This document shows positions 1 to 64,000 of a stretch of 64,000 nucleotides of DNA, piece by piece; position 1 is the stretch's first letter, and each line of letters starts with the position of its first letter. The notes under the pieces were generated by a model, which was not told where the DNA came from, ran no database searches, and was given only the letters and a program-made list of their open reading frames with translations. The translations under genes were made by a program, and so were the position numbers. Origin of the DNA: Salipiger abyssi (GTDB lineage Bacteria > Pseudomonadota > Alphaproteobacteria > Rhodobacterales > Rhodobacteraceae); the NCBI RefSeq assembly GCF_001975705.1, contig NZ_CP015093.1:3914501-3978500 (forward strand), given 5' to 3'.

Positions 1-2535
<2,535 letters not shown>

Positions 2536-2730
2536 GATCGTCCTTGAAAAGCTGGCGTCTCAGCGGTCCGCGCAGGTGTATCGCCCCGCCCCGCCCCTGT
2601 CCATAAGCCGCAACAGAAAAGCCAAGGGGCCGCCCCTGTCTTCTTCTCTATGAAAAATACGCACCGGCACGACATCCGGGCCCGCGCCGCCGTCGGAGGG
2701 TCCGCGGACCTCGCTCGCCCCGAAACGCAA

Positions 2731-2763
2731 ACGGGGCGCCCCACCCGGAGCGCCCCGTCTGAA
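2731..2763 (-). terminator. Intrinsic terminator of recA
   Basis: Perfect 9-bp stem (ACGGGGCGC at 2731-2739 with GCGCCCCGT at 2750-2758) and a 10-base loop, about 20 bases past the recA stop. Read on the minus strand it is followed by a short T-rich stretch (TTGCGTTT), as expected for Rho-independent termination. Confidence 0.75.
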
Positions 2764-2779
2764 ATCCTATGGCAGAGCC

Positions 2780-3868
2780 TCAGCTCTCCATCACGTCGCC
2801 ATCGTCGTCGCGGCCCTCGCGGTCGTCCTCGGACATGTGGAAGTCGAGCCCGTGTGCGGCACGGATCTTGTCCTCGATCTCCAGCGCGACGCGGGTGTTT
2901 TCCTTGAGGAAGGTCTTGGCGTTCTCGCGGCCCTGGCCGATGCGCTCGTCGCCATAGGAATACCAGGCGCCGGATTTGTCGACCACGCCGGCCTTCACCC
3001 CAAGGTCCAGCAGCTCGCCGGTCTTGGAGATGCCCTCGCCATACATGATGTCGAATTCCACCTGCTTGAAGGGCGGGGCCACCTTGTTCTTGACCACCTT
3101 CACGCGGGTCGAGTTGCCCACCACCTCGTCGCGGTCCTTGATCGCGCCGATGCGGCGGATGTCGAGACGCACGGAGCTGTAGAACTTCAGCGCGTTGCCG
3201 CCGGTGGTGGTTTCGGGCGAGCCGAACATGACGCCGATCTTCATGCGGATCTGGTTGATGAAGATCACCATGCAGTTCGATCTGCTGATCGAGCCCGTCA
3301 GCTTGCGCATCGCCTGGCTCATCAGGCGGGCATGCACGCCGACGCTCGAATCGCCCATGTCGCCCTCGAGCTCGGATTTCGGCGTCAGCGCCGCCACCGA
3401 GTCGACCACGACCATGCTCACCGCGCCGGAGCGCACCAGCGTATCGGTGATTTCCAGCGCCTGCTCGCCGGTGTCGGGCTGCGAGATCAGCAGCTCGTCA
3501 AGATCGACGCCCAGCTTCTTGGCATATTGCGGGTCAAGCGCGTGCTCGGCGTCGACAAAGGCGCAGACGCCGCCCTTTTTCTGTTCCTCGGCCACCGCGT
3601 GCAGCGTCAGCGTCGTCTTGCCCGAGCTTTCCGGGCCATAGATCTCGATGATCCGGCCTTTGGGCAGGCCGCCGATCCCCAGCGCGATGTCGAGCCCCAG
3701 AGAGCCGGTCGAGGTGGCCTCGATATCCTTCATGGCGTTGTCGCCGCCAAGCTTCATGATCGAGCCCTTGCCGAATTGCCGTTCGATCTGGGCCAGCGCC
3801 GAATCGAGCGCCTTTTGCCGGTCTGCGTTTTTCTTGCTGTCCATTGTCAGAAGATCTGCCGTTGCCAT
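2780..3868 (-). CDS. recA: Recombinase RecA
   Basis: Strand-exchange ATPase for homologous recombination and co-protease for LexA in the SOS response. 362 residues, the usual length. Visible motifs: Walker [10 protein letters not shown] near residues 78-86, Walker B MVVVDS near 152, the [10 protein letters not shown] and [12 protein letters not shown] segments of the core, and an acidic C-terminal tail ([12 protein letters not shown]). The start [13 protein letters not shown] is the first ATG of the frame; [10 protein letters not shown] eight residues later is an alternative. It stands alone, with an SOS box about 50 bases upstream and a terminator behind it. Confidence 0.98.
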
Positions 3869-3919
3869 GCGTTTCGATCCTTATTTCACACCCCGTAAGG
3901 GGCAGCAATCGCTGCTTTC

Positions 3920-3934
3920 GTTCGCCTCTTGTTC
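3920..3934 (-). promoter_or_regulatory. LexA (SOS) box of recA
   Basis: Direct repeat GTTC-GCCTCTT-GTTC on the plus strand (GAAC-N7-GAAC on the minus strand), exactly the alphaproteobacterial LexA operator form, 52-66 bases upstream of the recA start. A larger inverted repeat (TGTTCTC at 3930-3936, GAGAACA at 3957-3963) overlaps its second half. Confidence 0.85.
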
Positions 3935-3984
3935 TCATCCTGTATGAGATCAAAAAGAGAACATTTCAAGGTTAATTTTCATGG

Positions 3985-4016
3985 ACCACTCTTCCGGCTC
4001 AGGGTTAAAGAGTGGT
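3985..4016 (+). promoter_or_regulatory. Stem-loop in the leader of the sulfotransferase gene
   Basis: Perfect 9-bp inverted repeat, ACCACTCTT at 3985-3993 and AAGAGTGGT at 4008-4016, with a 14-base loop, ending 32 bases before the chosen start at 4049. It is followed by TTTAC only, so it is a weak terminator; it could be an operator or an mRNA leader structure. Confidence 0.4.
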
Positions 4017-4048
4017 TTACGACTGTGGAAAATATGAGGTGCGGGCGG

Positions 4049-4642
4049 ATGCTGGTATTCTGGAAAGCGCGGCTGGTGCTGCTGGCGGTGCCCAAGACGG
4101 GCAGCTCGGCCTATGAGCGGGCGCTGGCGCCGCATGCGGCGATGACGGTGCTCGACCCGCCGGAGCTGAAACATGCACCGGTCTATCGCTATAACCGCTT
4201 CTTCCGCCCGATGTTCGAGAAGATGGGCGTGGAACATATGGAGCTTATGGCGGTGATCCGCGAGCCGATTTCCTGGCTCGGCTCCTGGTACAGATACCGC
4301 CAGCGCGGCTTTCTCGAAGGCCGTCCGACCTCGACCCGGGGCATCAGTTTCGACGCATTTGTCGATGCCTATGCGCGCGGCGAGCGCCCGCCCTACGCCA
4401 ATGTCGGCAGCCAGGCGAAATTCGTCGAGCCGCGCCCCAACGGCACCAATGTCTCGCAGCTCTTCCGGTACGAGAACCAGGCGGGAATCATCGGCTTTCT
4501 CGAAGAGCGGCTGGGCGTGACGCTGGATCTGCCGCGCGAGAATGTCTCGCCGCGCGCCGATCTGGCGCTATCGCCGGCGACCGAGGCCAAGCTGCGGCGC
4601 AAATGCGCCGCCGATTTCGAAATCTGGGAGCGCGCGCAATAG
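4049..4642 (+). CDS. Sulfotransferase-family protein (P-loop, PAPS-type)
   Basis: 197 residues if started at the ATG at 4049, which has GAGG at good spacing; an in-frame ATG at 4034 would add five residues. The N-terminal segment MLVFWKARLVLLAVPKTGSS contains PKTGSS, the 5-prime-phosphosulfate-binding motif of sulfotransferases, followed by a region with AVIREPISWLGSWYRYR that resembles the 3-prime-phosphate-binding block. The protein is short for the family and its acceptor is unknown. Small proteins of this kind are frequent in Roseobacter genomes near polysaccharide genes, but here it is a lone plus-strand gene between recA and cckA. Confidence 0.75.
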   Translation: MLVFWKARLVLLAVPKTGSSAYERALAPHAAMTVLDPPELKHAPVYRYNRFFRPMFEKMGVEHMELMAVIREPISWLGSWYRYRQRGFLEGRPTSTRGISFDAFVDAYARGERPPYANVGSQAKFVEPRPNGTNVSQLFRYENQAGIIGFLEERLGVTLDLPRENVSPRADLALSPATEAKLRRKCAADFEIWERAQ

Positions 4643-4652
4643 CGCCGCGCGC

Positions 4653-6971
4653 TCAGTGCAATTGCCGCTGCACCGTCTCGGTCAGCTGGTTGAGCGAGAA
4701 GGGTTTCGGCAGGAAGACCGAGTTCGGCACCTCGTCCTCGCCCTCGGCAAAGACATCCTCCGCATAGCCCGAAACGAACACCACCCGCGTGCCCGGTCGC
4801 GCCTCCAGCGCCTTGCGAACCCAAGTCGGCCCGTCCATGCCGGGCATGACCACATCGGTGACGAAGATATCCACGCGGACCATATCGTCGGCCAGCGTGT
4901 CGAGCGCGTCCTCGGCGGTGCCCGCCTCGATCACGGTGTAGCCGCGCAGACGCAGGGCGCGGGCGGCAAAGGCGCGCACCGGCGCCTCGTCCTCCACCAG
5001 CAGGACCACGCCATTGCCCTGCTGCGCGCGCTTGCGCGGCTTTTCACGGTGCTGCGGCGGGGGCAGCTGCGCCGGGGCGTCGTAGGCTGGAAAGAGCAGC
5101 GTGAAACAGCTGCCCTGCCCGATCACGCTGTCGACGAAGATGAAGCCGCCGGTCTGTTTGACGATGCCGTAGACGGTGGAAAGCCCGAGCCCCGTGCCCT
5201 CACCGGTGCGCTTGGTGGTGTAGAACGGCTCGAACACCTTTTGCAGCTTGTCCTGCGGGATGCCCGCGCCGCGGTCGATCACCTTGACCGCGGCATATTC
5301 GCCCGGCTCGACCAGCGCGCGGTCGCGCTTGAGCGGGTCGAGCAGCGTGCGGCGCTCGGTCTCGATGGTGATCTCGCCGCCCTCGGGCATGGCGTCGCGG
5401 GCATTGACCACCAGGTTCATCATCACCTGTTCGAGCTGCCGGCGGTCGCCGCGGATCGTCGGCAGCACCGGGTCGTGGCTGAGCGTGAGCTGCACCTTTT
5501 CTCCGACCAGCCGGTTCAGAAGATGGGTGAGGTCGGACAGCGTGTCGCGCAGGTCGAGCACCTCGGGGCGCAGGGTCTGCTTGCGCGAAAACGCCAGGAG
5601 CTGGCCGACAAGCGCGGCGGCGCGGTTGGCGTTCTGGTTGATCTGCACCAGATCGCCGTAATCGGGATCGCCCTGATCGTGGCGCAGGAGCAGCAGGTCG
5701 CAATGTCCAGAAATCGCGGTGAGCAGATTGTTGAAATCATGCGCCACACCGCCGGCGAGCTGACCGATTGCCTGCATCTTCTGACTTTGCACGAACTGCG
5801 CCTCGAGCGTCTTCAGCTCGGTGGCGTCGTTCAGCACCGCCACCAGCTCGGGCCGACCATTGTTATGCACCTGATTCAGCGTGACCTGGACATAGATTTC
5901 GCGATCGGCGCGGGTCAGGCGCAGGAATTCCGAGCGATGCAGCCCGCGCCCCGCCGCCGCCTCGCTGAGCCAGTCGGTGATCGAGCGACCCAGCCCCTCC
6001 ATATAGTCGGTAACGCAACCGCCATCGGCGTGCTCCACCGCGAGCAGCCGACAGGCGACGGCATTGGCGCGCAGCACCGTGCCATCGGCGCCGAGCCGCA
6101 ACAGCGGCACCGGCAGCGCGTCGAACCCCGTCATGTCGGGCGTATCGCCCTGCGCCGTTTCGACCGGGTGCAGGATCAGCTCCTGCCGACCGATCCCGGC
6201 ATCTGCGCAGCGCACCGTAAAGCTGCGATGCCCGTCCGGCGTGACGAAGCGGTGTACAGCACCGGAGCTGAGCGGCGGATCCTCGAGCACATCCTCGATA
6301 CGCTTGACGCGCCGGCCCAGCACCGCGCGGGCGCGCCCGTTCATATAGAGCACCGCCCCGCTGCGCCCGAGCGTGAGCAGCGGCAGCTCCGCCTCGTCCG
6401 CGGCGCCGGCGCCGGCGTCACGGTCCGGGCCGGCACGCGGATCGACGCGCCAGATCGCCCGCCCGCCGAAGCCCAGATGCAGCGACAGGCGGAACCGCCC
6501 GGCATGGGTGGTCACGTCCTCGCGCGCGGCGCCGCTGTCATTGTCGCCGGCGGCGAGCCTGAGCCGGTGCATCACCCCCTCGGCGCTGGCGATACTGGCA
6601 TTCAGCACTGCGGCGAGCGGCCGCGCCTCTGGCGCGCCGAACCGGTCGCAGGCGGCGGCATTGGCGAAAATCACCGTCTCGCTTTCATCGGTGACGAAGA
6701 TCGGGGTGGGCACGTCCTGAGAGAACCGCACGATGGCGGCGAAATCCCGGGCGCCACGACGGCGGCGCAGCAGATGGCCGAGCGCCACAAGCGCCGCCAG
6801 CGTGGCAAAACCCGCCCCCGCCGCCAGCAGGCCGATCTGAGCGGCGCCGGCGGGCAGCGCCATGACGCTGCCGAAACAGGCAAGCGCCAGCAGCACCATG
6901 AGCGCGGCGCCCCGTATCTCGCCCGGCGCCCATGCCGGGCGCTGCCGCACTGTCGCCGAACCCTCCGCCAC
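4653..6971 (-). CDS. cckA: Hybrid sensor histidine kinase CckA
   Basis: Membrane hybrid kinase that in alphaproteobacteria feeds phosphate through ChpT to the cell-cycle/flagellar regulator CtrA. 772 residues: two hydrophobic segments near residues 22-62, two PAS-like regions (about 75-400), a HisKA domain with the phospho-acceptor His in GGVAHDFNNLLTAI (near 408), an ATP-binding domain (NARDAMPEGG, then DRGAGIP and GTGLGLSTVYGIV), and a C-terminal receiver (LLVEDEA, acceptor Asp in VTDVVMPGMDG near 705, Lys in LPKPF). The VAHDFNNLL and receiver pattern is that of CckA. A CtrA-like box sits 53 bases upstream. Confidence 0.93.
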   Translation of the reverse strand: MAEGSATVRQRPAWAPGEIRGAALMVLLALACFGSVMALPAGAAQIGLLAAGAGFATLAALVALGHLLRRRRGARDFAAIVRFSQDVPTPIFVTDESETVIFANAAACDRFGAPEARPLAAVLNASIASAEGVMHRLRLAAGDNDSGAAREDVTTHAGRFRLSLHLGFGGRAIWRVDPRAGPDRDAGAGAADEAELPLLTLGRSGAVLYMNGRARAVLGRRVKRIEDVLEDPPLSSGAVHRFVTPDGHRSFTVRCADAGIGRQELILHPVETAQGDTPDMTGFDALPVPLLRLGADGTVLRANAVACRLLAVEHADGGCVTDYMEGLGRSITDWLSEAAAGRGLHRSEFLRLTRADREIYVQVTLNQVHNNGRPELVAVLNDATELKTLEAQFVQSQKMQAIGQLAGGVAHDFNNLLTAISGHCDLLLLRHDQGDPDYGDLVQINQNANRAAALVGQLLAFSRKQTLRPEVLDLRDTLSDLTHLLNRLVGEKVQLTLSHDPVLPTIRGDRRQLEQVMMNLVVNARDAMPEGGEITIETERRTLLDPLKRDRALVEPGEYAAVKVIDRGAGIPQDKLQKVFEPFYTTKRTGEGTGLGLSTVYGIVKQTGGFIFVDSVIGQGSCFTLLFPAYDAPAQLPPPQHREKPRKRAQQGNGVVLLVEDEAPVRAFAARALRLRGYTVIEAGTAEDALDTLADDMVRVDIFVTDVVMPGMDGPTWVRKALEARPGTRVVFVSGYAEDVFAEGEDEVPNSVFLPKPFSLNQLTETVQRQLH

Positions 6972-7023
6972 ATGGCCCCCTTTCGCCGGTCACATCTCTC
7001 CTCCAGATGTGCCATGACAGGGT

Positions 7024-7040
7024 TTAACCAAAGGTAAACC
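7024..7040 (-). promoter_or_regulatory. Candidate CtrA-binding site upstream of cckA
   Basis: TTAACC-AAAGG-TAAACC on the plus strand: two TTAACC half-sites 11 bases apart (TTAA-N7-TTAA spacing) with one mismatch in the second. It lies 53-69 bases upstream of the cckA start. Position and spacing fit CtrA control of its own phosphorelay; binding is inferred. Confidence 0.5.
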
Positions 7041-7080
7041 AATTCGAAGATACACACGAAAACCGAAAAACGCGAGCTTA

Positions 7081-9755
<2,675 letters not shown>

Positions 9756-9944
9756 TCATGGTGATCGTGGCCAGGCGCGCGCATCTGCGCCGGGCACGGT
9801 GCCGGTGGCTGCGGATGCTCTAGCGTATTTGGAAAGAGAAGACGCGCAGGGTGCGGGAGAGGTGGATCGCCGCGCGCCGGCGGTTGCGCTTTTGCGGGGC
9901 GCGGCGCAGGCTGGCGCGATCGCAAAAGGAAAGGAGCGCGGCGC

Positions 9945-10901
9945 ATGGCGCATGGTTATCAGACCGGGCGGCTGGACCTGCCCTTCACCGGGATCTGCAC
10001 CTTTGCCAAGAGGCCCCATGTGCAGGACTGGAGCGCGCTGGAGGCGGATGTGGCGGTGCTGGGCGCGCCCTTCGACGCGGGCACGCAATGGCGCGCGGGG
10101 GCGCGGTTCGGACCGCGCTCGGTGCGCGAGGCCTCGACGCTGTTTTCCTTCGGCCATGCAGGGGCTTACGATCACGAGGACGATGTCACCTATCTCGGCC
10201 CGGAGCTGCGGATCGTCGATATGGGCGATGCGGATATCGTGCATACGGACACGCTGGCGAGCCATGCCAATATCCGCGTGGGCGTCGAGGCGGCGCTGAA
10301 AGCCGGGGCGCTGCCGGTGGTGATCGGCGGCGACCACTCGGTGAACATCCCCTGTCTCGAGGCCTATGAGGGGCACGCGCCGTTCCATCTGCTCCAGATC
10401 GACGCGCATCTGGATTTCGTCGACGAGCGCCACGGGGTGACGCGCGGCCATGGCAACCCGATGCGGCGGGCGGCGGAGAAACCCTGGATCTCGGGGCTGA
10501 CGCAGGTGGGGATCCGCAATGTCAGCTCCACCGCGAAGGAGGGATATGACGATGCCCGCGCGATGGGCTCGGATATCCTCTCGGTGCGCCAGGCGCGCGG
10601 GCTGGGCGCGGACGGCGTGGCGGCGCGTGTGCCGAAAGGCGCGCCGGTCTATATCACCATCGACATCGACGGGTTCTGCCCGTCGATCGCGCCGGGCACC
10701 GGCACGCCCTCGCATGGCGGGTTTCTCTATTACGAGGTGCTGGAGATCCTCCAGATCGTCGCACGCGAGCACGAGATCGTCGGCATCGACCTGGTGGAGG
10801 TGGCGCCCGATTACGACCCGACGGGATCGACCGCCATTCTGGCGGCGCAACTGTTGATGAACCTGCTGGGATTCGTGTTTCACGCCCGATCCATGCGCTG
10901 A
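9945..10901 (+). CDS. speB: Agmatinase / ureohydrolase-family protein
   Basis: Mn-dependent hydrolase of the arginase family, best read as agmatinase (agmatine to putrescine and urea). 318 residues. The three metal motifs are present: GGDHS (near 126-130), DAHLDF (near 148) and ITIDIDGFCPSIAPGTGTP (near 240). The usual Asp in DIDxxDP is Cys here; that residue is not itself a manganese ligand. Substrate among guanidino compounds is not certain. It is divergent from guaB, which starts 264 bases away, and stands alone. Confidence 0.85.
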   Translation: MAHGYQTGRLDLPFTGICTFAKRPHVQDWSALEADVAVLGAPFDAGTQWRAGARFGPRSVREASTLFSFGHAGAYDHEDDVTYLGPELRIVDMGDADIVHTDTLASHANIRVGVEAALKAGALPVVIGGDHSVNIPCLEAYEGHAPFHLLQIDAHLDFVDERHGVTRGHGNPMRRAAEKPWISGLTQVGIRNVSSTAKEGYDDARAMGSDILSVRQARGLGADGVAARVPKGAPVYITIDIDGFCPSIAPGTGTPSHGGFLYYEVLEILQIVAREHEIVGIDLVEVAPDYDPTGSTAILAAQLLMNLLGFVFHARSMR

Positions 10902-11015
10902 CCCACCCGTTTCATCGGCGGGGATGGGCGCATTGGCAAGGTTGCGCTTGCGCGAACACCCGCTCTGCGGGAAGCTGAAGGCGAGCAGTACCGGACATCA
11001 GAGAGCCCAAGGCCC

Positions 11016-12158
11016 ATGTCGCTTCCCCTCGCCGGCGTCACCATCGTCGATTTCAGCCGGATTCTCTCCGGCCCCTATGCCACCATGATCCTCGCCGATC
11101 TCGGCGCGGTCGTGATCAAGGTCGAGCGCCCCGGGCGCGGCGACGGTGCCCGCGCGCTGCCGCCGCTGAAGGACGGCAAGAGCGGCTTTTTCGCCGCGAT
11201 CAACCGGGGCAAGCGCTCCATCGCGCTGGATCTGGAGGCGGAGGCCGACCGTAGCCTGCTCGACCGGCTGCTGGACCGCGCCGATGTGCTGGTGGAGAAT
11301 TTCCGCCCCGGCGTCATGGCGCGGCACGGGCTCGACTGGGAGGCGCTGCGGCCCCGCCTGCCCCGGCTGATCTATGCCTCGGTGAGCGGCTACGGCCAGA
11401 CCGGGCCGGATGCGAAACGCCCCGCCTACGATGCCGTGGTGCAGGCGCGCGGCGGGCTCATGGGGCTGACCGGCACAGCCGACGCGCCGGCACGGGCGGG
11501 CAGCTCGGTGGGCGATCTGGCGGGCGGCATGTTCCTCGTGCAGGGCATCCTCGCCGCGCTTTACGACCGCGAAAAGACCGGGCGCGGACGGCGGGTCGAT
11601 ATCGGGCTGCTCGACGCGCAGCTTGCGTTGATGGAACAGGCCGTGCCGCAGACCGCGCTCGGCCCCGCGCCGCAGGCCTCCGGCACACGTCACCCGGCGC
11701 TGGCACCCTGCGAGGCGGTGGCGGCCTCCGACGGGCCCTTCATGCTCGCCGCCGGGACCGACGCGCAGTTCGAGCGGCTCTGCCTCGCGCTGCAACTGCC
11801 GCTGGCCGAGGATCCGCGCTTTGCCGACAATGCCGCGCGGCTCGCCCATGTCCGGCTGCTGAAACGGCTGATCGAGGCCGCCACGCTGGAACATCCGCGC
11901 TCGCACTGGCTGTCCAGGCTCACCGCCGCCGGCGTGCCCTGCGCCCCGATCCAGAGCATGGAGCAGGTGATGAAGGATCCGCAGCTTCTGTCGCGCAACA
12001 TGATCGTCGATGTGCTCGACCGTTACGGGCGCGCCAGCTTCAAGGCCGCCGGCAATCCGATCAAGATGTCTGAGATGGAGGACCGCCCGGCCCGGCCCGC
12101 CGCCCCGGAGCTCGACGGAAACCGCGCCGATATCCTGCGCTGGCTGGGCGCGGACTGA
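11016..12158 (+). CDS. CaiB/BaiF-family (class III) CoA-transferase
   Basis: 380 residues. Moves CoA between carboxylic acids. The family signature is clear: LAGVTIVDFSRILSGPYATMILADLGA at the N-terminus, VIKVERPGRGD, NRGKRSIALDL, VLVENFRPGVMARHGLD, YASVSGYGQTGP and the YDAVVQARGGLM block that carries the catalytic Asp in this family. The substrate cannot be told. It precedes the ferredoxin-ASKHA gene by 84 bases on the same strand and may share a transcript. Confidence 0.9.
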   Translation: MSLPLAGVTIVDFSRILSGPYATMILADLGAVVIKVERPGRGDGARALPPLKDGKSGFFAAINRGKRSIALDLEAEADRSLLDRLLDRADVLVENFRPGVMARHGLDWEALRPRLPRLIYASVSGYGQTGPDAKRPAYDAVVQARGGLMGLTGTADAPARAGSSVGDLAGGMFLVQGILAALYDREKTGRGRRVDIGLLDAQLALMEQAVPQTALGPAPQASGTRHPALAPCEAVAASDGPFMLAAGTDAQFERLCLALQLPLAEDPRFADNAARLAHVRLLKRLIEAATLEHPRSHWLSRLTAAGVPCAPIQSMEQVMKDPQLLSRNMIVDVLDRYGRASFKAAGNPIKMSEMEDRPARPAAPELDGNRADILRWLGAD

Positions 12159-12242
12159 CGCGGACGGTGCGCATCCGGTCGTTTCCCGGCAGCCCTCCCG
12201 CGTCAGGTGCAATAGTCTCGGACGGGCGCAACAGGACACGTC

Positions 12243-14279
12243 ATGACCCAGGATCCCCTCGTCGTCTTCACCCCCTCGGGCAAGCGCGGCCGCTTTGCCG
12301 CCGGCACCCCCGTGCTGACCGCCGCGCGGCAGCTCGGTGTCGATCTCGATTCCGTCTGCGGCGGGCGCGGCATCTGTTCGAAATGCCAGGTGGTGCCGGG
12401 CTTCGGCGACTTTCCGAAACACGGCATCCATTCCGGCGAAGACGCGCTCTCGGGCTGGAACACCGTCGAGGCGCGCTATGACGAAAAGCGTGGCCTGCCG
12501 CCCGGACGACGGCTGAGCTGTCAGGCGCAGATCCTCGGCGATGTGGTGATCGACGTGCCGCCGGAAAGCCAGGTGCACCGGCAGGTGGTGCGCAAGGCGG
12601 CCTCGGCGCGGGTCATCGAGATGGACCCGGCGACGCGGCTCTACTACATCGAGGTCGAGGCGCCGGACATGCACGAGCCGACCGGCGATCTCGAACGCAT
12701 CGCGCGGGCGCTGAAGGCGCAATGGGGCATCGAAAAGATATCCACAGAGTTTTCCACACTTGCCTCCCTGCAACCTATCCTGCGCAAAGGCGACTGGAAA
12801 ATCACCGTCGCCCTGCACAAAACCGATATTTCCGCCGATCCGCGCCTCATTGCCGCCTGGCCCGGGCTGCACGAGGCGGGGATCTACGGGCTGGCGATCG
12901 ACCTCGGCTCCACCACCATCGCCGCGCATCTGACCAATCTCGACAGCGGCGATGTGGTCGCTTCCTCGGGGATCATGAATCCGCAGATCCGCTTTGGCGA
13001 GGATCTGATGAGCCGGGTGTCCTATGCGATGATGAATCCCGGCGGCGATGCCGAGATGACCGCCGCCGTGCGCGAGGCGATTTCGACCCTGGCCAGCGAG
13101 ATCGCGCGCGAGGCCGGCATCGACCCGGCGCTGATCCTCGAGACGGTGTTCGTCTGCAATCCGGTGATGCATCACCTGCTGCTGGGCATCGACCCGGTGG
13201 AGCTGGGACAGGCGCCCTTTGCGCTCGCCACCTCCTCGGCGCTCAATCTCACCGCCGCCGATCTGGGGCTGACCACCCTGCCCGCCTCGGCGCAGGTCTA
13301 TATCCTGCCTTGCATCGCCGGCCATGTCGGCGCCGATGCCGCCGCCGTGGCGCTGTCGGAGCAGCCCGGCAAATCCGAAGACCTCGTGCTCATCGTCGAT
13401 GTCGGCACCAATGCCGAGATCCTGCTGGGCGACAAGACCCGGGTGCTGGCCTGTTCCTCGCCCACCGGCCCCGCCTTCGAGGGTGCGCAGATCAGTTCCG
13501 GCCAGCGCGCCGCCGCCGGCGCCATCGAGGCGGTGCGCATCGACCCCGAGACCAAGGAGCCGCGGTTCCGCATCATCGGCAGCAAGTTCTGGTCGGACGA
13601 GCGTGGCTTTGCCAAGGCGGTGGCGCGCAGCGGCATCACCGGGATCTGCGGCTCGGGCATCATCGAGGCGGTGGCCGAGATGCGCATGGCAGGCGTCTTG
13701 GACGCCTCGGGGCTGATCGGCTCGGCGGAGCAGACCGGCAGCGCGCGCTGTATCGCCGAAGGGCGCACCCATGCCTATGTGCTGCATGACGGGCGCGCCA
13801 CCGGCGGGCCGCTGATCACCGTGACCCAGGGCGATATCCGCGCCATCCAGCTGGCGAAATCGGCGCTTTATGCGGGCGCGCGGCTGCTGATGGACACGCG
13901 CGGCGTCGACAAGGTCGACCGGGTGGTGCTCGCGGGCGCTTTCGGCGCGCATATCTCGCCGCTGCATGCCATGGTGCTGGGGATGATCCCCGATGTGCCG
14001 CTCGACAAGGTAACCTCGGCGGGCAATGCCGCCGGCACCGGCGCGCGGATCGCGCTTTGCAACCTCGCCGCGCGGCGGCAGATCGAGGCGGATGTGGGCG
14101 CCATCACCAAGGTCGAGACCGCCATCGAGCCGCGCTTTCAGGAGCATTTCGTCGCCGCCAACGCCATCCCCCACGCCACCGATCCTTTCCCGGAACTGGC
14201 GCGCGAGGTGACGCTGCCGCAGGTCGGGTTCAAGAAGGGCGACGAGGGTGGCGGACGCCGCCGGCGGCGCCGGGCGTAA
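12243..14279 (+). CDS. Ferredoxin-ASKHA protein, reductive activator of corrinoid-protein type
   Basis: 678 residues. Residues 1-110 are a plant-type [2Fe-2S] ferredoxin domain with C-x5-C-x2-C (CGGRGICSKC) and a fourth Cys in RLSCQAQ. A linker follows, then an ASKHA-fold ATPase-like domain (COG3894/DUF4445) with LAIDLGSTTIAAHL near 215, IVDVGTNAEILLG near 385 and GICGSGIIEAVAEM near 470. The tail is very basic (GGGRRRRRRA). Known relatives use ATP to push an electron onto a corrinoid protein and so rescue its Co(II) state. No corrinoid protein or methyltransferase is encoded in the window, so its partner is elsewhere. Confidence 0.85.
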   Translation: MTQDPLVVFTPSGKRGRFAAGTPVLTAARQLGVDLDSVCGGRGICSKCQVVPGFGDFPKHGIHSGEDALSGWNTVEARYDEKRGLPPGRRLSCQAQILGDVVIDVPPESQVHRQVVRKAASARVIEMDPATRLYYIEVEAPDMHEPTGDLERIARALKAQWGIEKISTEFSTLASLQPILRKGDWKITVALHKTDISADPRLIAAWPGLHEAGIYGLAIDLGSTTIAAHLTNLDSGDVVASSGIMNPQIRFGEDLMSRVSYAMMNPGGDAEMTAAVREAISTLASEIAREAGIDPALILETVFVCNPVMHHLLLGIDPVELGQAPFALATSSALNLTAADLGLTTLPASAQVYILPCIAGHVGADAAAVALSEQPGKSEDLVLIVDVGTNAEILLGDKTRVLACSSPTGPAFEGAQISSGQRAAAGAIEAVRIDPETKEPRFRIIGSKFWSDERGFAKAVARSGITGICGSGIIEAVAEMRMAGVLDASGLIGSAEQTGSARCIAEGRTHAYVLHDGRATGGPLITVTQGDIRAIQLAKSALYAGARLLMDTRGVDKVDRVVLAGAFGAHISPLHAMVLGMIPDVPLDKVTSAGNAAGTGARIALCNLAARRQIEADVGAITKVETAIEPRFQEHFVAANAIPHATDPFPELAREVTLPQVGFKKGDEGGGRRRRRRA

Positions 14280-14436
14280 CTGCGCTGTCCGCAAACCGAC
14301 TTGACGGGGGCAGCGGCGCCCGACAGAGCAGCAGCGCGCGGCACCGGGGACACGCTCGAAGTGGCAACACGAATTCGTCGGTTGCGCCAGACGCCCCGGC
14401 ATGCTTCCTGCGCAACGGAAACCCGGAGATCCCGCC

Positions 14437-15015
14437 ATGCTGCGCCGCCTCTATGACTGGACGATGTCGCTCGCCGATCATCCGCGGGCGCTCTGGGCGC
14501 TGGCCGCGGTGTCCTTCATCGAGGCCTCGGTCTTTCCGATCCCGCCCGACGTGCTGATGATCCCGATGGTGCTCGCCGCACCGCGCCGGGCCTGGCTGAT
14601 CGCGCTGGTGGCGACCGTGTCGTCGGTGCTGGGCGGGCTCGCGGGCTATGGCATCGGGCATTTCTTCTTCGAGGGGCTGGGCCGGCCGATCCTCGAGACG
14701 CTCGGCAAGGCCGATCACATGGAAGCGTTCAACGCGCGCTTCAACGGCGTGGGCTTCTGGGCCGTGCTGATCGCGGGCGTCACCCCCTTCCCGTTCAAGG
14801 TGATCACCATCATGTCGGGCTGGACGGCGATGCCGCTCGGCACCTTTGTGGTCACTGCCATTGTGGCGCGCGCCATCCGCTTCTTTATCGTGGCAGGTCT
14901 GCTCTGGGGCTTCGGCGCGCCGGTGCGCGACTTCATCGAGCGTCGGCTGGGCCTCGTCTTCACCCTCTTCGTGCTGCTCCTCTTGGGCGGCTTCTACCTC
15001 GTGAGGTATCTTTGA
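14437..15015 (+). CDS. DedA/YqaA-family (SNARE-associated, VTT) membrane protein
   Basis: 192 residues with four to five membrane segments. Start chosen at MLRRLYDWTMSL (GGAG eight bases upstream); an ATG at 14401 would add 12 residues without a good ribosome site. The VTT/DedA features are FIEASVFPIPPDVLMIPM, GYGIGHFFFEGLGRP and the VTPFPFKVITIMSGW block. Family members are inner-membrane lipid or proton-coupled transporters with roles in envelope homeostasis. The stop overlaps the TTG start of dsbB, so the pair is coupled. Confidence 0.85.
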   Translation: MLRRLYDWTMSLADHPRALWALAAVSFIEASVFPIPPDVLMIPMVLAAPRRAWLIALVATVSSVLGGLAGYGIGHFFFEGLGRPILETLGKADHMEAFNARFNGVGFWAVLIAGVTPFPFKVITIMSGWTAMPLGTFVVTAIVARAIRFFIVAGLLWGFGAPVRDFIERRLGLVFTLFVLLLLGGFYLVRYL

Positions 15016-15491
15016 AACGCTCCCGCACGCTCCTCGTTCTGCTCGCCGCCGCCGGCTCCGCCGCGGTGCTGCTGGGCGCCTTCGGCTTTCAGTATCTGGG
15101 CGGTCTGCCGCCCTGCAAGCTCTGCCTCTGGCAGCGCTGGCCGCATGCCGCCGCCGTGCTCTTCGGCGCCGGCGCGCTGGCCACACGCGGACCTGCCATG
15201 CCGCTTCTGGGCGCGCTGTCGGCGGCGACCAGCGGTGGCATCGGGGTCTATCACACCGGAGTCGAGCGCGGCTGGTGGCCGGGGCCGGACAGCTGCACCG
15301 CCTCGGGTCAGATCACCGGCATCAGCGCCGACGATCTGCTCAACCAGATCATGAGCGCCGAAATCCAGCGCTGCGACGAGGTGCTGTGGGATCTGTTCGG
15401 CCTGTCGATGGCAAGCTGGAACGCCATTGTCAGCCTGGTGCTGGTGGCGCTGTGGCTCGCCGCCGCCGCACGGAGCGCGCGCCGGGGCTGA
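15012..15491 (+). CDS. dsbB: Disulfide bond formation protein B
   Basis: Inner-membrane quinone reductase that re-oxidises DsbA. 159 residues with four membrane segments. First redox pair CKLC (in PPCKLCLWQRWPH, near 35-38); second pair Cys in PDSCTAS (near 96) and Cys in IQRCDEV (near 122). The start codon is TTG at 15012-15014, overlapping the TGA of the upstream gene (TTGA); no in-frame ATG exists nearby. Length is the compact alphaproteobacterial form. Confidence 0.88.
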   Translation: MKRSRTLLVLLAAAGSAAVLLGAFGFQYLGGLPPCKLCLWQRWPHAAAVLFGAGALATRGPAMPLLGALSAATSGGIGVYHTGVERGWWPGPDSCTASGQITGISADDLLNQIMSAEIQRCDEVLWDLFGLSMASWNAIVSLVLVALWLAAAARSARRG

Positions 15492-15503
15492 ACGCGCGGG
15501 AGC

Positions 15504-15526
15504 GGTGGGCAGATTGCCCACCCTAC
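15504..15526 (-). repeat. GTAG-type REP element (copy A)
   Basis: On the minus strand: GTAG foot, then stem GGTGGGC, loop AATCT, stem GCCCACC. It is identical base for base to the element at 35466-35488. The foot-plus-palindrome layout is that of GTAG REP elements mobilised by RAYT transposases. No RAYT gene is in the window. Confidence 0.7.
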
Positions 15527-15590
15527 GGCGATCAAGAGACGCCACGGCCCCATCAATGAGGCCCCGGATCAGGTCCAGTGCGGAAGCACC

Positions 15591-15620
15591 GAAGGGTGGG
15601 CCGTTTGCCCACCCTTTTTT
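15591..15620 (+). terminator. Intrinsic terminator after dsbB (REP-derived)
   Basis: AAGGGTGGGC (15592-15601), loop CGTTT, GCCCACCCTT (15607-15616), then continuing T to 15620: a perfect 10-bp stem plus T run. The core GGTGGGC...GCCCACC preceded by GAAG is one base from the GTAG REP pattern, in opposite orientation to copy A 64 bases away, so this looks like a REP doublet in which one copy serves as a terminator. Confidence 0.8.
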
Positions 15621-15782
15621 ACGCTCTCGTCACAATTCCCCGGCAAAAGCGCCCTCAACCAAAGTTGCAGGGCACGGATACTGCACCTTCCGGCCCATGG
15701 CAGCTGTCGACCCGCACCGTCAGATCGGTCTCCGAGGCAGGGGCACACCCCGCTGCCGCGTCATAACCCAAGGAGACATCAC

Positions 15783-16028
15783 ATGACCAAGATCCTCGCC
15801 GCCGCCCTCGCCGCGCTCACCCTTACCGCGCCCGCCATGGCCTCGCCCGATGTCGATGCCGACACCGCCGCCAAGGTCCGCGAAAAGCTCACCGCCGAGG
15901 GCTATGAGGTCCGCAGGATCGACAATGAGGACGGCATGATCGAGGTCTATGCGCTGAAAGACGGCGCGCGGCTGGAACTCTATCTCGACGCCGAACTGAA
16001 CGTCGTCCGCTCCAAGACCGACGATTGA
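15783..16028 (+). CDS. Small secreted PepSY-like protein
   Basis: 81 residues: a clear Sec signal peptide (MTKILAAALAALTLTAPAMA, cut after Ala 20) and a mature part of about 60 residues with one PepSY-like repeat (VREKLTAEGYEVRRIDNEDGMIEVYALKDG). Acts in the periplasm; PepSY domains are thought to bind or inhibit peptidases or to sense. AAGGAGACATCAC precedes the start. It heads a cluster with a cytochrome b561-type protein and a membrane-bound LuxR-type regulator. Confidence 0.75.
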   Translation: MTKILAAALAALTLTAPAMASPDVDADTAAKVREKLTAEGYEVRRIDNEDGMIEVYALKDGARLELYLDAELNVVRSKTDD

Positions 16029-16093
16029 GCCATGCGCACGGCCCCGGCGCATCGCTCCGGGGCCGCTGCACAAAGCCACAAAGGAGCGTCGCC

Positions 16094-16633
16094 ATGACCC
16101 GCCACCCCATCTGGGACCCGCTGCTGCGGGTGTTCCACTGGAGCCTCGCCGGGCTCTTCACCGCCAACGCCTTTTTCACCGACGAAGAGAGCGCCACCCA
16201 TGAATGGGTCGGCTATGCCATCGGCGGGCTGCTCGCGCTGCGCCTGCTCTGGGGCTTTGTCGGCCCGCATTCCGCGCGCTTTGCCAGTTTCCTGCCCAAC
16301 CGCGCCCGCATTCGCGGCCAGCTCACCGACATGGCCACAGGCCGCCGCCGGGTGCATCTGATGCACACGCCCATCGGCGCGCTGATGATCTACAACCTGC
16401 TGCTGACCCTCGCCGGCATCGTCGCCACCGGGGTGATGATGACCACGACCATGTTCTGGGGCATCGGCTGGGTCGAGGAGATGCATGAGGTTCTGGTCGG
16501 CTGGGCCGAGATCTCGGTGCTGCTGCATGTGGCCGCCGTGGTCTTCGAAAGCCTGCGCACCGGGGTGAACCTGCCCGGCGCGATGATTACGGGTGTCAAA
16601 AACGTGCCGGATGGGGCAAATATCGAGGCATGA
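16094..16633 (+). CDS. Cytochrome b561-domain membrane protein
   Basis: 179 residues with four membrane helices and candidate axial haem histidines (FHWSLAG, HEWVGYAIG, HTPIGALM, LLHVAAVV), the pattern of the Ni/Fe-hydrogenase b-type cytochrome / cytochrome b561 family. It carries electrons across the inner membrane, partner unknown. Start at MTRHPIWDPLLRVFHW with AAAGGAG upstream; the longer frame from 16025 begins inside the preceding stop region and is less likely. Stop overlaps the regulator start by four bases. Confidence 0.85.
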   Translation: MTRHPIWDPLLRVFHWSLAGLFTANAFFTDEESATHEWVGYAIGGLLALRLLWGFVGPHSARFASFLPNRARIRGQLTDMATGRRRVHLMHTPIGALMIYNLLLTLAGIVATGVMMTTTMFWGIGWVEEMHEVLVGWAEISVLLHVAAVVFESLRTGVNLPGAMITGVKNVPDGANIEA

Positions 16634-17157
16634 CCACCGCCACACCGACCGGAGCCGAGCGCTCCGCCCCGCTTGTCGGGCTGATCGCCGTGCAGATCCT
16701 CTGCGCGGCCTTCTTCCTTTTCGATGTCGCCAAGGACGGCATCGAGATCGGCTGGCCACCGTTTACCCACTGGGAATTCGTGGTCGAGCTGCTGGCGGCG
16801 CTGTCGCTGATCGCGGCGGTGGCGGTCGAGCTGCGCTGGCTGATGGCGCTCCTGCGGCGCAAGGCGCATCTGGAGCGGCAGCTCTCGCTGGCCGCCGGCG
16901 CCTTTCACGACATCGTTGCGGCGCAGTTCGAAAGCTGGGGGCTGACGCCCTCGGAACAGGATGTGGCGATGCTGACGCTCAAGGGGCTGGCCATCGCCGA
17001 GATCGCCGAAATCCGCGGCTCGGCGGAGGGAACGGTGAAATCCCACCTCAACGGCATCTACCGCAAGGCCGGGGTGACCGGGCGCGGCGCCTTCCTCAGC
17101 CTCTTCATCGAAGAGCTCATGTCCACCCCCAGGAGCGCCCCGCCAGAAGGCGCGTGA
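16630..17157 (+). CDS. Membrane-anchored LuxR-family (GerE HTH) regulator
   Basis: 175 residues: two predicted membrane segments (about 15-35 and 48-70), a short coiled stretch (RRKAHLERQLSLAAGAF), then a C-terminal GerE-type helix-turn-helix (LTPSEQDVAMLTLKGLAIAEIAEI..SEGTVKSHLNGIYRKAGV). It would bind DNA from the inner membrane. The ATGA overlap with the b-type cytochrome gene suggests that its signal comes from that electron carrier. No receiver domain is present. Confidence 0.83.
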   Translation: MTTATPTGAERSAPLVGLIAVQILCAAFFLFDVAKDGIEIGWPPFTHWEFVVELLAALSLIAAVAVELRWLMALLRRKAHLERQLSLAAGAFHDIVAAQFESWGLTPSEQDVAMLTLKGLAIAEIAEIRGSAEGTVKSHLNGIYRKAGVTGRGAFLSLFIEELMSTPRSAPPEGA

Positions 17158-17189
17158 CAGCGCCACCGCGCTCTGGCATGACGGGCGCC

Positions 17190-17333
17190 ATGACCAATCG
17201 GCTCGCGATCTGGATCGGCCTGATCGTCGTCGCAGCACTGGCGGCGGATATCTGGCTTTATGGCTCGGAACACCTGCTGTTTCTGGGCCGCAAACTGTTC
17301 GTCCTGCTCGATTGGCTGGCCTTCTGGCACTGA
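17190..17333 (+). CDS. Small single-span membrane protein upstream of gap
   Basis: 47 residues (MTNRLAIWIGLIV...WLAFWH), one membrane helix near 5-22 and an aromatic C-terminus. An ATG at 17178 would add four residues. Proteins with this length and ending FLGRK..LLDWLAFW are, from memory, common directly upstream of gap in Rhodobacterales. Function unknown. It ends 105 bases before gap. Confidence 0.6.
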   Translation: MTNRLAIWIGLIVVAALAADIWLYGSEHLLFLGRKLFVLLDWLAFWH

Positions 17334-17438
17334 GGCCCGGCGCATGACCGGGCAGCGGATACGGCGCAGGTTGACTTAGTGTCGGCAACCTGATGACCTG
17401 CCGGCATCAGCCGGATACCGAACAGCGAGGAGATATCC

Positions 17439-18440
17439 ATGACCGTCAAAGTCGCCATCAACGGCTTCGGGCGCATCGGGCGCAATGTGTTGCGCGCAAT
17501 CATCGAATCGGGCCGCACCGATATCGAGGTGATCGCCATCAACGACCTCGGCCCGGTCGAGACCAACGCCCACCTGCTGCAATTCGACAGCGTGCATGGC
17601 CGCTTCCCCGTCGAGGTGAAGGTCGACGGCGACACCATCGACGTGGGCCGCGGCCCGATCAAGATCACCGCGATCCGCGACCCCAAGGAACTGCCCTGGG
17701 GCGATGTCGACGTGGCGCTGGAATGCACCGGGATCTTCACCGCCCGCGAAAAGGCGGCGCTGCATCTGGAGAACGGCTCCAAGCGGGTTCTGGTCTCGGC
17801 GCCGGCCTCGGGTGCCGACAAGACCATCGTCTTCGGCGTCAATGACAGCGCGCTGACCAGCGACGATGTCGTCGTGTCGAACGCCTCCTGCACCACCAAC
17901 TGCCTGTCGCCGGTGGCCAAGGTGCTGAACGATGCCATCGGCATCGAAAAGGGCTTCATGACCACGATCCACAGCTATACCGGCGACCAGCCGACGCTGG
18001 ACACGATGCACAAGGATCTCTACCGCGCCCGCGCCGCGGCGATGTCGATGATCCCGACCTCCACCGGCGCCGCCAAGGCCGTGGGCCTCGTGCTGCCGGA
18101 GCTCAATGGCAAGCTCGACGGGGTGGCGATCCGGGTGCCGACGCCGAATGTCTCGGTGGTGGATCTGGTCTTCGAGGCCAAGAAGAGCACGACCGTGGAA
18201 GAGATCAACGACGCGATCCGCACCGCCGCCAACGGCCCGCTCAAGGGCGTTCTGGGCTATACGGACAAGAAACTCGTGTCCTCGGATTTCAACCACGACT
18301 CGCACAGCTCGGTCTTCCACACCGACCAGACCAAGGTGATGGAGGGCAGCATGTGCCGGATCCTGACCTGGTACGACAACGAATGGGGTTTCTCCAACCG
18401 CATGGGCGATACCGCCGTGGCGATCGGCAAGCTGATCTGA
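17439..18440 (+). CDS. gap: Glyceraldehyde-3-phosphate dehydrogenase, type I
   Basis: 333 residues. Converts glyceraldehyde-3-phosphate, NAD+ and phosphate to 1,3-bisphosphoglycerate. NAD-binding [14 protein letters not shown] at the N-terminus; catalytic Cys in [10 protein letters not shown] (near 151); the His in [12 protein letters not shown]-loop around [30 protein letters not shown] near the end. GCGAGGAGATATCC gives a strong ribosome site. A strong terminator follows 33 bases after the stop. Confidence 0.97.
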
Positions 18441-18473
18441 TCATCCGTCGCTTTGACGACGCAGGCAATTTCG

Positions 18474-18510
18474 AGGGGCGGGGCCGGAACAGGCCCCGCC
18501 CCTAGTCTTT
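18474..18510 (+). terminator. Intrinsic terminator of gap
   Basis: Perfect 12-bp GC stem, AGGGGCGGGGCC (18474-18485) with GGCCCCGCCCCT (18492-18503), loop GGAACA, followed by AGTCTTT. It touches the stop codon of the convergent small gene (18502-18504), so that gene's transcripts run into it too. Confidence 0.8.
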
Positions 18511-18717
18511 CAGCGCTTCGCGTGCGGCGGCATAGCCCTGTCTCGCGCCCTGCTCCACCGAGTGCCCCGCCTGGTGCGACGGCAGCATCTGCACTGTCAC
18601 CGGCGTGGGCGGCGGAATGGCCCGTCGCAGTGAGGCCGGGCTGCTGGCCGGCGCGCGCATGCCATTGCCAAGATCGGAGCGGCGCTGCGGCAGGGCGCCG
18701 GCTGTCCGGATGTCCAT
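18502..18717 (-). CDS. Small Pro/Ala-rich hypothetical protein
   Basis: 71 residues from MDIRTAGALPQRR, with no membrane segment or recognised domain; the middle is Pro/Ala-rich (RRAIPPPTPVTVQML) and the end helical (SVEQGARQGYAAAREALKD). An upstream in-frame ATG adds nine residues, but the start at 18717 has a full ribosome site (AGGAGGTGACAGG). It is convergent with gap and shares its terminator. A perfect 16-bp palindrome lies 24 bases upstream of the start. Confidence 0.6.
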   Translation of the reverse strand: MDIRTAGALPQRRSDLGNGMRAPASSPASLRRAIPPPTPVTVQMLPSHQAGHSVEQGARQGYAAAREALKD

Positions 18718-18740
18718 CCTGTCACCTCCTGAAAAACACG

Positions 18741-18756
18741 GCATTAACGTTAATGC
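18741..18756. promoter_or_regulatory. Perfect 16-bp palindrome, candidate operator
   Basis: GCATTAACGTTAATGC, fully self-complementary, AT-rich in a GC-rich genome, centred 32 bases upstream of the 71-residue gene and about 170 bases upstream of the DUF1127 gene. A central CG within AACGTT is typical of LacI-family operators. The binding factor is unknown. Confidence 0.5.
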
Positions 18757-18852
18757 TGAAAGGTTGCGAAGACCTTACCTGCCCAGGGTTCCGGCGGGCC
18801 GATAACGCCGCCATGCAAAACATGCAGGCCGGGGTTGGGTTTTCGGAAGTTG

Positions 18853-18867
18853 TGCTGCGGCGCAGCA
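18853..18867. repeat. 15-bp palindrome upstream of the DUF1127 gene
   Basis: TGCTGCG-G-CGCAGCA, perfect arms of seven bases around one base, 51-65 bases before the DUF1127 start. It could be an operator or a leader hairpin; being GC-rich, chance cannot be excluded. Confidence 0.3.
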
Positions 18868-18917
18868 TTCCCCAGGTTAGCGCCAACAGAAACCGAAGGC
18901 GACCCAAGGAGAGAGAC

Positions 18918-19088
18918 ATGACCCGCCTTTACGAAACCCTCCGTGACCGGCTCGACCGCCGGACCCGTTACCGCCGCACCCTGCGCGAGCTGCGCAGCCT
19001 GCCGCTCGACACGGCGCTGGATCTCGACATCTATCAGGGCGATGCCCGGCGTATCGCCAGCGAAGCCGTCTACGGCCGGAGCGCATGA
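18918..19088 (+). CDS. DUF1127-type small basic protein
   Basis: 56 residues, Arg-rich in the first half (LRDRLDRRTRYRRTLRELRSL) and ending in LDTALDLDIYQGDARRIASEAVYG. The RYRRTLREL..L pattern with a following D-L-D-I segment resembles the DUF1127/YjiS family, whose alphaproteobacterial members bind RNA or affect metabolism in stationary phase. AAGGAGAGAGAC gives a strong ribosome site. It is alone, with two palindromes upstream. Confidence 0.65.
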   Translation: MTRLYETLRDRLDRRTRYRRTLRELRSLPLDTALDLDIYQGDARRIASEAVYGRSA

Positions 19089-19412
19089 CACTCGGGCCCG
19101 GGCCACACCCCGGCCGACTCTAAGGGGTGCCCCAGAGACCACTATGGTCGGGGCGCTCCGGCGCGCCAGCGTTCGGAAAGCAGCAACAATCATCACTTAC
19201 TGTTTCCGGATAGACCGCAAAGCCGCCATTCCCGCCGCCTCGCGGCAACTCTTTTTCCGCCCAAATCGCGCCGTGATTGACCTTTGCCCCCTGTTTCCGG
19301 TAAAAGCCGCCGCATCGGGATCGTACATGCACGAACCGCAGGGCCATCCGGGCCCGATCCCAGACCAGATGCGCGGGCCCAGTCTTAGTGTCCGCACCCA
19401 AATCGGACACCT
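19089..19412 (+). other. 324-base gene-free stretch with rhlE promoter and leader
   Basis: No convincing open frame or RNA gene seen. The right part carries a sigma-70-like promoter for the helicase gene, leaving a leader of about 100 bases that holds GC-rich complementary blocks (GGGCCC-type) near 19350-19380. Long leaders are usual for cold-regulated RNA helicases, but no known RNA motif was recognised. Confidence 0.4.
19277..19306 (+). promoter_or_regulatory. Putative sigma-70 promoter of the RNA helicase gene
   Basis: TTGACC (19277-19282), 18-base spacer, TAAAAG (19301-19306), giving a start near 19313 and a leader of about 100 bases before the ATG at 19413. Assigned by eye. Confidence 0.4.
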
Positions 19413-20798
<1,386 letters not shown>

Positions 20799-20865
20799 GG
20801 CGGGCGTTTCCGGGGCGCGCGCTTGCTGCGCCCTACTTCTTCGAAGCAGGTCTTACCAGACACGA

Positions 20866-20897
20866 AAAAAGGGCGGGCCCGAAAGCCCGCCCTTTTT
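20866..20897. terminator. Bidirectional intrinsic terminator
   Basis: AAAAA plus GGGCGGGC (20866-20878), loop CCGAAA, GCCCGCCC plus TTTTT (20885-20897). The A and T runs make it work on both strands, closing rhlE from the left and the ten-gene operon from the right (stop at 20916). Confidence 0.85.
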
Positions 20898-20915
20898 GCA
20901 GTCTTATAAGGGGGA

Positions 20916-21998
20916 TCAGTCGCGCAGCACAGCCATGCTGCTCTCTTCCCAGCCGATCCAGACTGGCGCCTCGCCCACCGACTGGCCGGTATCCGCATCC
21001 ACATAGGCCTTGAGCGTCGCGCCCTGCGCCTCTTCCACCAGCAGATCCAGCGCCATGCGGCTGCCGAGGAAGGTCTTGCCGACCACCCTGCCCTGCACCG
21101 CGTTCGCCGTCGCCGGGCGCTCGGCGTGAAAGCCCAGCCGCTCCAGACGCACCGAGGCGGTGATCGGCGTGCCCGCCTGCGGCACGCCACCCGGCGCATG
21201 GCCGCGCAGGGTCTGGCCGAACCAGTCCATCACCACCGCGCCGCCCTCGGTGCCGCGCAGCTCGCCGGTGAGCAGGTTCGTCTCGCCGATGAACTCTGCC
21301 ACAAAGCGGCTCGCGGGATGGAAATAGAGCTCTTCGGGCGTGCCGTCCTGTTCCACCTTACCCTTGTTCATCACCACGATGCGGTCGGACATGGTCAGCG
21401 CCTCTTCCTGATCGTGGGTCACGAAGAAGAAGGTCTTGCTGGTGCGGCGCTGGATGCTTTTCAGTTCCTGCTGCACCTGCCCGCGCAGTTTCGCATCGAG
21501 CGCGCCCAGCGGCTCGTCGAGCAGCAGGAGCGCCGGATCGGGCGCCAGCGCCCGGGCCAGCGCCACACGCTGCCGCTGCCCGCCGGAAAGCTGCGCCGGG
21601 TAGCGGTCGCCATAGGCGTCGAGCTCGAGAAAGGACATGATCTCGTCCTGCCGGCGGCGAATTTCGGGTTTGCTCATCCCCTTCAGCTCCAGCCCGAAGG
21701 AGATGTTCTGCCGCACGGTCATATGCGGAAACAGCGCGTAATCCTGAAACACCATGTTCACCTGGCGTTTCTCCGGCGGCAGACGGGTCACATCGGTGCC
21801 GTCGAGGATGACGCTGCCCGAGCTCGGCTGCTCGAACCCGCCGAGAATGCGCAGCGTGGTGGACTTGCCGCAGCCCGACGGGCCGAGGAAGGTGACGAAT
21901 TCGCCGCGGGCGATATCGAGGGTGAGATCGTCCAGCGCCGTGGTGTCGCCGAAATGCTTGGAGACGTTCTGGATGCGGACGAGCGCGTCTGAGGTCAT
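20916..21998 (-). CDS. ABC importer ATPase, spermidine/putrescine (PotA) type
   Basis: 360 residues. Walker A GPSGCGKST near 39-47, Q-loop VFQDYALFPHMTV, signature LSGGQRQRVALARAL, Walker B LLLLDEPLGALD, H-loop FVTHDQEEALTMSD, and a C-terminal TOBE region (from about 240). Energises import of the ligand caught by the binding protein encoded three genes upstream. The subfamily takes up polyamines and also opines and other amino compounds, so the substrate is open. Last gene of the ten-gene operon, four bases after the permease gene. Confidence 0.9.
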   Translation of the reverse strand: MTSDALVRIQNVSKHFGDTTALDDLTLDIARGEFVTFLGPSGCGKSTTLRILGGFEQPSSGSVILDGTDVTRLPPEKRQVNMVFQDYALFPHMTVRQNISFGLELKGMSKPEIRRRQDEIMSFLELDAYGDRYPAQLSGGQRQRVALARALAPDPALLLLDEPLGALDAKLRGQVQQELKSIQRRTSKTFFFVTHDQEEALTMSDRIVVMNKGKVEQDGTPEELYFHPASRFVAEFIGETNLLTGELRGTEGGAVVMDWFGQTLRGHAPGGVPQAGTPITASVRLERLGFHAERPATANAVQGRVVGKTFLGSRMALDLLVEEAQGATLKAYVDADTGQSVGEAPVWIGWEESSMAVLRD

Positions 21999-22001
21999 GG
22001 C

Positions 22002-22787
22002 TCAGGACTCCTTGTTCATGCGGCGGGTAAAGCGCTCGGCCCAAACGCCGACAACGGCGGTCAGGACCAGCGCCGCCGTGGCGATGGCGTTGATCTCGGG
22101 CGACATGCCCGATTTCAGCTTGGCGAAGATCAGCACCGGCAGGGTCGGCTCGTAGCCGCCGAGGAAGAAGGAGCGGACGAAATCGTCGAAGCTGAGCAGA
22201 AGGCAGAAGATGCTCGCCCCCATGATCGCGGGGATCAGATAGGGCAGCGAGATGCGCAGGAAGGCGATGAGCGGGTCGGCGCCCAGATCGCGCGCCGCCT
22301 CGATCTGGCTTTTCGGCAGGGTCGAGAGCCGCGCCATGACCACAAGCACAACAAAGGGCACGTTATGCACCGCATGGGCCCAGACGATGGCGCCCATGCC
22401 GGGCTCGATGCCGAGATAGCGGGCATAGATGCGGAAGGCGATGGCCGAGATGATCCCCGGCACCAGCGCCGGCAGCACGGTCATGCCGAAGATCGCCGCG
22501 CGGCCCCAGAACTTGCGCCCTTCCAGCAGCACCGCGATCCAGGTGCCGACAAAGACCGAAATCAGCGTCGACAGCACCGCGATCCCGACCGAATACCCAA
22601 AGGCGGAAATCACCTCGGCATTCTCGAAAAGCCCCATATACCACTCCAGCGTATAGGAGCGGATCGGGAAGCCGATGAACTTGCTGTCCTTGAAGCCCAT
22701 CAGCACCATGAGCACCAGCGGCACAAAGACATAGGCGACAAAGCCCCAGTAGACGCAGGAGAGCAGAATGCGGTTGCCCCGGGTCAT
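22002..22787 (-). CDS. ABC importer permease, PotC type
   Basis: 261 residues from MTRGNRILLSCVYWG, six membrane segments. The cytoplasmic EAA loop reads IEAARDLGADPLIAFLRISLPYLIP, the contact point for the ATPase. The longer frame from 22892 adds a non-family N-terminus and runs into the preceding gene; the ATG at 22787 overlaps that gene's stop (ATGA). Confidence 0.9.
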   Translation of the reverse strand: MTRGNRILLSCVYWGFVAYVFVPLVLMVLMGFKDSKFIGFPIRSYTLEWYMGLFENAEVISAFGYSVGIAVLSTLISVFVGTWIAVLLEGRKFWGRAAIFGMTVLPALVPGIISAIAFRIYARYLGIEPGMGAIVWAHAVHNVPFVVLVVMARLSTLPKSQIEAARDLGADPLIAFLRISLPYLIPAIMGASIFCLLLSFDDFVRSFFLGGYEPTLPVLIFAKLKSGMSPEINAIATAALVLTAVVGVWAERFTRRMNKES

Positions 22788-23770
22788 TTCGCATCTCCCT
22801 TGCGCAGCGCGGTCATGAGTTTCTGGAACAGCGTGGTGATGACCAGCGCCGCGAGGAACATGATCACCGCAAAGGCAGCCCCCGTGGGCCATTCATCGCC
22901 CGCGACATGGAAGAACCCGGCGATGGTCTCGGCGAACACCGTGGTCGAGGGCCCGCCCAGCAGCACCGGCGTGGCATAGAACCCCGTCGAGATCAGGAAG
23001 ACCAGCGTGCAGCCCGAGGAGATCCCTTCGAGGGTCAGCGGCAGGGTCACCCGGCGGAACCGCGTCCAGGCGCCCGCGCCAAGATCGGCGGCGGCCTCGT
23101 TCAGCGATTTCGGCAGCTTCTCCAGCGCCGAATAGAGCGGCAGCAGCATGTAGAGCGCGGTCAGGTAGACGATGCCGACGCCCATGGAAAAGCTCGTGTA
23201 CATGAAGGGGATGGGCCGGTCGATCAGCCCCAGCCATTTCAGCACGAGGTTCACCGCGCCGGTATTGCCCAGCAGGATCATGATCGCATAGGTGCGCACG
23301 ATCTCGCCCACCCAGAACGGGATGAGCAGCATCAAAAGCAGCAGCATGCGGTTCTTGGGGCTGACATGGCGCGCCAGGAAATAGGCCACCGGATAGGTCA
23401 GGATCAGCGTGCAGAGCGTGAAGACGAAGGCAAAGCTCAGCGTCCGGAAGAACGGCATCCAGAAGATGCTGTCGCCCAGAAAGCGCAGGTAGTTGTCGAA
23501 GGTGAAATGCTGCTCGGTCCCCGGGGCGACCGGATAGGCATCGGTCAGCGACACGCGGAGCATTTGCAGCATCGGCCCCAGATGCTGGGTCAGCACCCAA
23601 AGCACCGGAAAGGCCGCGAGAATCAGGAACTGGCGGCGCGGCGTGGCAGTGGCGATCTGCACCAGCGCCCGGTACGGCGCCCAGGAAGCCAGCCGCCCCC
23701 AGAAGGTGCGGTCGCCTCCGGCAGCCGGGACGGCACCGCGTTCTTCGCGCGCGGATGCGTCATAGGTCAT
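22784..23770 (-). CDS. ABC importer permease, PotB type
   Basis: 328 residues with a 60-residue cytoplasmic N-terminus, then six membrane segments. EAA loop LNEAAADLGAGAWTRFRRVTLPLTLEG. Pairs with the PotC-type subunit to form the membrane channel. It follows the binding-protein gene after a 76-base gap that could hold a processing site but shows no clear terminator. Confidence 0.9.
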   Translation of the reverse strand: MTYDASAREERGAVPAAGGDRTFWGRLASWAPYRALVQIATATPRRQFLILAAFPVLWVLTQHLGPMLQMLRVSLTDAYPVAPGTEQHFTFDNYLRFLGDSIFWMPFFRTLSFAFVFTLCTLILTYPVAYFLARHVSPKNRMLLLLMLLIPFWVGEIVRTYAIMILLGNTGAVNLVLKWLGLIDRPIPFMYTSFSMGVGIVYLTALYMLLPLYSALEKLPKSLNEAAADLGAGAWTRFRRVTLPLTLEGISSGCTLVFLISTGFYATPVLLGGPSTTVFAETIAGFFHVAGDEWPTGAAFAVIMFLAALVITTLFQKLMTALRKGDAK

Positions 23771-23846
23771 GATATGCCCTTTCGAAAGGCTTGGCGGAGA
23801 CCCCGCCCGCGACTGACGGCACGGACGGGGCTGCGGTTCAGTACGC

Positions 23847-24953
23847 TTACGCGGCCTTGATGGCCTCCACAGCCGGGTCGACGAAGCCGTATTTCATCTC
23901 GTTCGCCTCGGCGCGGAAGAACTGGAGGTTGGCCAGCTGCTCGTCCGGGAAGGAGGTGGATTTCTTCTCCAGATCGGTCAGATATTCCGACGCGCCCTTG
24001 TAGGTCGAGATGAAGCCCGACGCCTTGGTCATCGCCGCGCCGATCTCGGGCGAGGCGAGAATGGCATTCAGGAAGGTGTAGGCGTTGTCCGGGTTCGGGC
24101 AGTTCTTGGCGATGTTGTAAGTGTAGACAAAGCCGTAGGAGCCCTCTTTCGGGATCGACATGCCGAGCGGGAAACCGTCATTGATCAGCGCCGCCGCCGG
24201 GCCGTTCCAGCTATGGCCCAGCACGATGTCCTGGTTGACGAACATCTGCTGCACCTCGGCGCCGCTGTCGTAATATTTACGCACCAGCGGCTTTTTCTCG
24301 ATGAGATACTGCTTGGCCTCTTCGACGATGGCCTCGGCCTTTTCCGGGTCGCCCAGATACTCGACCATATTGCCGTCATAGCCCATCTTGAGCATGATGA
24401 TCGACATCATGTCCTGGATGATATAGGCGGTCTGGCCCTTGTATTTCTCGCTGAAGAGCGTGTCCCAGGTATCGGCCTCTTCGGGGCTGACATAGTCGGT
24501 GTTGTAGGCCAGCACCTCCATGCCCGAGAGGATCGGCGCGCCCCATTTCTCGCCATTGATGGTCGACCAGTCGGATTCGCTGAAGGTCGGGTTGATATTG
24601 CCCCAGTTGCTCAGCCGGTCGGTGTCGAGCGGCGCCAGCAGGTCGCTGTCGATGAATTGCAGAAAGCGGTGGCCGGCCACGGTCATGATGTCCACCGAGG
24701 GGTTCGGCGCCTCGGCGGCGAGCAGGTTGAACTGCTTGCCCTGGTCATCGACCAGCCGGACATTGACCTTGATGCCGGTCTCGGACTCGAACTGCTCCTT
24801 GAAGGCCTCGGGGACGAAATCGTTATAGGTCCAGATATTGACCTCGCCGCCCTGCGCATGGGCGCGGCGCAGATAGGCGGGGCTGGCCAGCGCCGCGCCG
24901 GTCATGGCGGCGGTGGTCAGCAGTTTGCGGCGGTTGAGAATGAGTTTGCTCAT
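23847..24953 (-). CDS. Periplasmic substrate-binding protein, PotD/PotF family
   Basis: 368 residues from MSKLILNRRKLLTTAAMTGAALASPA, a twin-arginine-like signal peptide (NRRKLLT) with cleavage near AHA-QGG. An upstream ATG adds 20 polar residues in front of the signal and is rejected. The mature part is a type II binding protein: VNIWTYNDFVPEAFKEQFESETGIKV, then ILSGMEVLAYNTDYV and GHSWNGPAAALI. The WTY-N-ND opening is that of polyamine-type binding proteins, but ligand residues cannot be assigned by eye. Preceded by the opine-type dehydrogenase gene (56-base gap). Confidence 0.88.
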   Translation of the reverse strand: MSKLILNRRKLLTTAAMTGAALASPAYLRRAHAQGGEVNIWTYNDFVPEAFKEQFESETGIKVNVRLVDDQGKQFNLLAAEAPNPSVDIMTVAGHRFLQFIDSDLLAPLDTDRLSNWGNINPTFSESDWSTINGEKWGAPILSGMEVLAYNTDYVSPEEADTWDTLFSEKYKGQTAYIIQDMMSIIMLKMGYDGNMVEYLGDPEKAEAIVEEAKQYLIEKKPLVRKYYDSGAEVQQMFVNQDIVLGHSWNGPAAALINDGFPLGMSIPKEGSYGFVYTYNIAKNCPNPDNAYTFLNAILASPEIGAAMTKASGFISTYKGASEYLTDLEKKSTSFPDEQLANLQFFRAEANEMKYGFVDPAVEAIKAA

Positions 24954-25009
24954 GGTGCGCGTCTCCGTGTTGGATCGTATTGTGTTGTCTGTTTGCCGTA
25001 TCTTCGAGG

Positions 25010-26110
25010 TCACGACGCCGGTTCCGGCGTCTTCCGCAGCAGGCCGGTACGGGCGGCCTGGCGCAGATCGTCGAGGCTGTAGCGGTCCAGCTCCAGCGCG
25101 TTCAGTAGCTCGTTTTCATGCGCGAAATCGCGGGCATACATGGCGGAGAAGATCTTGATCCCCGCCTCGTGCAGCTCTGCGGGATGGCCAGTGAGCCGTC
25201 CCAGAATGGCGGTGAGTTGCAGCCCGTAGGGCACATCCTCGGTGACATAGCGGCTGTCGGCGGTAGCCGGCCCGGTGCCGCCATTGCCCTGCGCATGCAT
25301 CTGCTGGTTCATCTCCGAGATCGTGGAGATCGGCACATGAAAGCTCTGGCTGAAATGCTCGAAGATCGTTTTGGTCTTGAGCCCCAGCGCCTCGGCGATG
25401 GCCAGCCGCTCCAGATCCAGCGCCTCCAGCAGCGCGCCCACCTTGGGGGTGACGTTCTGGCCCTGACTCCAGGTCTCGCCGCGCTCCATGCGGGTGATAT
25501 TGCCAAGCGCGATGCCCAGATGGTTCTGCGGGTTGAGATTGGACAACGAGATCGCCAGCAGCCCGTCGCGCGGCACAAAGACATCGCCGAAGAGCCTGGT
25601 GCAGACCGCGCGGGCGCAATCGCTGCGGGTCTCGGGCACGGTGCAGAGATCGACCTTCTTGCGCACGGTATTGACCTGCACGCTGGCGCCCTCGCCCCGC
25701 CGTCCGGTCACAACCGTGGTGCCCCAGGCGGTCACGGCGGCCTCCACGCCGCGCGCGGCAAGGGCCTGCATCAGATAGACCGCGCCGAGCGAGGCGTGCG
25801 AGCTGATGAGGATGTGCTGGCCGTCGCGGATATGCGGCGCCAGCGCATCGAACACCGCCTTGTGGCCATAGCCCGGCAGCGCGATCAGGATCGCGTCGTT
25901 TTCCTCGGCCAGCTGCTGCGCCGAGGCCGCGACGCGCGAGTCGAACTGCGTCTCGATGGCGCCGGTGGCGGTCAGCAGCCCGTCTTGCAACGCGGCGGTC
26001 GAGGCGCCGGAGGGCGACCAGAGCATCGGGTCGTGGCCGTTCTGGTGCAGCAGCGCCGCCGTGCCGAACGCGATGGAGCCCGCGCCCGCGATGCCGACCT
26101 TCGCGCTCAT
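25010..26110 (-). CDS. Opine (octopine/nopaline)-type dehydrogenase
   Basis: 366 residues. N-terminal Rossmann domain with GIAGAGSIAFGTA (residues 6-18) and the C-terminal octopine-dehydrogenase domain (NLNPQNHLGIALGNITRMERGE near 200, then helices to the end). Enzymes of this family join or split an amino acid and a 2-oxo acid through a secondary amine, with NAD(P)H. The direction here is unknown; coupling to an importer favours breakdown of an N-carboxyalkyl amino acid. Stop of this gene lies 56 bases before the binding-protein start; its start overlaps the AhpD-like gene (ATGA). Confidence 0.85.
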   Translation of the reverse strand: MSAKVGIAGAGSIAFGTAALLHQNGHDPMLWSPSGASTAALQDGLLTATGAIETQFDSRVAASAQQLAEENDAILIALPGYGHKAVFDALAPHIRDGQHILISSHASLGAVYLMQALAARGVEAAVTAWGTTVVTGRRGEGASVQVNTVRKKVDLCTVPETRSDCARAVCTRLFGDVFVPRDGLLAISLSNLNPQNHLGIALGNITRMERGETWSQGQNVTPKVGALLEALDLERLAIAEALGLKTKTIFEHFSQSFHVPISTISEMNQQMHAQGNGGTGPATADSRYVTEDVPYGLQLTAILGRLTGHPAELHEAGIKIFSAMYARDFAHENELLNALELDRYSLDDLRQAARTGLLRKTPEPAS

Positions 26111-26694
26111 GCCGGCACCTCCTGCCGTACCGGATCGCCCAGCACATGCATCAGCCGGTTGGCCCAGCCGAACAGCGCCGCCGAGAGGATCAGGTCGAGG
26201 ATTTCCTCGTCGCTGAGCCCCGCTTCGCGCAGCTTGGCCATATCCTCGGGCGCGGCATCGACCGGGCTTTCCGAGAGCTTGCGCGCAAAGTCGAAAATCG
26301 CGCGATTGCGGGGGCTTAGATCGGCTTTCTCACCCTTTGCAAAAAGTTCGTCGGTGACCGCCGTGTCCTTCTCAAGCTTGGCGTGGCGGTCCGCATGCAC
26401 GGCGGCGCAATAGATGCAGCGGTTGACCATGCTGGCGCCGATGGCGCCGAGCTCGCGCTCGGCCCGGCTCATGCCGCCGGGATCGTACATGATCGCGTTG
26501 AAGAGCGGCGAGCGCACCTTGAGGCTTTCGACGTCATGCGCCAGCGTCAGCACATAGTCCGAGACCTTGGTGTTCGAGGGCGTCACCTGAAGCGCATCGA
26601 GCTGTTCCTCGGTCGCCTCTTGCAGATCCACCGGCGTGACGCGTGGCTGCCAGTGCGGAACTTTGCGGGTGAATTTGTGCACGATCCGGCTCAT
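26107..26694 (-). CDS. AhpD/CMD-fold peroxidase-related protein with CxxC
   Basis: 195 residues, all-helical CMD fold. The AhpD-type redox motif is intact: ASMVNRCIYCAAVHADRHAKL (Cys-x2-Cys with the downstream His, near 97-105). It resembles, from memory, the alkylhydroperoxidase-domain family first noted as Avi_7169 in Agrobacterium vitis, which is likewise paired with a second CMD protein. Probably a thiol peroxidase or disulfide reductase handling a peroxide made by the neighbouring flavoenzyme; that is inference. ATGA overlaps on both sides. Confidence 0.8.
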   Translation of the reverse strand: MSRIVHKFTRKVPHWQPRVTPVDLQEATEEQLDALQVTPSNTKVSDYVLTLAHDVESLKVRSPLFNAIMYDPGGMSRAERELGAIGASMVNRCIYCAAVHADRHAKLEKDTAVTDELFAKGEKADLSPRNRAIFDFARKLSESPVDAAPEDMAKLREAGLSDEEILDLILSAALFGWANRLMHVLGDPVRQEVPA

Positions 26695-27170
26695 GCCGCT
26701 TCCCCTTTCATCAGGCGCAGCCCGGCGACGACGCGGAGCTGATAGGCCATGAAGGCGCAGAGCTCACAGAGCCGGACGATATCCGCATCCGCAATTCCTT
26801 CGGCCTGAAGCGAAGAAATGTCCTCGGCGGCGATGTCGCGGGTCCGGTTGGCGGCCTTGTCGAAAAACGCCACGACCGTGCCAAAGCCCTCCGCCACGCC
26901 ATCGCGCGCCGGATCAGCCAGCGCCACCATGGCGCCGGCCTTGTCGAGATAGCGCTCGGCCAGCGCCGGCTCGCCGCCCGCCGTGGCGAGCCGTGCCGCA
27001 AGCGCTGCACGCAGATCGTGCGGGAAGGCGCCGGGATCGCGCGGGCTCAGCACCGCGTCCTCGGCGGCCTGGGTCGCCTCGATGATCTTGGTGCGGGTCT
27101 CGGCGGCGGCCGCCACCGGCCCCTGCGCAATGCCCGCCGCCTTCAGTGTCGTGCTGTCGAAAATGCTCAT
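26691..27170 (-). CDS. CMD-domain protein paired with the AhpD-like protein
   Basis: 159 residues from MSIFDSTTLKAAGIAQ. Helical, with the CMD-like pattern SLQAEGIADADIVRLCELCAFMAYQLRVVAGLRLM at the C-terminus. A CxxC (CELC) is present but in the helix where relatives have SFFAWQNR-type sequence, not at the AhpD active-site position. It looks like the partner family noted as Avi_7170 in A. vitis. The start overlaps the stop of the FAD oxidoreductase gene (ATGA); a longer frame to 27392 has no family support. Confidence 0.72.
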   Translation of the reverse strand: MSIFDSTTLKAAGIAQGPVAAAAETRTKIIEATQAAEDAVLSPRDPGAFPHDLRAALAARLATAGGEPALAERYLDKAGAMVALADPARDGVAEGFGTVVAFFDKAANRTRDIAAEDISSLQAEGIADADIVRLCELCAFMAYQLRVVAGLRLMKGEAA

Positions 27171-28630
27171 GCCACCTGTCCTTCCGCCGGCTGCGGCAGC
27201 GGGGTCGGTTCCCACTCGCTGCCGTCGAGCTCGGGTGTTTCGTAATTCAGCATGTCCTGCCAGTGCGTCTCCAGATCCTCGGCATAGAGCGTCGCCGCCA
27301 TCGCCCGCGACAGCCAGGCCGCGCCCTCGGACACGCCCGGAATATCGCCCGAGACCTTGCCGAGACTCGCAGAGGCGCCGTAGTTGAAGCAATAAACCTT
27401 GCTCAGCCAGGGCACCTCGCCCGGCACCTTCTCGCGGAAGGTGAAGTCGGGGTTGAGATAGGGAAAACGGCCCAGATCGGCGTTCTGCTCGTCCTCCGGC
27501 GGGGTGTAGACATCCTGCCAGAGCAGGATCTTGCCCGCCACGTCGCCGAACTCGGTGCGCGCCATCGGGTCGATGACGAAACCGGTGCCGAGGATGACGA
27601 AATCCGCCACGTAGGACGTGCCGTCTGCGAAATGCACCTCGACCTCGTCACCGCGCTGCTCGATCTTTGTCGTCGCCTTGCCGAAATGGAAATGCGCGTT
27701 CTTGTGGCGGCTCACCCGCAGGGTGGAGCCATGTGGCGGCGGCGTCTGGGTGGCAAAGCTGTACTGCATGAAGCGCCAGCGCCATTCGTCGGGAAGATCG
27801 GCGAAGCCGGCGGTGAAGCCGAAGCTGCCGATGCCCATCATCTTGTTGATCGTCGGCATCTCCTTGCGGCGGATCACATGGCGCACCTCGGCGGCGCCGT
27901 GCTCCAGCGCCTCCGCCGCGTTGTCCACCGCCGAGGCGCCCACCCCGATCACCGCCACGCGCTTGCCTTTGAGCGCGTCGAAATCGATCTCGTCGGCGCT
28001 ATGCGCCCAGAAGCGGCGCGGCAGATCCTTGATGAAGCCGGGAATGTTCGGCCCGCCAGTGCCGTCGCGCCCGGTGGCAAAGACCAGCTTGCGGCAGAGG
28101 ATCGTGCCCTCCTCGGCGCCCGACACGGTGAGCCGCAGCAGATCGCCCTCGGGCTCGACCTTGTCGACCGAGACGCCGTTTTCCACCGGTACGTTCAGCG
28201 CCTTGCGATACCAGCGCAGATACTCCATCCACATCGGGCGCGGAATCTTGTCCATCTTCTCCCAGGCTTCCGCGCCGTGCTGGGCGCGATACCAGGCCTG
28301 AAAGGTCAGCGGACCGAGGCCAAAGGCCGGGCCGGTCAGGGTTTTCGGCGAGCGCAGCGTCTCCATCCGGGCATAGTTGAGCCACGGCCCTTCCAGCCCC
28401 TCGGGGCTGCGGTCGAGCACGCGGATATTGCGCACGCCGCCGGTTTGCAGGCCGAGCCAGGCCACCATGCCGCACATGCCGCCGCCGATGATCACCACAT
28501 CCGTCACGCCCTCCCGCGCCGGCACCCAGTCCTTGCCGGGATAGCAGAGGAAATCGAGGTCTTCGTGGAGGCGGGCCTCGAGGGCCTCAAGGCCCTGCGC
28601 GTCGATCGGAGAAGTGTCATTCGTGTGCAT
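27167..28630 (-). CDS. FAD/NAD(P)-dependent oxidoreductase (monooxygenase-like)
   Basis: 487 residues. FAD-binding DVVIIGGGMCGMVAWLG (near 44-60), a second dinucleotide motif KRVAVIGVGASAVDNAAEA (near 223) for NAD(P)H, and the ATG motif DFVILGTGFVID (near 345). The layout resembles class B flavin monooxygenases and lysine/ornithine N-hydroxylases. Substrate unknown; it may hydroxylate an amine or amino acid. It precedes the two CMD proteins, with ATGA coupling, and follows the MFS gene after 51 bases. Confidence 0.8.
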   Translation of the reverse strand: MHTNDTSPIDAQGLEALEARLHEDLDFLCYPGKDWVPAREGVTDVVIIGGGMCGMVAWLGLQTGGVRNIRVLDRSPEGLEGPWLNYARMETLRSPKTLTGPAFGLGPLTFQAWYRAQHGAEAWEKMDKIPRPMWMEYLRWYRKALNVPVENGVSVDKVEPEGDLLRLTVSGAEEGTILCRKLVFATGRDGTGGPNIPGFIKDLPRRFWAHSADEIDFDALKGKRVAVIGVGASAVDNAAEALEHGAAEVRHVIRRKEMPTINKMMGIGSFGFTAGFADLPDEWRWRFMQYSFATQTPPPHGSTLRVSRHKNAHFHFGKATTKIEQRGDEVEVHFADGTSYVADFVILGTGFVIDPMARTEFGDVAGKILLWQDVYTPPEDEQNADLGRFPYLNPDFTFREKVPGEVPWLSKVYCFNYGASASLGKVSGDIPGVSEGAAWLSRAMAATLYAEDLETHWQDMLNYETPELDGSEWEPTPLPQPAEGQVA

Positions 28631-28681
28631 ACGAATCGTCCTACAGGAAAAGCGTGTTGCGGTTCAGCATCAATAAGGGCG

Positions 28682-30019
28682 TCAGGCAGTGGTTTTTGCC
28701 CAATCCGGATGCAGCTCGTCTATGTGATAGGCATGGGCGTGGCGATGGCGGGGCCCATGTCCGGGATGGTTGCGCAGATGCGGGTGATCCGCGGGCAGCT
28801 CGGGGTGGTCATGCACGCGCTCCAGCGGATCATGCGCCGGCCAGACCCGGGTGGCGATGAGCGCCACCAGCGCCGCGAGCAGCGAGAGCGCCAGCATCGC
28901 CTGTTCCAGCGTCAGCAGGCTGGCGAGCCAGCCGGCCAGCGGATAGGCGACCAGCCAGCCGCCATGGCTGAGCGAGAACTGCGCCGCGAAGACCGCCGCC
29001 CGGTCCGCGCGCGCCGCCGAGCGGGTGATCACCAGCCCGCCGGGCGTCAGCACCAGCGACGAGGCCAGCCCGAAGGCCGCCCAGATGACCAGCAGCCCGG
29101 CCAGCGGCGGCTGCGGGATGAGCGCAAAGACCGCGCCGGAGACCGCGAAGGCAAAGATGCCGGCGAGCATCGCCTGCCGCTCGCCGGTACGGCGCACCAG
29201 GCGCGGCACGAAAACCGCCCCCAGCGCCGCGCCGAAACCATAGCCTGCCATCAGCACCGGATAGAGCCCCTCGGCATCGCTGAGCCTTGCGCCGGCATAG
29301 ACCACCGAGTTGACCAGCACCCAGGCCATGGCCAGCGACAGCGCAAGGTTCAGCAGGAAGAGGCCACGCAGCCGGGGTGTGCGACTGTAGATCTTCATGC
29401 CCCGCAATGCGCGGGTCAGGAACGGCCCCTTGCGCTCGGCATGGCCCTTGGGCGGAAAGCGCGTGGCGAGCAGGAAGGCGACCGAGCCCAGGAACGAAAG
29501 TGCTGCACAGAGGAACAGCGCCTCGGGCGCGACGAGCTTCAGCACCGCTGCCGCGATCACCGGGCTCAGCACCGATTCCAGCGTATAGGCGATGCGCGAC
29601 CAGGCCAGCGCCTTGGTATAGGTCTCTTCCTCGGGCAGCACATCGGGGATCACCGACTGAAAGAGCGGCGTGAAACCCGAGGCCAGCACGAAGAACAGAA
29701 AGGCCAGAGTCGCGATCTCCCAGGTCTGCGAGACAAAGACCATCGGGATCAGCAGCAGCATGCGGCCGAAATCCAGCGCCACCATGGCGCGTTTGCGCGG
29801 CAGCGCGCCGAGCAGGCTTTCGGCAAAGGGCGCGAGCCCGACATAGGCCACCATCTTCAGCGCCAGCAGCAGCCCGAGAATGCGCCCGCCCGCCGCCGGC
29901 CCGCCGATCTCGTAGGCCATCAGCGACAGCGCCACGGTCAGCAGCCCGACCGCGAGCAGCGAACAGACCTGAGCGGCGAACAGGGTGCGGAAGGCGCGAT
30001 TGGCGAGCGGGCTGGTCAC
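28682..30019 (-). CDS. MFS transporter with a histidine-rich C-terminal tail
   Basis: 445 residues with 10-12 membrane segments (from MTSPLANRAFRTLFAAQVCSLLAVGLLT to about 405); the region LARALR..RRTGERQAM lies between helices. The last 50 residues hold 12 His (for example HPGHGPRHRHAHAYH), unusual for this family and possibly a metal-binding tail. Likely an exporter or second transporter of the pathway. Its start overlaps the stop of the PLP-enzyme gene by four bases. Confidence 0.85.
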   Translation of the reverse strand: MTSPLANRAFRTLFAAQVCSLLAVGLLTVALSLMAYEIGGPAAGGRILGLLLALKMVAYVGLAPFAESLLGALPRKRAMVALDFGRMLLLIPMVFVSQTWEIATLAFLFFVLASGFTPLFQSVIPDVLPEEETYTKALAWSRIAYTLESVLSPVIAAAVLKLVAPEALFLCAALSFLGSVAFLLATRFPPKGHAERKGPFLTRALRGMKIYSRTPRLRGLFLLNLALSLAMAWVLVNSVVYAGARLSDAEGLYPVLMAGYGFGAALGAVFVPRLVRRTGERQAMLAGIFAFAVSGAVFALIPQPPLAGLLVIWAAFGLASSLVLTPGGLVITRSAARADRAAVFAAQFSLSHGGWLVAYPLAGWLASLLTLEQAMLALSLLAALVALIATRVWPAHDPLERVHDHPELPADHPHLRNHPGHGPRHRHAHAYHIDELHPDWAKTTA

Positions 30020-31476
30020 GATGCGAGGATCTCCTTTGCGGTGCCGACGGGCGCGAACCGCGCGGTCTGCGCGTCGACCCGGTACTGCGACATATAGTCT
30101 GACGCCTCCCGGGCCAGATTGTCCACCGCAGCGATGATCATATCCGCCTTGTCGTCACTCATCAGTGCGGAAAAATTGAGCCGTACCCAGCCCGGCTTGG
30201 CCACTTCCTCGCCATGGGCGATGGCGTCGAACGTGTCGTCCGACGAGGCCTCGTCGAGCCCCAGAAGCCGGTGGGCATAGGATCCGGCGCAGGCGCAGCC
30301 GCCGCGCGCCTGGATGCCGTACACGTCGCTCAGCAGCCGGGTGAAGAACTGATGATGCACCAGCCCGCCCCGGGCGTCGCGCACCCGGAAGGAAAAGATC
30401 GGCAGCGCCTCCGGCCCTTGCAGCCCGAGCAACTCCAGATGCGGATTGTGGCGCCAGACCGCCTCGGCCCGGGCGCGCAGCGCGGCGTGGCGGGCGTCGA
30501 GCCAGTCCCGCCCCAGCGCCTCCTTGATGAGCATCACCAGCGCCACGCGGATATCGCCGACGACATTGGGCGTGCCGCCTTCCTCGCGGTCGGCGAGGCT
30601 GCCGGAATAGGCATGCCCCCAGGGCGAGACAAAGCTCACCGTGCCGCCGCCGGGCAGCGTCGGCGTGCTCCGCCGGGCGATGGCGTCGCGCAGGATCATC
30701 ACCCCCGAGGCGCCGGGACCGCCGGGAAACTTGTGCGGCGAGAACACGATGGCGTCTTTCTCGGCGTCGCTGCCCTGCTTCATGTCCATGGCGATGTAGG
30801 GCGCGCCGCCGCCGTAATCCCAGACCGAGACGGCGCCGTGACGCTTCAGCAGCCGGGTCACCGCATCCACATCGGTGAGGATGCCGGTCACGTTCGACGC
30901 CGCCGAAAAGCTGCCGACGATCAGATCGGCGCCCTCTGCCGCGACCAGCGCCTGCTCCAGCGCCGCCAGATCCGGTCCGCCCTGCGCATCCTCGGCAATC
31001 TCGATCACCTCGGCGCCGCTCTCGCGCCATGGCAGCAGGTTGGAGTGATGCTCATACGGCCCGATCAGCGCCACGGCGCGACCGCCGCGCGCGGCGATGC
31101 CGGCGATGTCCAGCAGCCCGACGATACGGTTGATCCCGGCGGTGGTGCCCGAACCGGCAAAGACCACGCTCGTGCCGGCACCGGCGCCGGTCATGCGGGC
31201 GATCTCGGCCCGCGCCGCCTCGCGCAGACGGGTGCAGAAGGCGCCGCAATAAGAGGCCTGGGTATGGCTGTTGGCATAATACGGCAGCACCCGGTCGCGG
31301 ATGAAATCCTCCACCTGCGCAAGCGCCCGGCCCGAGGCGACGTAATCGGCATAGACCAGCGGCTTGGGGCCGAACGGCCCGTCGATCCGAGCCGCCTCGC
31401 CGATCAGCCCGGCGCGCAGCCAGTCCACCAGATCGGGGCGTTTGAGCGAATGCGCGAAGTCGTCGAGGGGGGCCAT
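30016..31476 (-). CDS. Class V aminotransferase-fold PLP enzyme (cysteine desulfurase-like)
   Basis: 486 residues from MAPLDDFAHSLKRP (GGAG seven bases upstream); the frame extends 21 residues further without support. PLP-lysine motif IVFSPHKFPGGPGASGVMI near 262-280, the substrate loop GSGTTAGINRIVG, and a Cys-rich loop IQARGGCACAGSYAHRLLG near 410, which is where cysteine desulfurases carry the catalytic Cys. The long form with GGC-x-CAG is a distinct, poorly known branch. It heads the operon, 109 bases from the divergent Lrp gene. Confidence 0.82.
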   Translation of the reverse strand: MAPLDDFAHSLKRPDLVDWLRAGLIGEAARIDGPFGPKPLVYADYVASGRALAQVEDFIRDRVLPYYANSHTQASYCGAFCTRLREAARAEIARMTGAGAGTSVVFAGSGTTAGINRIVGLLDIAGIAARGGRAVALIGPYEHHSNLLPWRESGAEVIEIAEDAQGGPDLAALEQALVAAEGADLIVGSFSAASNVTGILTDVDAVTRLLKRHGAVSVWDYGGGAPYIAMDMKQGSDAEKDAIVFSPHKFPGGPGASGVMILRDAIARRSTPTLPGGGTVSFVSPWGHAYSGSLADREEGGTPNVVGDIRVALVMLIKEALGRDWLDARHAALRARAEAVWRHNPHLELLGLQGPEALPIFSFRVRDARGGLVHHQFFTRLLSDVYGIQARGGCACAGSYAHRLLGLDEASSDDTFDAIAHGEEVAKPGWVRLNFSALMSDDKADMIIAAVDNLAREASDYMSQYRVDAQTARFAPVGTAKEILAS

Positions 31477-31528
31477 GGCCGCTCCGTTGGTCAGGTATCT
31501 TCGCGAAAAGTATGACGCGAGATACGAA

Positions 31529-31546
31529 AAAAACTTCACAGTTTTT
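31529..31546. promoter_or_regulatory. Candidate Lrp-type operator in the divergent promoter
   Basis: AAAAACT-TCAC-AGTTTTT, a perfect 7-bp inverted repeat with a 4-base spacer, in the 109-base AT-rich gap between the PLP-enzyme start (31476) and the Lrp-type gene start (31586). A tandem TCTATCAT repeat follows at 31559-31574. Both are plausible binding sites for the adjacent regulator. Confidence 0.5.
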
Positions 31547-31585
31547 CATCTTTATGAATCTATCATTCTATCATATGAACGATGA

Positions 31586-32047
31586 ATGACCATCAAACTC
31601 GATAAAATTGACCACCGCATTCTTGCCGAACTCCAGCGCGACTCATCGCAATCGCAGCGCGCGCTGAGCGAGCGTGTGGGCCTGTCGCAAAACGCCTGCT
31701 GGCGGCGGCTCAAGGCGCTGGACGCGGCCGGCGTGATCCGCAACCACACGGTGGTGCTCGACCGCAATCAGCTCGGCGCCGGGCTGGTGGTCTTTGTGAT
31801 GATCAAGACGCGGCACCACTCCGCCGACTGGCTCAAGCGCTTCCGCAAGCATGTCTCCTCGATCCCCGACGTGATCGACTTCTTCCGCATCGGCGGCGAA
31901 TACGATTACCTGCTCAAGATCATCACCCGCGACATGATGAGCTATGACGAGGTCTACAAGACGCTCATCGAAGAGATCGAGCTGGAGACCGTGACCTCTT
32001 ATTTCGCCATGGAAGCCATCGAGGAACAGCGCCCGATCCCGATGTGA
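31586..32047 (+). CDS. Lrp/AsnC-family transcriptional regulator
   Basis: 153 residues. N-terminal winged helix-turn-helix (LDKIDHRILAELQRDSSQSQRALSERVGLSQNACWRRLKALDAAGVI) and C-terminal RAM ligand-binding domain (residues 65-150, with GEYDYLLKIITRDM). Such regulators sense amino acids or their derivatives and often control a divergent operon. Its gene is back to back with the ten-gene operon, so the effector is probably that pathway's substrate. The ribosome site is weak (GAACGATGA). Confidence 0.9.
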   Translation: MTIKLDKIDHRILAELQRDSSQSQRALSERVGLSQNACWRRLKALDAAGVIRNHTVVLDRNQLGAGLVVFVMIKTRHHSADWLKRFRKHVSSIPDVIDFFRIGGEYDYLLKIITRDMMSYDEVYKTLIEEIELETVTSYFAMEAIEEQRPIPM

Positions 32048-32113
32048 CGGCATCTTCACTTGAGCGAACGCGAGTCCTGTGAGACCCTTCGCTCATTGGT
32101 TGAGGAGATTGCT

Positions 32114-33241
32114 ATGCGTGTTGCGGCCTTCAACGTCGAAAACCTATTTGATCGCATCAAAGCCTTTAACGACGACGCTCCCGACACCCACAAGGCGGTG
32201 CTCGAGGCCCATGCAGAGCTCAACACGCTCTTCGAGAAACCGGTCTACAGCGCCGCCGACAAGGCCCGGATGCTGGAGCTCATGGATGTGCTCGGCATCC
32301 TGAAACGCGACGAGGGCGCCTTTGTCTGGCTGCGCAAGATCCGCGGCAAGATCGTCACCCGGCCCCGACGCGGCCCGGTGCGCATCGCCGCCGATGGCCG
32401 CGACGACTGGGTCGGCTGGCTGGAGCTGAAGACCGCGCGCGTCGAGGAAGAGGCGATCACCATGACGGCGCGCATGATCCGCGACATGCAGGCCGATATC
32501 CTCGCCCTGGTCGAGATCGAAAGCCGGCCGGTGCTGACCGAGTTTCACGATTTCATCTATGCCCCGCTCGCCGGCCACAGCTATCGCCAAATGATGGTGA
32601 TCGACGGCAACGACCGGCGCGGCATCGACGTGGGCATCATGGCAAAGGACGGATTCTCCATCCCCTCCATGCGCAGCCATGTGGATGAGGAGGAGAACGG
32701 CCGCACCGTGTTTTCCCGCGACTGCCCGGAATACATCCTGCAAACACCCGGCGGCGAGAGGATCGCCGTGCTGCCCAATCATTTCAAATCCAAATATGGC
32801 GGCAACAATCAGTCTTCGAAAGACAAGCGCGCGGCGCAGGCGCGCTTTGCCGCGCAGTATTATGAGCGGCTGCTCGATGAAGGCATCGAGCATGTGATCG
32901 TGCTGGGCGATCTGAACGACACGCCCGACAGCGACGAGCTGCAACCGCTGCTCGGGACAACGCTGCGGGAAATCACCGATCACCCGAACTTCACAGAATT
33001 CGAGTTCGACGCCTCCACCGGCGATCGCGGCATCGGTACCTTTGGCACCGGCGCCGACAGCAAGAAGATCGACTATATCCTGCTCTCGCCCGCGCTCTGG
33101 GCCCGGGTTATCCGCGGCGGCATCTACCGCAAGGGCGTGTTCACCGCCTCGCACCGCTGGGAGATGTATCCGGAACTAACCAAGCCGCTTTATGCCGCCT
33201 CCGACCATCACGGCATCTGGGTGGATCTGGATCTCGACTGA
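32114..33241 (+). CDS. Endonuclease/exonuclease/phosphatase (EEP) family protein
   Basis: 375 residues from MRVAAFNVENLFDR with GAGGAGATTGCT upstream. Mg-dependent phosphodiesterase/nuclease fold: FNVENLFDR (Asn), ILALVEIES (Glu metal ligand), VLGDLNDTPDS (Asp, Asn), and ASDHHGIWVDLDLD (SDH catalytic pair) at the end. An insertion of roughly 100 residues sits after the first strand. No signal peptide. Natural substrate unknown; DNA or a phosphoester are both possible. Confidence 0.85.
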   Translation: MRVAAFNVENLFDRIKAFNDDAPDTHKAVLEAHAELNTLFEKPVYSAADKARMLELMDVLGILKRDEGAFVWLRKIRGKIVTRPRRGPVRIAADGRDDWVGWLELKTARVEEEAITMTARMIRDMQADILALVEIESRPVLTEFHDFIYAPLAGHSYRQMMVIDGNDRRGIDVGIMAKDGFSIPSMRSHVDEEENGRTVFSRDCPEYILQTPGGERIAVLPNHFKSKYGGNNQSSKDKRAAQARFAAQYYERLLDEGIEHVIVLGDLNDTPDSDELQPLLGTTLREITDHPNFTEFEFDASTGDRGIGTFGTGADSKKIDYILLSPALWARVIRGGIYRKGVFTASHRWEMYPELTKPLYAASDHHGIWVDLDLD

Positions 33242-33250
33242 GGCAAAGCG

Positions 33251-33286
33251 GGCGGAAACCGTTCGCCGGGGCACGGGGTTTCCGCC
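33251..33286 (+). terminator. Stem-loop after the EEP gene, possible terminator
   Basis: GGCGGAAACC (33251-33260) pairs perfectly with GGTTTCCGCC (33277-33286) across a 16-base loop, ten bases after the stop. There is no T run, so termination is uncertain. Confidence 0.4.
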
Positions 33287-33409
33287 AAGACAGGTCGAAA
33301 ATCGCGCCCCTGACGCCTGAGACGGGCGGGGAAACGGCGCAAGTTTCCACCGTAACAAACTGATAAAAAACGACAATATAAGAAAATGTAAAATTCATTC
33401 ACATCAACC

Positions 33410-33438
33410 CTTGATAACCCGCCCTGCAATCCCGATCT
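33410..33438 (+). promoter_or_regulatory. Sigma-32 (RpoH)-like promoter of the DUF2852 gene
   Basis: CTTGAT (33410-33415), 15-base spacer, CCCGATCT (33431-33438), against the heat-shock consensus CTTGAA-N13-15-CCCCATNT: one mismatch in each box. Start would fall near 33445, leaving a 47-base leader. Flanked by a 10-bp direct repeat CATTCACATC at 33396-33405 and 33455-33464. Confidence 0.5.
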
Positions 33439-33444
33439 CTAGCA

Positions 33445-33463
33445 ATGTGAAAGACATTCACAT
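33445..33463 (+). promoter_or_regulatory. Inverted repeat at the predicted DUF2852 transcription start
   Basis: ATGTGAA-AGACA-TTCACAT, perfect 7-bp arms with a 5-base spacer, right at the expected start point. It shares the CATTCACATC word with the copy upstream of the -35 box, which suggests a regulator site rather than only an RNA hairpin. Confidence 0.45.
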
Positions 33464-33491
33464 CCACAAACGAGAGACAAAGGACCTGCAA

Positions 33492-33947
33492 ATGACCGCC
33501 GCTGTGCACTATGAAGCCCGCCCCGCCAACCCCGGCTGGCTCAAGCGTGCCGAGGCCTGGCTCGACGACCGCGGCAGACCCGCTTGGATCGTGGCCATGG
33601 TGCTTGGCTTCGTCTTCTTCTGGCCGATCGGCCTCTTCCTTCTTGCCTATATGATCTGGAGCAAACGCATGTTCGGAGCATCCTGCCGTCAAAACCGCGC
33701 CCGTAACCGCAACCGCGGAAGCTGCCAAAGCTACCGCCACGGCTTCAACGCCATGCGGCCCTCGGGCAACTCTGCCTTCGACGCCTACAAGGCCGACACG
33801 CTGCGCCGGCTCGAAGACGAGCAGAAGAGCTTTGAGGAATTCCTCCAGCGGCTGCGCGAAGCCCGCGACAAATCCGAGTTCGACCAGTTCATGGACGAAC
33901 GCGCCACGTCCGCGCAGGACGTGAAAGACGAGAAAGAGGACGCCTGA
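33492..33947 (+). CDS. DUF2852 membrane protein
   Basis: 151 residues from MTAAVHYEARPANPGW (AAGGA nine bases upstream). One membrane segment near 33-54 (AWIVAMVLGFVFFWPIGLFLLAYMIW), an Arg/Asn-rich cytoplasmic stretch (RQNRARNRNRG), then a charged coiled-coil-like helix (LRRLEDEQKSFEEFLQRLREARDKSEFDQFMDER). Matches DUF2852, an alphaproteobacterial family without known function. The heat-shock-like promoter suggests an envelope-stress role. Confidence 0.78.
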   Translation: MTAAVHYEARPANPGWLKRAEAWLDDRGRPAWIVAMVLGFVFFWPIGLFLLAYMIWSKRMFGASCRQNRARNRNRGSCQSYRHGFNAMRPSGNSAFDAYKADTLRRLEDEQKSFEEFLQRLREARDKSEFDQFMDERATSAQDVKDEKEDA

Positions 33948-34031
33948 GGTGCCTCCGCCATGGCCCCGCCCCGGGGCCATGGGCTACACTGCCCCCCGAT
34001 CCCTCCGACCCAAGGCCCAGAGAGACCCTGC

Positions 34032-34481
34032 ATGTATTCCGACGAGCCCTATAGCCAGCTGCCCGACCCGGTGCGCCAGAGCGCCTTTTACGACAGCGTC
34101 ACCATCAAGCGCGGCCTCGCCTGGGTGATCGACTCGATCATCGTGACGGTGCTGGTGGCCCTGGCACTGGTGCTGACCGCCTTTCTCGGCGCCTTCGTGT
34201 TCTTTGCGCTGTGGATGCTGGTCAGCTTCGCCTACCGCGTCGCCACCATCGCCAATGGCTCGGCGACCTGGGGCATGCGGATGATGGCGATCGAGTTCCG
34301 CGACTGGCGCGGCCAGCGGCTGGATCTCGGCCAGGCCTTCCTGCACACGCTGGGGTACACCGTGTCGGTTTCGGTCGCGCCGCTGCAACTGATTTCCATC
34401 GTATGCATGTTCGCCACCGAGCGTGGCCAGGGCCTCACCGACCTGATGCTCGGCACCGTCGCGCTCAACAAGCGGGCCTGA
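34032..34481 (+). CDS. RDD-family membrane protein
   Basis: 149 residues from MYSDEPYSQLPDPVRQSAFY. RDD domain: an Arg then Asp in the first helix region (IKRGLAWVIDSIIVTVLVALAL), a second hydrophobic segment and GSATWGMRMMAIEFRDWRGQRL, with a third helix and a conserved GLTDLMLGT end. Family members are small inner-membrane proteins, some linked to ion exchange. Start preferred over the frame at 33960, which lacks family support. Confidence 0.82.
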   Translation: MYSDEPYSQLPDPVRQSAFYDSVTIKRGLAWVIDSIIVTVLVALALVLTAFLGAFVFFALWMLVSFAYRVATIANGSATWGMRMMAIEFRDWRGQRLDLGQAFLHTLGYTVSVSVAPLQLISIVCMFATERGQGLTDLMLGTVALNKRA

Positions 34482-34519
34482 TCGTCGCATCCGGAGCAGC
34501 GTTCTGGAAAGACTTGTGA

Positions 34520-34560
34520 AAACCCGCCCCTCCCGGCCTGTCTGGGGGGTTGGCGGGTTT
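34520..34560 (+). terminator. Intrinsic terminator after the RDD gene
   Basis: AAACCCGCC (34520-34528) pairs with GGCGGGTTT (34552-34560), with inner C-rich and G-rich blocks extending the stem. It ends in TTT, 38 bases past the stop and just before bpt. Confidence 0.55.
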
Positions 34561-34607
34561 CCGATTCGTTGCTACGGTTTCGCGACGTTTCTGCCGACAG
34601 GATACAA

Positions 34608-35420
34608 ATGCGCCATTCGCTGCCACTCGCGCCGCAGTTCTATGTGACAGCCCCGCAGCCCTGCCCCTATCTTCCGGGCCGGATGGAGCGGAAGCTGTTC
34701 ACCGCCCTTCAGGGCGACAGCGCGGAAAAGCTGAACGACAGCCTGTCGAAGCAGGGCTTTCGCCGGTCGCAGAATGTGCTTTACCGGCCCTCCTGCTCGG
34801 ATTGCTCGGCCTGTCTCTCGGCGCGGATCGACGTGCGCCGGTTCGAACCGTCGAAAAGCCAGCGCCGCACGCTCAAGCGCAATGCCAATCTCGCCCGCCG
34901 CGCCTCCAGCCCCTGGGCCACAGAGGAGCAATACGCGCTGTTCCGCCGCTATCTCGACGCGCGCCACGCCGATGGCGGTATGGCCGACATGGATATCTTT
35001 GAATTCGCCGCTATGATCGAGGAAACCCCGATCCGCTCGCGCGTGGTGGAATACAGCGACGTGGCCAGCGGCGCGCTCAAGGCTGTGTGCCTGACCGATG
35101 TGCTCGATGACGGCGTGTCGATGGTCTATTCGTTCTACGAGCCGGAATTGCAGCGCAAGAGCCTCGGCACCTGGATGATCCTCGATCATGTGGAGATCGC
35201 GCGCGAGGCCGGCCTGCCCTATGTCTATCTCGGCTACTGGGTGCCCGGCAGCCCCAAGATGGGCTACAAGGCGCAGTTCGGCGCGCTGGAGGTTTATCGC
35301 CGCGGCTGCTGGGAACGCATGGAAGACCCGGAGGAATACGAGCAGGAACGCCATCCGCTTTCCACCGATCCCATCGCCGAGCAGGTGGCGAATATCTCGC
35401 TGCCCGATAGCCGGGGGTAA
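34608..35420 (+). CDS. bpt: Leucyltransferase of the N-end rule pathway (ATE1-like)
   Basis: 270 residues from [25 protein letters not shown]. Cytoplasmic enzyme that attaches Leu from Leu-tRNA to N-terminal Asp or Glu, marking proteins for ClpAP. The N-terminal Cys pair region ([15 protein letters not shown]) and [14 protein letters not shown] are the ATE/Bpt zinc- or redox-Cys signature, with [21 protein letters not shown] and the C-terminal [22 protein letters not shown] lies nine bases before the start. Length is standard. Confidence 0.93.
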
Positions 35421-35465
35421 AGCCGAGATGCGGCGCGGCGCCCTTCGGGCTCGGGGGTACCGTTC

Positions 35466-35488
35466 GTAGGGTGGGCAATCTGCCCACC
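35466..35488 (+). repeat. GTAG-type REP element (copy B)
   Basis: GTAG foot, GGTGGGC stem, AATCT loop, GCCCACC stem; identical to the copy at 15504-15526. It lies between the convergent bpt and pqiC stops, where its hairpin may also limit read-through. Confidence 0.7.
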
Positions 35489-35502
35489 GCCACCATACCA
35501 AA

Positions 35503-36057
35503 CTACCGCGACAGGCTCTCGGTGATCTCCGCCGCAAGCTGCGCAATCGCCGCGCCGGTCGCCTGCGCGATGCCCGCCGGGGTCGCCTCGGCCAGCGGCA
35601 CCGAGATCGCAAACCGCTCGATGCGCTCGCGCACCACTCGGTCATAGGACGAGATCGCGTATTGTCCGCTGAGCGCCACCGTGCCGTCGGCCCGCGCCAC
35701 CATCTGCGCCACCGTCACCTGCACCGCCGCCTGTGCGTCTTCCTCCAGCGGCCAGGGCTCTGCCGCGACCGTCGCATTGGAGGCGCGCCCGATATGCTCG
35801 GCAATGGCCAGCGTCACCGCGCGGGACGGATCGTCGGCCCAGAGCGCGTTGTCGATCTGCGTGAGCGCGCCGTCTTCGCCCTCCAGCACGATCTCCGAGG
35901 CCTCCGCATAGGCCGGCAGCGAGACCTCCCGCACCTCAAGCGTCGCCACGCGCAGCCGCGCGCTCGCCGCCTGGATCGGCGGCTCGATCAGATAGCGCGG
36001 CTCGGCGCCGGAACAGGCGGCGAGGATCAGGGCGGCGAAGGGCAGAATGCGATACAT
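35503..36057 (-). CDS. pqiC: Outer-membrane lipoprotein PqiC
   Basis: 184 residues. Lipoprotein signal MYRILPFAALILAACSG with the lipobox LAAC (Cys 15). The mature part is an ABC-transport auxiliary (DUF330) domain (RYLIEPPIQAASARLRVATLEVREVSLPAYAEASEIV). In E. coli PqiC caps the PqiB needle at the outer membrane. Start is four bases after the pqiB stop. The upstream part of the frame is a shadow of pqiB. Confidence 0.88.
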   Translation of the reverse strand: MYRILPFAALILAACSGAEPRYLIEPPIQAASARLRVATLEVREVSLPAYAEASEIVLEGEDGALTQIDNALWADDPSRAVTLAIAEHIGRASNATVAAEPWPLEEDAQAAVQVTVAQMVARADGTVALSGQYAISSYDRVVRERIERFAISVPLAEATPAGIAQATGAAIAQLAAEITESLSR

Positions 36058-36061
36058 GGGC

Positions 36062-38167
36062 TCAGCGTCCGAACAGGAGGGAATTGGGATTGCGCTCGAT
36101 GGCGCGGGCGAGCTTGGAGAGCGCGGCGGCGGCTTCGCGCACCTCGCGCAGGGCCGAGACGGTCTCGCGGTTGAAGCTGGAATTGTCGCCATAGCTCTGC
36201 ACCACGACCTCCGCCTGGCCCACCAGCCGCTCGATGCGGGCCGAGAGGCTGGGCAGGCTCTCGGCGGCCTCTTCGATGGCGGCGGCGGCATCGCTGGCCG
36301 AGGCCAGCGTGGCGTTGGCATTCTCGACCACCCCGCCCTCGCGCAGCTCGGCCAGCACCGCGCGCACCTCGTCGAGCGCCTCCGACAGGCTGCCCGGCAG
36401 CGCGCGGGTGTCGTCGCTGTCGATCAGCCGATCGGCACTGTCGAGCAGATCGGTGGCTGAGGCGACGAAGGCATCGATCTCCATCGAATTGGCCTTGGCG
36501 GTGAGCTGGCGCAGATCGCTGATGAGATCGGGCACCTCGCCGGTGGCGGCAGAGAACTCGTCGGCCACCGCGCTCACCGTCTCGGTGGCGGCGGAGGCGT
36601 TTTCCAGCGCCTCGACCAGCTTGCCGACCATATCGGCGGCGCGCAGATCCTCGGCGATGCCGCGCAGCTCGCCCACGGCGGCGGTCAGCTCGCCCGGCAG
36701 CGCCTGCGCCGCCTCGCCGCCGATCAGCCCGCGCGCATCGTCCATCAGCGCGGTGAAGGCGCCCGGCGCGCTGCGCAAGTCCTCGTCGCCGGCAAGGTTC
36801 TCGATGGAGGCGAGCGTGGCGATGGCCTGTTCCATCAGCTCCTCGACCGGCAGGTTGTCGATGCGCTGGAACAGCCCTTCGGCGGTGGCCGCCACATCCG
36901 GCAGATCGGAGGGCACCGAGGGAATGACCGGCGCCTCCGTGTCGAAGATGCCGAGCGCCGCCGGCGCCGCATCGGGGATCTCGGCCAGCTCGACCATCAG
37001 ATCCTGGCTGAACAGCCCCTGCGCCGCCAGCCGCGCGCGCAGCCCCTGCTGCACGGCCTCGGCGAGAAAGGCGATGGTTTCGGCCTGCGGCGCCTCGGGC
37101 GCCAGCCCCAGCGAGCGCGGGTCGATGGAGATCGACGCACGCAGCTTCACCTGCTGCTGGCCCTGCACCTCTTCGATGAACGCGCCGAGCGCCTTGACCG
37201 AGCCGACCTTGAGCCCGCGATAGGTGACCGGCGAGCCGGCTTCGAGCCCGCGCACGGATTCGTCGAACTCGACCACCAGATCGACCGCATTGTCGATGGA
37301 TTCGCTGAACACGCTGTCGCGCGCCGAGCTTTCGTCCTCGAAGAGATCGAAGACATAGCGCGACTGCACCGGGCTGCCGCCGGAGAACACCGTGTCGAAG
37401 GCGATGCCGCCCCGGATCAGCGCCGCGACCGAGCCCACCGAAAGGTTGATGCCGCTGGGGCCGACATTGACGTCGAACCCGGAGGTATCCCAAAACCGGG
37501 TGGCGGTGGTGATGCGGCGGTCATGCGGCGCGTCGATAAAGGCGTCGACGATCACGCCGGTGCCGGAATCGAGCAGCCGCGGCGTCTCGATCCGCCCGAC
37601 CTCGATGCCCTGGTGAAAGATTGGCGCGCCGGCGGTGAGCATTGTGCCGTCGGAAGCGCGCAGCACGATGCGCGTGCCCTTCATCCCCGGCTTGACCAGC
37701 GGCGTTTCGTTCAGACCTTCGAAAGTGGTGGCCTCGGCGCCCTGCTGCGGCTCGAACGCCGCCTCGATATAGACCCCGGAGAGCACCGTCGAGAGGCCGG
37801 TGATGCCGGAGGCGCTGACCTCCGGGCGCACCACCCAGAACTGCGCATCCGCCGGCAGCGACTCCGCCACCGTGTTGTCGATCCGCGCGCTCACGATGAC
37901 CGATGTCAGGTCGCCTGAGAACTCCACCGCCTCGACAAAGCCGACGCTCACGTCGCGATAGCGGATCGCCGTTTCCTCGGGCACAACGCCCGCGGCGTTC
38001 TCGAAATGGATCTCGATGCGGGCGCCGCGCTCGGCCCAGCTCTGCCAGGCGATGAGCAGCGTCACCGCCAGCGCCGCGAAAGGCACCAGCCAGACCAGCG
38101 AGAGGTTTCGCCAGATCGACCGCTTCGGGCCTTCGATCTCCATATCCGCCGGGCGCGGGTCACTCAT
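36062..38167 (-). CDS. pqiB: MCE-domain intermembrane lipid transport protein PqiB
   Basis: 701 residues. N-terminal membrane anchor (LSLVWLVPFAALAVTLLIAW, 19-38), then three MCE domains (about 45-135, 155-270, 285-400; each opens with a GARIEIHFENAAG- or GSPVTYRGLKVG-like strand), and a long helical C-terminal region (430-700) rich in Ala/Glu/Asp with repeated LRxLxAxANSM-like helices that would form the tunnel. Spans the periplasm and moves lipids between membranes. It sits between pqiA and pqiC. Confidence 0.92.
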   Translation of the reverse strand: MSDPRPADMEIEGPKRSIWRNLSLVWLVPFAALAVTLLIAWQSWAERGARIEIHFENAAGVVPEETAIRYRDVSVGFVEAVEFSGDLTSVIVSARIDNTVAESLPADAQFWVVRPEVSASGITGLSTVLSGVYIEAAFEPQQGAEATTFEGLNETPLVKPGMKGTRIVLRASDGTMLTAGAPIFHQGIEVGRIETPRLLDSGTGVIVDAFIDAPHDRRITTATRFWDTSGFDVNVGPSGINLSVGSVAALIRGGIAFDTVFSGGSPVQSRYVFDLFEDESSARDSVFSESIDNAVDLVVEFDESVRGLEAGSPVTYRGLKVGSVKALGAFIEEVQGQQQVKLRASISIDPRSLGLAPEAPQAETIAFLAEAVQQGLRARLAAQGLFSQDLMVELAEIPDAAPAALGIFDTEAPVIPSVPSDLPDVAATAEGLFQRIDNLPVEELMEQAIATLASIENLAGDEDLRSAPGAFTALMDDARGLIGGEAAQALPGELTAAVGELRGIAEDLRAADMVGKLVEALENASAATETVSAVADEFSAATGEVPDLISDLRQLTAKANSMEIDAFVASATDLLDSADRLIDSDDTRALPGSLSEALDEVRAVLAELREGGVVENANATLASASDAAAAIEEAAESLPSLSARIERLVGQAEVVVQSYGDNSSFNRETVSALREVREAAAALSKLARAIERNPNSLLFGR

Positions 38168-38173
38168 AGGTCT

Positions 38174-38803
38174 TTACTCCCCGTCCGCGTCCCAGATGAG
38201 ACGCGGGTCAAAGCTCTGGGCCGAAATCATCGTGAATGCAACGGAAAGCGCGAAGCTCACCGCCGCGATCCCGGGATTGATCTGCGCCGCGAAGTCCAGC
38301 TGCACCAGCGAGGACAGGATCGCCACCACGAAGACGTCGATCATCGACCAGCGCCCGATGAACTCCACCACTTCGAACAGCACATGCCGTTTATGCGCCG
38401 ACAGGCTGACACGGCGCTCCACGCTCAGTGCCAGATAGGCGATGGCGATGAATTTGGCGACCGGAATGATGATCGAGGCGACAAAGACGATGGCCGCGAC
38501 ACCGTAGGAGCCGTGATGCACGAGGTCCACCACCCCGCCGAAAATCGTGCTCTCCGTGGTCTGGCCCAGCAGCGTGGTGCGCAGCATCGGGTAGATATTG
38601 GCCGGGATGTAGACCACCAGCCCGGCAAAGAGCCAGGCCCAGACCCGCTGCACGCTGGTGCCGTCACGGCTCGACACCGGGGCACCGCAACGGGTGCAGA
38701 TGGTGACGCCGGGCGCGTGGACGCGGCCGCACTGGGTGCAGCCCACAAGCCCCGCCGCCTTCGCGGTCAGGATCCGTTGCGGCGCGCTTCCAGCGTCTTC
38801 CAT
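38174..38803 (-). CDS. pqiA: Paraquat-inducible protein A, second module
   Basis: 209 residues. Starts with a zinc-ribbon (CTQCGRVHAPGVTICTRCG, Cys-x2-Cys twice) and four membrane helices with the PqiA block IYPMLRTTLLGQTTESTIFGGVVDLVHHG and VEFIGRWSMIDVFVVAILSSLV. E. coli PqiA carries two such modules in one chain of about 417 residues; here this module is a separate gene whose first 37 bases overlap the upstream one. Confidence 0.88.
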   Translation of the reverse strand: MEDAGSAPQRILTAKAAGLVGCTQCGRVHAPGVTICTRCGAPVSSRDGTSVQRVWAWLFAGLVVYIPANIYPMLRTTLLGQTTESTIFGGVVDLVHHGSYGVAAIVFVASIIIPVAKFIAIAYLALSVERRVSLSAHKRHVLFEVVEFIGRWSMIDVFVVAILSSLVQLDFAAQINPGIAAVSFALSVAFTMISAQSFDPRLIWDADGE

Positions 38804-39414
38804 ACGGTCACCCTGCTCATGAAGTTGTCTTTCAGCACGGTCACCACGACCAGTGCCACAAAGGCCCAGAAGGCCGGGCCGATGAACACATGCGCCAGCC
38901 CCGCCACCTTGACCAGCGCCACCGCGACGCCGACGATAAAGATCTCGGCCATCGCCCAGGGCCGCAGCGCCTCAGTCAGCCGAAAGGCCGGCTCCGCATG
39001 CGGCGCCGGGCGCCAGCCGAAGGCCATCGGCGCCAGCACATAGATCAGCGCCACAAAGCGGATCACCGGCAGGATCACGATCAGCGCCGCCATGGCAAAG
39101 GTCAGCGGCGCGGTCAGGCCGGAGGAGAACGCCATCACCGTATCGAGCAGCGACGCGCGGTGGATGCGCCCCGCCGCCTCCAGCTCCAGGAACGGGAAGA
39201 AGATCGCCGCCACCATCAGGATAAGCGCCGCAAGCGCCAGCATGATGATGCGTGTCATCGCCGTGTTGCGCGGCGCCTCCAGCACCGCGTGGCAGCGCAC
39301 GCAGCGCGCCGTCTCGCCCGGGCGCACATCGCGCAGCCGGTGCAGCGCGTCGCAGGACGGGCAGGCGATCAGCCCGTCGGTATCGGGCAGCGTTGCGGGA
39401 GGCTGTGCGGTCAT
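38767..39414 (-). CDS. pqiA: Paraquat-inducible protein A, first module
   Basis: 215 residues from MTAQPPATLPDTDGL. Zinc-ribbon CPSCDALHRLRDV..ARCVRCH followed by four membrane helices (FFPFLELEAAGRIHRASLLDTVMAFSSG; LRPWAMAEIFIVGVAVALVKVAGLA). Together with the next gene it reconstitutes a full PqiA; the 37-base overlap in a different frame is in keeping with a split, coupled pair rather than a sequencing frameshift, since both ends look native. An extra 18 residues upstream are possible but unlikely. Confidence 0.87.
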   Translation of the reverse strand: MTAQPPATLPDTDGLIACPSCDALHRLRDVRPGETARCVRCHAVLEAPRNTAMTRIIMLALAALILMVAAIFFPFLELEAAGRIHRASLLDTVMAFSSGLTAPLTFAMAALIVILPVIRFVALIYVLAPMAFGWRPAPHAEPAFRLTEALRPWAMAEIFIVGVAVALVKVAGLAHVFIGPAFWAFVALVVVTVLKDNFMSRVTVWKTLEARRNGS

Positions 39415-39471
39415 GTCCGGCAATCTAGTCCGCCACCGCGCCGGGGGAAAGTGCTGGCGCCGCAGCATTTT

Positions 39472-39494
39472 GCCCGGACGGGCATTTCTGCCCG
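39472..39494 (-). terminator. Stem-loop after tdh, weak terminator candidate
   Basis: Overlapping hairpins TGCCCG-GA-CGGGCA and CGGGCA-TTTC-TGCCCG in the 100-base gap between the tdh stop and the pqiA start. No T run on the minus strand. Confidence 0.3.
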
Positions 39495-39514
39495 CCCGCT
39501 GCGCTCAGTTCGGC

Positions 39515-40555
39515 TCAGCGCCGCCAGTCGAGCACCACCTTGCCCGAGGCGCCGCCGCGCATGGTCTCGAAGCCGTCGCGGAAATCGCGCGCGGCAAAGC
39601 GATGGGTGATCACCGCGCGGATATCGAGCCCGTTCTCCAGCATGGCGATCATCTTGTACCAGGTCTCGAAGATCTCGCGTCCGTAGATGCCCTTGAGCGT
39701 GATCGCCTTGAAGACGATGCGCGACCAGTCCACCGGGCTCTTGCCCGGCGGGATGCCGAGCAGCGCGATGCGCCCGCCCATCACCAGGCTCTCGACCATC
39801 TGGTCGAGCGCCGCCTGACTGCCCGACATCTCCAGCCCCACGTCGAAACCCTCGCGCATCTTCAGCCGCCCGGCGACATCGCGCAGATCCTCCCGCGCCA
39901 CATTCACCGGCACCACATCGGCGACCCGCGCCGCGAGATCGAGCCGCGTCTGGTTCACATCGGTGATCACCACATGCCGCGCCCCCACATGGCGCGCCAC
40001 CGCCGCCGCCATGATGCCGATGGGGCCGGCGCCGGTGATCAGCACGTCCTCGCCCACCAGATCGAAGCTCAGCGCGGTATGCACCGCATTGCCCAGCGGA
40101 TCGAGGATCGCGCCGATCTCGTCATCCACCGCGTCGGGCAGCGGCACCACGTTGAAGGCGGGCAGGCGCAGATACTCGGCAAAGGCGCCCTGCTCGTTCA
40201 CGCCGATGCCGCGCGTCTCAGGGTCGAGATGGAACCGCCCCGCCCGGCTCTGGCGGCTGTGGCGCCCGATGAGATGGCCCTCGCCGGAACAGCGCTGGCC
40301 GATCTCCAGCCCGGTGACGTCGCGGCCCAGCTCGACGATCTCGCCGGCGAACTCGTGCCCGGTGATCAGCGGCACCGGCACCGTGCGCCGCGCCCAGTCG
40401 TCCCAGTTCCAGATATGGATATCGGTGCCGCAGATGCCGGTCTTGTTGATCCGGATCAGCACATCCTCCGGCCCGATCTCGGGCACCGGCGCCTCGACCC
40501 GCCAGAGCCCCGGCTCGGGCCTCGATTTCTCCAATGCGATCATATGGTTGGTCAT
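39515..40555 (-). CDS. tdh: L-threonine 3-dehydrogenase
   Basis: 346 residues. Oxidises threonine to 2-amino-3-oxobutyrate with NAD+. Zinc-type MDR fold: catalytic-zinc motif [34 protein letters not shown]-binding [15 protein letters not shown]. The structural-zinc lobe, which in E. coli Tdh reads C-x2-C-x2-C-x7-C, is here [21 protein letters not shown]: all four Cys are replaced (Gly, Ser, Ser, Asp). Length is otherwise normal. The start overlaps the kbl stop (ATGA). Confidence 0.93.
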
Positions 40556-41739
40556 GACAGCACTCCGGTATCGCGGCCCGCCTGCGCGAAGGCGGCCAAG
40601 GCCTCGTCGAGATCGTCCCGGCTCAGTGCCGCGTTCATCTGGGTGCGGATGCGGGCGCGGCCCCTGGGCACCACCGGGAAGAAGAACCCCGAGACATAGA
40701 CGCCCAGCTCGTAGAGCCGCTGCGCCATGGCCTGCGCCTTGCGCGCGTCATAGAGCATGACCGGGACAATCGGGTGCTCGCCGTCGAGCAGATCGAACCC
40801 CGCCTCGGTGAGCCCCGCCCGCCAGTACCGCGCATTGTCAAAGAGCCTTGCCCGCAGATCGTCGCCCTGTTCGACCAGATCGAGCGCCGCGAGCCCCGCG
40901 GCCACCACCGCCGGCGGCAGCGCGTTGGAAAAGAGATAGGGCCGCGCGCGCTGGCGCAGCAGATCGACCACCGGCTGCGGCCCGGCGATATAGCCGCCAA
41001 GCGCGCCGCCGAGCGCCTTGCCCAGCGTGCCGGTGAGAATATCCGCGAGGACGCCGAAATGCGCCGGCGTGCCCTGCCCCTTCGGCCCCATGAAACCGGT
41101 GGCGTGGCAATCGTCCACCATCACCAGCGCATCGTAGCGGTCGGCCAGCGCGCGGATCTCGGGCAGCTTCGCGAGATAGCCGTCCATCGAGAACACCCCG
41201 TCCGTGGCGATCATGATATGCCGCGCGCCATCGGCGCGGGCGGCTTGCAGCTGCGCCTCCAGATCCGCCATGTCGGAATTGGCGTAGCGGTAGCGCTTTG
41301 CCTTGCAGAGCCGGATACCGTCGATGATCGAGGCATGGTTGAGCGCATCCGAGATCACCGCATCCTCGGGCCCCAGCAGCGGCTCGAACAGCGCACCATT
41401 GGCGTCGAAACAGGCGGCGAACAGGATACTGTCCTCGGTGCCGAGAAACGCCGCCAGCCGCTGCTCCAACGCGCGGTGCAGATCCTGCGTGCCGCAGATG
41501 AAGCGCACCGAGGCCATGCCATAGCCGTGATCCGCCATCGCCTGCGTCGCCGCCGCGATCAGCGCCGGGTGATCGGCGAGCCCGAGGTAATTGTTGGCGC
41601 AGAGATTGATGAGGTCGCGCCCGGCCACCGCGACCCGGGCGCCCTGCGGCGAGGTGATCTCGCGCTCGGATTTCATCATCCCCTCGGCCTCGATCCGGCC
41701 AAGCGTCTCGCGCAGATGGGTCAGGAAAGCATCGGACAT
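40552..41739 (-). CDS. kbl: Glycine C-acetyltransferase (2-amino-3-ketobutyrate CoA ligase)
   Basis: 395 residues. PLP enzyme that splits 2-amino-3-oxobutyrate with CoA into glycine and acetyl-CoA. Signature: [47 protein letters not shown]-Lys in [17 protein letters not shown] (near 243). AGGAGTCGCCCC precedes the ATG. Forms the threonine-degradation pair with tdh. An XRE-cupin regulator gene lies 91 bases upstream. Confidence 0.95.
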
Positions 41740-41772
41740 GGGGCGACTCCTTTTGTGTGGATCGCCCCTTTG

Positions 41773-41831
41773 TCCGCAATTACGGATTTTCGGTCAATAT
41801 AAAAGATACGTTATCGCGGAAATATGTCCGC
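41773..41831. promoter_or_regulatory. Two related inverted repeats in the kbl-tdh promoter
   Basis: TCCG-CAATTA-CGGA at 41773-41786 and GCGGA-AATATG-TCCGC at 41816-41831 both use the TCCG/CGGA half-site with a 6-base spacer, in the 91-base AT-rich gap before kbl. The second overlaps the regulator's stop codon. Candidate operators for that regulator. Confidence 0.45.
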
Positions 41832-42400
41832 TATGGCGTCTCAACGATCAGAAAGCAGCGCGCGCCCTCTCCGGCATCGCGGATCGCATGCGCCAGATCG
41901 GCGGCATAGCGGGCGGTGTCGCCGGGGCGCAGCAGCTCTTCGGTCTCACCCGAGCGCACGGCGAGCGCGCCCTCCAGCACCGTGAGATGTTCGCGCGCGC
42001 CGGGTCCGTGCGCCTCGCTTTCCAGCGCGCCATCGGGCTCGAAGCGGATATCGTAGACCTCGTATTGCCCGACCTTCTCGGGCTCCGACAGGATGGTGAT
42101 ATGGCAGCCGCGCCCATGGCCGGTGATCGTCGGCGCCTGATCGGCGCGGATCACCTCGATGGCGCGGCGCGGGGCGTCGAGCGCCAGCAGCCCGGCGAAA
42201 TCCACCTGAAGCGCGCGGGTGAGGTTCCACAGCGTCGCCACCGTGGGGTTCGACTCGCCGCGCTCGATCTGGCTGACCATGGAGCGGCTGACGCCGGAGA
42301 GCTTTGCCACCGCGTCGAGCGACAGCCCCTGCGCCTGCCGCGCCTCCTTGAGCCTGCCGGGAATGCGGCCGAGCACCGCCTCTGCATCTTGATCCGTCAT
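41831..42400 (-). CDS. XRE-family regulator with C-terminal cupin domain
   Basis: 189 residues from MTDQDAEAVLGRIPGRLKEARQAQG; the frame extends to 42559 without a family-like N-terminus. Helix-turn-helix near 14-65 (LSLDAVAKLSGVSRSMVSQIERGESNPTVATLWNLTRAL), then a cupin domain (110-185: EAHGPGAREHLTVLEGALAVRSGE, PGDTARYAADLAHAI). Such HTH-cupin proteins sense small metabolites. Its position directly upstream of kbl-tdh suggests control of threonine breakdown. Confidence 0.88.
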   Translation of the reverse strand: MTDQDAEAVLGRIPGRLKEARQAQGLSLDAVAKLSGVSRSMVSQIERGESNPTVATLWNLTRALQVDFAGLLALDAPRRAIEVIRADQAPTITGHGRGCHITILSEPEKVGQYEVYDIRFEPDGALESEAHGPGAREHLTVLEGALAVRSGETEELLRPGDTARYAADLAHAIRDAGEGARCFLIVETP

Positions 42401-42495
42401 AACGGAGAGATTGCGCAAAGACGCGGCGGCGTCAACGGGGTCTGGCGCAGCCGGGCGGTTTGCACGGGCGGATATTCCCGCAGGCGCAACGGGAG

Positions 42496-42515
42496 CCGGA
42501 CCCGGTCGGGTCCGG
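42496..42515. repeat. 20-bp inverted repeat between rnj and the XRE gene
   Basis: CCGGACCCG (42496-42504), GT, CGGGTCCGG (42507-42515): perfect 9-bp arms, 111 bases past the rnj stop. No T run, so more likely an mRNA-end hairpin or protein site than a plain terminator. Confidence 0.35.
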
Positions 42516-42529
42516 CCAAAGGCACGCCT

Positions 42530-42567
42530 CCGGCATGACGCTTGACATGCCCCCGGCATGACGCTTG
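42530..42567. repeat. 15-bp direct repeat, 23-base period
   Basis: CCGGCATGACGCTTG occurs at 42530-42544 and again at 42553-42567. No coding function seen; located in the 225-base gap between rnj and the XRE-cupin gene. Confidence 0.5.
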
Positions 42568-42625
42568 GCCCGGCGGCGCTATGCGCCTTATTCTGGGCCA
42601 GAGGTGCCGAGATCAGACGACCGGC

Positions 42626-44293
42626 TTAACTCAGGCGGCTGACCACCACGGTGACCTCGGGCTTCTTGCCGATCTCGTTCTGCGCGGTGTTGCGCACGAT
42701 GCGGCGCATGCCTTCCTCGATCTTGTCGTCATCGGTCAGCGTCTTGTCACCGGCGCGACCGAGGAACTGCGACAGATCCTCCTCCAGCACCTCGACCAGC
42801 GGCGCGTGGCTGCGCCCGGTCTCCGGCAGACCCTTGAGCTCGCACCACGGCTCGCCCAGCGGCTCATCATCCTCGTCGAGGATCACCGTCACCACCACAT
42901 GGCCATTAAGCGCCATGCGGATACGGTCGCGCACGATGCCGTCCATGGCGCCGATCTGCACCGAGCCGTCGAGATAGGTGCGCCCGGCGTCGATCCACTG
43001 CGCCACCGTGGGCTCGTTGCCGGAAAGGTCGATCATCATGCCATTGACCGCCAGCACGCCCGCGCGGCCCTTCGATTTGGCAAGCTTCACATGCTCGCGC
43101 AGATGCCGGTGCTCGCCATGCATGGGCACCACGATCTGCGGTTGCACGATCTCGTGCAGACGCGCCAGATCCGGCCCGTTGGCATGGCCCGAAACGTGGT
43201 ATTTGCCCGAGCTGTCATCGACCACGTCGACCCCGCGCTCGGAGAAGTTGTTAATGATGCGGATCACGTCCTTTTCGTTGCCCGGGATGGTCTTGGAGGA
43301 GAACAGGAACAGATCGCCCTCCTTCAGCTCCATACCGTTATACTTGCCGCGCGAGAGCTGCGCGCTGGCCGCCCGGCGCTCGCCCTGGCTGCCGGTGACG
43401 ATCAGCATCAGGTTTTCGCGCGGGATCGCGGCGGCATCCTCGGTGCTGACCACGCGCGGGAAATCGGTCAGCACGCCGGTCTCGATCGCCGCCTCGATCA
43501 TCCGCCGCATCGCCCGGCCCAAAAGGCAGATCGAGCGCCCCGCCTTGGAGCCCGCATCGGCCAGCGTCTTCACCCGCGCCACGTTGGAGGCAAAGGTCGT
43601 CGCCACCACGAGCTGCGGCGCGCTGGCCACCAGTTTCTCGATCTCCGGTCCGACCTCGACCTCCGAGCGCCCCGGGTTGGGCGAGAACACATTGGTGGAA
43701 TCGCAGATCAGCGCCCGCACGCCGGGCGCCGAAACCTCGGCCCAGAGGTCCGGGTCGAAGGCCTCGCCCACCAGCGGCTGCGCGTCGAGCTTGAAATCGC
43801 CGGTATGGATCAGCCGGCCCTGCGGCGTGTCGATCACCAGCCCCGAGCTTTCGGGGATCGAATGCGAGATCGGCAGGAAGCCGACGGTGAAGGGGCCGGC
43901 CTTGATCGTCTCGGGCCATTTCGACGCGGTGCGCACGGTGTCCTCGGAATAGCCATACTCCGCCAGCTTGCCGCGCGCGATATTGGCGGTGAAGGCGCGG
44001 GCATAGATCGGCGCGCCCAGCCGTTCGAAGCAATGGCCCACCGCGCCCACATGGTCCTCATGCGCATGGGTGATGAACACCGCCTCGATGCGCGCGCGGT
44101 TCTCCACCAGCCAGGCGATATCGGCAAAGATGATGTCGACCCCCGGCGTGGTGTCCATATCCGGGAAGGCGACGCCCAGATCGACCACGATCAGCCGCTC
44201 CTCGCCGGGCTTGCCATAGCCGTAGACATAGCAGTTCATGCCGATCTCGCCGGCGCCGCCCAGGGGCAGATAGATGATCCGCTCGTTGCTCAT
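42626..44293 (-). CDS. rnj: Ribonuclease J
   Basis: 555 residues. Metallo-beta-lactamase/beta-CASP ribonuclease with 5-prime exo- and endo-activity, used in rRNA maturation and mRNA decay. Zinc motif THAHEDHVGAVGH near 74-86, beta-CASP region ICDSTNVFSPNPGRSE, VTGSQGERRAASAQLSRG, SSKTIPGNE, VSGHANGPDLARLHEIVQPQIVVPMHGEHRHL, and a C-terminal domain from about 450. Start overlaps the coaX stop (ATGA). Confidence 0.95.
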   Translation of the reverse strand: MSNERIIYLPLGGAGEIGMNCYVYGYGKPGEERLIVVDLGVAFPDMDTTPGVDIIFADIAWLVENRARIEAVFITHAHEDHVGAVGHCFERLGAPIYARAFTANIARGKLAEYGYSEDTVRTASKWPETIKAGPFTVGFLPISHSIPESSGLVIDTPQGRLIHTGDFKLDAQPLVGEAFDPDLWAEVSAPGVRALICDSTNVFSPNPGRSEVEVGPEIEKLVASAPQLVVATTFASNVARVKTLADAGSKAGRSICLLGRAMRRMIEAAIETGVLTDFPRVVSTEDAAAIPRENLMLIVTGSQGERRAASAQLSRGKYNGMELKEGDLFLFSSKTIPGNEKDVIRIINNFSERGVDVVDDSSGKYHVSGHANGPDLARLHEIVQPQIVVPMHGEHRHLREHVKLAKSKGRAGVLAVNGMMIDLSGNEPTVAQWIDAGRTYLDGSVQIGAMDGIVRDRIRMALNGHVVVTVILDEDDEPLGEPWCELKGLPETGRSHAPLVEVLEEDLSQFLGRAGDKTLTDDDKIEEGMRRIVRNTAQNEIGKKPEVTVVVSRLS

Positions 44294-45069
44294 GATGTTT
44301 CCTGTCTTTTATTATAGTCATGTATGACTGTCAGACCGTGCATGGTCAGTTCATCGACCCATTCGTCGAACAGGTCCTCGGACTGCTGGAAGAGCGGCGC
44401 CAGCCCGCCTGTCGATATGACCTTCATCGGGCGGTCTCGCTCGCCCTTGATGCGGTCGCAAATTTCTCTCACGAGGCCGACATAGCCCCAGAACACGCCC
44501 GATTGCATACAGGCGACGGTGTTGGTGCCGACCACGCGCTGCGGCTTGGTGATGTCCACATGCGGCAGCGCGGCGGCGGCCTGGTGCAGCGCCTCCAGGC
44601 TGAGGTTCACCCCCGGCGCGATCACGCCGCCCACATAGGCACCGTCGCTCGCCACCACGTCGAAGGTGGTGGCGGTGCCGAAATCCACCACGATCAGGTC
44701 GCCGCCATAAAGATCGTAGCCGGCCACAGTATTGACCAGCCGGTCCGGCCCCACCGCCGTGCCCGCATCGACCCGCACCGCCACCGGCAGCCGGCAATCG
44801 GGCTTGCCCACAACATAGGGCCGCGTGTTGAAATAGCGATCCGCCAGAACCCGCAGGTTGAACACCACGCGCGGCACCGTCGAGGAGATGATCATCTCGG
44901 TGATATCGGCCTCGATCCGGTGGATGTTCAGCAGCGTCGAAAGCCAGACGTAATACTGATCGGCGGTGCGCTGATGCTCCGTCGAGGTGCGCCAGGTGGC
45001 AAGGAACTTCGTGCCGTCCCAGATCGAAAAGACGGTGTTGGTGTTGCCGCAATCAATGGCCAGAAGCAT
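44290..45069 (-). CDS. coaX: Type III pantothenate kinase
   Basis: 259 residues from MLLAIDCGNTNTVFSIWDG (GAGGAGGGGG upstream). First step of CoA synthesis, a type III kinase with no CoA feedback. ASKHA-fold motifs: DCGNTNT (phosphate 1), GPDRLVNTVAGYDLYGG, VVDFGTATTFDVV (phosphate 2), GGVIAPGVNLSLEAL, ISTGGLAPL. Nine upstream codons of the frame are unlikely. Part of birA-coaX-rnj, an order common in Rhodobacterales. Confidence 0.95.
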   Translation of the reverse strand: MLLAIDCGNTNTVFSIWDGTKFLATWRTSTEHQRTADQYYVWLSTLLNIHRIEADITEMIISSTVPRVVFNLRVLADRYFNTRPYVVGKPDCRLPVAVRVDAGTAVGPDRLVNTVAGYDLYGGDLIVVDFGTATTFDVVASDGAYVGGVIAPGVNLSLEALHQAAAALPHVDITKPQRVVGTNTVACMQSGVFWGYVGLVREICDRIKGERDRPMKVISTGGLAPLFQQSEDLFDEWVDELTMHGLTVIHDYNKRQETS

Positions 45070-45082
45070 GGCCGCCCCCTCC

Positions 45083-45829
45083 TCAGAAGAACACATCCGC
45101 CGCGGCGATGGCCTGCCGGCCCGCCCGCGTCGCCAGGATCAGGTTGCCCGCCTCGTCCACGGTCTCGAAGCGGCCCACGGTCTCGGTCGTGCCGGTGCGC
45201 GCGGTGATCACCTCGCCCAGCCGCGCCGCCCGGGCCAGCCAGGCCTCGCGCAGCGGCGCGAACCCGTAGGTGACAAAGCGCGCCTCATGTTCCGCATAGG
45301 CACCGGCGAGCAGGTCGAGAAACGCCTCCGGCGCCACCGACACCCCCGTCTCCGAGAGCAGCGAGACCGGCGGCACCGCGCCCGGCTCGACCTCGCCCGC
45401 GCCCGGCGCCACCGCCAGGTTCACGCCGAAGCCGATGGCCAGATGCGCCACGCCGCGACGCGGGCCGAGGCTCTCCAGGAGGATCCCCGCCACCTTGCCG
45501 CCGTTCAGCAACACGTCATTGGGCCATTTCAGCGCCAGCCCCTCGATGCGGCCCGTGGCGAGCGCAAAGGCATCGTAAAGCGCCAGCGCCGAGACGAAGC
45601 TGCGCAGCGCCACCACCTGCGGCGCCTCGCGCGGCATCAGCAGCAGCGTGGCCGAGAAATTCCCCTGCGGATTGGCCCAGGCCCGCCCGCGCCGTCCGCG
45701 CCCGGCGGTCTGGCGCAGCGCGCAGATCCATTCCGGCCCGGGCAGCGATCCGGCCAGCCGCGCAGCCTCGGCATTGGTGCTGTCCACCTCCGCCAGCACC
45801 CGCCGCCCGTATCCCGCAGGCCAGCTCAT
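45083..45829 (-). CDS. birA: Biotin--[acetyl-CoA-carboxylase] ligase, no DNA-binding domain
   Basis: 248 residues from MSWPAGYGRRVLAEVDSTN. Makes biotinyl-AMP and attaches biotin to BCCP. Visible: LAEVDSTNAEAARL, the adenylate loop TAGRGRRGRAWANPQGN, KWPNDVLLNGGKVAGILLE and a small C-terminal beta domain. The N-terminal helix-turn-helix of E. coli BirA is absent, so it does not act as a repressor. A terminator separates it from nuoN. Confidence 0.93.
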   Translation of the reverse strand: MSWPAGYGRRVLAEVDSTNAEAARLAGSLPGPEWICALRQTAGRGRRGRAWANPQGNFSATLLLMPREAPQVVALRSFVSALALYDAFALATGRIEGLALKWPNDVLLNGGKVAGILLESLGPRRGVAHLAIGFGVNLAVAPGAGEVEPGAVPPVSLLSETGVSVAPEAFLDLLAGAYAEHEARFVTYGFAPLREAWLARAARLGEVITARTGTTETVGRFETVDEAGNLILATRAGRQAIAAADVFF

Positions 45830-45904
45830 CTCAGGCGACGCCCCATGGTTTCCATTGGCTGAAAATATCCCCGCCGGAGGCACGGGCGCCTCTGGCGCCC
45901 CTAC

Positions 45905-45932
45905 AAAAAAGGCGACGCGCCAGAGGCGCGTC
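45905..45932 (-). terminator. Intrinsic terminator between nuoN and birA
   Basis: On the minus strand: GACGCGCC, loop TCT, GGCGCGTC (45914-45932), then GCC and six T (45905-45910). Perfect 8-bp stem, 29 bases after the nuoN stop. It ends the nuo operon, so birA-coaX-rnj need their own promoter or read-through. Confidence 0.8.
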
Positions 45933-45960
45933 ACCACAGGACATCGCCCGAAACCGGGCG

Positions 45961-47403
45961 TCAGTTGACAAGCGTCGCCGCCGCAGCCGCCGCGGCGCCC
46001 TCGACCCCGAAGAGGTTCACCACGCCCACCACCATGATCGCGGCAGAGGCCATCAAAAAGCCCCAGAGCAGCGGCGAGCCGCCGGCATCCAGTGCGTCCT
46101 CGCGGTCCTCGCCGAAATACATGTAGTAGACGATGCGCAGGTAGTAGAACGCGCCGATCACCGAGGCGATCACACCGGCCACCGCCAGCCAGACGAGCCC
46201 GGCGCCATAGGCCGCCTGAAGCACGTAGAGCTTGCCGAAGAAACCGACCAGCGGCGGCACGCCGGCGAGCGAGAACAGCAGCACCAGCATCGCCAGCGCC
46301 CGGCCCGGCTCTTTCTTCGAATACATGCCGAGCGCGCGGATATCGGTCACCGGCTCACCCTCATGGGTCATCGACAGGATGAAGGCGAAGGTGCCCACGT
46401 TCATCGTCACGTAGATCGCCATATAGACCAGCATCGCCTGCACGCCGAACTCGGTGCCCGAGGCCAGCCCCATCAGCGCATAGCCCATATGGGTGATCGA
46501 GGAATAGGCCATCAGGCGCTTGATGTCGCGCTGGCCGATCGCCGCGACGGATCCGAGGAACATCGAGAGCAGCGACAAGAGCGCCACGACCTGGCTCCAA
46601 TCGGCGATGGCGCCGCCGAAGGCGTCAAACAGCAGCCGCGCGAACAGCCCCATGGCCGCCACTTTCGGCGCGGTGGCGAAGAAGGCGGTGACCGGGGTCG
46701 GCGAGCCTTCGTAGACGTCGGGCGTCCACATGTGGAACGGCACGGCGGAGACCTTGAAGGCCAGACCCGCCATCATCATGACGAGCCCGATCAGCACGCC
46801 GAGCGACAGATGCCCCTCGGTCGCCGCGGCGATGATGCCCGAGAACAGCGTGGTGCCGGCGAAACCGTAGGTCAGCGAGGCGCCGTAGAGCAGCAGGCCC
46901 GAGCTGAGCGCGCCCAGCACGAAGTATTTCAGGCCGGCTTCGGTGGAGCGCTCGCTGTCGCGGCGCAGCGAGGCGACCACGTAGAGCGCCAGAGATTGCA
47001 GCTCCAGCCCCATATAGAGCGACATCAGGTCGCCCGCCGAGACCATCATCATCATGCCGACGACCGCCAGCACCACCAGCACCGGGTATTCGAAGCGCAG
47101 GATCTTGTGGCGCGACATGTAGCCCTCGCCCATCAGCAGCACCGCCGCCGCCGAAACCAGGATCACCACCTTGGCGAAGCGCGAGAACGCATCGTCGATG
47201 AACATGCCCGAGAAGGCGGCGCGGTCGCCGCTGCCGGTGGTCCCGATCCAGATCGCCACGAGCAGGAAGAGCGCGGCGCTGGCCCAGACCAGAGCCGTGG
47301 CCATCTTGTCCTTGCCGGTATAGACCGCGCCGACCAGCGCCAGCATGGCCCAGACCGCCAGCACGATCTCCGGAAGGATGATGTTCAGATCAGCCGAGAT
47401 CAT
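45961..47403 (-). CDS. nuoN: NADH-quinone oxidoreductase subunit N
   Basis: 480 residues, 13-14 membrane helices; antiporter-like proton-pumping subunit of complex I. Conserved: [47 protein letters not shown] (key Glu and Lys), [48 protein letters not shown]. Last subunit gene of the operon, 11 bases after nuoM. Confidence 0.96.
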
Positions 47404-47414
47404 ATCCCGCCCCC

Positions 47415-48965
47415 TTAGTGGTTGGCTTCGGCCACAACCGGTCCGCCGAGATCGGCGGCCGCGATGGCCGTATCGTAATTGTCCACAAGCGCCTCGACCG
47501 AGGGCCCGATGATATCAAGCGCGGCGGAGGGGTAGACCCCCAGCCAGAGCGTCATCACCACCAGCGGCGCAAAGATCCATTTCTCGCGGGCGGTCATGTC
47601 CTGGATGGTCTTGAGGCTCTCCTTGATGAGATCGCCAAAGACCACCCGGCGGTAGAGCCAGAGCGCATAGGCCGCCGAGAAGATCACGCCGGAGGCCGCG
47701 ACCGCCGCCACCCAGGTGTTGACCTGGAAGATTCCCATCAGCGTCAGGAATTCGCCGATGAAGCCGGAGGTACCGGGCAGGCCGACATTGGCCATGGTGA
47801 AGAGCATGAAGATCAGCGCATAGGCCGGCATCCGGTTCACCAGGCCGCCATAGGCGTCGATCTCGCGGGTGTGCATGCGGTCGTAGATCACGCCGACGCA
47901 GAGGAAGAGCGCGCCCGAGACGAAGCCGTGGCTGATCATCTGGAAGATCGCGCCGTCGACGCCCTGCTGGTTGGCGGCAAAGATCCCCATGGTCACATAG
48001 CCCATGTGGGCGACGGACGAATAGGCGATGAGCTTCTTCATGTCTTCCTGCACCAGCGCCACCAGCGAGGTGTAGACGATGGCGATGGCCGACATCCAGA
48101 AGACCAGCGGCGCCATGACCTCGGAGCCCACCGGGAACATCGGCAGCGAGAAACGCAGGAAGCCGTAGCCGCCCATCTTCAGCAGGATCGCCGCCAGCAC
48201 GACAGAGCCCGCGGTGGGCGCCTGAACGTGTGCGTCGGGCAGCCAGGTATGCACCGGCCACATCGGCATCTTGACCGCGAAGCTGGCGAAGAAGGCCAGC
48301 CACAACATGGTCTGGAGGCCGCCGACGATATGGATGCCCAGCACCTCGAAATCGGCGAAGGCGAATTCATGCGCCAGCAGCGTCGGGATGTCGGTGGTGC
48401 CGGCATCGGCATACATCGCCACCATGGCCACCAGCATCAGCACCGAGCCGAGGAAGGTGTAGAGGAAGAACTTGAAGCTCGCATAGATGCGGTTCTTGCC
48501 GCCCCAGATGCCGATGATCAGGAACATCGGGATCAGGCCCGCCTCGAAGAACAGGTAGAACAGCACCAGATCCAGCGCCATGAACACGCCGAGCATCAGC
48601 GTTTCCAGCAGCAGGAAGGCGATCATGTATTCCTTGACGCGGGTCTTTACGTCCCAGCTGGCCAGGATGGTCAGCGGCATCATGAAGGTGGTGAGCATCA
48701 CGAAGAGCACCGAGATGCCGTCGACGCCCATCTTGTAGTTCATCCCCATGATCCAGCGTCCCTCTTCGACCATCTGGAAGCCGGTATCCGAGGTGTCGAA
48801 CTGGAACAGGATGAAGAGCGAGATCACGAAGGTCGCCGAGGTGGCGATCATCGCCAGCCATTTGGCGTTCCGGTCCGCCGCGGCGTCTCCGCCGCGCAGG
48901 AACAGCGCGAGGATCAGCGCCGCGAGCGCGGGCAGGAAGGTGACGATGGACAGCAGGTTATCCAT
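47415..48965 (-). CDS. nuoM: NADH-quinone oxidoreductase subunit M
   Basis: 516 residues, 14 membrane helices; proton-pumping antiporter-like subunit. Key Glu of helix 5 in [66 protein letters not shown] with the pump Lys; [18 protein letters not shown]. Its start shares one base with the nuoL stop (TAATG). Confidence 0.96.
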
Positions 48966-51136
48966 TAGTGGGCCCCTCCGAGGATCGACATCCAGGTCAC
49001 CAGGATCGCGATCCCGATCACCATGGCGAAGGCGTAGGTGAAGATGTAGCCGGACTGTGCGCGTCCCGCGAGTTTGGTGAAGAAGGGGATGATCCCCATG
49101 GCGACACCGTTGATGGTGCCGTCGATGACATTGCCGTCGCCGCGCTTCCAGAAGAAGCGGCCCACCGCCTTGGCGGGGCGCACGAAGAGGAAGTCATAGG
49201 CCTCGTCGAAATACCACTTGTTCAGCAGGAAGAGGTAGAGCGGACGCTGCTGCTCGGCGAGCTTGCGCGGCAGCACCGGGTTCACGATGTAGAACCAGTA
49301 TGCGACCACGAAGCCCAGCACCATGGCGATGAAGGGCGAGAGTTTCACCCAGACCGGGGCGTGGTGCGCCTCGTCCATGACCTCGTTGTCGGGGGCCATG
49401 TAGATCGCGCCGTAGTCGAGCCCGGTCGCGGCATGGGCCTCGGCAGCCTCGGCGGCGGGCTCAGCGCCCTCCTCCGTGTCGGCGGCGGCGGTCTCTTCCG
49501 TGGCGGTCTCCCCCGTGGCCGGCTCATCGGCCGCTTGCGCAGCCTCTTCGCCATGGCCGGCGGCGGCGGTCTCGGTGCCGTGGCCCGCTTCGCTGGCCTC
49601 GGCGTGATGCGCGGGCATGCCGAAGAAGCTCAGCACCTTGTCGTGATCGCCGAAGAAGGCCTTGTAGAACACCATGCCGGAGAACACCGCGCCGATGGCC
49701 AGAACGCCCAGCGGGATCAGCATGACCTTCGGGCTTTCATGCGCGTGCTCATGGGTGTGCTTGTCGCCCCGTGCCTTGCCGTAGAAGGTCAGGAACATCA
49801 GCCGCCAGGAGTAGAAGGAGGTGAAGAGCGCCGCGATGACCAGCATCCAGAAGGCATAGCCGCCCTCGGTGCCCGCCCAGGAGCTTTCGATGATCGCATC
49901 CTTGGAGACGAAGCCGGCAAAGCCGACCCAGCCCGAGAGCGGAATACCCACCCCGGTGATCGCCAGCGTGCCGATCATCATCGCCCAGAAGGTGAAGGGC
50001 ACCTTTTTGCGCAGCGCGCCATAGTTCCGCATGTCCTGCTCGTGATGCATCGCATGGATGACCGAGCCGGCGCCGAGGAACAGCATCGCCTTGAAGAAGG
50101 CGTGGGTCAGCAGGTGGAACATCGCCGCCGAATAGACGCCGACACCGGCGGCCACGAACATGTAGCCGAGCTGCGACATGGTGGAATATGCGATGACGCG
50201 CTTGATGTCGGTCTGCACCAGACCGATGGTCGCCGCGACAAAGGCCGTGGTGGCACCGAGGAAGGTGATGAAGGCGGTGGCCTGCGGCGCGTATTCCATC
50301 AGCGGCGACATGCGGCAGACGAGGAACACGCCCGCCGTCACCATGGTGGCGGCGTGGATCAGCGCCGAAACGGGTGTCGGGCCTTCCATCGCGTCCGGCA
50401 GCCAGGTGTGCAGGAAGAGCTGCGCCGATTTCCCCATCGCGCCCACGAAGAGCAGGAAGGCGATCAGGTTGGCGGCGTTCCAGTCGGTCCAGAGGAAGGT
50501 GATCTGGGTCTCCGCGATGCGCGGGATCTCGTTGAAGATCTGGTCGAACTGGATGCTGTCGGTCAGGAAGAACAGCGCGAAGATCCCCAGCGCAAAGCCG
50601 AAATCGCCGACCCGGTTGACCACGAAGGCCTTGATGGCGGCGGCGTTGGCCGAGGGTTTCTTGTAGTAGAAGCCGATCAGCAGGTAGGAGGCGAGACCCA
50701 CGCCCTCCCAGCCGAAGAACATCTGCACCAGGTTGTCGGAGGTCACCAGCGCCAGCATGGCGAAGGTGAAGAGCGACAGATAGGCGAAGAAGCGCGCCCT
50801 GTAAGGCGTGTGCTCGAACTGCGGGTCATGCGCCATGTAGCCGAAGCTGTAGAGGTGCACGAGCGCCGAGACGGTGGTCACCACGATCAGCATGATCGCG
50901 GTCAGCCGGTCGACGCGGATCGCCCATTCGGTGGAAAGCGTGCCGCTCTCGATGAAGCGGAAGAGCGAGACGGTATGCGCGTCGCCCAGCGTCAGGAACA
51001 CGATCCAGGACAGGATACAGGCGAGGAACAGCAGCCCGGTGGTGACCCACTGGGCCCCTTTCTCGCCGATGAACTTCCAGCCGAAGCCCCCGACAATGGC
51101 GCCCACGAGCGGGGCGAAGAGAATGATCGTCTCCAT
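48965..51136 (-). CDS. nuoL: NADH-quinone oxidoreductase subunit L, with low-complexity insert
   Basis: 723 residues, longer than the usual 610-670. Distal proton-pumping subunit with the long lateral helix. Conserved: [90 protein letters not shown]. Residues about 500-578 are an Ala/Glu/His-rich insert ([16 protein letters not shown]... to [10 protein letters not shown]), and [10 protein letters not shown] lies near 455. Core helices resume after it. Confidence 0.95.
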
Positions 51137-51142
51137 GTCGGA

Positions 51143-51448
51143 TCAGCCTTTCATCACGTTGACGTCTTCCACGGCGATGGAGCCGCGGTTGCGGAAGAAG
51201 CAGACGAGGATCGCGAGGCCGATGGCGGCCTCGGCGGCGGCCACGGTCAGGACGAAGAGCGTGAAGACCTGGCCCGCGAGATCCCCCAGATAGGAGGAGA
51301 AGGCCACGAAATTGATGTTCACCGAAAGCAGGATGAGCTCGATGCTCATCAGCAGGATGATCACGTTCTTCCGGTTCAGGAAGATCCCGAAAATGCCGGT
51401 GACGAACAGCACCGCCGCCACTGTCAGGTAATGTTCAAGTCCGATCAT
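51143..51448 (-). CDS. nuoK: NADH-quinone oxidoreductase subunit K
   Basis: 101 residues from [16 protein letters not shown], three membrane helices with the conserved Glu pair ([32 protein letters not shown]). The ATG at 51446-51448 overlaps the stop of a 33-residue frame upstream. Confidence 0.95.
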
Positions 51449-51546
51449 CTGTGATCTCCGTTCCGACGCCGCGATTGACGTATTCCCAGGACGACGGGAA
51501 CGAAGATCCCCGCGAAAAAGATGGCTATCCAACTGGCTACGCTCAT
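51445..51546 (-). CDS. 33-residue membrane peptide between nuoJ and nuoK
   Basis: Reads [33 protein letters not shown]: one membrane helix (6-23) and a basic tail, the form of a small complex-accessory subunit. A GGGAC block lies a few bases before the ATG at 51544-51546, and the stop overlaps the nuoK start by four bases (ATGA), so translation is probably coupled. Too short for standard gene callers. The Rhodobacter capsulatus nuo operon is known to contain extra small frames; whether this matches one is not shown here. Confidence 0.6.
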
Positions 51547-51686
51547 CGCTGTCCCTATCCCTGCCCCTTTGGGGGCAATTGTCTTCTTCCGGGGCCGCTA
51601 GGAGCCCCTGTCTCTTTCGGTTCCCGCCATCGCCGGCGGAAGGCCCCGGGTCGTGCCCGGAGCAGGCCCGGGGCGCGGGCGGAGGC
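51547..51686 (-). other. 140-base nuoJ-nuoK spacer with hairpins
   Basis: Contains GCCCC-TTT-G-GGGGC near 51563-51576 and GGGGC...GCCCC near 51593-51608, plus GC-rich complementary blocks near the nuoJ stop. Long for this tightly packed operon; possibly an mRNA processing or stability element. Confidence 0.4.
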
Positions 51687-52289
51687 CTAGAGCCCCTGCC
51701 CCGGTTTCACGTCCTTCAGCTCCATCGACTTGGCCGGGTCGCGCCACATCTGCGCCAGCACGTTCTGGCGCTTGACGTCGGTGCGGTGGCGCAGGGTCAG
51801 CACGATGGCGCCGATCATGGCGACCAGCAGGATGAGCCCGGCAAGCTGGAACAGCAGGAAGTAACGGTCATAGAGCAGCACGCCGAGCGCGGCGGTGTTC
51901 TGCACATCCGCCGGCGCCGGTGCCGAGAGCTGCGTCGCCGCCATCTCGGAGGTTTCCCAGGCGCCGAAGGCCATGCCCAGCTCCATCAGGAAGACCAGCC
52001 CGATCAGCAGCGCCAGCGGCATGTATTTCGCCATCCCCGCGCGCAGCTCGGCGAAATCGACGTCGAGCATCATCACCACGAAGAGGAAGAGCACCGCGAC
52101 CGCACCGACATAGACGATGATCAGCAGCATCGCCACGAACTCGGCGCCCAGGAGCACGAAGAGCCCGGCGGAGCTCAGGAAGGCCAGGATCAGCCAGAGC
52201 ACCGAATGCACCGGATTGCGGCTGATCACCGTGAAAAGCCCCCCGACGATGACGCAAAGGGCAAAGAGGTAGAAGGCGAACACGGTCAT
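51687..52289 (-). CDS. nuoJ: NADH-quinone oxidoreductase subunit J
   Basis: 200 residues, five membrane helices. Conserved pi-bulge helix region [28 protein letters not shown]. Start overlaps the CMD-protein stop by four bases (ATGA). Confidence 0.95.
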
Positions 52290-52689
52290 GCTTCGTCATC
52301 CTTGTTGTCTTCCATGACCTCGCGCGCAAGTTCCATGGCGCGGGTCATGGCGGGTATTCCAGCGAACATCGACATCTGTGCGATGGTCTCGGCGATCTCG
52401 TCCTTGGTGGCACCGGCTTCGAGCAGGTGGCGCACCGTCATACGCACCGGCGTATCGGCCTGCGCGCCCTGCATCGTCAACCCCGCAAGCGTCAGCAGCA
52501 GCCGGGTCTTGGCGTCGAGCCCCTCTTTCGAGAGACCGCGCCCGAACCAGAACTCCATGACGTCCTTGGGCATGGTCGGCCAGAGTTTCTCGAACCCCTT
52601 GGGGCTGAAGCTCTCCAGCGCCGGGTTGAAGGCCCGCGCCATCTCATGCGCCTGGCCCATCATCAGCTCGAAAGGCGTCTTGGATTCGC

Positions 52690-52693
<4 letters not shown>
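52286..52693 (-). CDS. CMD-family protein inside the nuo operon
   Basis: 135 residues from [22 protein letters not shown]. Carboxymuconolactone-decarboxylase-like helical fold ([62 protein letters not shown]). The AhpD CxxC is missing, so no peroxidase activity is expected. The gene is coupled at both ends (ATGA), between nuoI and nuoJ. A similar gene is found in Rhodobacterales nuo operons; role unknown, perhaps assembly. Confidence 0.85.
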
Positions 52694-53342
<649 letters not shown>

Positions 53343-54380
53343 TTAAACTCCTGTGGTCCAGCGGGTGAACACACCCCAGAACCAGCCGAATTTTGCTGCG
53401 AAGGAGACGAAGACCACCCAGACGAGGCTGAAGGGCAGGAAGACTTTCCAGCCCAGCCGCATCAGCTGGTCATAGCGGTAGCGGGGGGTGATCGCCTTCA
53501 CCATCGCGAAGATGAAGAAGAAGAACACCATCTTGAGGACCATCCACAGGATGCCGTCGGGCAGGCCCGGGATCGGCGACAGCCAGCCGCCGAAGAACAG
53601 CAGCGAGACCAGCGCGCACATCAGCACCACGGCGGTCAGTTCGCCGATCATGAAGAGCAGGAAGGGCGTCGCGGAATATTCCACCTGATAGCCGGCCACC
53701 AGCTCGGATTCCGCTTCGGGAAGGTCGAAGGGCGGGCGGTTGGTCTCGGCCAGCGCCGAGATGAAGAACAGGAAGACCATCGGGAAATGCGGCAGCCAGT
53801 ACCAGGACAGGAGCCCCGCCCCGTCCTGCGCATGCACGATGTCGGTCAGGTTCATCGACCCGGTGGAGATGATCACGCCGATGATGATCAGGCCGATGGA
53901 CACCTCGTAGGAGATCATCTGCGCGGCGGAGCGCAGCGAGCCGAGGAACGGGTATTTCGAGTTCGACGCCCAGCCGCCCATGATCACGCCATAGACCTCA
54001 AGCGAGGAGATGGCGAAGATATAGAGGATCGCCACGTTGATATCGGCGATGACCCAGCCGTCATTGAAGGGAATCACCGCCCAGGCGATGAAGGCCATCA
54101 CCAGCGAGATCATCGGCGCCAGCAGGAACACGACCTTGTCGGCGCCCGCCGGAAACACCACCTCCTTGACGATGTATTTCAGGAAGTCCGCAAAGCTTTG
54201 CAGCACGCCGAAGACACCCACGACGTTGGGGCCGCGCCGCATCTGCACGGCGGCCCAGACCTTGCGGTCCATGTACATCAGAAAGGCCAGCGCCACGAGG
54301 AGCGGGACGAGAACCAGCAGGATCTGCCCGGTTATGAGGAGCGCGATTCCAAGGCCGGTGTTGGTAAAGAAGTCTGCCAT
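53343..54380 (-). CDS. nuoH: NADH-quinone oxidoreductase subunit H
   Basis: 345 residues from [16 protein letters not shown], eight membrane helices, forms the quinone tunnel. Conserved: [19 protein letters not shown], the acidic loop [43 protein letters not shown]. The 56 extra residues of the longer frame are a shadow of the preceding lipoprotein gene. Three-base gap to nuoI. Confidence 0.96.
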
Positions 54381-54390
54381 CAAGTGTCCC

Positions 54391-54783
54391 TCACACCATC
54401 GGTATTCCGTTCTCGGCACAGGCCAGAGCGACGACTTCCGCGTCGATGGTCTTGAGCCCTCGGGGCAGCGCCGCCGAGATCGTGTAAACAGCATCTCCGC
54501 GCCAGAGGCCACCCTCTTGCGCGACATTCGTGCGCAGATGCCGCGCAAATCCGTAACCGCGGATCAGCGCATACTGCGCCGCAGCACAACGCGCGTAATC
54601 TTCCACGTCGCCCGCATCCCGGGCGCCGCGCATCTCGACGAAGAAATTCACAAGATCCCCGTCGAGCAGCCGCGTCTCGACCCCCGCATATTCCGGCACA
54701 GAGGGCGCCTCGTCCTGCGGGGTTTCCTCGCAGGAACAAAGCGCCGCCAGCGCCAGAATCGGTATGCCGAGCCGCGCCCACAT
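54391..54783 (-). CDS. Predicted lipoprotein between nuoG and nuoH
   Basis: 130 residues. Lipoprotein signal ([20 protein letters not shown]; Cys 18 follows a lipobox-like LCS). Mature part about 110 residues, soluble, with [45 protein letters not shown] and two further Cys. Two bases after nuoG. Family not recognised; exported proteins in this operon may help assembly of complex I in the membrane. Confidence 0.7.
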
Positions 54784-54785
54784 GC

Positions 54786-56807
54786 TTACTCCGCAGCCAT
54801 CGGCCGCTCTTTGCGTGCCTTGGCATTGGCCGAGAGCTCCGCCATCAGCACCGAGGCCCGCGCGATCGGGTTGCTCAGGTAGAAGTCGCGCACCGCATAG
54901 CGGAAGCTCGCATCGCCCAGCTTGCCCGGGGCGACCGCCGACCAGGTGTTGCCCGGCACGGTGTCGATCTCGACCAGATGCGGCACGGCGGCCACCAGCG
55001 CCTGACGCAGTTGCGGCAGACTGTCCCAGGGCAGCGTCGCGCCCAGCTCGGCAGAGACCGCGCGCAGGATCGCCCAGTTCTCCTTGGCCTCGCCCGGCGC
55101 AAAGCTCGCGCGCAGCGCCAGCTGCGGACGGCCCTCGGTGTTCACGAAGAGGCCGTTTTCCTCCGTGTAGGCAGCGCCCGGCAGGATTACATCGGCGCGG
55201 TGCGCGCCGCGGTCGCCATGGCTGCCCTGATAAATCACAAAGGGGCCATCGGCGATCTCGACCTCGTCGGCGCCGAGGTTCCAGATCACATCCGCGCCGT
55301 CCATGGCGGCATCCATGCCGCCCTCGGTCACGGCACCCACATCCATCGCGCCGACACGGCCAGCGGCAGTGTGCAGCACCATGAACTTCGACTGCGTGTC
55401 CTCGGCCAGCTTCATCGCGGCGGCGAGCACGCCGGCACCGTCAGCCTCCTGCAAGGCGCCCTGCCCGACGATCACCACCGACGGCGCGTCGCGCACATCG
55501 CCATAGTCCTTGTCGAGCAGCCCCTGCAGCGCGGCACGGTCGGTGCCGACATGGGCGTAATCATAGGTGAGGTCCACCGCCTCGCCCACGAGACCGATCT
55601 GCGCACCGGCGAGATAGGCCTTGCGGATGCGCGCGTTCAGCACCGGCGCCTCGTCGCTCGGGTTGGTGCCGATAAGCTGGATGAATTTGGCGCCGTCGAT
55701 ATCCTCGATGGAGGCATTGCCGACATAGCCCGAGCGGTTGCCGGCGGGCAGCCGCGCGCCATCGGTGCGGCATTCCACATTGCCGCCCAGCCCCTCGATC
55801 ATCGTCTTGAGCGAGAACGCTGCCTCGACCGGGGCGAGATCGCCCACGAGGCCCGCAGGCTTCTTGGCGCCCTTCAGCGCCTCGGCGGCCTTGCTCAGCG
55901 CCTCGGGCCAGGTGGCCGGGCGCAGCTTGCCGTCCTCGCGCACATAGGGCCTGTCGAGCCGCTGGCGGCGCAGCCCGTCCCAGACAAAGCGCGTCTTGTC
56001 GGAGATCCACTCCTCGTTCACGCCATCATGGTTGCGCGGCAAAAAGCGCATCACTTCGCGGCCCTTGGTATCGACCCGGATATTGGAGCCGAGCGCATCC
56101 ATCACGTCGATGCTCTCGGTCTTGGTCAGTTCCCACGGGCGGGCGGTGAAGGCATAGGGCTTGGAGACCAGCGCGCCCACGGGGCAGAGGTCGATGATAT
56201 TGCCCTGCATGTTCGAGTCGAGCGTCTGGTTCAGATAGGAGGTGATCTCCGCATCCTCGCCGCGCCCGGTCTGGCCCATCTGGGTGATGCCCGCCACCTC
56301 GGTGGTGAAGCGCACGCAGCGGGTGCAGGAGATGCAGCGGGTCATATGGGTTTCGACCAGCGGCCCGAGATCGAGATCGTCCACCGCGCGCTTGGCCTCG
56401 CGGAAGCGCGAGAAATCCACCCCATAGGCCATGGCCTGATCCTGAAGATCGCATTCGCCGCCCTGGTCGCAGATCGGGCAGTCGAGCGGGTGGTTGATGA
56501 GCAGGAACTCCATCACACCCTCGCGGGCCTTCTTGACCATCGGCGAATTGGTCTTGACCACCGGCGGCTGGCCTTCGGGCCCGGGGCGCAGGTCGCGCAC
56601 CTGCATGGCGCAGGAGGCGGCGGGTTTCGGCGGGCCGCCGACGACCTCGACAAGGCACATCCGGCAGTTGCCCGCGATGCTGAGCCGCTCGTGATAGCAG
56701 AAACGCGGCACTTCGATCCCGGCCTGTTCGCAGGCCTGAATCAGGGTCATCGCCCCGTCGACCTCTAGCTCGTTCCCGTCGATGATGATCTTGCGCAGGT
56801 CACTCAT
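54786..56807 (-). CDS. nuoG: NADH-quinone oxidoreductase subunit G
   Basis: 673 residues from [16 protein letters not shown]. Largest hydrophilic subunit. [2Fe-2S] N1b: [18 protein letters not shown] with a fourth Cys in PAASCAMQ; N4/N5 region [19 protein letters not shown] and [28 protein letters not shown]; molybdopterin-like domain follows ([25 protein letters not shown]). No extra N7 Cys quartet was seen. An upstream ATG adding 11 residues is rejected. Confidence 0.96.
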
Positions 56808-56903
56808 TGGCATCTTCCCAGACAGAATTTCTCTCGGCACGGCGCAGGGGCCGTCCCGGGCAAGGCATGTCGGCGCGGGCCGCGATATCCGCCCCGCCCG
56901 TCA

Positions 56904-57320
56904 TCACCATGCCCTCAGGAGCGCACCGACCGATGTGCCCCTCTCGATTTCCTCGCGCCCGACGCGGCAATAGCCCGCCTCGACGCCCAGTGTCACGCCG
57001 CGGGCCTTCAGCCAGGCCTCGCCCTCGGCGCGGTATTTCTTCTTCTCGGCTTTCGAGGTCACGTAATCCTCGATTTCCTCGTCGCTGTACCCCAGCGCGG
57101 CGGCGCGCGATTTCAGCTCGCCGAGATAGCTGTAGGCGGTGATCATCCGCGCGCCGATGCTGCCGCATTGCTTGCGGATCTCGTCGGCGATGCCCACGGC
57201 GAGCAGCCCGTCATGAATCTCGCGCACCTCGCCGAGCGGCGGTTTGGCCGTGGCGTCGGCAGGCATCGCGGAAAGCCCCATGAGAGCGGCCAGGAAAAGC
57301 GGTGTCATCGTCTTGCGCAT
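56904..57320 (-). CDS. DUF5333 family exported protein
   Basis: 138 residues from MRKTMTPLFLAALMGLSAMPADA, a Sec signal peptide. Mature part helical with EIRKQCGSIGARMITAYSYLGELKSRAAALGYSDEEIEDYVTS and a C-terminal YCRVGREEIERGTSVGALLR. Pattern matches DUF5333, known from Rhodobacterales. The end matches that of the lipoprotein encoded at 57823-58263, so the two are paralogues. Role unknown. Confidence 0.75.
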   Translation of the reverse strand: MRKTMTPLFLAALMGLSAMPADATAKPPLGEVREIHDGLLAVGIADEIRKQCGSIGARMITAYSYLGELKSRAAALGYSDEEIEDYVTSKAEKKKYRAEGEAWLKARGVTLGVEAGYCRVGREEIERGTSVGALLRAW

Positions 57321-57362
57321 GTCAAAGCTCCGGATAGCGATTGCGGGGCGCGCACTGGCGCG

Positions 57363-57417
57363 GCCCCCTTCGCTTACCGAAATGGGGGCGCCACCGCCGG
57401 CCCTGCAAGGACCGGCG
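57363..57417 (-). other. Two stem-loops in a nuo intercistronic gap
   Basis: GCCCCC-TTCG...CGAA-AT-GGGGGC (57363-57389) and GCCGG-C-CCT-GCA-AGG-A-CCGGC (57398-57417) in the 128-base gap between two small genes. They may stabilise or process the long nuo mRNA. Confidence 0.4.
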
Positions 57418-57448
57418 CGCCCGATGCGCGATATGACACCTGCGCGTC

Positions 57449-57814
57449 TCACTCGGTGCAGCTCCCCCGGAAGGTCACCTTGTCACTCTCGATCATCAGC
57501 TGCTCCGGCGGCGTATCGGGGCCGACCTGCCAGTCGATATCCGAGGTGCCAAGATAATCGATGCAGTATTTGATACCCTGATAGCGCGCCGCCGCGACGG
57601 CGCCGTCGAGCGAGGCGCTCGCCGGACCGGCAGTGGCGACAAAGCTCTTGCGATCCCCCCGGACCGCCTTGGCGCTGCCCGGAAACACCATGCCGCCATA
57701 CTCGAAACGGTTGGCCTTGGAATATTTCCCGCAGGCCGCCAGCGACAGCATCAGCGTCGCGCAGCCCAGCAGCAGCACCCTGTTGATCTTGCTCCGGTTC
57801 GTCACGTTGGTCAT
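57449..57814 (-). CDS. Small predicted lipoprotein in the nuo operon
   Basis: 121 residues from MTNVTNRSKINRVLLLG; lipobox LAAC (signal ends LSLAACGKYS). Mature part small and soluble: FEYGGMVFPGSAKAVRGDRKSFVATAGPASASLDGAVAAARYQGIKYCIDYLGTSDIDW and a second Cys near the end. A GTG at 57826 overlapping the upstream stop (GTGA) would add four residues and is equally possible. Family not recognised. Confidence 0.65.
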   Translation of the reverse strand: MTNVTNRSKINRVLLLGCATLMLSLAACGKYSKANRFEYGGMVFPGSAKAVRGDRKSFVATAGPASASLDGAVAAARYQGIKYCIDYLGTSDIDWQVGPDTPPEQLMIESDKVTFRGSCTE

Positions 57815-57822
57815 CGCTTCCG

Positions 57823-58263
57823 TCACAGTTTCTGGAGCACCCGGCCCACTTCGGAGCCCTGTGCAATCTCGGCCTCGCCCACCGCGCAGAGGCTTTCGGG
57901 CACATCCGGCAGCGCGCCGCGCGCCGCAAGATAGGCCCCGGCGCTCGCCGAGGAGGTATTGAAATCATGGTTGGCATAGACCGCGTCCAGAGCGGCGCGG
58001 TCGGCGCCCTCGGCCACCAGCTCCTCGGTGGCGCGGGTCACCGCCCCGCTCCAGGGCGACGGCGCCAGCGAGATGCCCTCGGCATAGCACTGATCGGCGA
58101 TGCGCTCGGCCACGCTGATGGTCACCACCCGGTGTTCCCAGCGCTCGGCCAGCGAGGCACCGCGCGCCGGCGCGTTCGCAGACGGCAGCGCCGTGCCGGA
58201 CGGGCCCTGGCAAGCCGCCAGCAGCGTCAGAAGAGCGGGGATCGAGAGCAGGCGCAGGCTCAT
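57823..58263 (-). CDS. DUF5333-like lipoprotein
   Basis: 146 residues with a lipoprotein signal (SIPALLTLLAACQG). Mature part has a DUF5333-like helical core (ERIADQCYAEGISL) and ends ESLCAVGEAEIAQGSEVGRVLQ, which lines up with YCRVGREEIERGTSVGALLR of the neighbour at 56904-57320. Start overlaps the stop of the DUF3291 gene (ATGA). Confidence 0.68.
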   Translation of the reverse strand: MSLRLLSIPALLTLLAACQGPSGTALPSANAPARGASLAERWEHRVVTISVAERIADQCYAEGISLAPSPWSGAVTRATEELVAEGADRAALDAVYANHDFNTSSASAGAYLAARGALPDVPESLCAVGEAEIAQGSEVGRVLQKL

Positions 58264-58754
58264 GCCGCCACCTCGCGGCAGCCCTTGTCCCGCCAGGCGG
58301 TGGCCTGCGGCAGCTCGGCCCAGCCAAAGGCGTGCTCGGAGGGGCCGTTCTCGCGCAGATGTTCGAGCCGCGCCAGCGCCTCGTCGAGCGAGGGTTTATG
58401 CCCCGCGGGCACCCACCACATGACGAAATGCTGCTTGCCGAGGATCTCGAACCATTCCTCGCGGCGGTCGTAGAACTGCCGGTGCACGGTCTTCCACACA
58501 AAGGTTTCGAGGCTTTCCACGTCTTCCCAGACGGTGAGGTTGGCGACGAATTGCGGATCGTCGCCGATATTGTTCTCGGTATTGCCGGTGCCCGGCTCGC
58601 CCGAGCCCTCCATCATCCAGACAAAGCCCGGCATGCGCTTGCCCATGCCGTTGATCCGGTCGAGCGCGTTCATGAAATCGGCCACACGCGGATCGTCGGT
58701 CGGCGCCAGCAGGCGGCCCACGTTCAACTCGGCCAGATGCATGCTGTCGCTCAT
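58260..58754 (-). CDS. DUF3291 protein, second copy
   Basis: 164 residues from MSDSMHLAELNVGRL. Aligns along its length with the adjacent protein: HLAELNVG, DDPRVADFMNALDRINGMGKRMPGFVWMMEG, LTVWEDVESLETFVWKTVHRQFYDRREEWF, VMWWVPAGHKP. DUF3291 has a ferredoxin-like (antibiotic-biosynthesis-monooxygenase-like) fold. No function known. ATGA overlap at both ends. Confidence 0.8.
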   Translation of the reverse strand: MSDSMHLAELNVGRLLAPTDDPRVADFMNALDRINGMGKRMPGFVWMMEGSGEPGTGNTENNIGDDPQFVANLTVWEDVESLETFVWKTVHRQFYDRREEWFEILGKQHFVMWWVPAGHKPSLDEALARLEHLRENGPSEHAFGWAELPQATAWRDKGCREVAA

Positions 58755-59248
58755 GCCGCCTCTCCGCATTGCTTGGTCTTCCAAAGCTCCGCCTCTTTCA
58801 GATGCGCCCAGCCGAATGCGAATTCGCTGTCGCCATGTGCTTCAAGGTGACGGAAGCGCTCCATCGCCTCGGTTGTCGTCGGGCGGTGCCCCTCGGGCAC
58901 CCACCACATCACCAGTCGCACCGCATCCACCGCGTCGTACCATTCGGCCTTGCGGTCGTAGAAGCGCTTGTGAACCGTGTTCCAGACGAAATGCTCCAGA
59001 TGCGCCGCGTCTTCCCAGACCGACAGCGTGGAGGCAAGGCGCGGATTGCCGCCAAGCGCGCCCTCGGGGGCGAGCTGCTCGGCTTCCATCTCGTCGCCAT
59101 CCATCATCCAGACGAAACCGGCGCTGCGCTGCGCAATGGCATTCACGCGACCGATCCCGTCGACAAAATCCTTCACCCGGGGATCGTCCCAATCGTATTT
59201 GAGAACCCCGAGGTTGAACTCCGCCAGATGATGCCCGTCAGGCTGCAT
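58751..59248 (-). CDS. DUF3291 protein, first copy
   Basis: 165 residues (MQPDGHHLAEFNLGVLKYDWDDPRV...). Contains the same blocks as the neighbour: FVWMMDGDE, LSVWEDAAHLEHFVWNTVHKRFYDRKAEWY, VMWWVPEGHRPTTTEAMERF, FAFGWAHL. A tandem duplication inside the nuo operon. Four bases after nuoF. The fold is that of small haem/flavin-type monooxygenases but catalysis is not shown. Confidence 0.82.
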   Translation of the reverse strand: MQPDGHHLAEFNLGVLKYDWDDPRVKDFVDGIGRVNAIAQRSAGFVWMMDGDEMEAEQLAPEGALGGNPRLASTLSVWEDAAHLEHFVWNTVHKRFYDRKAEWYDAVDAVRLVMWWVPEGHRPTTTEAMERFRHLEAHGDSEFAFGWAHLKEAELWKTKQCGEAA

Positions 59249-59252
59249 CGGT

Positions 59253-60548
59253 TCACTCCGCCGCCATCGCGCCCATGCGACCGGTCTTCTTGGCCTTGAT
59301 GCGGTCCTCGATCTCCTCGCGGAAATGCCGGATCAGGCCCTGGATCGGCCAGGCCGCCGCGTCGCCGAGCGCGCAGATCGTGTGGCCCTCGACCTGTTTG
59401 GTCACGTCGAGCAGCATGTCGATCTCCTCGACCTCCGCCTCGCCGGTGACCAGACGGTCCATGACGCGCATCATCCAGCCGGTGCCCTCGCGGCAGGGCG
59501 TACACTGGCCGCAGCTCTCGTGCTTGAAGAATTTCGACAGGCGCCAGACCGCTTTCACCACATCGACCGAATTGTCCATGACGATCATGCAGCCGGTGCC
59601 AAAGCTCGACTTGTTCTCGCGCATCCAGTCGAAATCGAAGATCGCATCCTCAAGCGCATCGCGCGGCAGCACTGGGCAGGAGGCGCCGCCGGGGATGATC
59701 GCCTTGAGATTGTCCCAGCCGCCGCGAATGCCGCCGCCGTGCTTTTCGATGATCTCGCGCACCGAGAGCGACATCTCTTCCTCGAAGACGCAGGGCGTGT
59801 TGACGTGACCGGTGAGCCCCATGAGCTTGGTGCCGGCATTGTTCTTGCGCCCGAAGCCCGAGAACCAGGTGGCGCCGCGGCGCAGGATCGTCGGCACCAC
59901 CGCGATGGATTCGACATTGTTCACCGTGGTCGGGCAGCCGTAGAGACCCGCGCCCGCCGGGAAGGGCGGCTTCATCCGGGGCATGCCCTTCTTGCCTTCG
60001 AGGCTTTCCAGCAGCGAGGTCTCTTCGCCGCAGATATAGGCGCCGGCACCGTGATGCAGGTAGAGGTCGAAATCCCAGCCAGACCCGCAGGCGTTCTTGC
60101 CGATCATGCCGGCATCGTAGGCCTCGTCGATGGCCGCCTGAAGCGCCTCTTTCTCGCGGATATATTCACCGCGAATGTAGATATAGGAGGTATGCGCCCC
60201 CATGGCGAAGCTGGCGATCAGCGCGCCCTCGATCAGCGTATGCGGATCGTGGCGCATGATCTCGCGGTCCTTGCAGGTCGCGGGCTCGGATTCGTCGGCG
60301 TTGATCACCAGATAGGCGGGGCGACCGTCGCTCTCCTTGGGCATGAAGGACCATTTCAGGCCCGTCGGGAAGCCGGCACCGCCGCGCCCGCGCAGGCCGG
60401 AGGCCTTCATCTCGTCAACGATCCAGTCGCGGCCCTTCGCGAGGATCCCGGCGGTTCCGTCCCAGTGGCCGCGCGCCTTCGCCCCTGCCAGCGTGCGATC
60501 ATGCATGCCGTAGAGATTGGTGAAAATGCGGTCCTCGTCCTTCAGCAT
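59253..60548 (-). CDS. nuoF: NADH-quinone oxidoreductase subunit F
   Basis: 431 residues from [14 protein letters not shown]. Binds NADH and FMN and holds cluster N3. [16 protein letters not shown] (NADH/FMN loop), [36 protein letters not shown], and the [4Fe-4S] motif [13 protein letters not shown] with a fourth Cys in [13 protein letters not shown]. The ten further upstream codons are rejected. Confidence 0.97.
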
Positions 60549-60552
60549 CGCA

Positions 60553-60771
60553 TCAGTCCTTGTCCTTCTGGCGGGCACGCCAGAGCCCGTAGATCATCCA
60601 AATCGCCGTCCCGAACCCGGCCAGTGCGGCCAGGTCGAAGAAAGCCCGTGTGCGGTGACTCCAGCCGAGCCATTCGCCCGCTGCCGTCGCCGCGATCCAG
60701 GCCAGCCCGGTGCCGGCAATCACCAGCGCAATGATGCGCCCCTGCCGGGTGTGGCTGTCCTGGTCTGTCAT
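60553..60771 (-). CDS. DUF5337-type small membrane protein
   Basis: 72 residues from [20 protein letters not shown]. Two membrane helices (about 14-34 and 43-62) and a short charged tail (RARQKDKD). Resembles DUF5337, found from memory in Rhodobacterales nuo operons between nuoE and nuoF. Function unknown; four bases before nuoF. Confidence 0.7.
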
Positions 60772-60921
60772 TCCCTCGGCCTCCAGAGGCATCGGCCCGG
60801 CGCGAACCCGGGATGCAGGCGCTGCCTGCCGGATCCGCCGCCCGGGCCCCTGCCCGTCTGCCCTGTTTCGTCCTGCTCGCGGGCCTTGCGGCGGCCCGGA
60901 GCCCGTCTGTCCCTTCGGTCC

Positions 60922-61674
60922 TCAGTAGACCTCGCCCTTGTCGACGCGCTGCGAGAACTCGGTATCGCCACCCGCCGCAAGGATCTTTGCCTGACCGATC
61001 CAGTCGTCGCGCGACACGCGGCCCCGGAAGCCCTTGAGGTTGGAATCCATCCAGGCCACCTCGGCGGCGCTCCAGCCGGCGATCTGGTCGAAATGGAAGA
61101 TCCCCAGCTCGTGCAGCAGCGACTCGAGCTTCGGCCCGACGCCCTTGATTTCCTTGAGGTTGTCCGGCCCGCCCTCGCGGGCGGCGGTCAGTGCCTCGGG
61201 CCGGGTTTCGCCGGCATCTTCTTCAGCGGCGGGCGCCTCGGCCTCTTCGGCCTCGCCCTCGTATGTCCAGCTGCCCTTGCGGCTCGCCAGCTCTTCCTCG
61301 CCGGCCAGCGGTTTGCTGGGCTTGACCGCGGCGGGCGCCTCGTCGGCCGCGGGCGCGGCCTTCTCGGCCGGTTCTGGTTCGGCAGCCGGTGCCGCAGGTG
61401 CGGAGGTGGTCACCGGGGCCGGCGCGGAAGGCGCCGGCGCGGGCGCCGGTTTCAGCGGCGCGGGGGCCGGGCGGGTGCCCGGTTTCGGCACGGGCGCGCA
61501 GAACAGCCAGACGAACAGCAGCCCCAGCAGCACCGCCGCGAGCACGCCGAGCAGGATCGCCGCGACGATCCCCCGGTGTCCCGCCAGCGCGAAGATCAGC
61601 ACCAGAAGCCCGATTACTGCGGCTGCGCCCCAGCATTTCTTCTGGCAGCCGCCGTCAATGGCCGTGTCCGTCAT
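60922..61674 (-). CDS. Membrane protein carrying a copy of the NuoE C-terminal domain
   Basis: 250 residues: N-terminal Cys pair (CQKKC), two membrane helices (18-58), a Pro/Ala/Glu-rich spacer (62-165), then an 80-residue helix-hairpin-helix-like domain [29 protein letters not shown]... (171-250). By hand this domain is identical to the NuoE tail at 57 of 80 positions without gaps. It probably anchors or docks the NADH module. Located between nuoE (37 bases away) and the DUF5337 gene. Confidence 0.8.
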   Translation of the reverse strand: MTDTAIDGGCQKKCWGAAAVIGLLVLIFALAGHRGIVAAILLGVLAAVLLGLLFVWLFCAPVPKPGTRPAPAPLKPAPAPAPSAPAPVTTSAPAAPAAEPEPAEKAAPAADEAPAAVKPSKPLAGEEELASRKGSWTYEGEAEEAEAPAAEEDAGETRPEALTAAREGGPDNLKEIKGVGPKLESLLHELGIFHFDQIAGWSAAEVAWMDSNLKGFRGRVSRDDWIGQAKILAAGGDTEFSQRVDKGEVY

Positions 61675-61711
61675 TCCCCGTCTCCCTCGTCACCAGTTCC
61701 TTATGAGCGTG

Positions 61712-62866
61712 TCAGTCGTCATCGTAGACATCGCCCTTTTTAACACGGGATGCGAATTCCGTCTCGCCGCCCTCGGCCAGCACCTTGGCCTGGGACACCC
61801 AGTCGTCGCGCGTCACCCGGCCCTTGAAGCCGGTGAGATTGGCATCGACCCAGGCGACCTCGTCGGCAGACCAGTTGGCGATCTGGTCGAAATGGTAGAA
61901 ACCGAGGCTGTTGCAGAGCTCTTCGAGCTTCGGCCCGACGCCCTTGATCAGCTTGAGATTGTCCGCCCCGCCCTCGCGCGGGCCCTCCAGCGCCTCGGGA
62001 CGGGTGCCGACATTCTCCTCGCCCTCGACCGGCTCCGCCGGCTTGCCGGCGCTCGTGACCGGCGCCTCGCGCTTGTCGATGCCGGTCTCGTCGGCGGGCG
62101 CACCGCCGGAAAGCTTGGGCGCGTGCGGCGTCGGCGCCGCATCGCCGCTTTCATGGGACCGGTCGCGCCAGGGGGTGCGCAGCGGCACTTCGGTGCCGTC
62201 GATGCGCTTGACCGTGTCGCCGATATCCGTCGCCAGCGTGACCGAGGCGTTATAGGGCGCGCGGCCCTCCGCATGGGCGGTCAGCACCACCGGCCCGCCC
62301 TTGGGCTCGGAGGCGTAACGGCCGTTCTGCGGGCCCGGCACCGGCACCTTGCCGGCGGAGAGCTCGTCGAGCAGCTCGGCCAGACGCTCGGCGGTCAGAT
62401 CCTCGTAGTAATCCTTGCCGATCTGCGCCATCGGCGCGTTGGCGCAGGAACCGAGGCATTCCACCTCTTCCCAGGAGAACTTGCCGTCGTCGGAAACCAT
62501 ATGCGCCTTGGGCGCGATCTTTTCCTTGCAGACCGCCATCAGATCCTCGGCGCCGCAGATCATGCAGGTGGTGGTGCCGCAGATCTGCACATGCGCCACC
62601 GAGCCCACCGGCTGAAGCTGGAACATGAAGTAGAAGGTCGCGACCTCCAGCACCCGGATATAGGCCATGCCCAGCATGTCGGCGACGGTCTCGATCGCCT
62701 TCTGGGTCAGCCAGCCCTCCTGCTCCTGGGCGCGCCACAGCAGCGGGATGACCGCGCTGGCCTGACGGCCTTCGGGATATTTGCTGATCTGGCCCTCGGC
62801 CCAGGCCAGGTTGGCTTGGGTGAAGGCAAAGCTCTCGGGCTGTTCGGGATGAAGGCGGCGAAGCAT
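61712..62866 (-). CDS. nuoE: NADH-quinone oxidoreductase subunit E, extended
   Basis: 384 residues, against about 160-240 for most NuoE. N-terminal half is standard thioredoxin-like NuoE with the [2Fe-2S] N1a ligands C-x4-C ([15 protein letters not shown]) and C-x3-C ([11 protein letters not shown]). A Gly/Ser-poor, charged linker (about 205-300) follows, then an HhH-like domain [32 protein letters not shown] (302-381). The extension is a Rhodobacterales trait; its duplicate is in the next gene. Confidence 0.94.
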
Positions 62867-62957
62867 CAGTCGGATGGCCTCTCGTAGGTTGTCGGATCCG
62901 CGGCTTGCGCGGGGGCCTTGCGGCCCGGAACGGTTATGGCGGCGCCGGGCACCGGGC

Positions 62958-63278
62958 TCAGCCCGCCTCGGCCACCTCGGTGGCCGGTTCTTCGACCGGC
63001 GCGCAGGCGCCCGAGGTCAGGCGGAAACCGCCGGCCTCGGTCTGCACGCCCTGGCGGCCGGCGATGCGGTACTGGGCGATCTGCTGGATCTGCTCGCGAG
63101 TGAGCCCGGTCTGAAGCTCGACCGGCAGGTAATCGGATTCACGTTCGAGGCTGCACCCGACCGAAGCGACCGCCTCATCGAAGGCGGCGATATCCTCGGC
63201 ATCGGTGCCCTGCGGCGGCAGCGCCAGGCAGCCGGCAGTGGCGAAGAGCGGCAGCAGCGCCAGGCTTTTCTTCAGCAT
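62958..63278 (-). CDS. Small predicted lipoprotein between nuoD and nuoE
   Basis: 106 residues from [20 protein letters not shown], lipobox TAGC (Cys 17). Mature part: [47 protein letters not shown], with a Cys pair possible (VGCSL and SGACAP). Gap of 97 bases from nuoD. Family not recognised; a third exported protein of this operon. Confidence 0.7.
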
Positions 63279-63375
63279 CACGGTCCCCAAACCCCTCTTT
63301 CCTTTTCTTGCGGCCGCGCGGGCCGGGATGGCCCGGGATGCGCACACGCACACCCGAGGCCTGTCGTTCAGACGC

Positions 63376-64000
63376 TCAGCGGTCGACCTCGCCGAACACA
63401 ATGTCGAGCGAGCCGAGGATCGCGGCCACATCGGCCAGCTGGTGGCCCTTGCAGACGTGATCCATGGATTGCAGGTGCAAATAGCCCGGCGCGCGCAGCT
63501 TGGCGCGGTAGGGCCGGTTGCTGCCATCGGCCACCAGATAGACACCGAACTCGCCCTTGGGCGCCTCGACACAGGCATAGACCTCGCCCGCGGGCACGTG
63601 GAAGCCCTCGGTATAGAGCTTGAAGTGGTGGATCAGCGCCTCCATCGAGGTCTTCATCTCCGACCGCTTCGGCGGGGTCAGCTTGCCCCGGGCCATCACG
63701 TCGCCCTTGTTTTCCGGCAGGCGCAGCTTGTCGATGGCCTGTTTCATGATCTTGGTCGACTCGCGCATCTCGGCCATGCGGCAGAGATAGCGGTCGTAGC
63801 AGTCGCCATTCTTGCCGACAGGGATCTGGAACTCGAACTCGTCGTAGCACTCATAGGGCTGCGCGCGGCGCAGATCCCAGGCGAAGCCGGAGCCGCGCAC
63901 CATGACGCCGGAATAGCCGTGTTCCTGAATGTCCTCTTCGCTGACGATGCCGATATCGGCATTGCGCTGCTTGAAAATCCGGTTCTCGGTCAGCAGCCCG
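63376..64000 (-). CDS. nuoD: NADH-quinone oxidoreductase subunit D (N-terminus outside window)
   Basis: About 208 C-terminal residues, running off the right edge. 49-kDa subunit that lines the quinone site. Begins [16 protein letters not shown]; contains [51 protein letters not shown] and ends [32 protein letters not shown]...[13 protein letters not shown], the invariant NuoD C-terminus. Confidence 0.97.

Follow-up and report, generated by a model that had tools for sequence, protein, structure and literature searches.

In the window, the whole 64,000-nucleotide stretch of DNA analysed, from a Salipiger-type genome, ten genes form a minus-strand operon in the order PLP-MFS-FAD-CMD1-CMD2-ODH-SBP-PER1-PER2-ATP, faced by a divergent gene for a Lrp-family regulator (Table 1). 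All eleven genes were found where the first-pass annotation of this DNA had placed them. Its description of ATGA overlaps at most joins stands if a GTGA overlap is counted with them: the ATGA form itself occurs at four of the nine joins (FAD/CMD1, CMD1/CMD2, CMD2/ODH and PER1/PER2), PLP and MFS are joined by GTGA, and the remaining four joins are gaps of 51, 56, 76 and 3 bases. The PLP gene most likely starts at the ATG at 31476 (486 residues) and not at the GTG of the 507-residue open reading frame, since 73 of the 120 homologues listed have 486 residues. The most likely start of SBP is the ATG at 24953.

Table 1. Genes and sequence features of the operon region, with the basis for each assignment.
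Feature	Position	Strand	Basis
Lrp/AsnC-family regulator, divergent	31586..32047	+	NCBIfam Lrp E 1e-26, below equivalog cut-off
Palindrome TTCTATCATATGAACGAT, probable Lrp operator between Lrp and PLP	31566..31583	.	Consensus TTCKATCATATGATMGAA
PLP, class V (SufS-like) enzyme	30016..31476	-	Aminotran_5 E 3e-38; SxHK lysine; Cys aligned with the catalytic Cys of desulfurases
MFS transporter, His-rich C-terminal tail	28682..30019	-	MFS_1 E 9e-27; TIGR00900 E 1e-56, below cut-off
FAD, class-B-like flavin monooxygenase/hydroxylase, the system's hub	27170..28630 (reading frame with stop 27167-28630)	-	Pyr_redox_3; Foldseek; family tree
CMD1, CMD-like, without AhpD motif	26691..27170	-	TIGR04029 E 1e-16, below cut-off; alignment
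CMD2, AhpD-like, E81/C93/C96/H100	26107..26694	-	PF02627 E 9e-13; TIGR01926 above cut-off
ODH, opine-type dehydrogenase	25010..26110	-	PF02317 E 9e-35; 1BG6 E 6e-29
SBP, PotD-type solute-binding protein	23847..24953	-	SBP_bac_8 E 3e-31; PotD-like structures best
PER1, ABC permease, PotB/PotH type	22784..23770	-	Domain and family profile matches
PER2, ABC permease	22002..22787	-	BPD_transp_1; ATGA overlap with PER1
ATP, ABC ATPase, PotA/PhnT type	20916..21998	-	Domain and family profile matches
Terminator-like hairpin and T run, 3' of last gene	20865..20897	-	Direct reading of the letters; absent from pattern-scan list

The operon is a real unit and its gene neighbourhood is not due to chance: downstream sequence of 7.3 kb or more is available for 71 loci, and 67 of them hold all seven partners of the FAD gene. 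These loci come from a set of 80, the closest of 147 confirmed and not a random sample; nine were too short to be counted. Among 248 genomes of the family, orthologues of FAD (at least 66% identity), ODH (at least 60%) and CMD2 (at least 72%) were found in an identical set of 12 and lie side by side in all of them; in two (G366 and G377) the ODH match contains one reported internal stop. The first-pass annotation had proposed a conserved gene set, to be given up if the genes were only rarely neighbours elsewhere; they are regular neighbours, and the proposal survives. The core was found in many Roseobacteraceae/Paracoccaceae, Stappiaceae and Phyllobacteriaceae.

The assignment of ODH to the opine dehydrogenases held up: it scores 120.3 bits with PF02317 against a cut-off of 30, and its His197 and Asp292, both invariant in 14 sequences, align with His202 and Asp297 of 1BG6, which we take to be the catalytic pair. 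At E 1e-3, 1BG6 was the only solved relative. Opine dehydrogenases are reversible, and the direction of the ODH reaction is therefore one that we infer. SBP is 66-93% identical to 19 relatives, and in a pairwise alignment the PotD residues Asp257 and Trp255 are replaced by Tyr277 and Phe275, both invariant, which makes a plain polyamine an improbable ligand. In the same alignment Tyr85 becomes His, Tyr37 Phe, Trp34 Tyr and Glu171 Asp, Asp168 falls in a gap and Trp229 is kept; the PotD numbering and the amine-binding roles of its acidic and aromatic residues are presumed here. Polyamine import as the plain reading was dropped on account of these changes, and a pocket that appears to differ from that of PotD, as judged from the pairwise alignment, agrees with the earlier suggestion of another ligand. 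The predicted structure of SBP (pLDDT 58) was too weak for use.

The FAD gene, often with the CMD pair, recurs beside Dpp, PAAT, TRAP or PotD-type importers. At two loci (L081 and L130) a PAAT ABC or TRAP system replaces the importer and ODH is absent within the fetched sequence; thus ODH accompanies the PotD-type importer, and FAD-CMD may occur without ODH. At two others (L114 and L120) FAD, ODH and the ABC system are kept and the CMD pair is missing near FAD, which counts against the reading favoured below. In a tree of 46 of the 110 FAD rows, ODH is limited to one clade, the sister of which (L130) and the next branch (L143) carry CMD genes and no ODH; the sampled tree fits a single gain of ODH together with the PotD-type importer. 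These data bear on a different reading, in which ODH is an imine or keto reductase acting on an intermediate of the FAD chemistry and the import is of another cation or amino acid. ODH also scores with the ApbA and Gly3P-dehydrogenase N-terminal models, and a PotD-type importer alone leaves the ligand unfixed; however, the His/Asp pair, the relation to 1BG6 and the two loci that keep FAD with another importer and miss ODH make this reading rather unlikely.

Lrp and PLP, as judged from gene order and intergenic sequence, are a separate and widespread divergon with a probable palindromic operator of its own. Of the 80 FAD loci, 49 have the Lrp gene divergent to PLP, as have 15 of 16 PLP regions without FAD, and PLP matches (E 1e-80 or better) occur in 69 of the 248 genomes against 24 for FAD (1e-60). 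Of 65 regions between Lrp and PLP, that of the window included, 47 match a strict pattern of the palindrome core, and several others have a weaker match to the PWM. The window's site is the best in its own genome, where two further weak matches lie in an open reading frame that we read as cas3-like and at locus L201. Within 500 bases upstream of FAD, no operator was found in 25 loci without the full Lrp-PLP arrangement, five of which do have an upstream PLP gene. Upstream sequence of 4 kb or more is available for 72 loci (eight of the 80 were omitted). Of these, 49 carry Lrp, 54 carry PLP and 46 carry MFS; all three occur in 40 and none in 15, so a sulfur step would not be general. Of the single system first described, the core genes belong together, and Lrp-PLP is a separable module.

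The PLP enzyme of the window, aligned to solved cysteine desulfurases, has both the desulfurase cysteine and the PLP lysine. In the other copies, checked by motif, the cysteine motif is present in all 120 homologues listed and in all 75 locus copies long enough to cover it; with the SufS model TIGR01979 the window protein scores 105.5, below the cut-off of 475.1. Cds1 gave 13 matches in the 248 genomes, two of them inside FAD/CMD clusters (G520 and G492); the other 11 genomes had no FAD match, and five of those 11 regions were viewed. Some genes overlooked by the codon-score gene caller, such as Cds1 at L184 and L186, were placed by tblastn. The sulfur- or selenium-containing substrate first suggested thus gains somewhat on the side of sulfur, from the cysteine motif and the Cds1-like genes of two related clusters; selenium was dropped, since no supporting gene was seen in the course of the other analyses. 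That the two modules are merely adjacent, a cysteine-handling Lrp-PLP(-MFS) divergon beside an uptake operon that serves a different end, is compatible with our explanation of the core genes, and the frequency of Lrp-PLP without FAD and the lack of an operator upstream of FAD in the loci scanned speak for it. Nevertheless, other, distinct clusters too have PLP close to FAD (L133, L134, L139 and L142, and a second cluster of the window's own genome), two more contain Cds1-like genes, and mere adjacency is doubtful.

Another branch of the FAD family belongs to uricolysis operons of genomes without PuuD and uricase. At three loci (L147, L150 and L192) a FAD relative lies with UraH and PuuE, and at the first two also with UraD; in genome G271 an OHCU decarboxylase gene ends 24 bases before FAD, while a search for this decarboxylase in G035 gave no match. 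PuuD and uricase, looked for in four genomes of the uricolytic relatives, were found in none. At L196 and L198 we read a gene as AllA; the L196 protein has no NCBIfam match at 1e-10. We take the relatives at the uricolysis loci to be HpyO, by context and not by the sequence of HpyO itself, and they are likely urate hydroxylases. Known FAD/NAD(P)H-dependent urate hydroxylases yield water and not H2O2. The members at the three loci are 39-45% identical to the operon enzyme and belong to a supported group of the tree other than its own. By analogy the operon enzyme is most likely a hydroxylase rather than a peroxide-making oxidase. Foldseek with the FAD model returned DesB, YpdA, SidA and PvdA as best, with N-hydroxylases among the best folds; the model is of moderate confidence (pLDDT 73) and TM-scores by query length were 0.33-0.59 among the 50 matches listed. 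The FAD sequence alone had no match in the PDB at 1e-5, a 16-row profile led to flavin monooxygenases and thioredoxin-reductase-like folds, and a match to DAO lies below the DAO cut-off. We rejected the operon enzyme as the urate oxidase needed by its own genome, where PuuD and OHCU decarboxylase are present elsewhere; UraH and UraD are not among the operon genes.

CMD2 carries the Glu, CxxC and His residues that we take to be the AhpD set, with CxxC in all 11 aligned rows, and CMD1 does not; CMD1 had no Pfam match at 1e-3. In the order of steps given by the first-pass annotation, the flavoenzyme oxidises the N-substituted amino acid after uptake, the CMD pair removes the peroxide formed and ODH then cleaves the C-N bond. 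The residues kept in CMD2 and the 4-base overlap coupling FAD to CMD1 are in its favour. Nevertheless, FAD-CMD is found at loci that lack ODH (L081 and L130) and in other clusters with unrelated importers, the FAD relatives are hydroxylases by context and CMD1 lacks the AhpD motif, so this order of steps is improbable. Peroxide clean-up, needless if FAD is a hydroxylase of the water-forming kind, was given up as the role of the CMD pair. Least probable is that the operon makes a metallophore-like opine, which MFS would export and the ABC system would take up again. The His-rich MFS tail (median of nine His in the last 45 residues, n=48) and the capacity of opine dehydrogenases to run as synthases can be cited for this reading; we dropped it because MFS is found in 46 of 72 loci against 69 of 71 for SBP and no nicotianamine-synthase-like domain was seen among the operon proteins.

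We therefore favour, with a probability of roughly 45%, a catabolic operon that combines opine-type import, C-N cleavage by ODH, FAD-dependent hydroxylation and CMD processing, often with a linked desulfurase. The PotD-type importer would bring in an opine-type (N-carboxyalkyl) amino acid or a close analogue, from which ODH, using NAD(P)+, would release a 2-oxo acid and an amino compound. The amino compound would then be hydroxylated by the NAD(P)H-dependent FAD enzyme, a relative of the probable FAD urate hydroxylases; this step need not oxidise the N-substituted compound, because FAD occurs without ODH at L081 and L130. The labile product would pass to the CMD pair, in the place held by UraH/UraD beside the urate-type relatives. 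In the many members with Lrp-PLP(-MFS) fused upstream, Lrp may control the promoter at the palindrome, PLP may desulfurate an amino acid of the cysteine type and MFS may export a product. A bolder and unlikely extension is that FAD and the CMD pair are an undescribed uricolysis-like catabolic module, in which the flavin hydroxylase would hydroxylate a nitrogen compound, perhaps one with nitrogen and sulfur, to a labile product, and the CMD proteins would do the hydrolase/decarboxylase work of UraH/UraD. By exchanging importers and the enzymes that unmask the substrate (ODH, M19 or M24 peptidases, M81, and HyuAB for some FAD genes without CMD nearby), bacteria would supply a single core with opine-, peptide- or hydantoin-type conjugates, and the route would often end in cysteine desulfuration by the SufS-like PLP or Cds1. 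The tight conservation of the operon core suggests an opine-like nutrient, possibly with sulfur, that has so far gone unrecognised, and the modular comparison makes the operon testable by parts, namely the ligand of the highly conserved SBP and the CMD step after the flavin hydroxylase.

The literature searched for, including passages of PMC9870897 and PMC10041152, yielded no published description of the gene set. A Ruegeria "opine/polyamine" ABC set, SPO2699-2702, is listed in PMC9870897. OdhABC, Nox and Oox, in the consulted part of PMC4575208, are a multi-subunit opine dehydrogenase with FAD, FMN and 2Fe-2S; opine breakdown with a flavoenzyme would be common to both, and no iron-sulfur domain (E 1e-3) or subunit of this type was seen among the ten operon proteins. 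ODH shares family and catalytic His/Asp pair with 1BG6, N-(1-D-carboxylethyl)-L-norvaline dehydrogenase of the Octopine_DH family, but is embedded in an import operon. The PLP enzyme has the fold family, PLP lysine and aligned cysteine of SufS/CsdA, but lies far below their family cut-offs and is Lrp-linked. The ABC architecture is that of the spermidine/putrescine system PotABCD, with several PotD pocket positions changed in SBP by pairwise alignment. The likeness noted earlier to the Agrobacterium vitis pair Avi_7170/Avi_7169 holds as a resemblance, both being paired CMD and AhpD-like genes, but the operon pair falls below both curated cut-offs (62.2 against 100.75 for TIGR04029 and 155.7 against 233.15 for TIGR04030), while CMD1 of the related cluster L142 passes the former. 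Finally, HpyO with UraH/UraD of Xanthomonas, compared by its description in the consulted part of PMC4562309 and not by sequence, would resemble FAD in being a FAD/NAD(P)H hydroxylase, whereas in our operon the CMD pair stands beside FAD instead of UraH/UraD and urate genes are absent.

The layout proposed by the first-pass annotation, ten minus-strand genes with a divergent Lrp gene, was borne out, with corrected starts for PLP, SBP, PER2 and CMD1, and all eleven proteins share 94-99% identity with their Salipiger abyssi counterparts at locus L051. We scanned genome contigs with the flavoenzyme (FAD) and analysed the best 80 of 147 confirmed loci by tblastn with all eleven proteins. In nearly all 80 the order is FAD-CMD1-CMD2-ODH-SBP-PER1-PER2-ATP, that is the flavoenzyme followed by the CMD pair, the opine-type dehydrogenase (ODH) and the PotD-type importer, and of the 71 loci whose downstream sequence spans 7.3 kb or more, 67 hold all seven FAD partners. 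The CMD pair is missing from L114 and L120, the latter with the ODH-importer genes upstream of FAD. Among 248 family genomes sampled independently, close orthologues of FAD, ODH and CMD2 were found in an identical set of 12 genomes, where the genes are adjacent. Upstream, Lrp, the class V enzyme (PLP) and the MFS transporter are all present in 40 of 72 loci, and one or two of them in 17. The MFS protein carries a conserved His-rich C-terminal tail (median of 9 His in the final 45 residues, 48 copies), which may bind metal. A whole, Paracoccus-like operon was also observed in Enemella evansiae (Actinomycetota; L085), grouping with the Paracoccus locus L070 in the FAD tree; this copy would represent assembly contamination or recent transfer.

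Coordinates of features in the window and in its own genome (G000, contig C5; 5.26 Mb)
Feature	Coordinates	Reference	Remark
Window	3914501-3978500	G000:C5	
GC hairpin with T run	20897-20865	window	3' of last operon gene; read from sequence, not listed by simple pattern scan
MFS	28682-30019	window	
Palindrome TTCKATCATATGATMGAA	31566-31583	window	between Lrp and PLP
Second FAD cluster (L131, L170)	about 1966575-1981700	G000:C5	
L202	near 2030247	G000:C5	ORF read as cas3-like HD/helicase, adjoining insertion-sequence-like region

PLP is less tightly tied to FAD, with matches at E 1e-80 in 69 of the 248 genomes, and the divergent Lrp-PLP pair was found at 15 of 16 PLP genes from genomes without a FAD match (six of these 16 regions were not anchored by the codon-score gene caller). 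The palindrome between Lrp and PLP is conserved, its strict core being present in 47 of 65 Lrp-PLP regions (37/49 with the FAD operon, 9/15 without, and the window). Scanning of the 500 bases preceding FAD in 25 loci did not reveal it, and it thus belongs to Lrp-PLP; the window operon most likely comes under its control via read-through. The single promoter-like match in the window Lrp-PLP region is no more than chance (1.6 expected).

Profile and fold comparison, the latter with a moderate structure model (pLDDT 73), placed FAD among flavin monooxygenases, N-hydroxylases (DesB, SidA, PvdA, KtzI) and YpdA-like reductases. Some relatives are linked to uricolysis. In L150, FAD is flanked by the genes for OHCU decarboxylase (UraD) and hydroxyisourate hydrolase (UraH), and allantoinase PuuE is near; in L147, FAD shares its locus with UraD, UraH and PuuE at a distance of some 6 kb; in L192, it adjoins UraH, with PuuE further away. 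In genome G271, FAD follows 24 bases after the end of an OHCU decarboxylase gene. PuuD (PF06181) and uricase (PF01014) were not found in genomes G175, G271, G277 and G035, three of which yielded OHCU decarboxylase (none from G035). Because of this linkage in genomes without PuuD and uricase, the FADs of these loci and of G271 are probably the urate hydroxylases. PMC4562309 describes HpyO as a FAD/NAD(P)H urate hydroxylase and gives water as the HpxO/HpyO product; we infer that the uricolysis-locus FADs equate with HpyO. A midpoint-rooted tree of 46 of 110 rows, three of them long, unites L147, L150 and L192 in a supported group of 7 rows (96/88), separate from the clade of the window, represented there by L051. 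PuuD and OHCU decarboxylase are already encoded elsewhere in the window's genome, so the window FAD probably acts on a substrate other than urate.

Among the 80 loci, ODH and the PotD-type importer are absent from L081 (Jiella) and L130; both carry Lrp-PLP-FAD-CMD1-CMD2, and the genes that come next encode an SBP_bac_3 ABC importer in L081 and a DctP/DctM TRAP system in L130. More distant FAD genes (34-53% identity) have different gene sets as neighbours. The second FAD cluster of the own genome comprises an M24 peptidase, an MlrC-like protein, a CMD pair and an importer that we read as Dpp-like, with a second PLP 10 kb off. FAD is surrounded by PLP, PotBC-like permeases and hydantoinase A/B in L133/L134 and by a PotD-type ABC importer and M19 dipeptidase in L136/L138 (one member of each pair assigned by Pfam, the other by similarity), and occurs with PLP, M81/MlrC, M19, TRAP genes and the CMD pair in L139 and with the CMD pair, PLP, Lrp and luciferase-like monooxygenases in L142. 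Therefore the importer and adjoining enzyme vary while FAD is constant, often with the CMD pair. CMD genes do not accompany every FAD relative: of the 20 loci L131-L150, 6 contained CMD2 (L131, L137, L139, L140, L142, L143), and the CMD pair of the L132 cluster lies just beyond the fetched region, as seen in L184. The gene caller labelled no CMD in L144-L150 and L190-L199, where FAD itself was uncalled in L148, L149 and L197.

The desulfurase-type cysteine motif of PLP is kept in 120/120 homologues and in all 75 locus copies reaching that part, as is the SxHK lysine (75/75 locus copies). A Cds1-like L-cysteine desulfhydrase gene is present in two FAD/CMD clusters (582 and 584 bits, slightly short of the cut-off of 600). 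In L137 this gene is divergent from an Lrp gene that shares 60% identity with the window's Lrp; in G492 its neighbours are CMD2, CMD1 and a BisC-family S/N-oxide reductase (697 bits, below the cut-off of 1018). In L184 the BisC-family reductase, the CMD pair and Cds1 form a single gene run, with a Dpp-like importer and FAD near. As two unrelated PLP cysteine-breakdown enzymes occur close to this module, the pathway may involve a cysteine-type amino acid. Against a sulfur step, neither PLP nor Lrp nor MFS occurs in the vicinity in 15 of 72 core loci, and of the 13 genomes having Cds1, 2 carry it in a FAD/CMD cluster.

ODH matches 1BG6 and keeps the His/Asp pair. SBP is strongly conserved (66-93% identity to 19 relatives), and a pairwise alignment indicates altered PotD contact positions. 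By alignment, the AhpD residues are present in CMD2 and absent from CMD1. The tentative best fit, at a probability of roughly 0.45, is a route in which the substrate would be imported, cleaved by ODH, hydroxylated by FAD, processed by the CMD proteins and, where PLP is present, desulfurated by this enzyme. A literature search, with subscription journals mostly outside its reach, found no paper describing the operon's gene set. The gene families are known individually; their combination, and a FAD-CMD module with swappable importers, appear to be undescribed.
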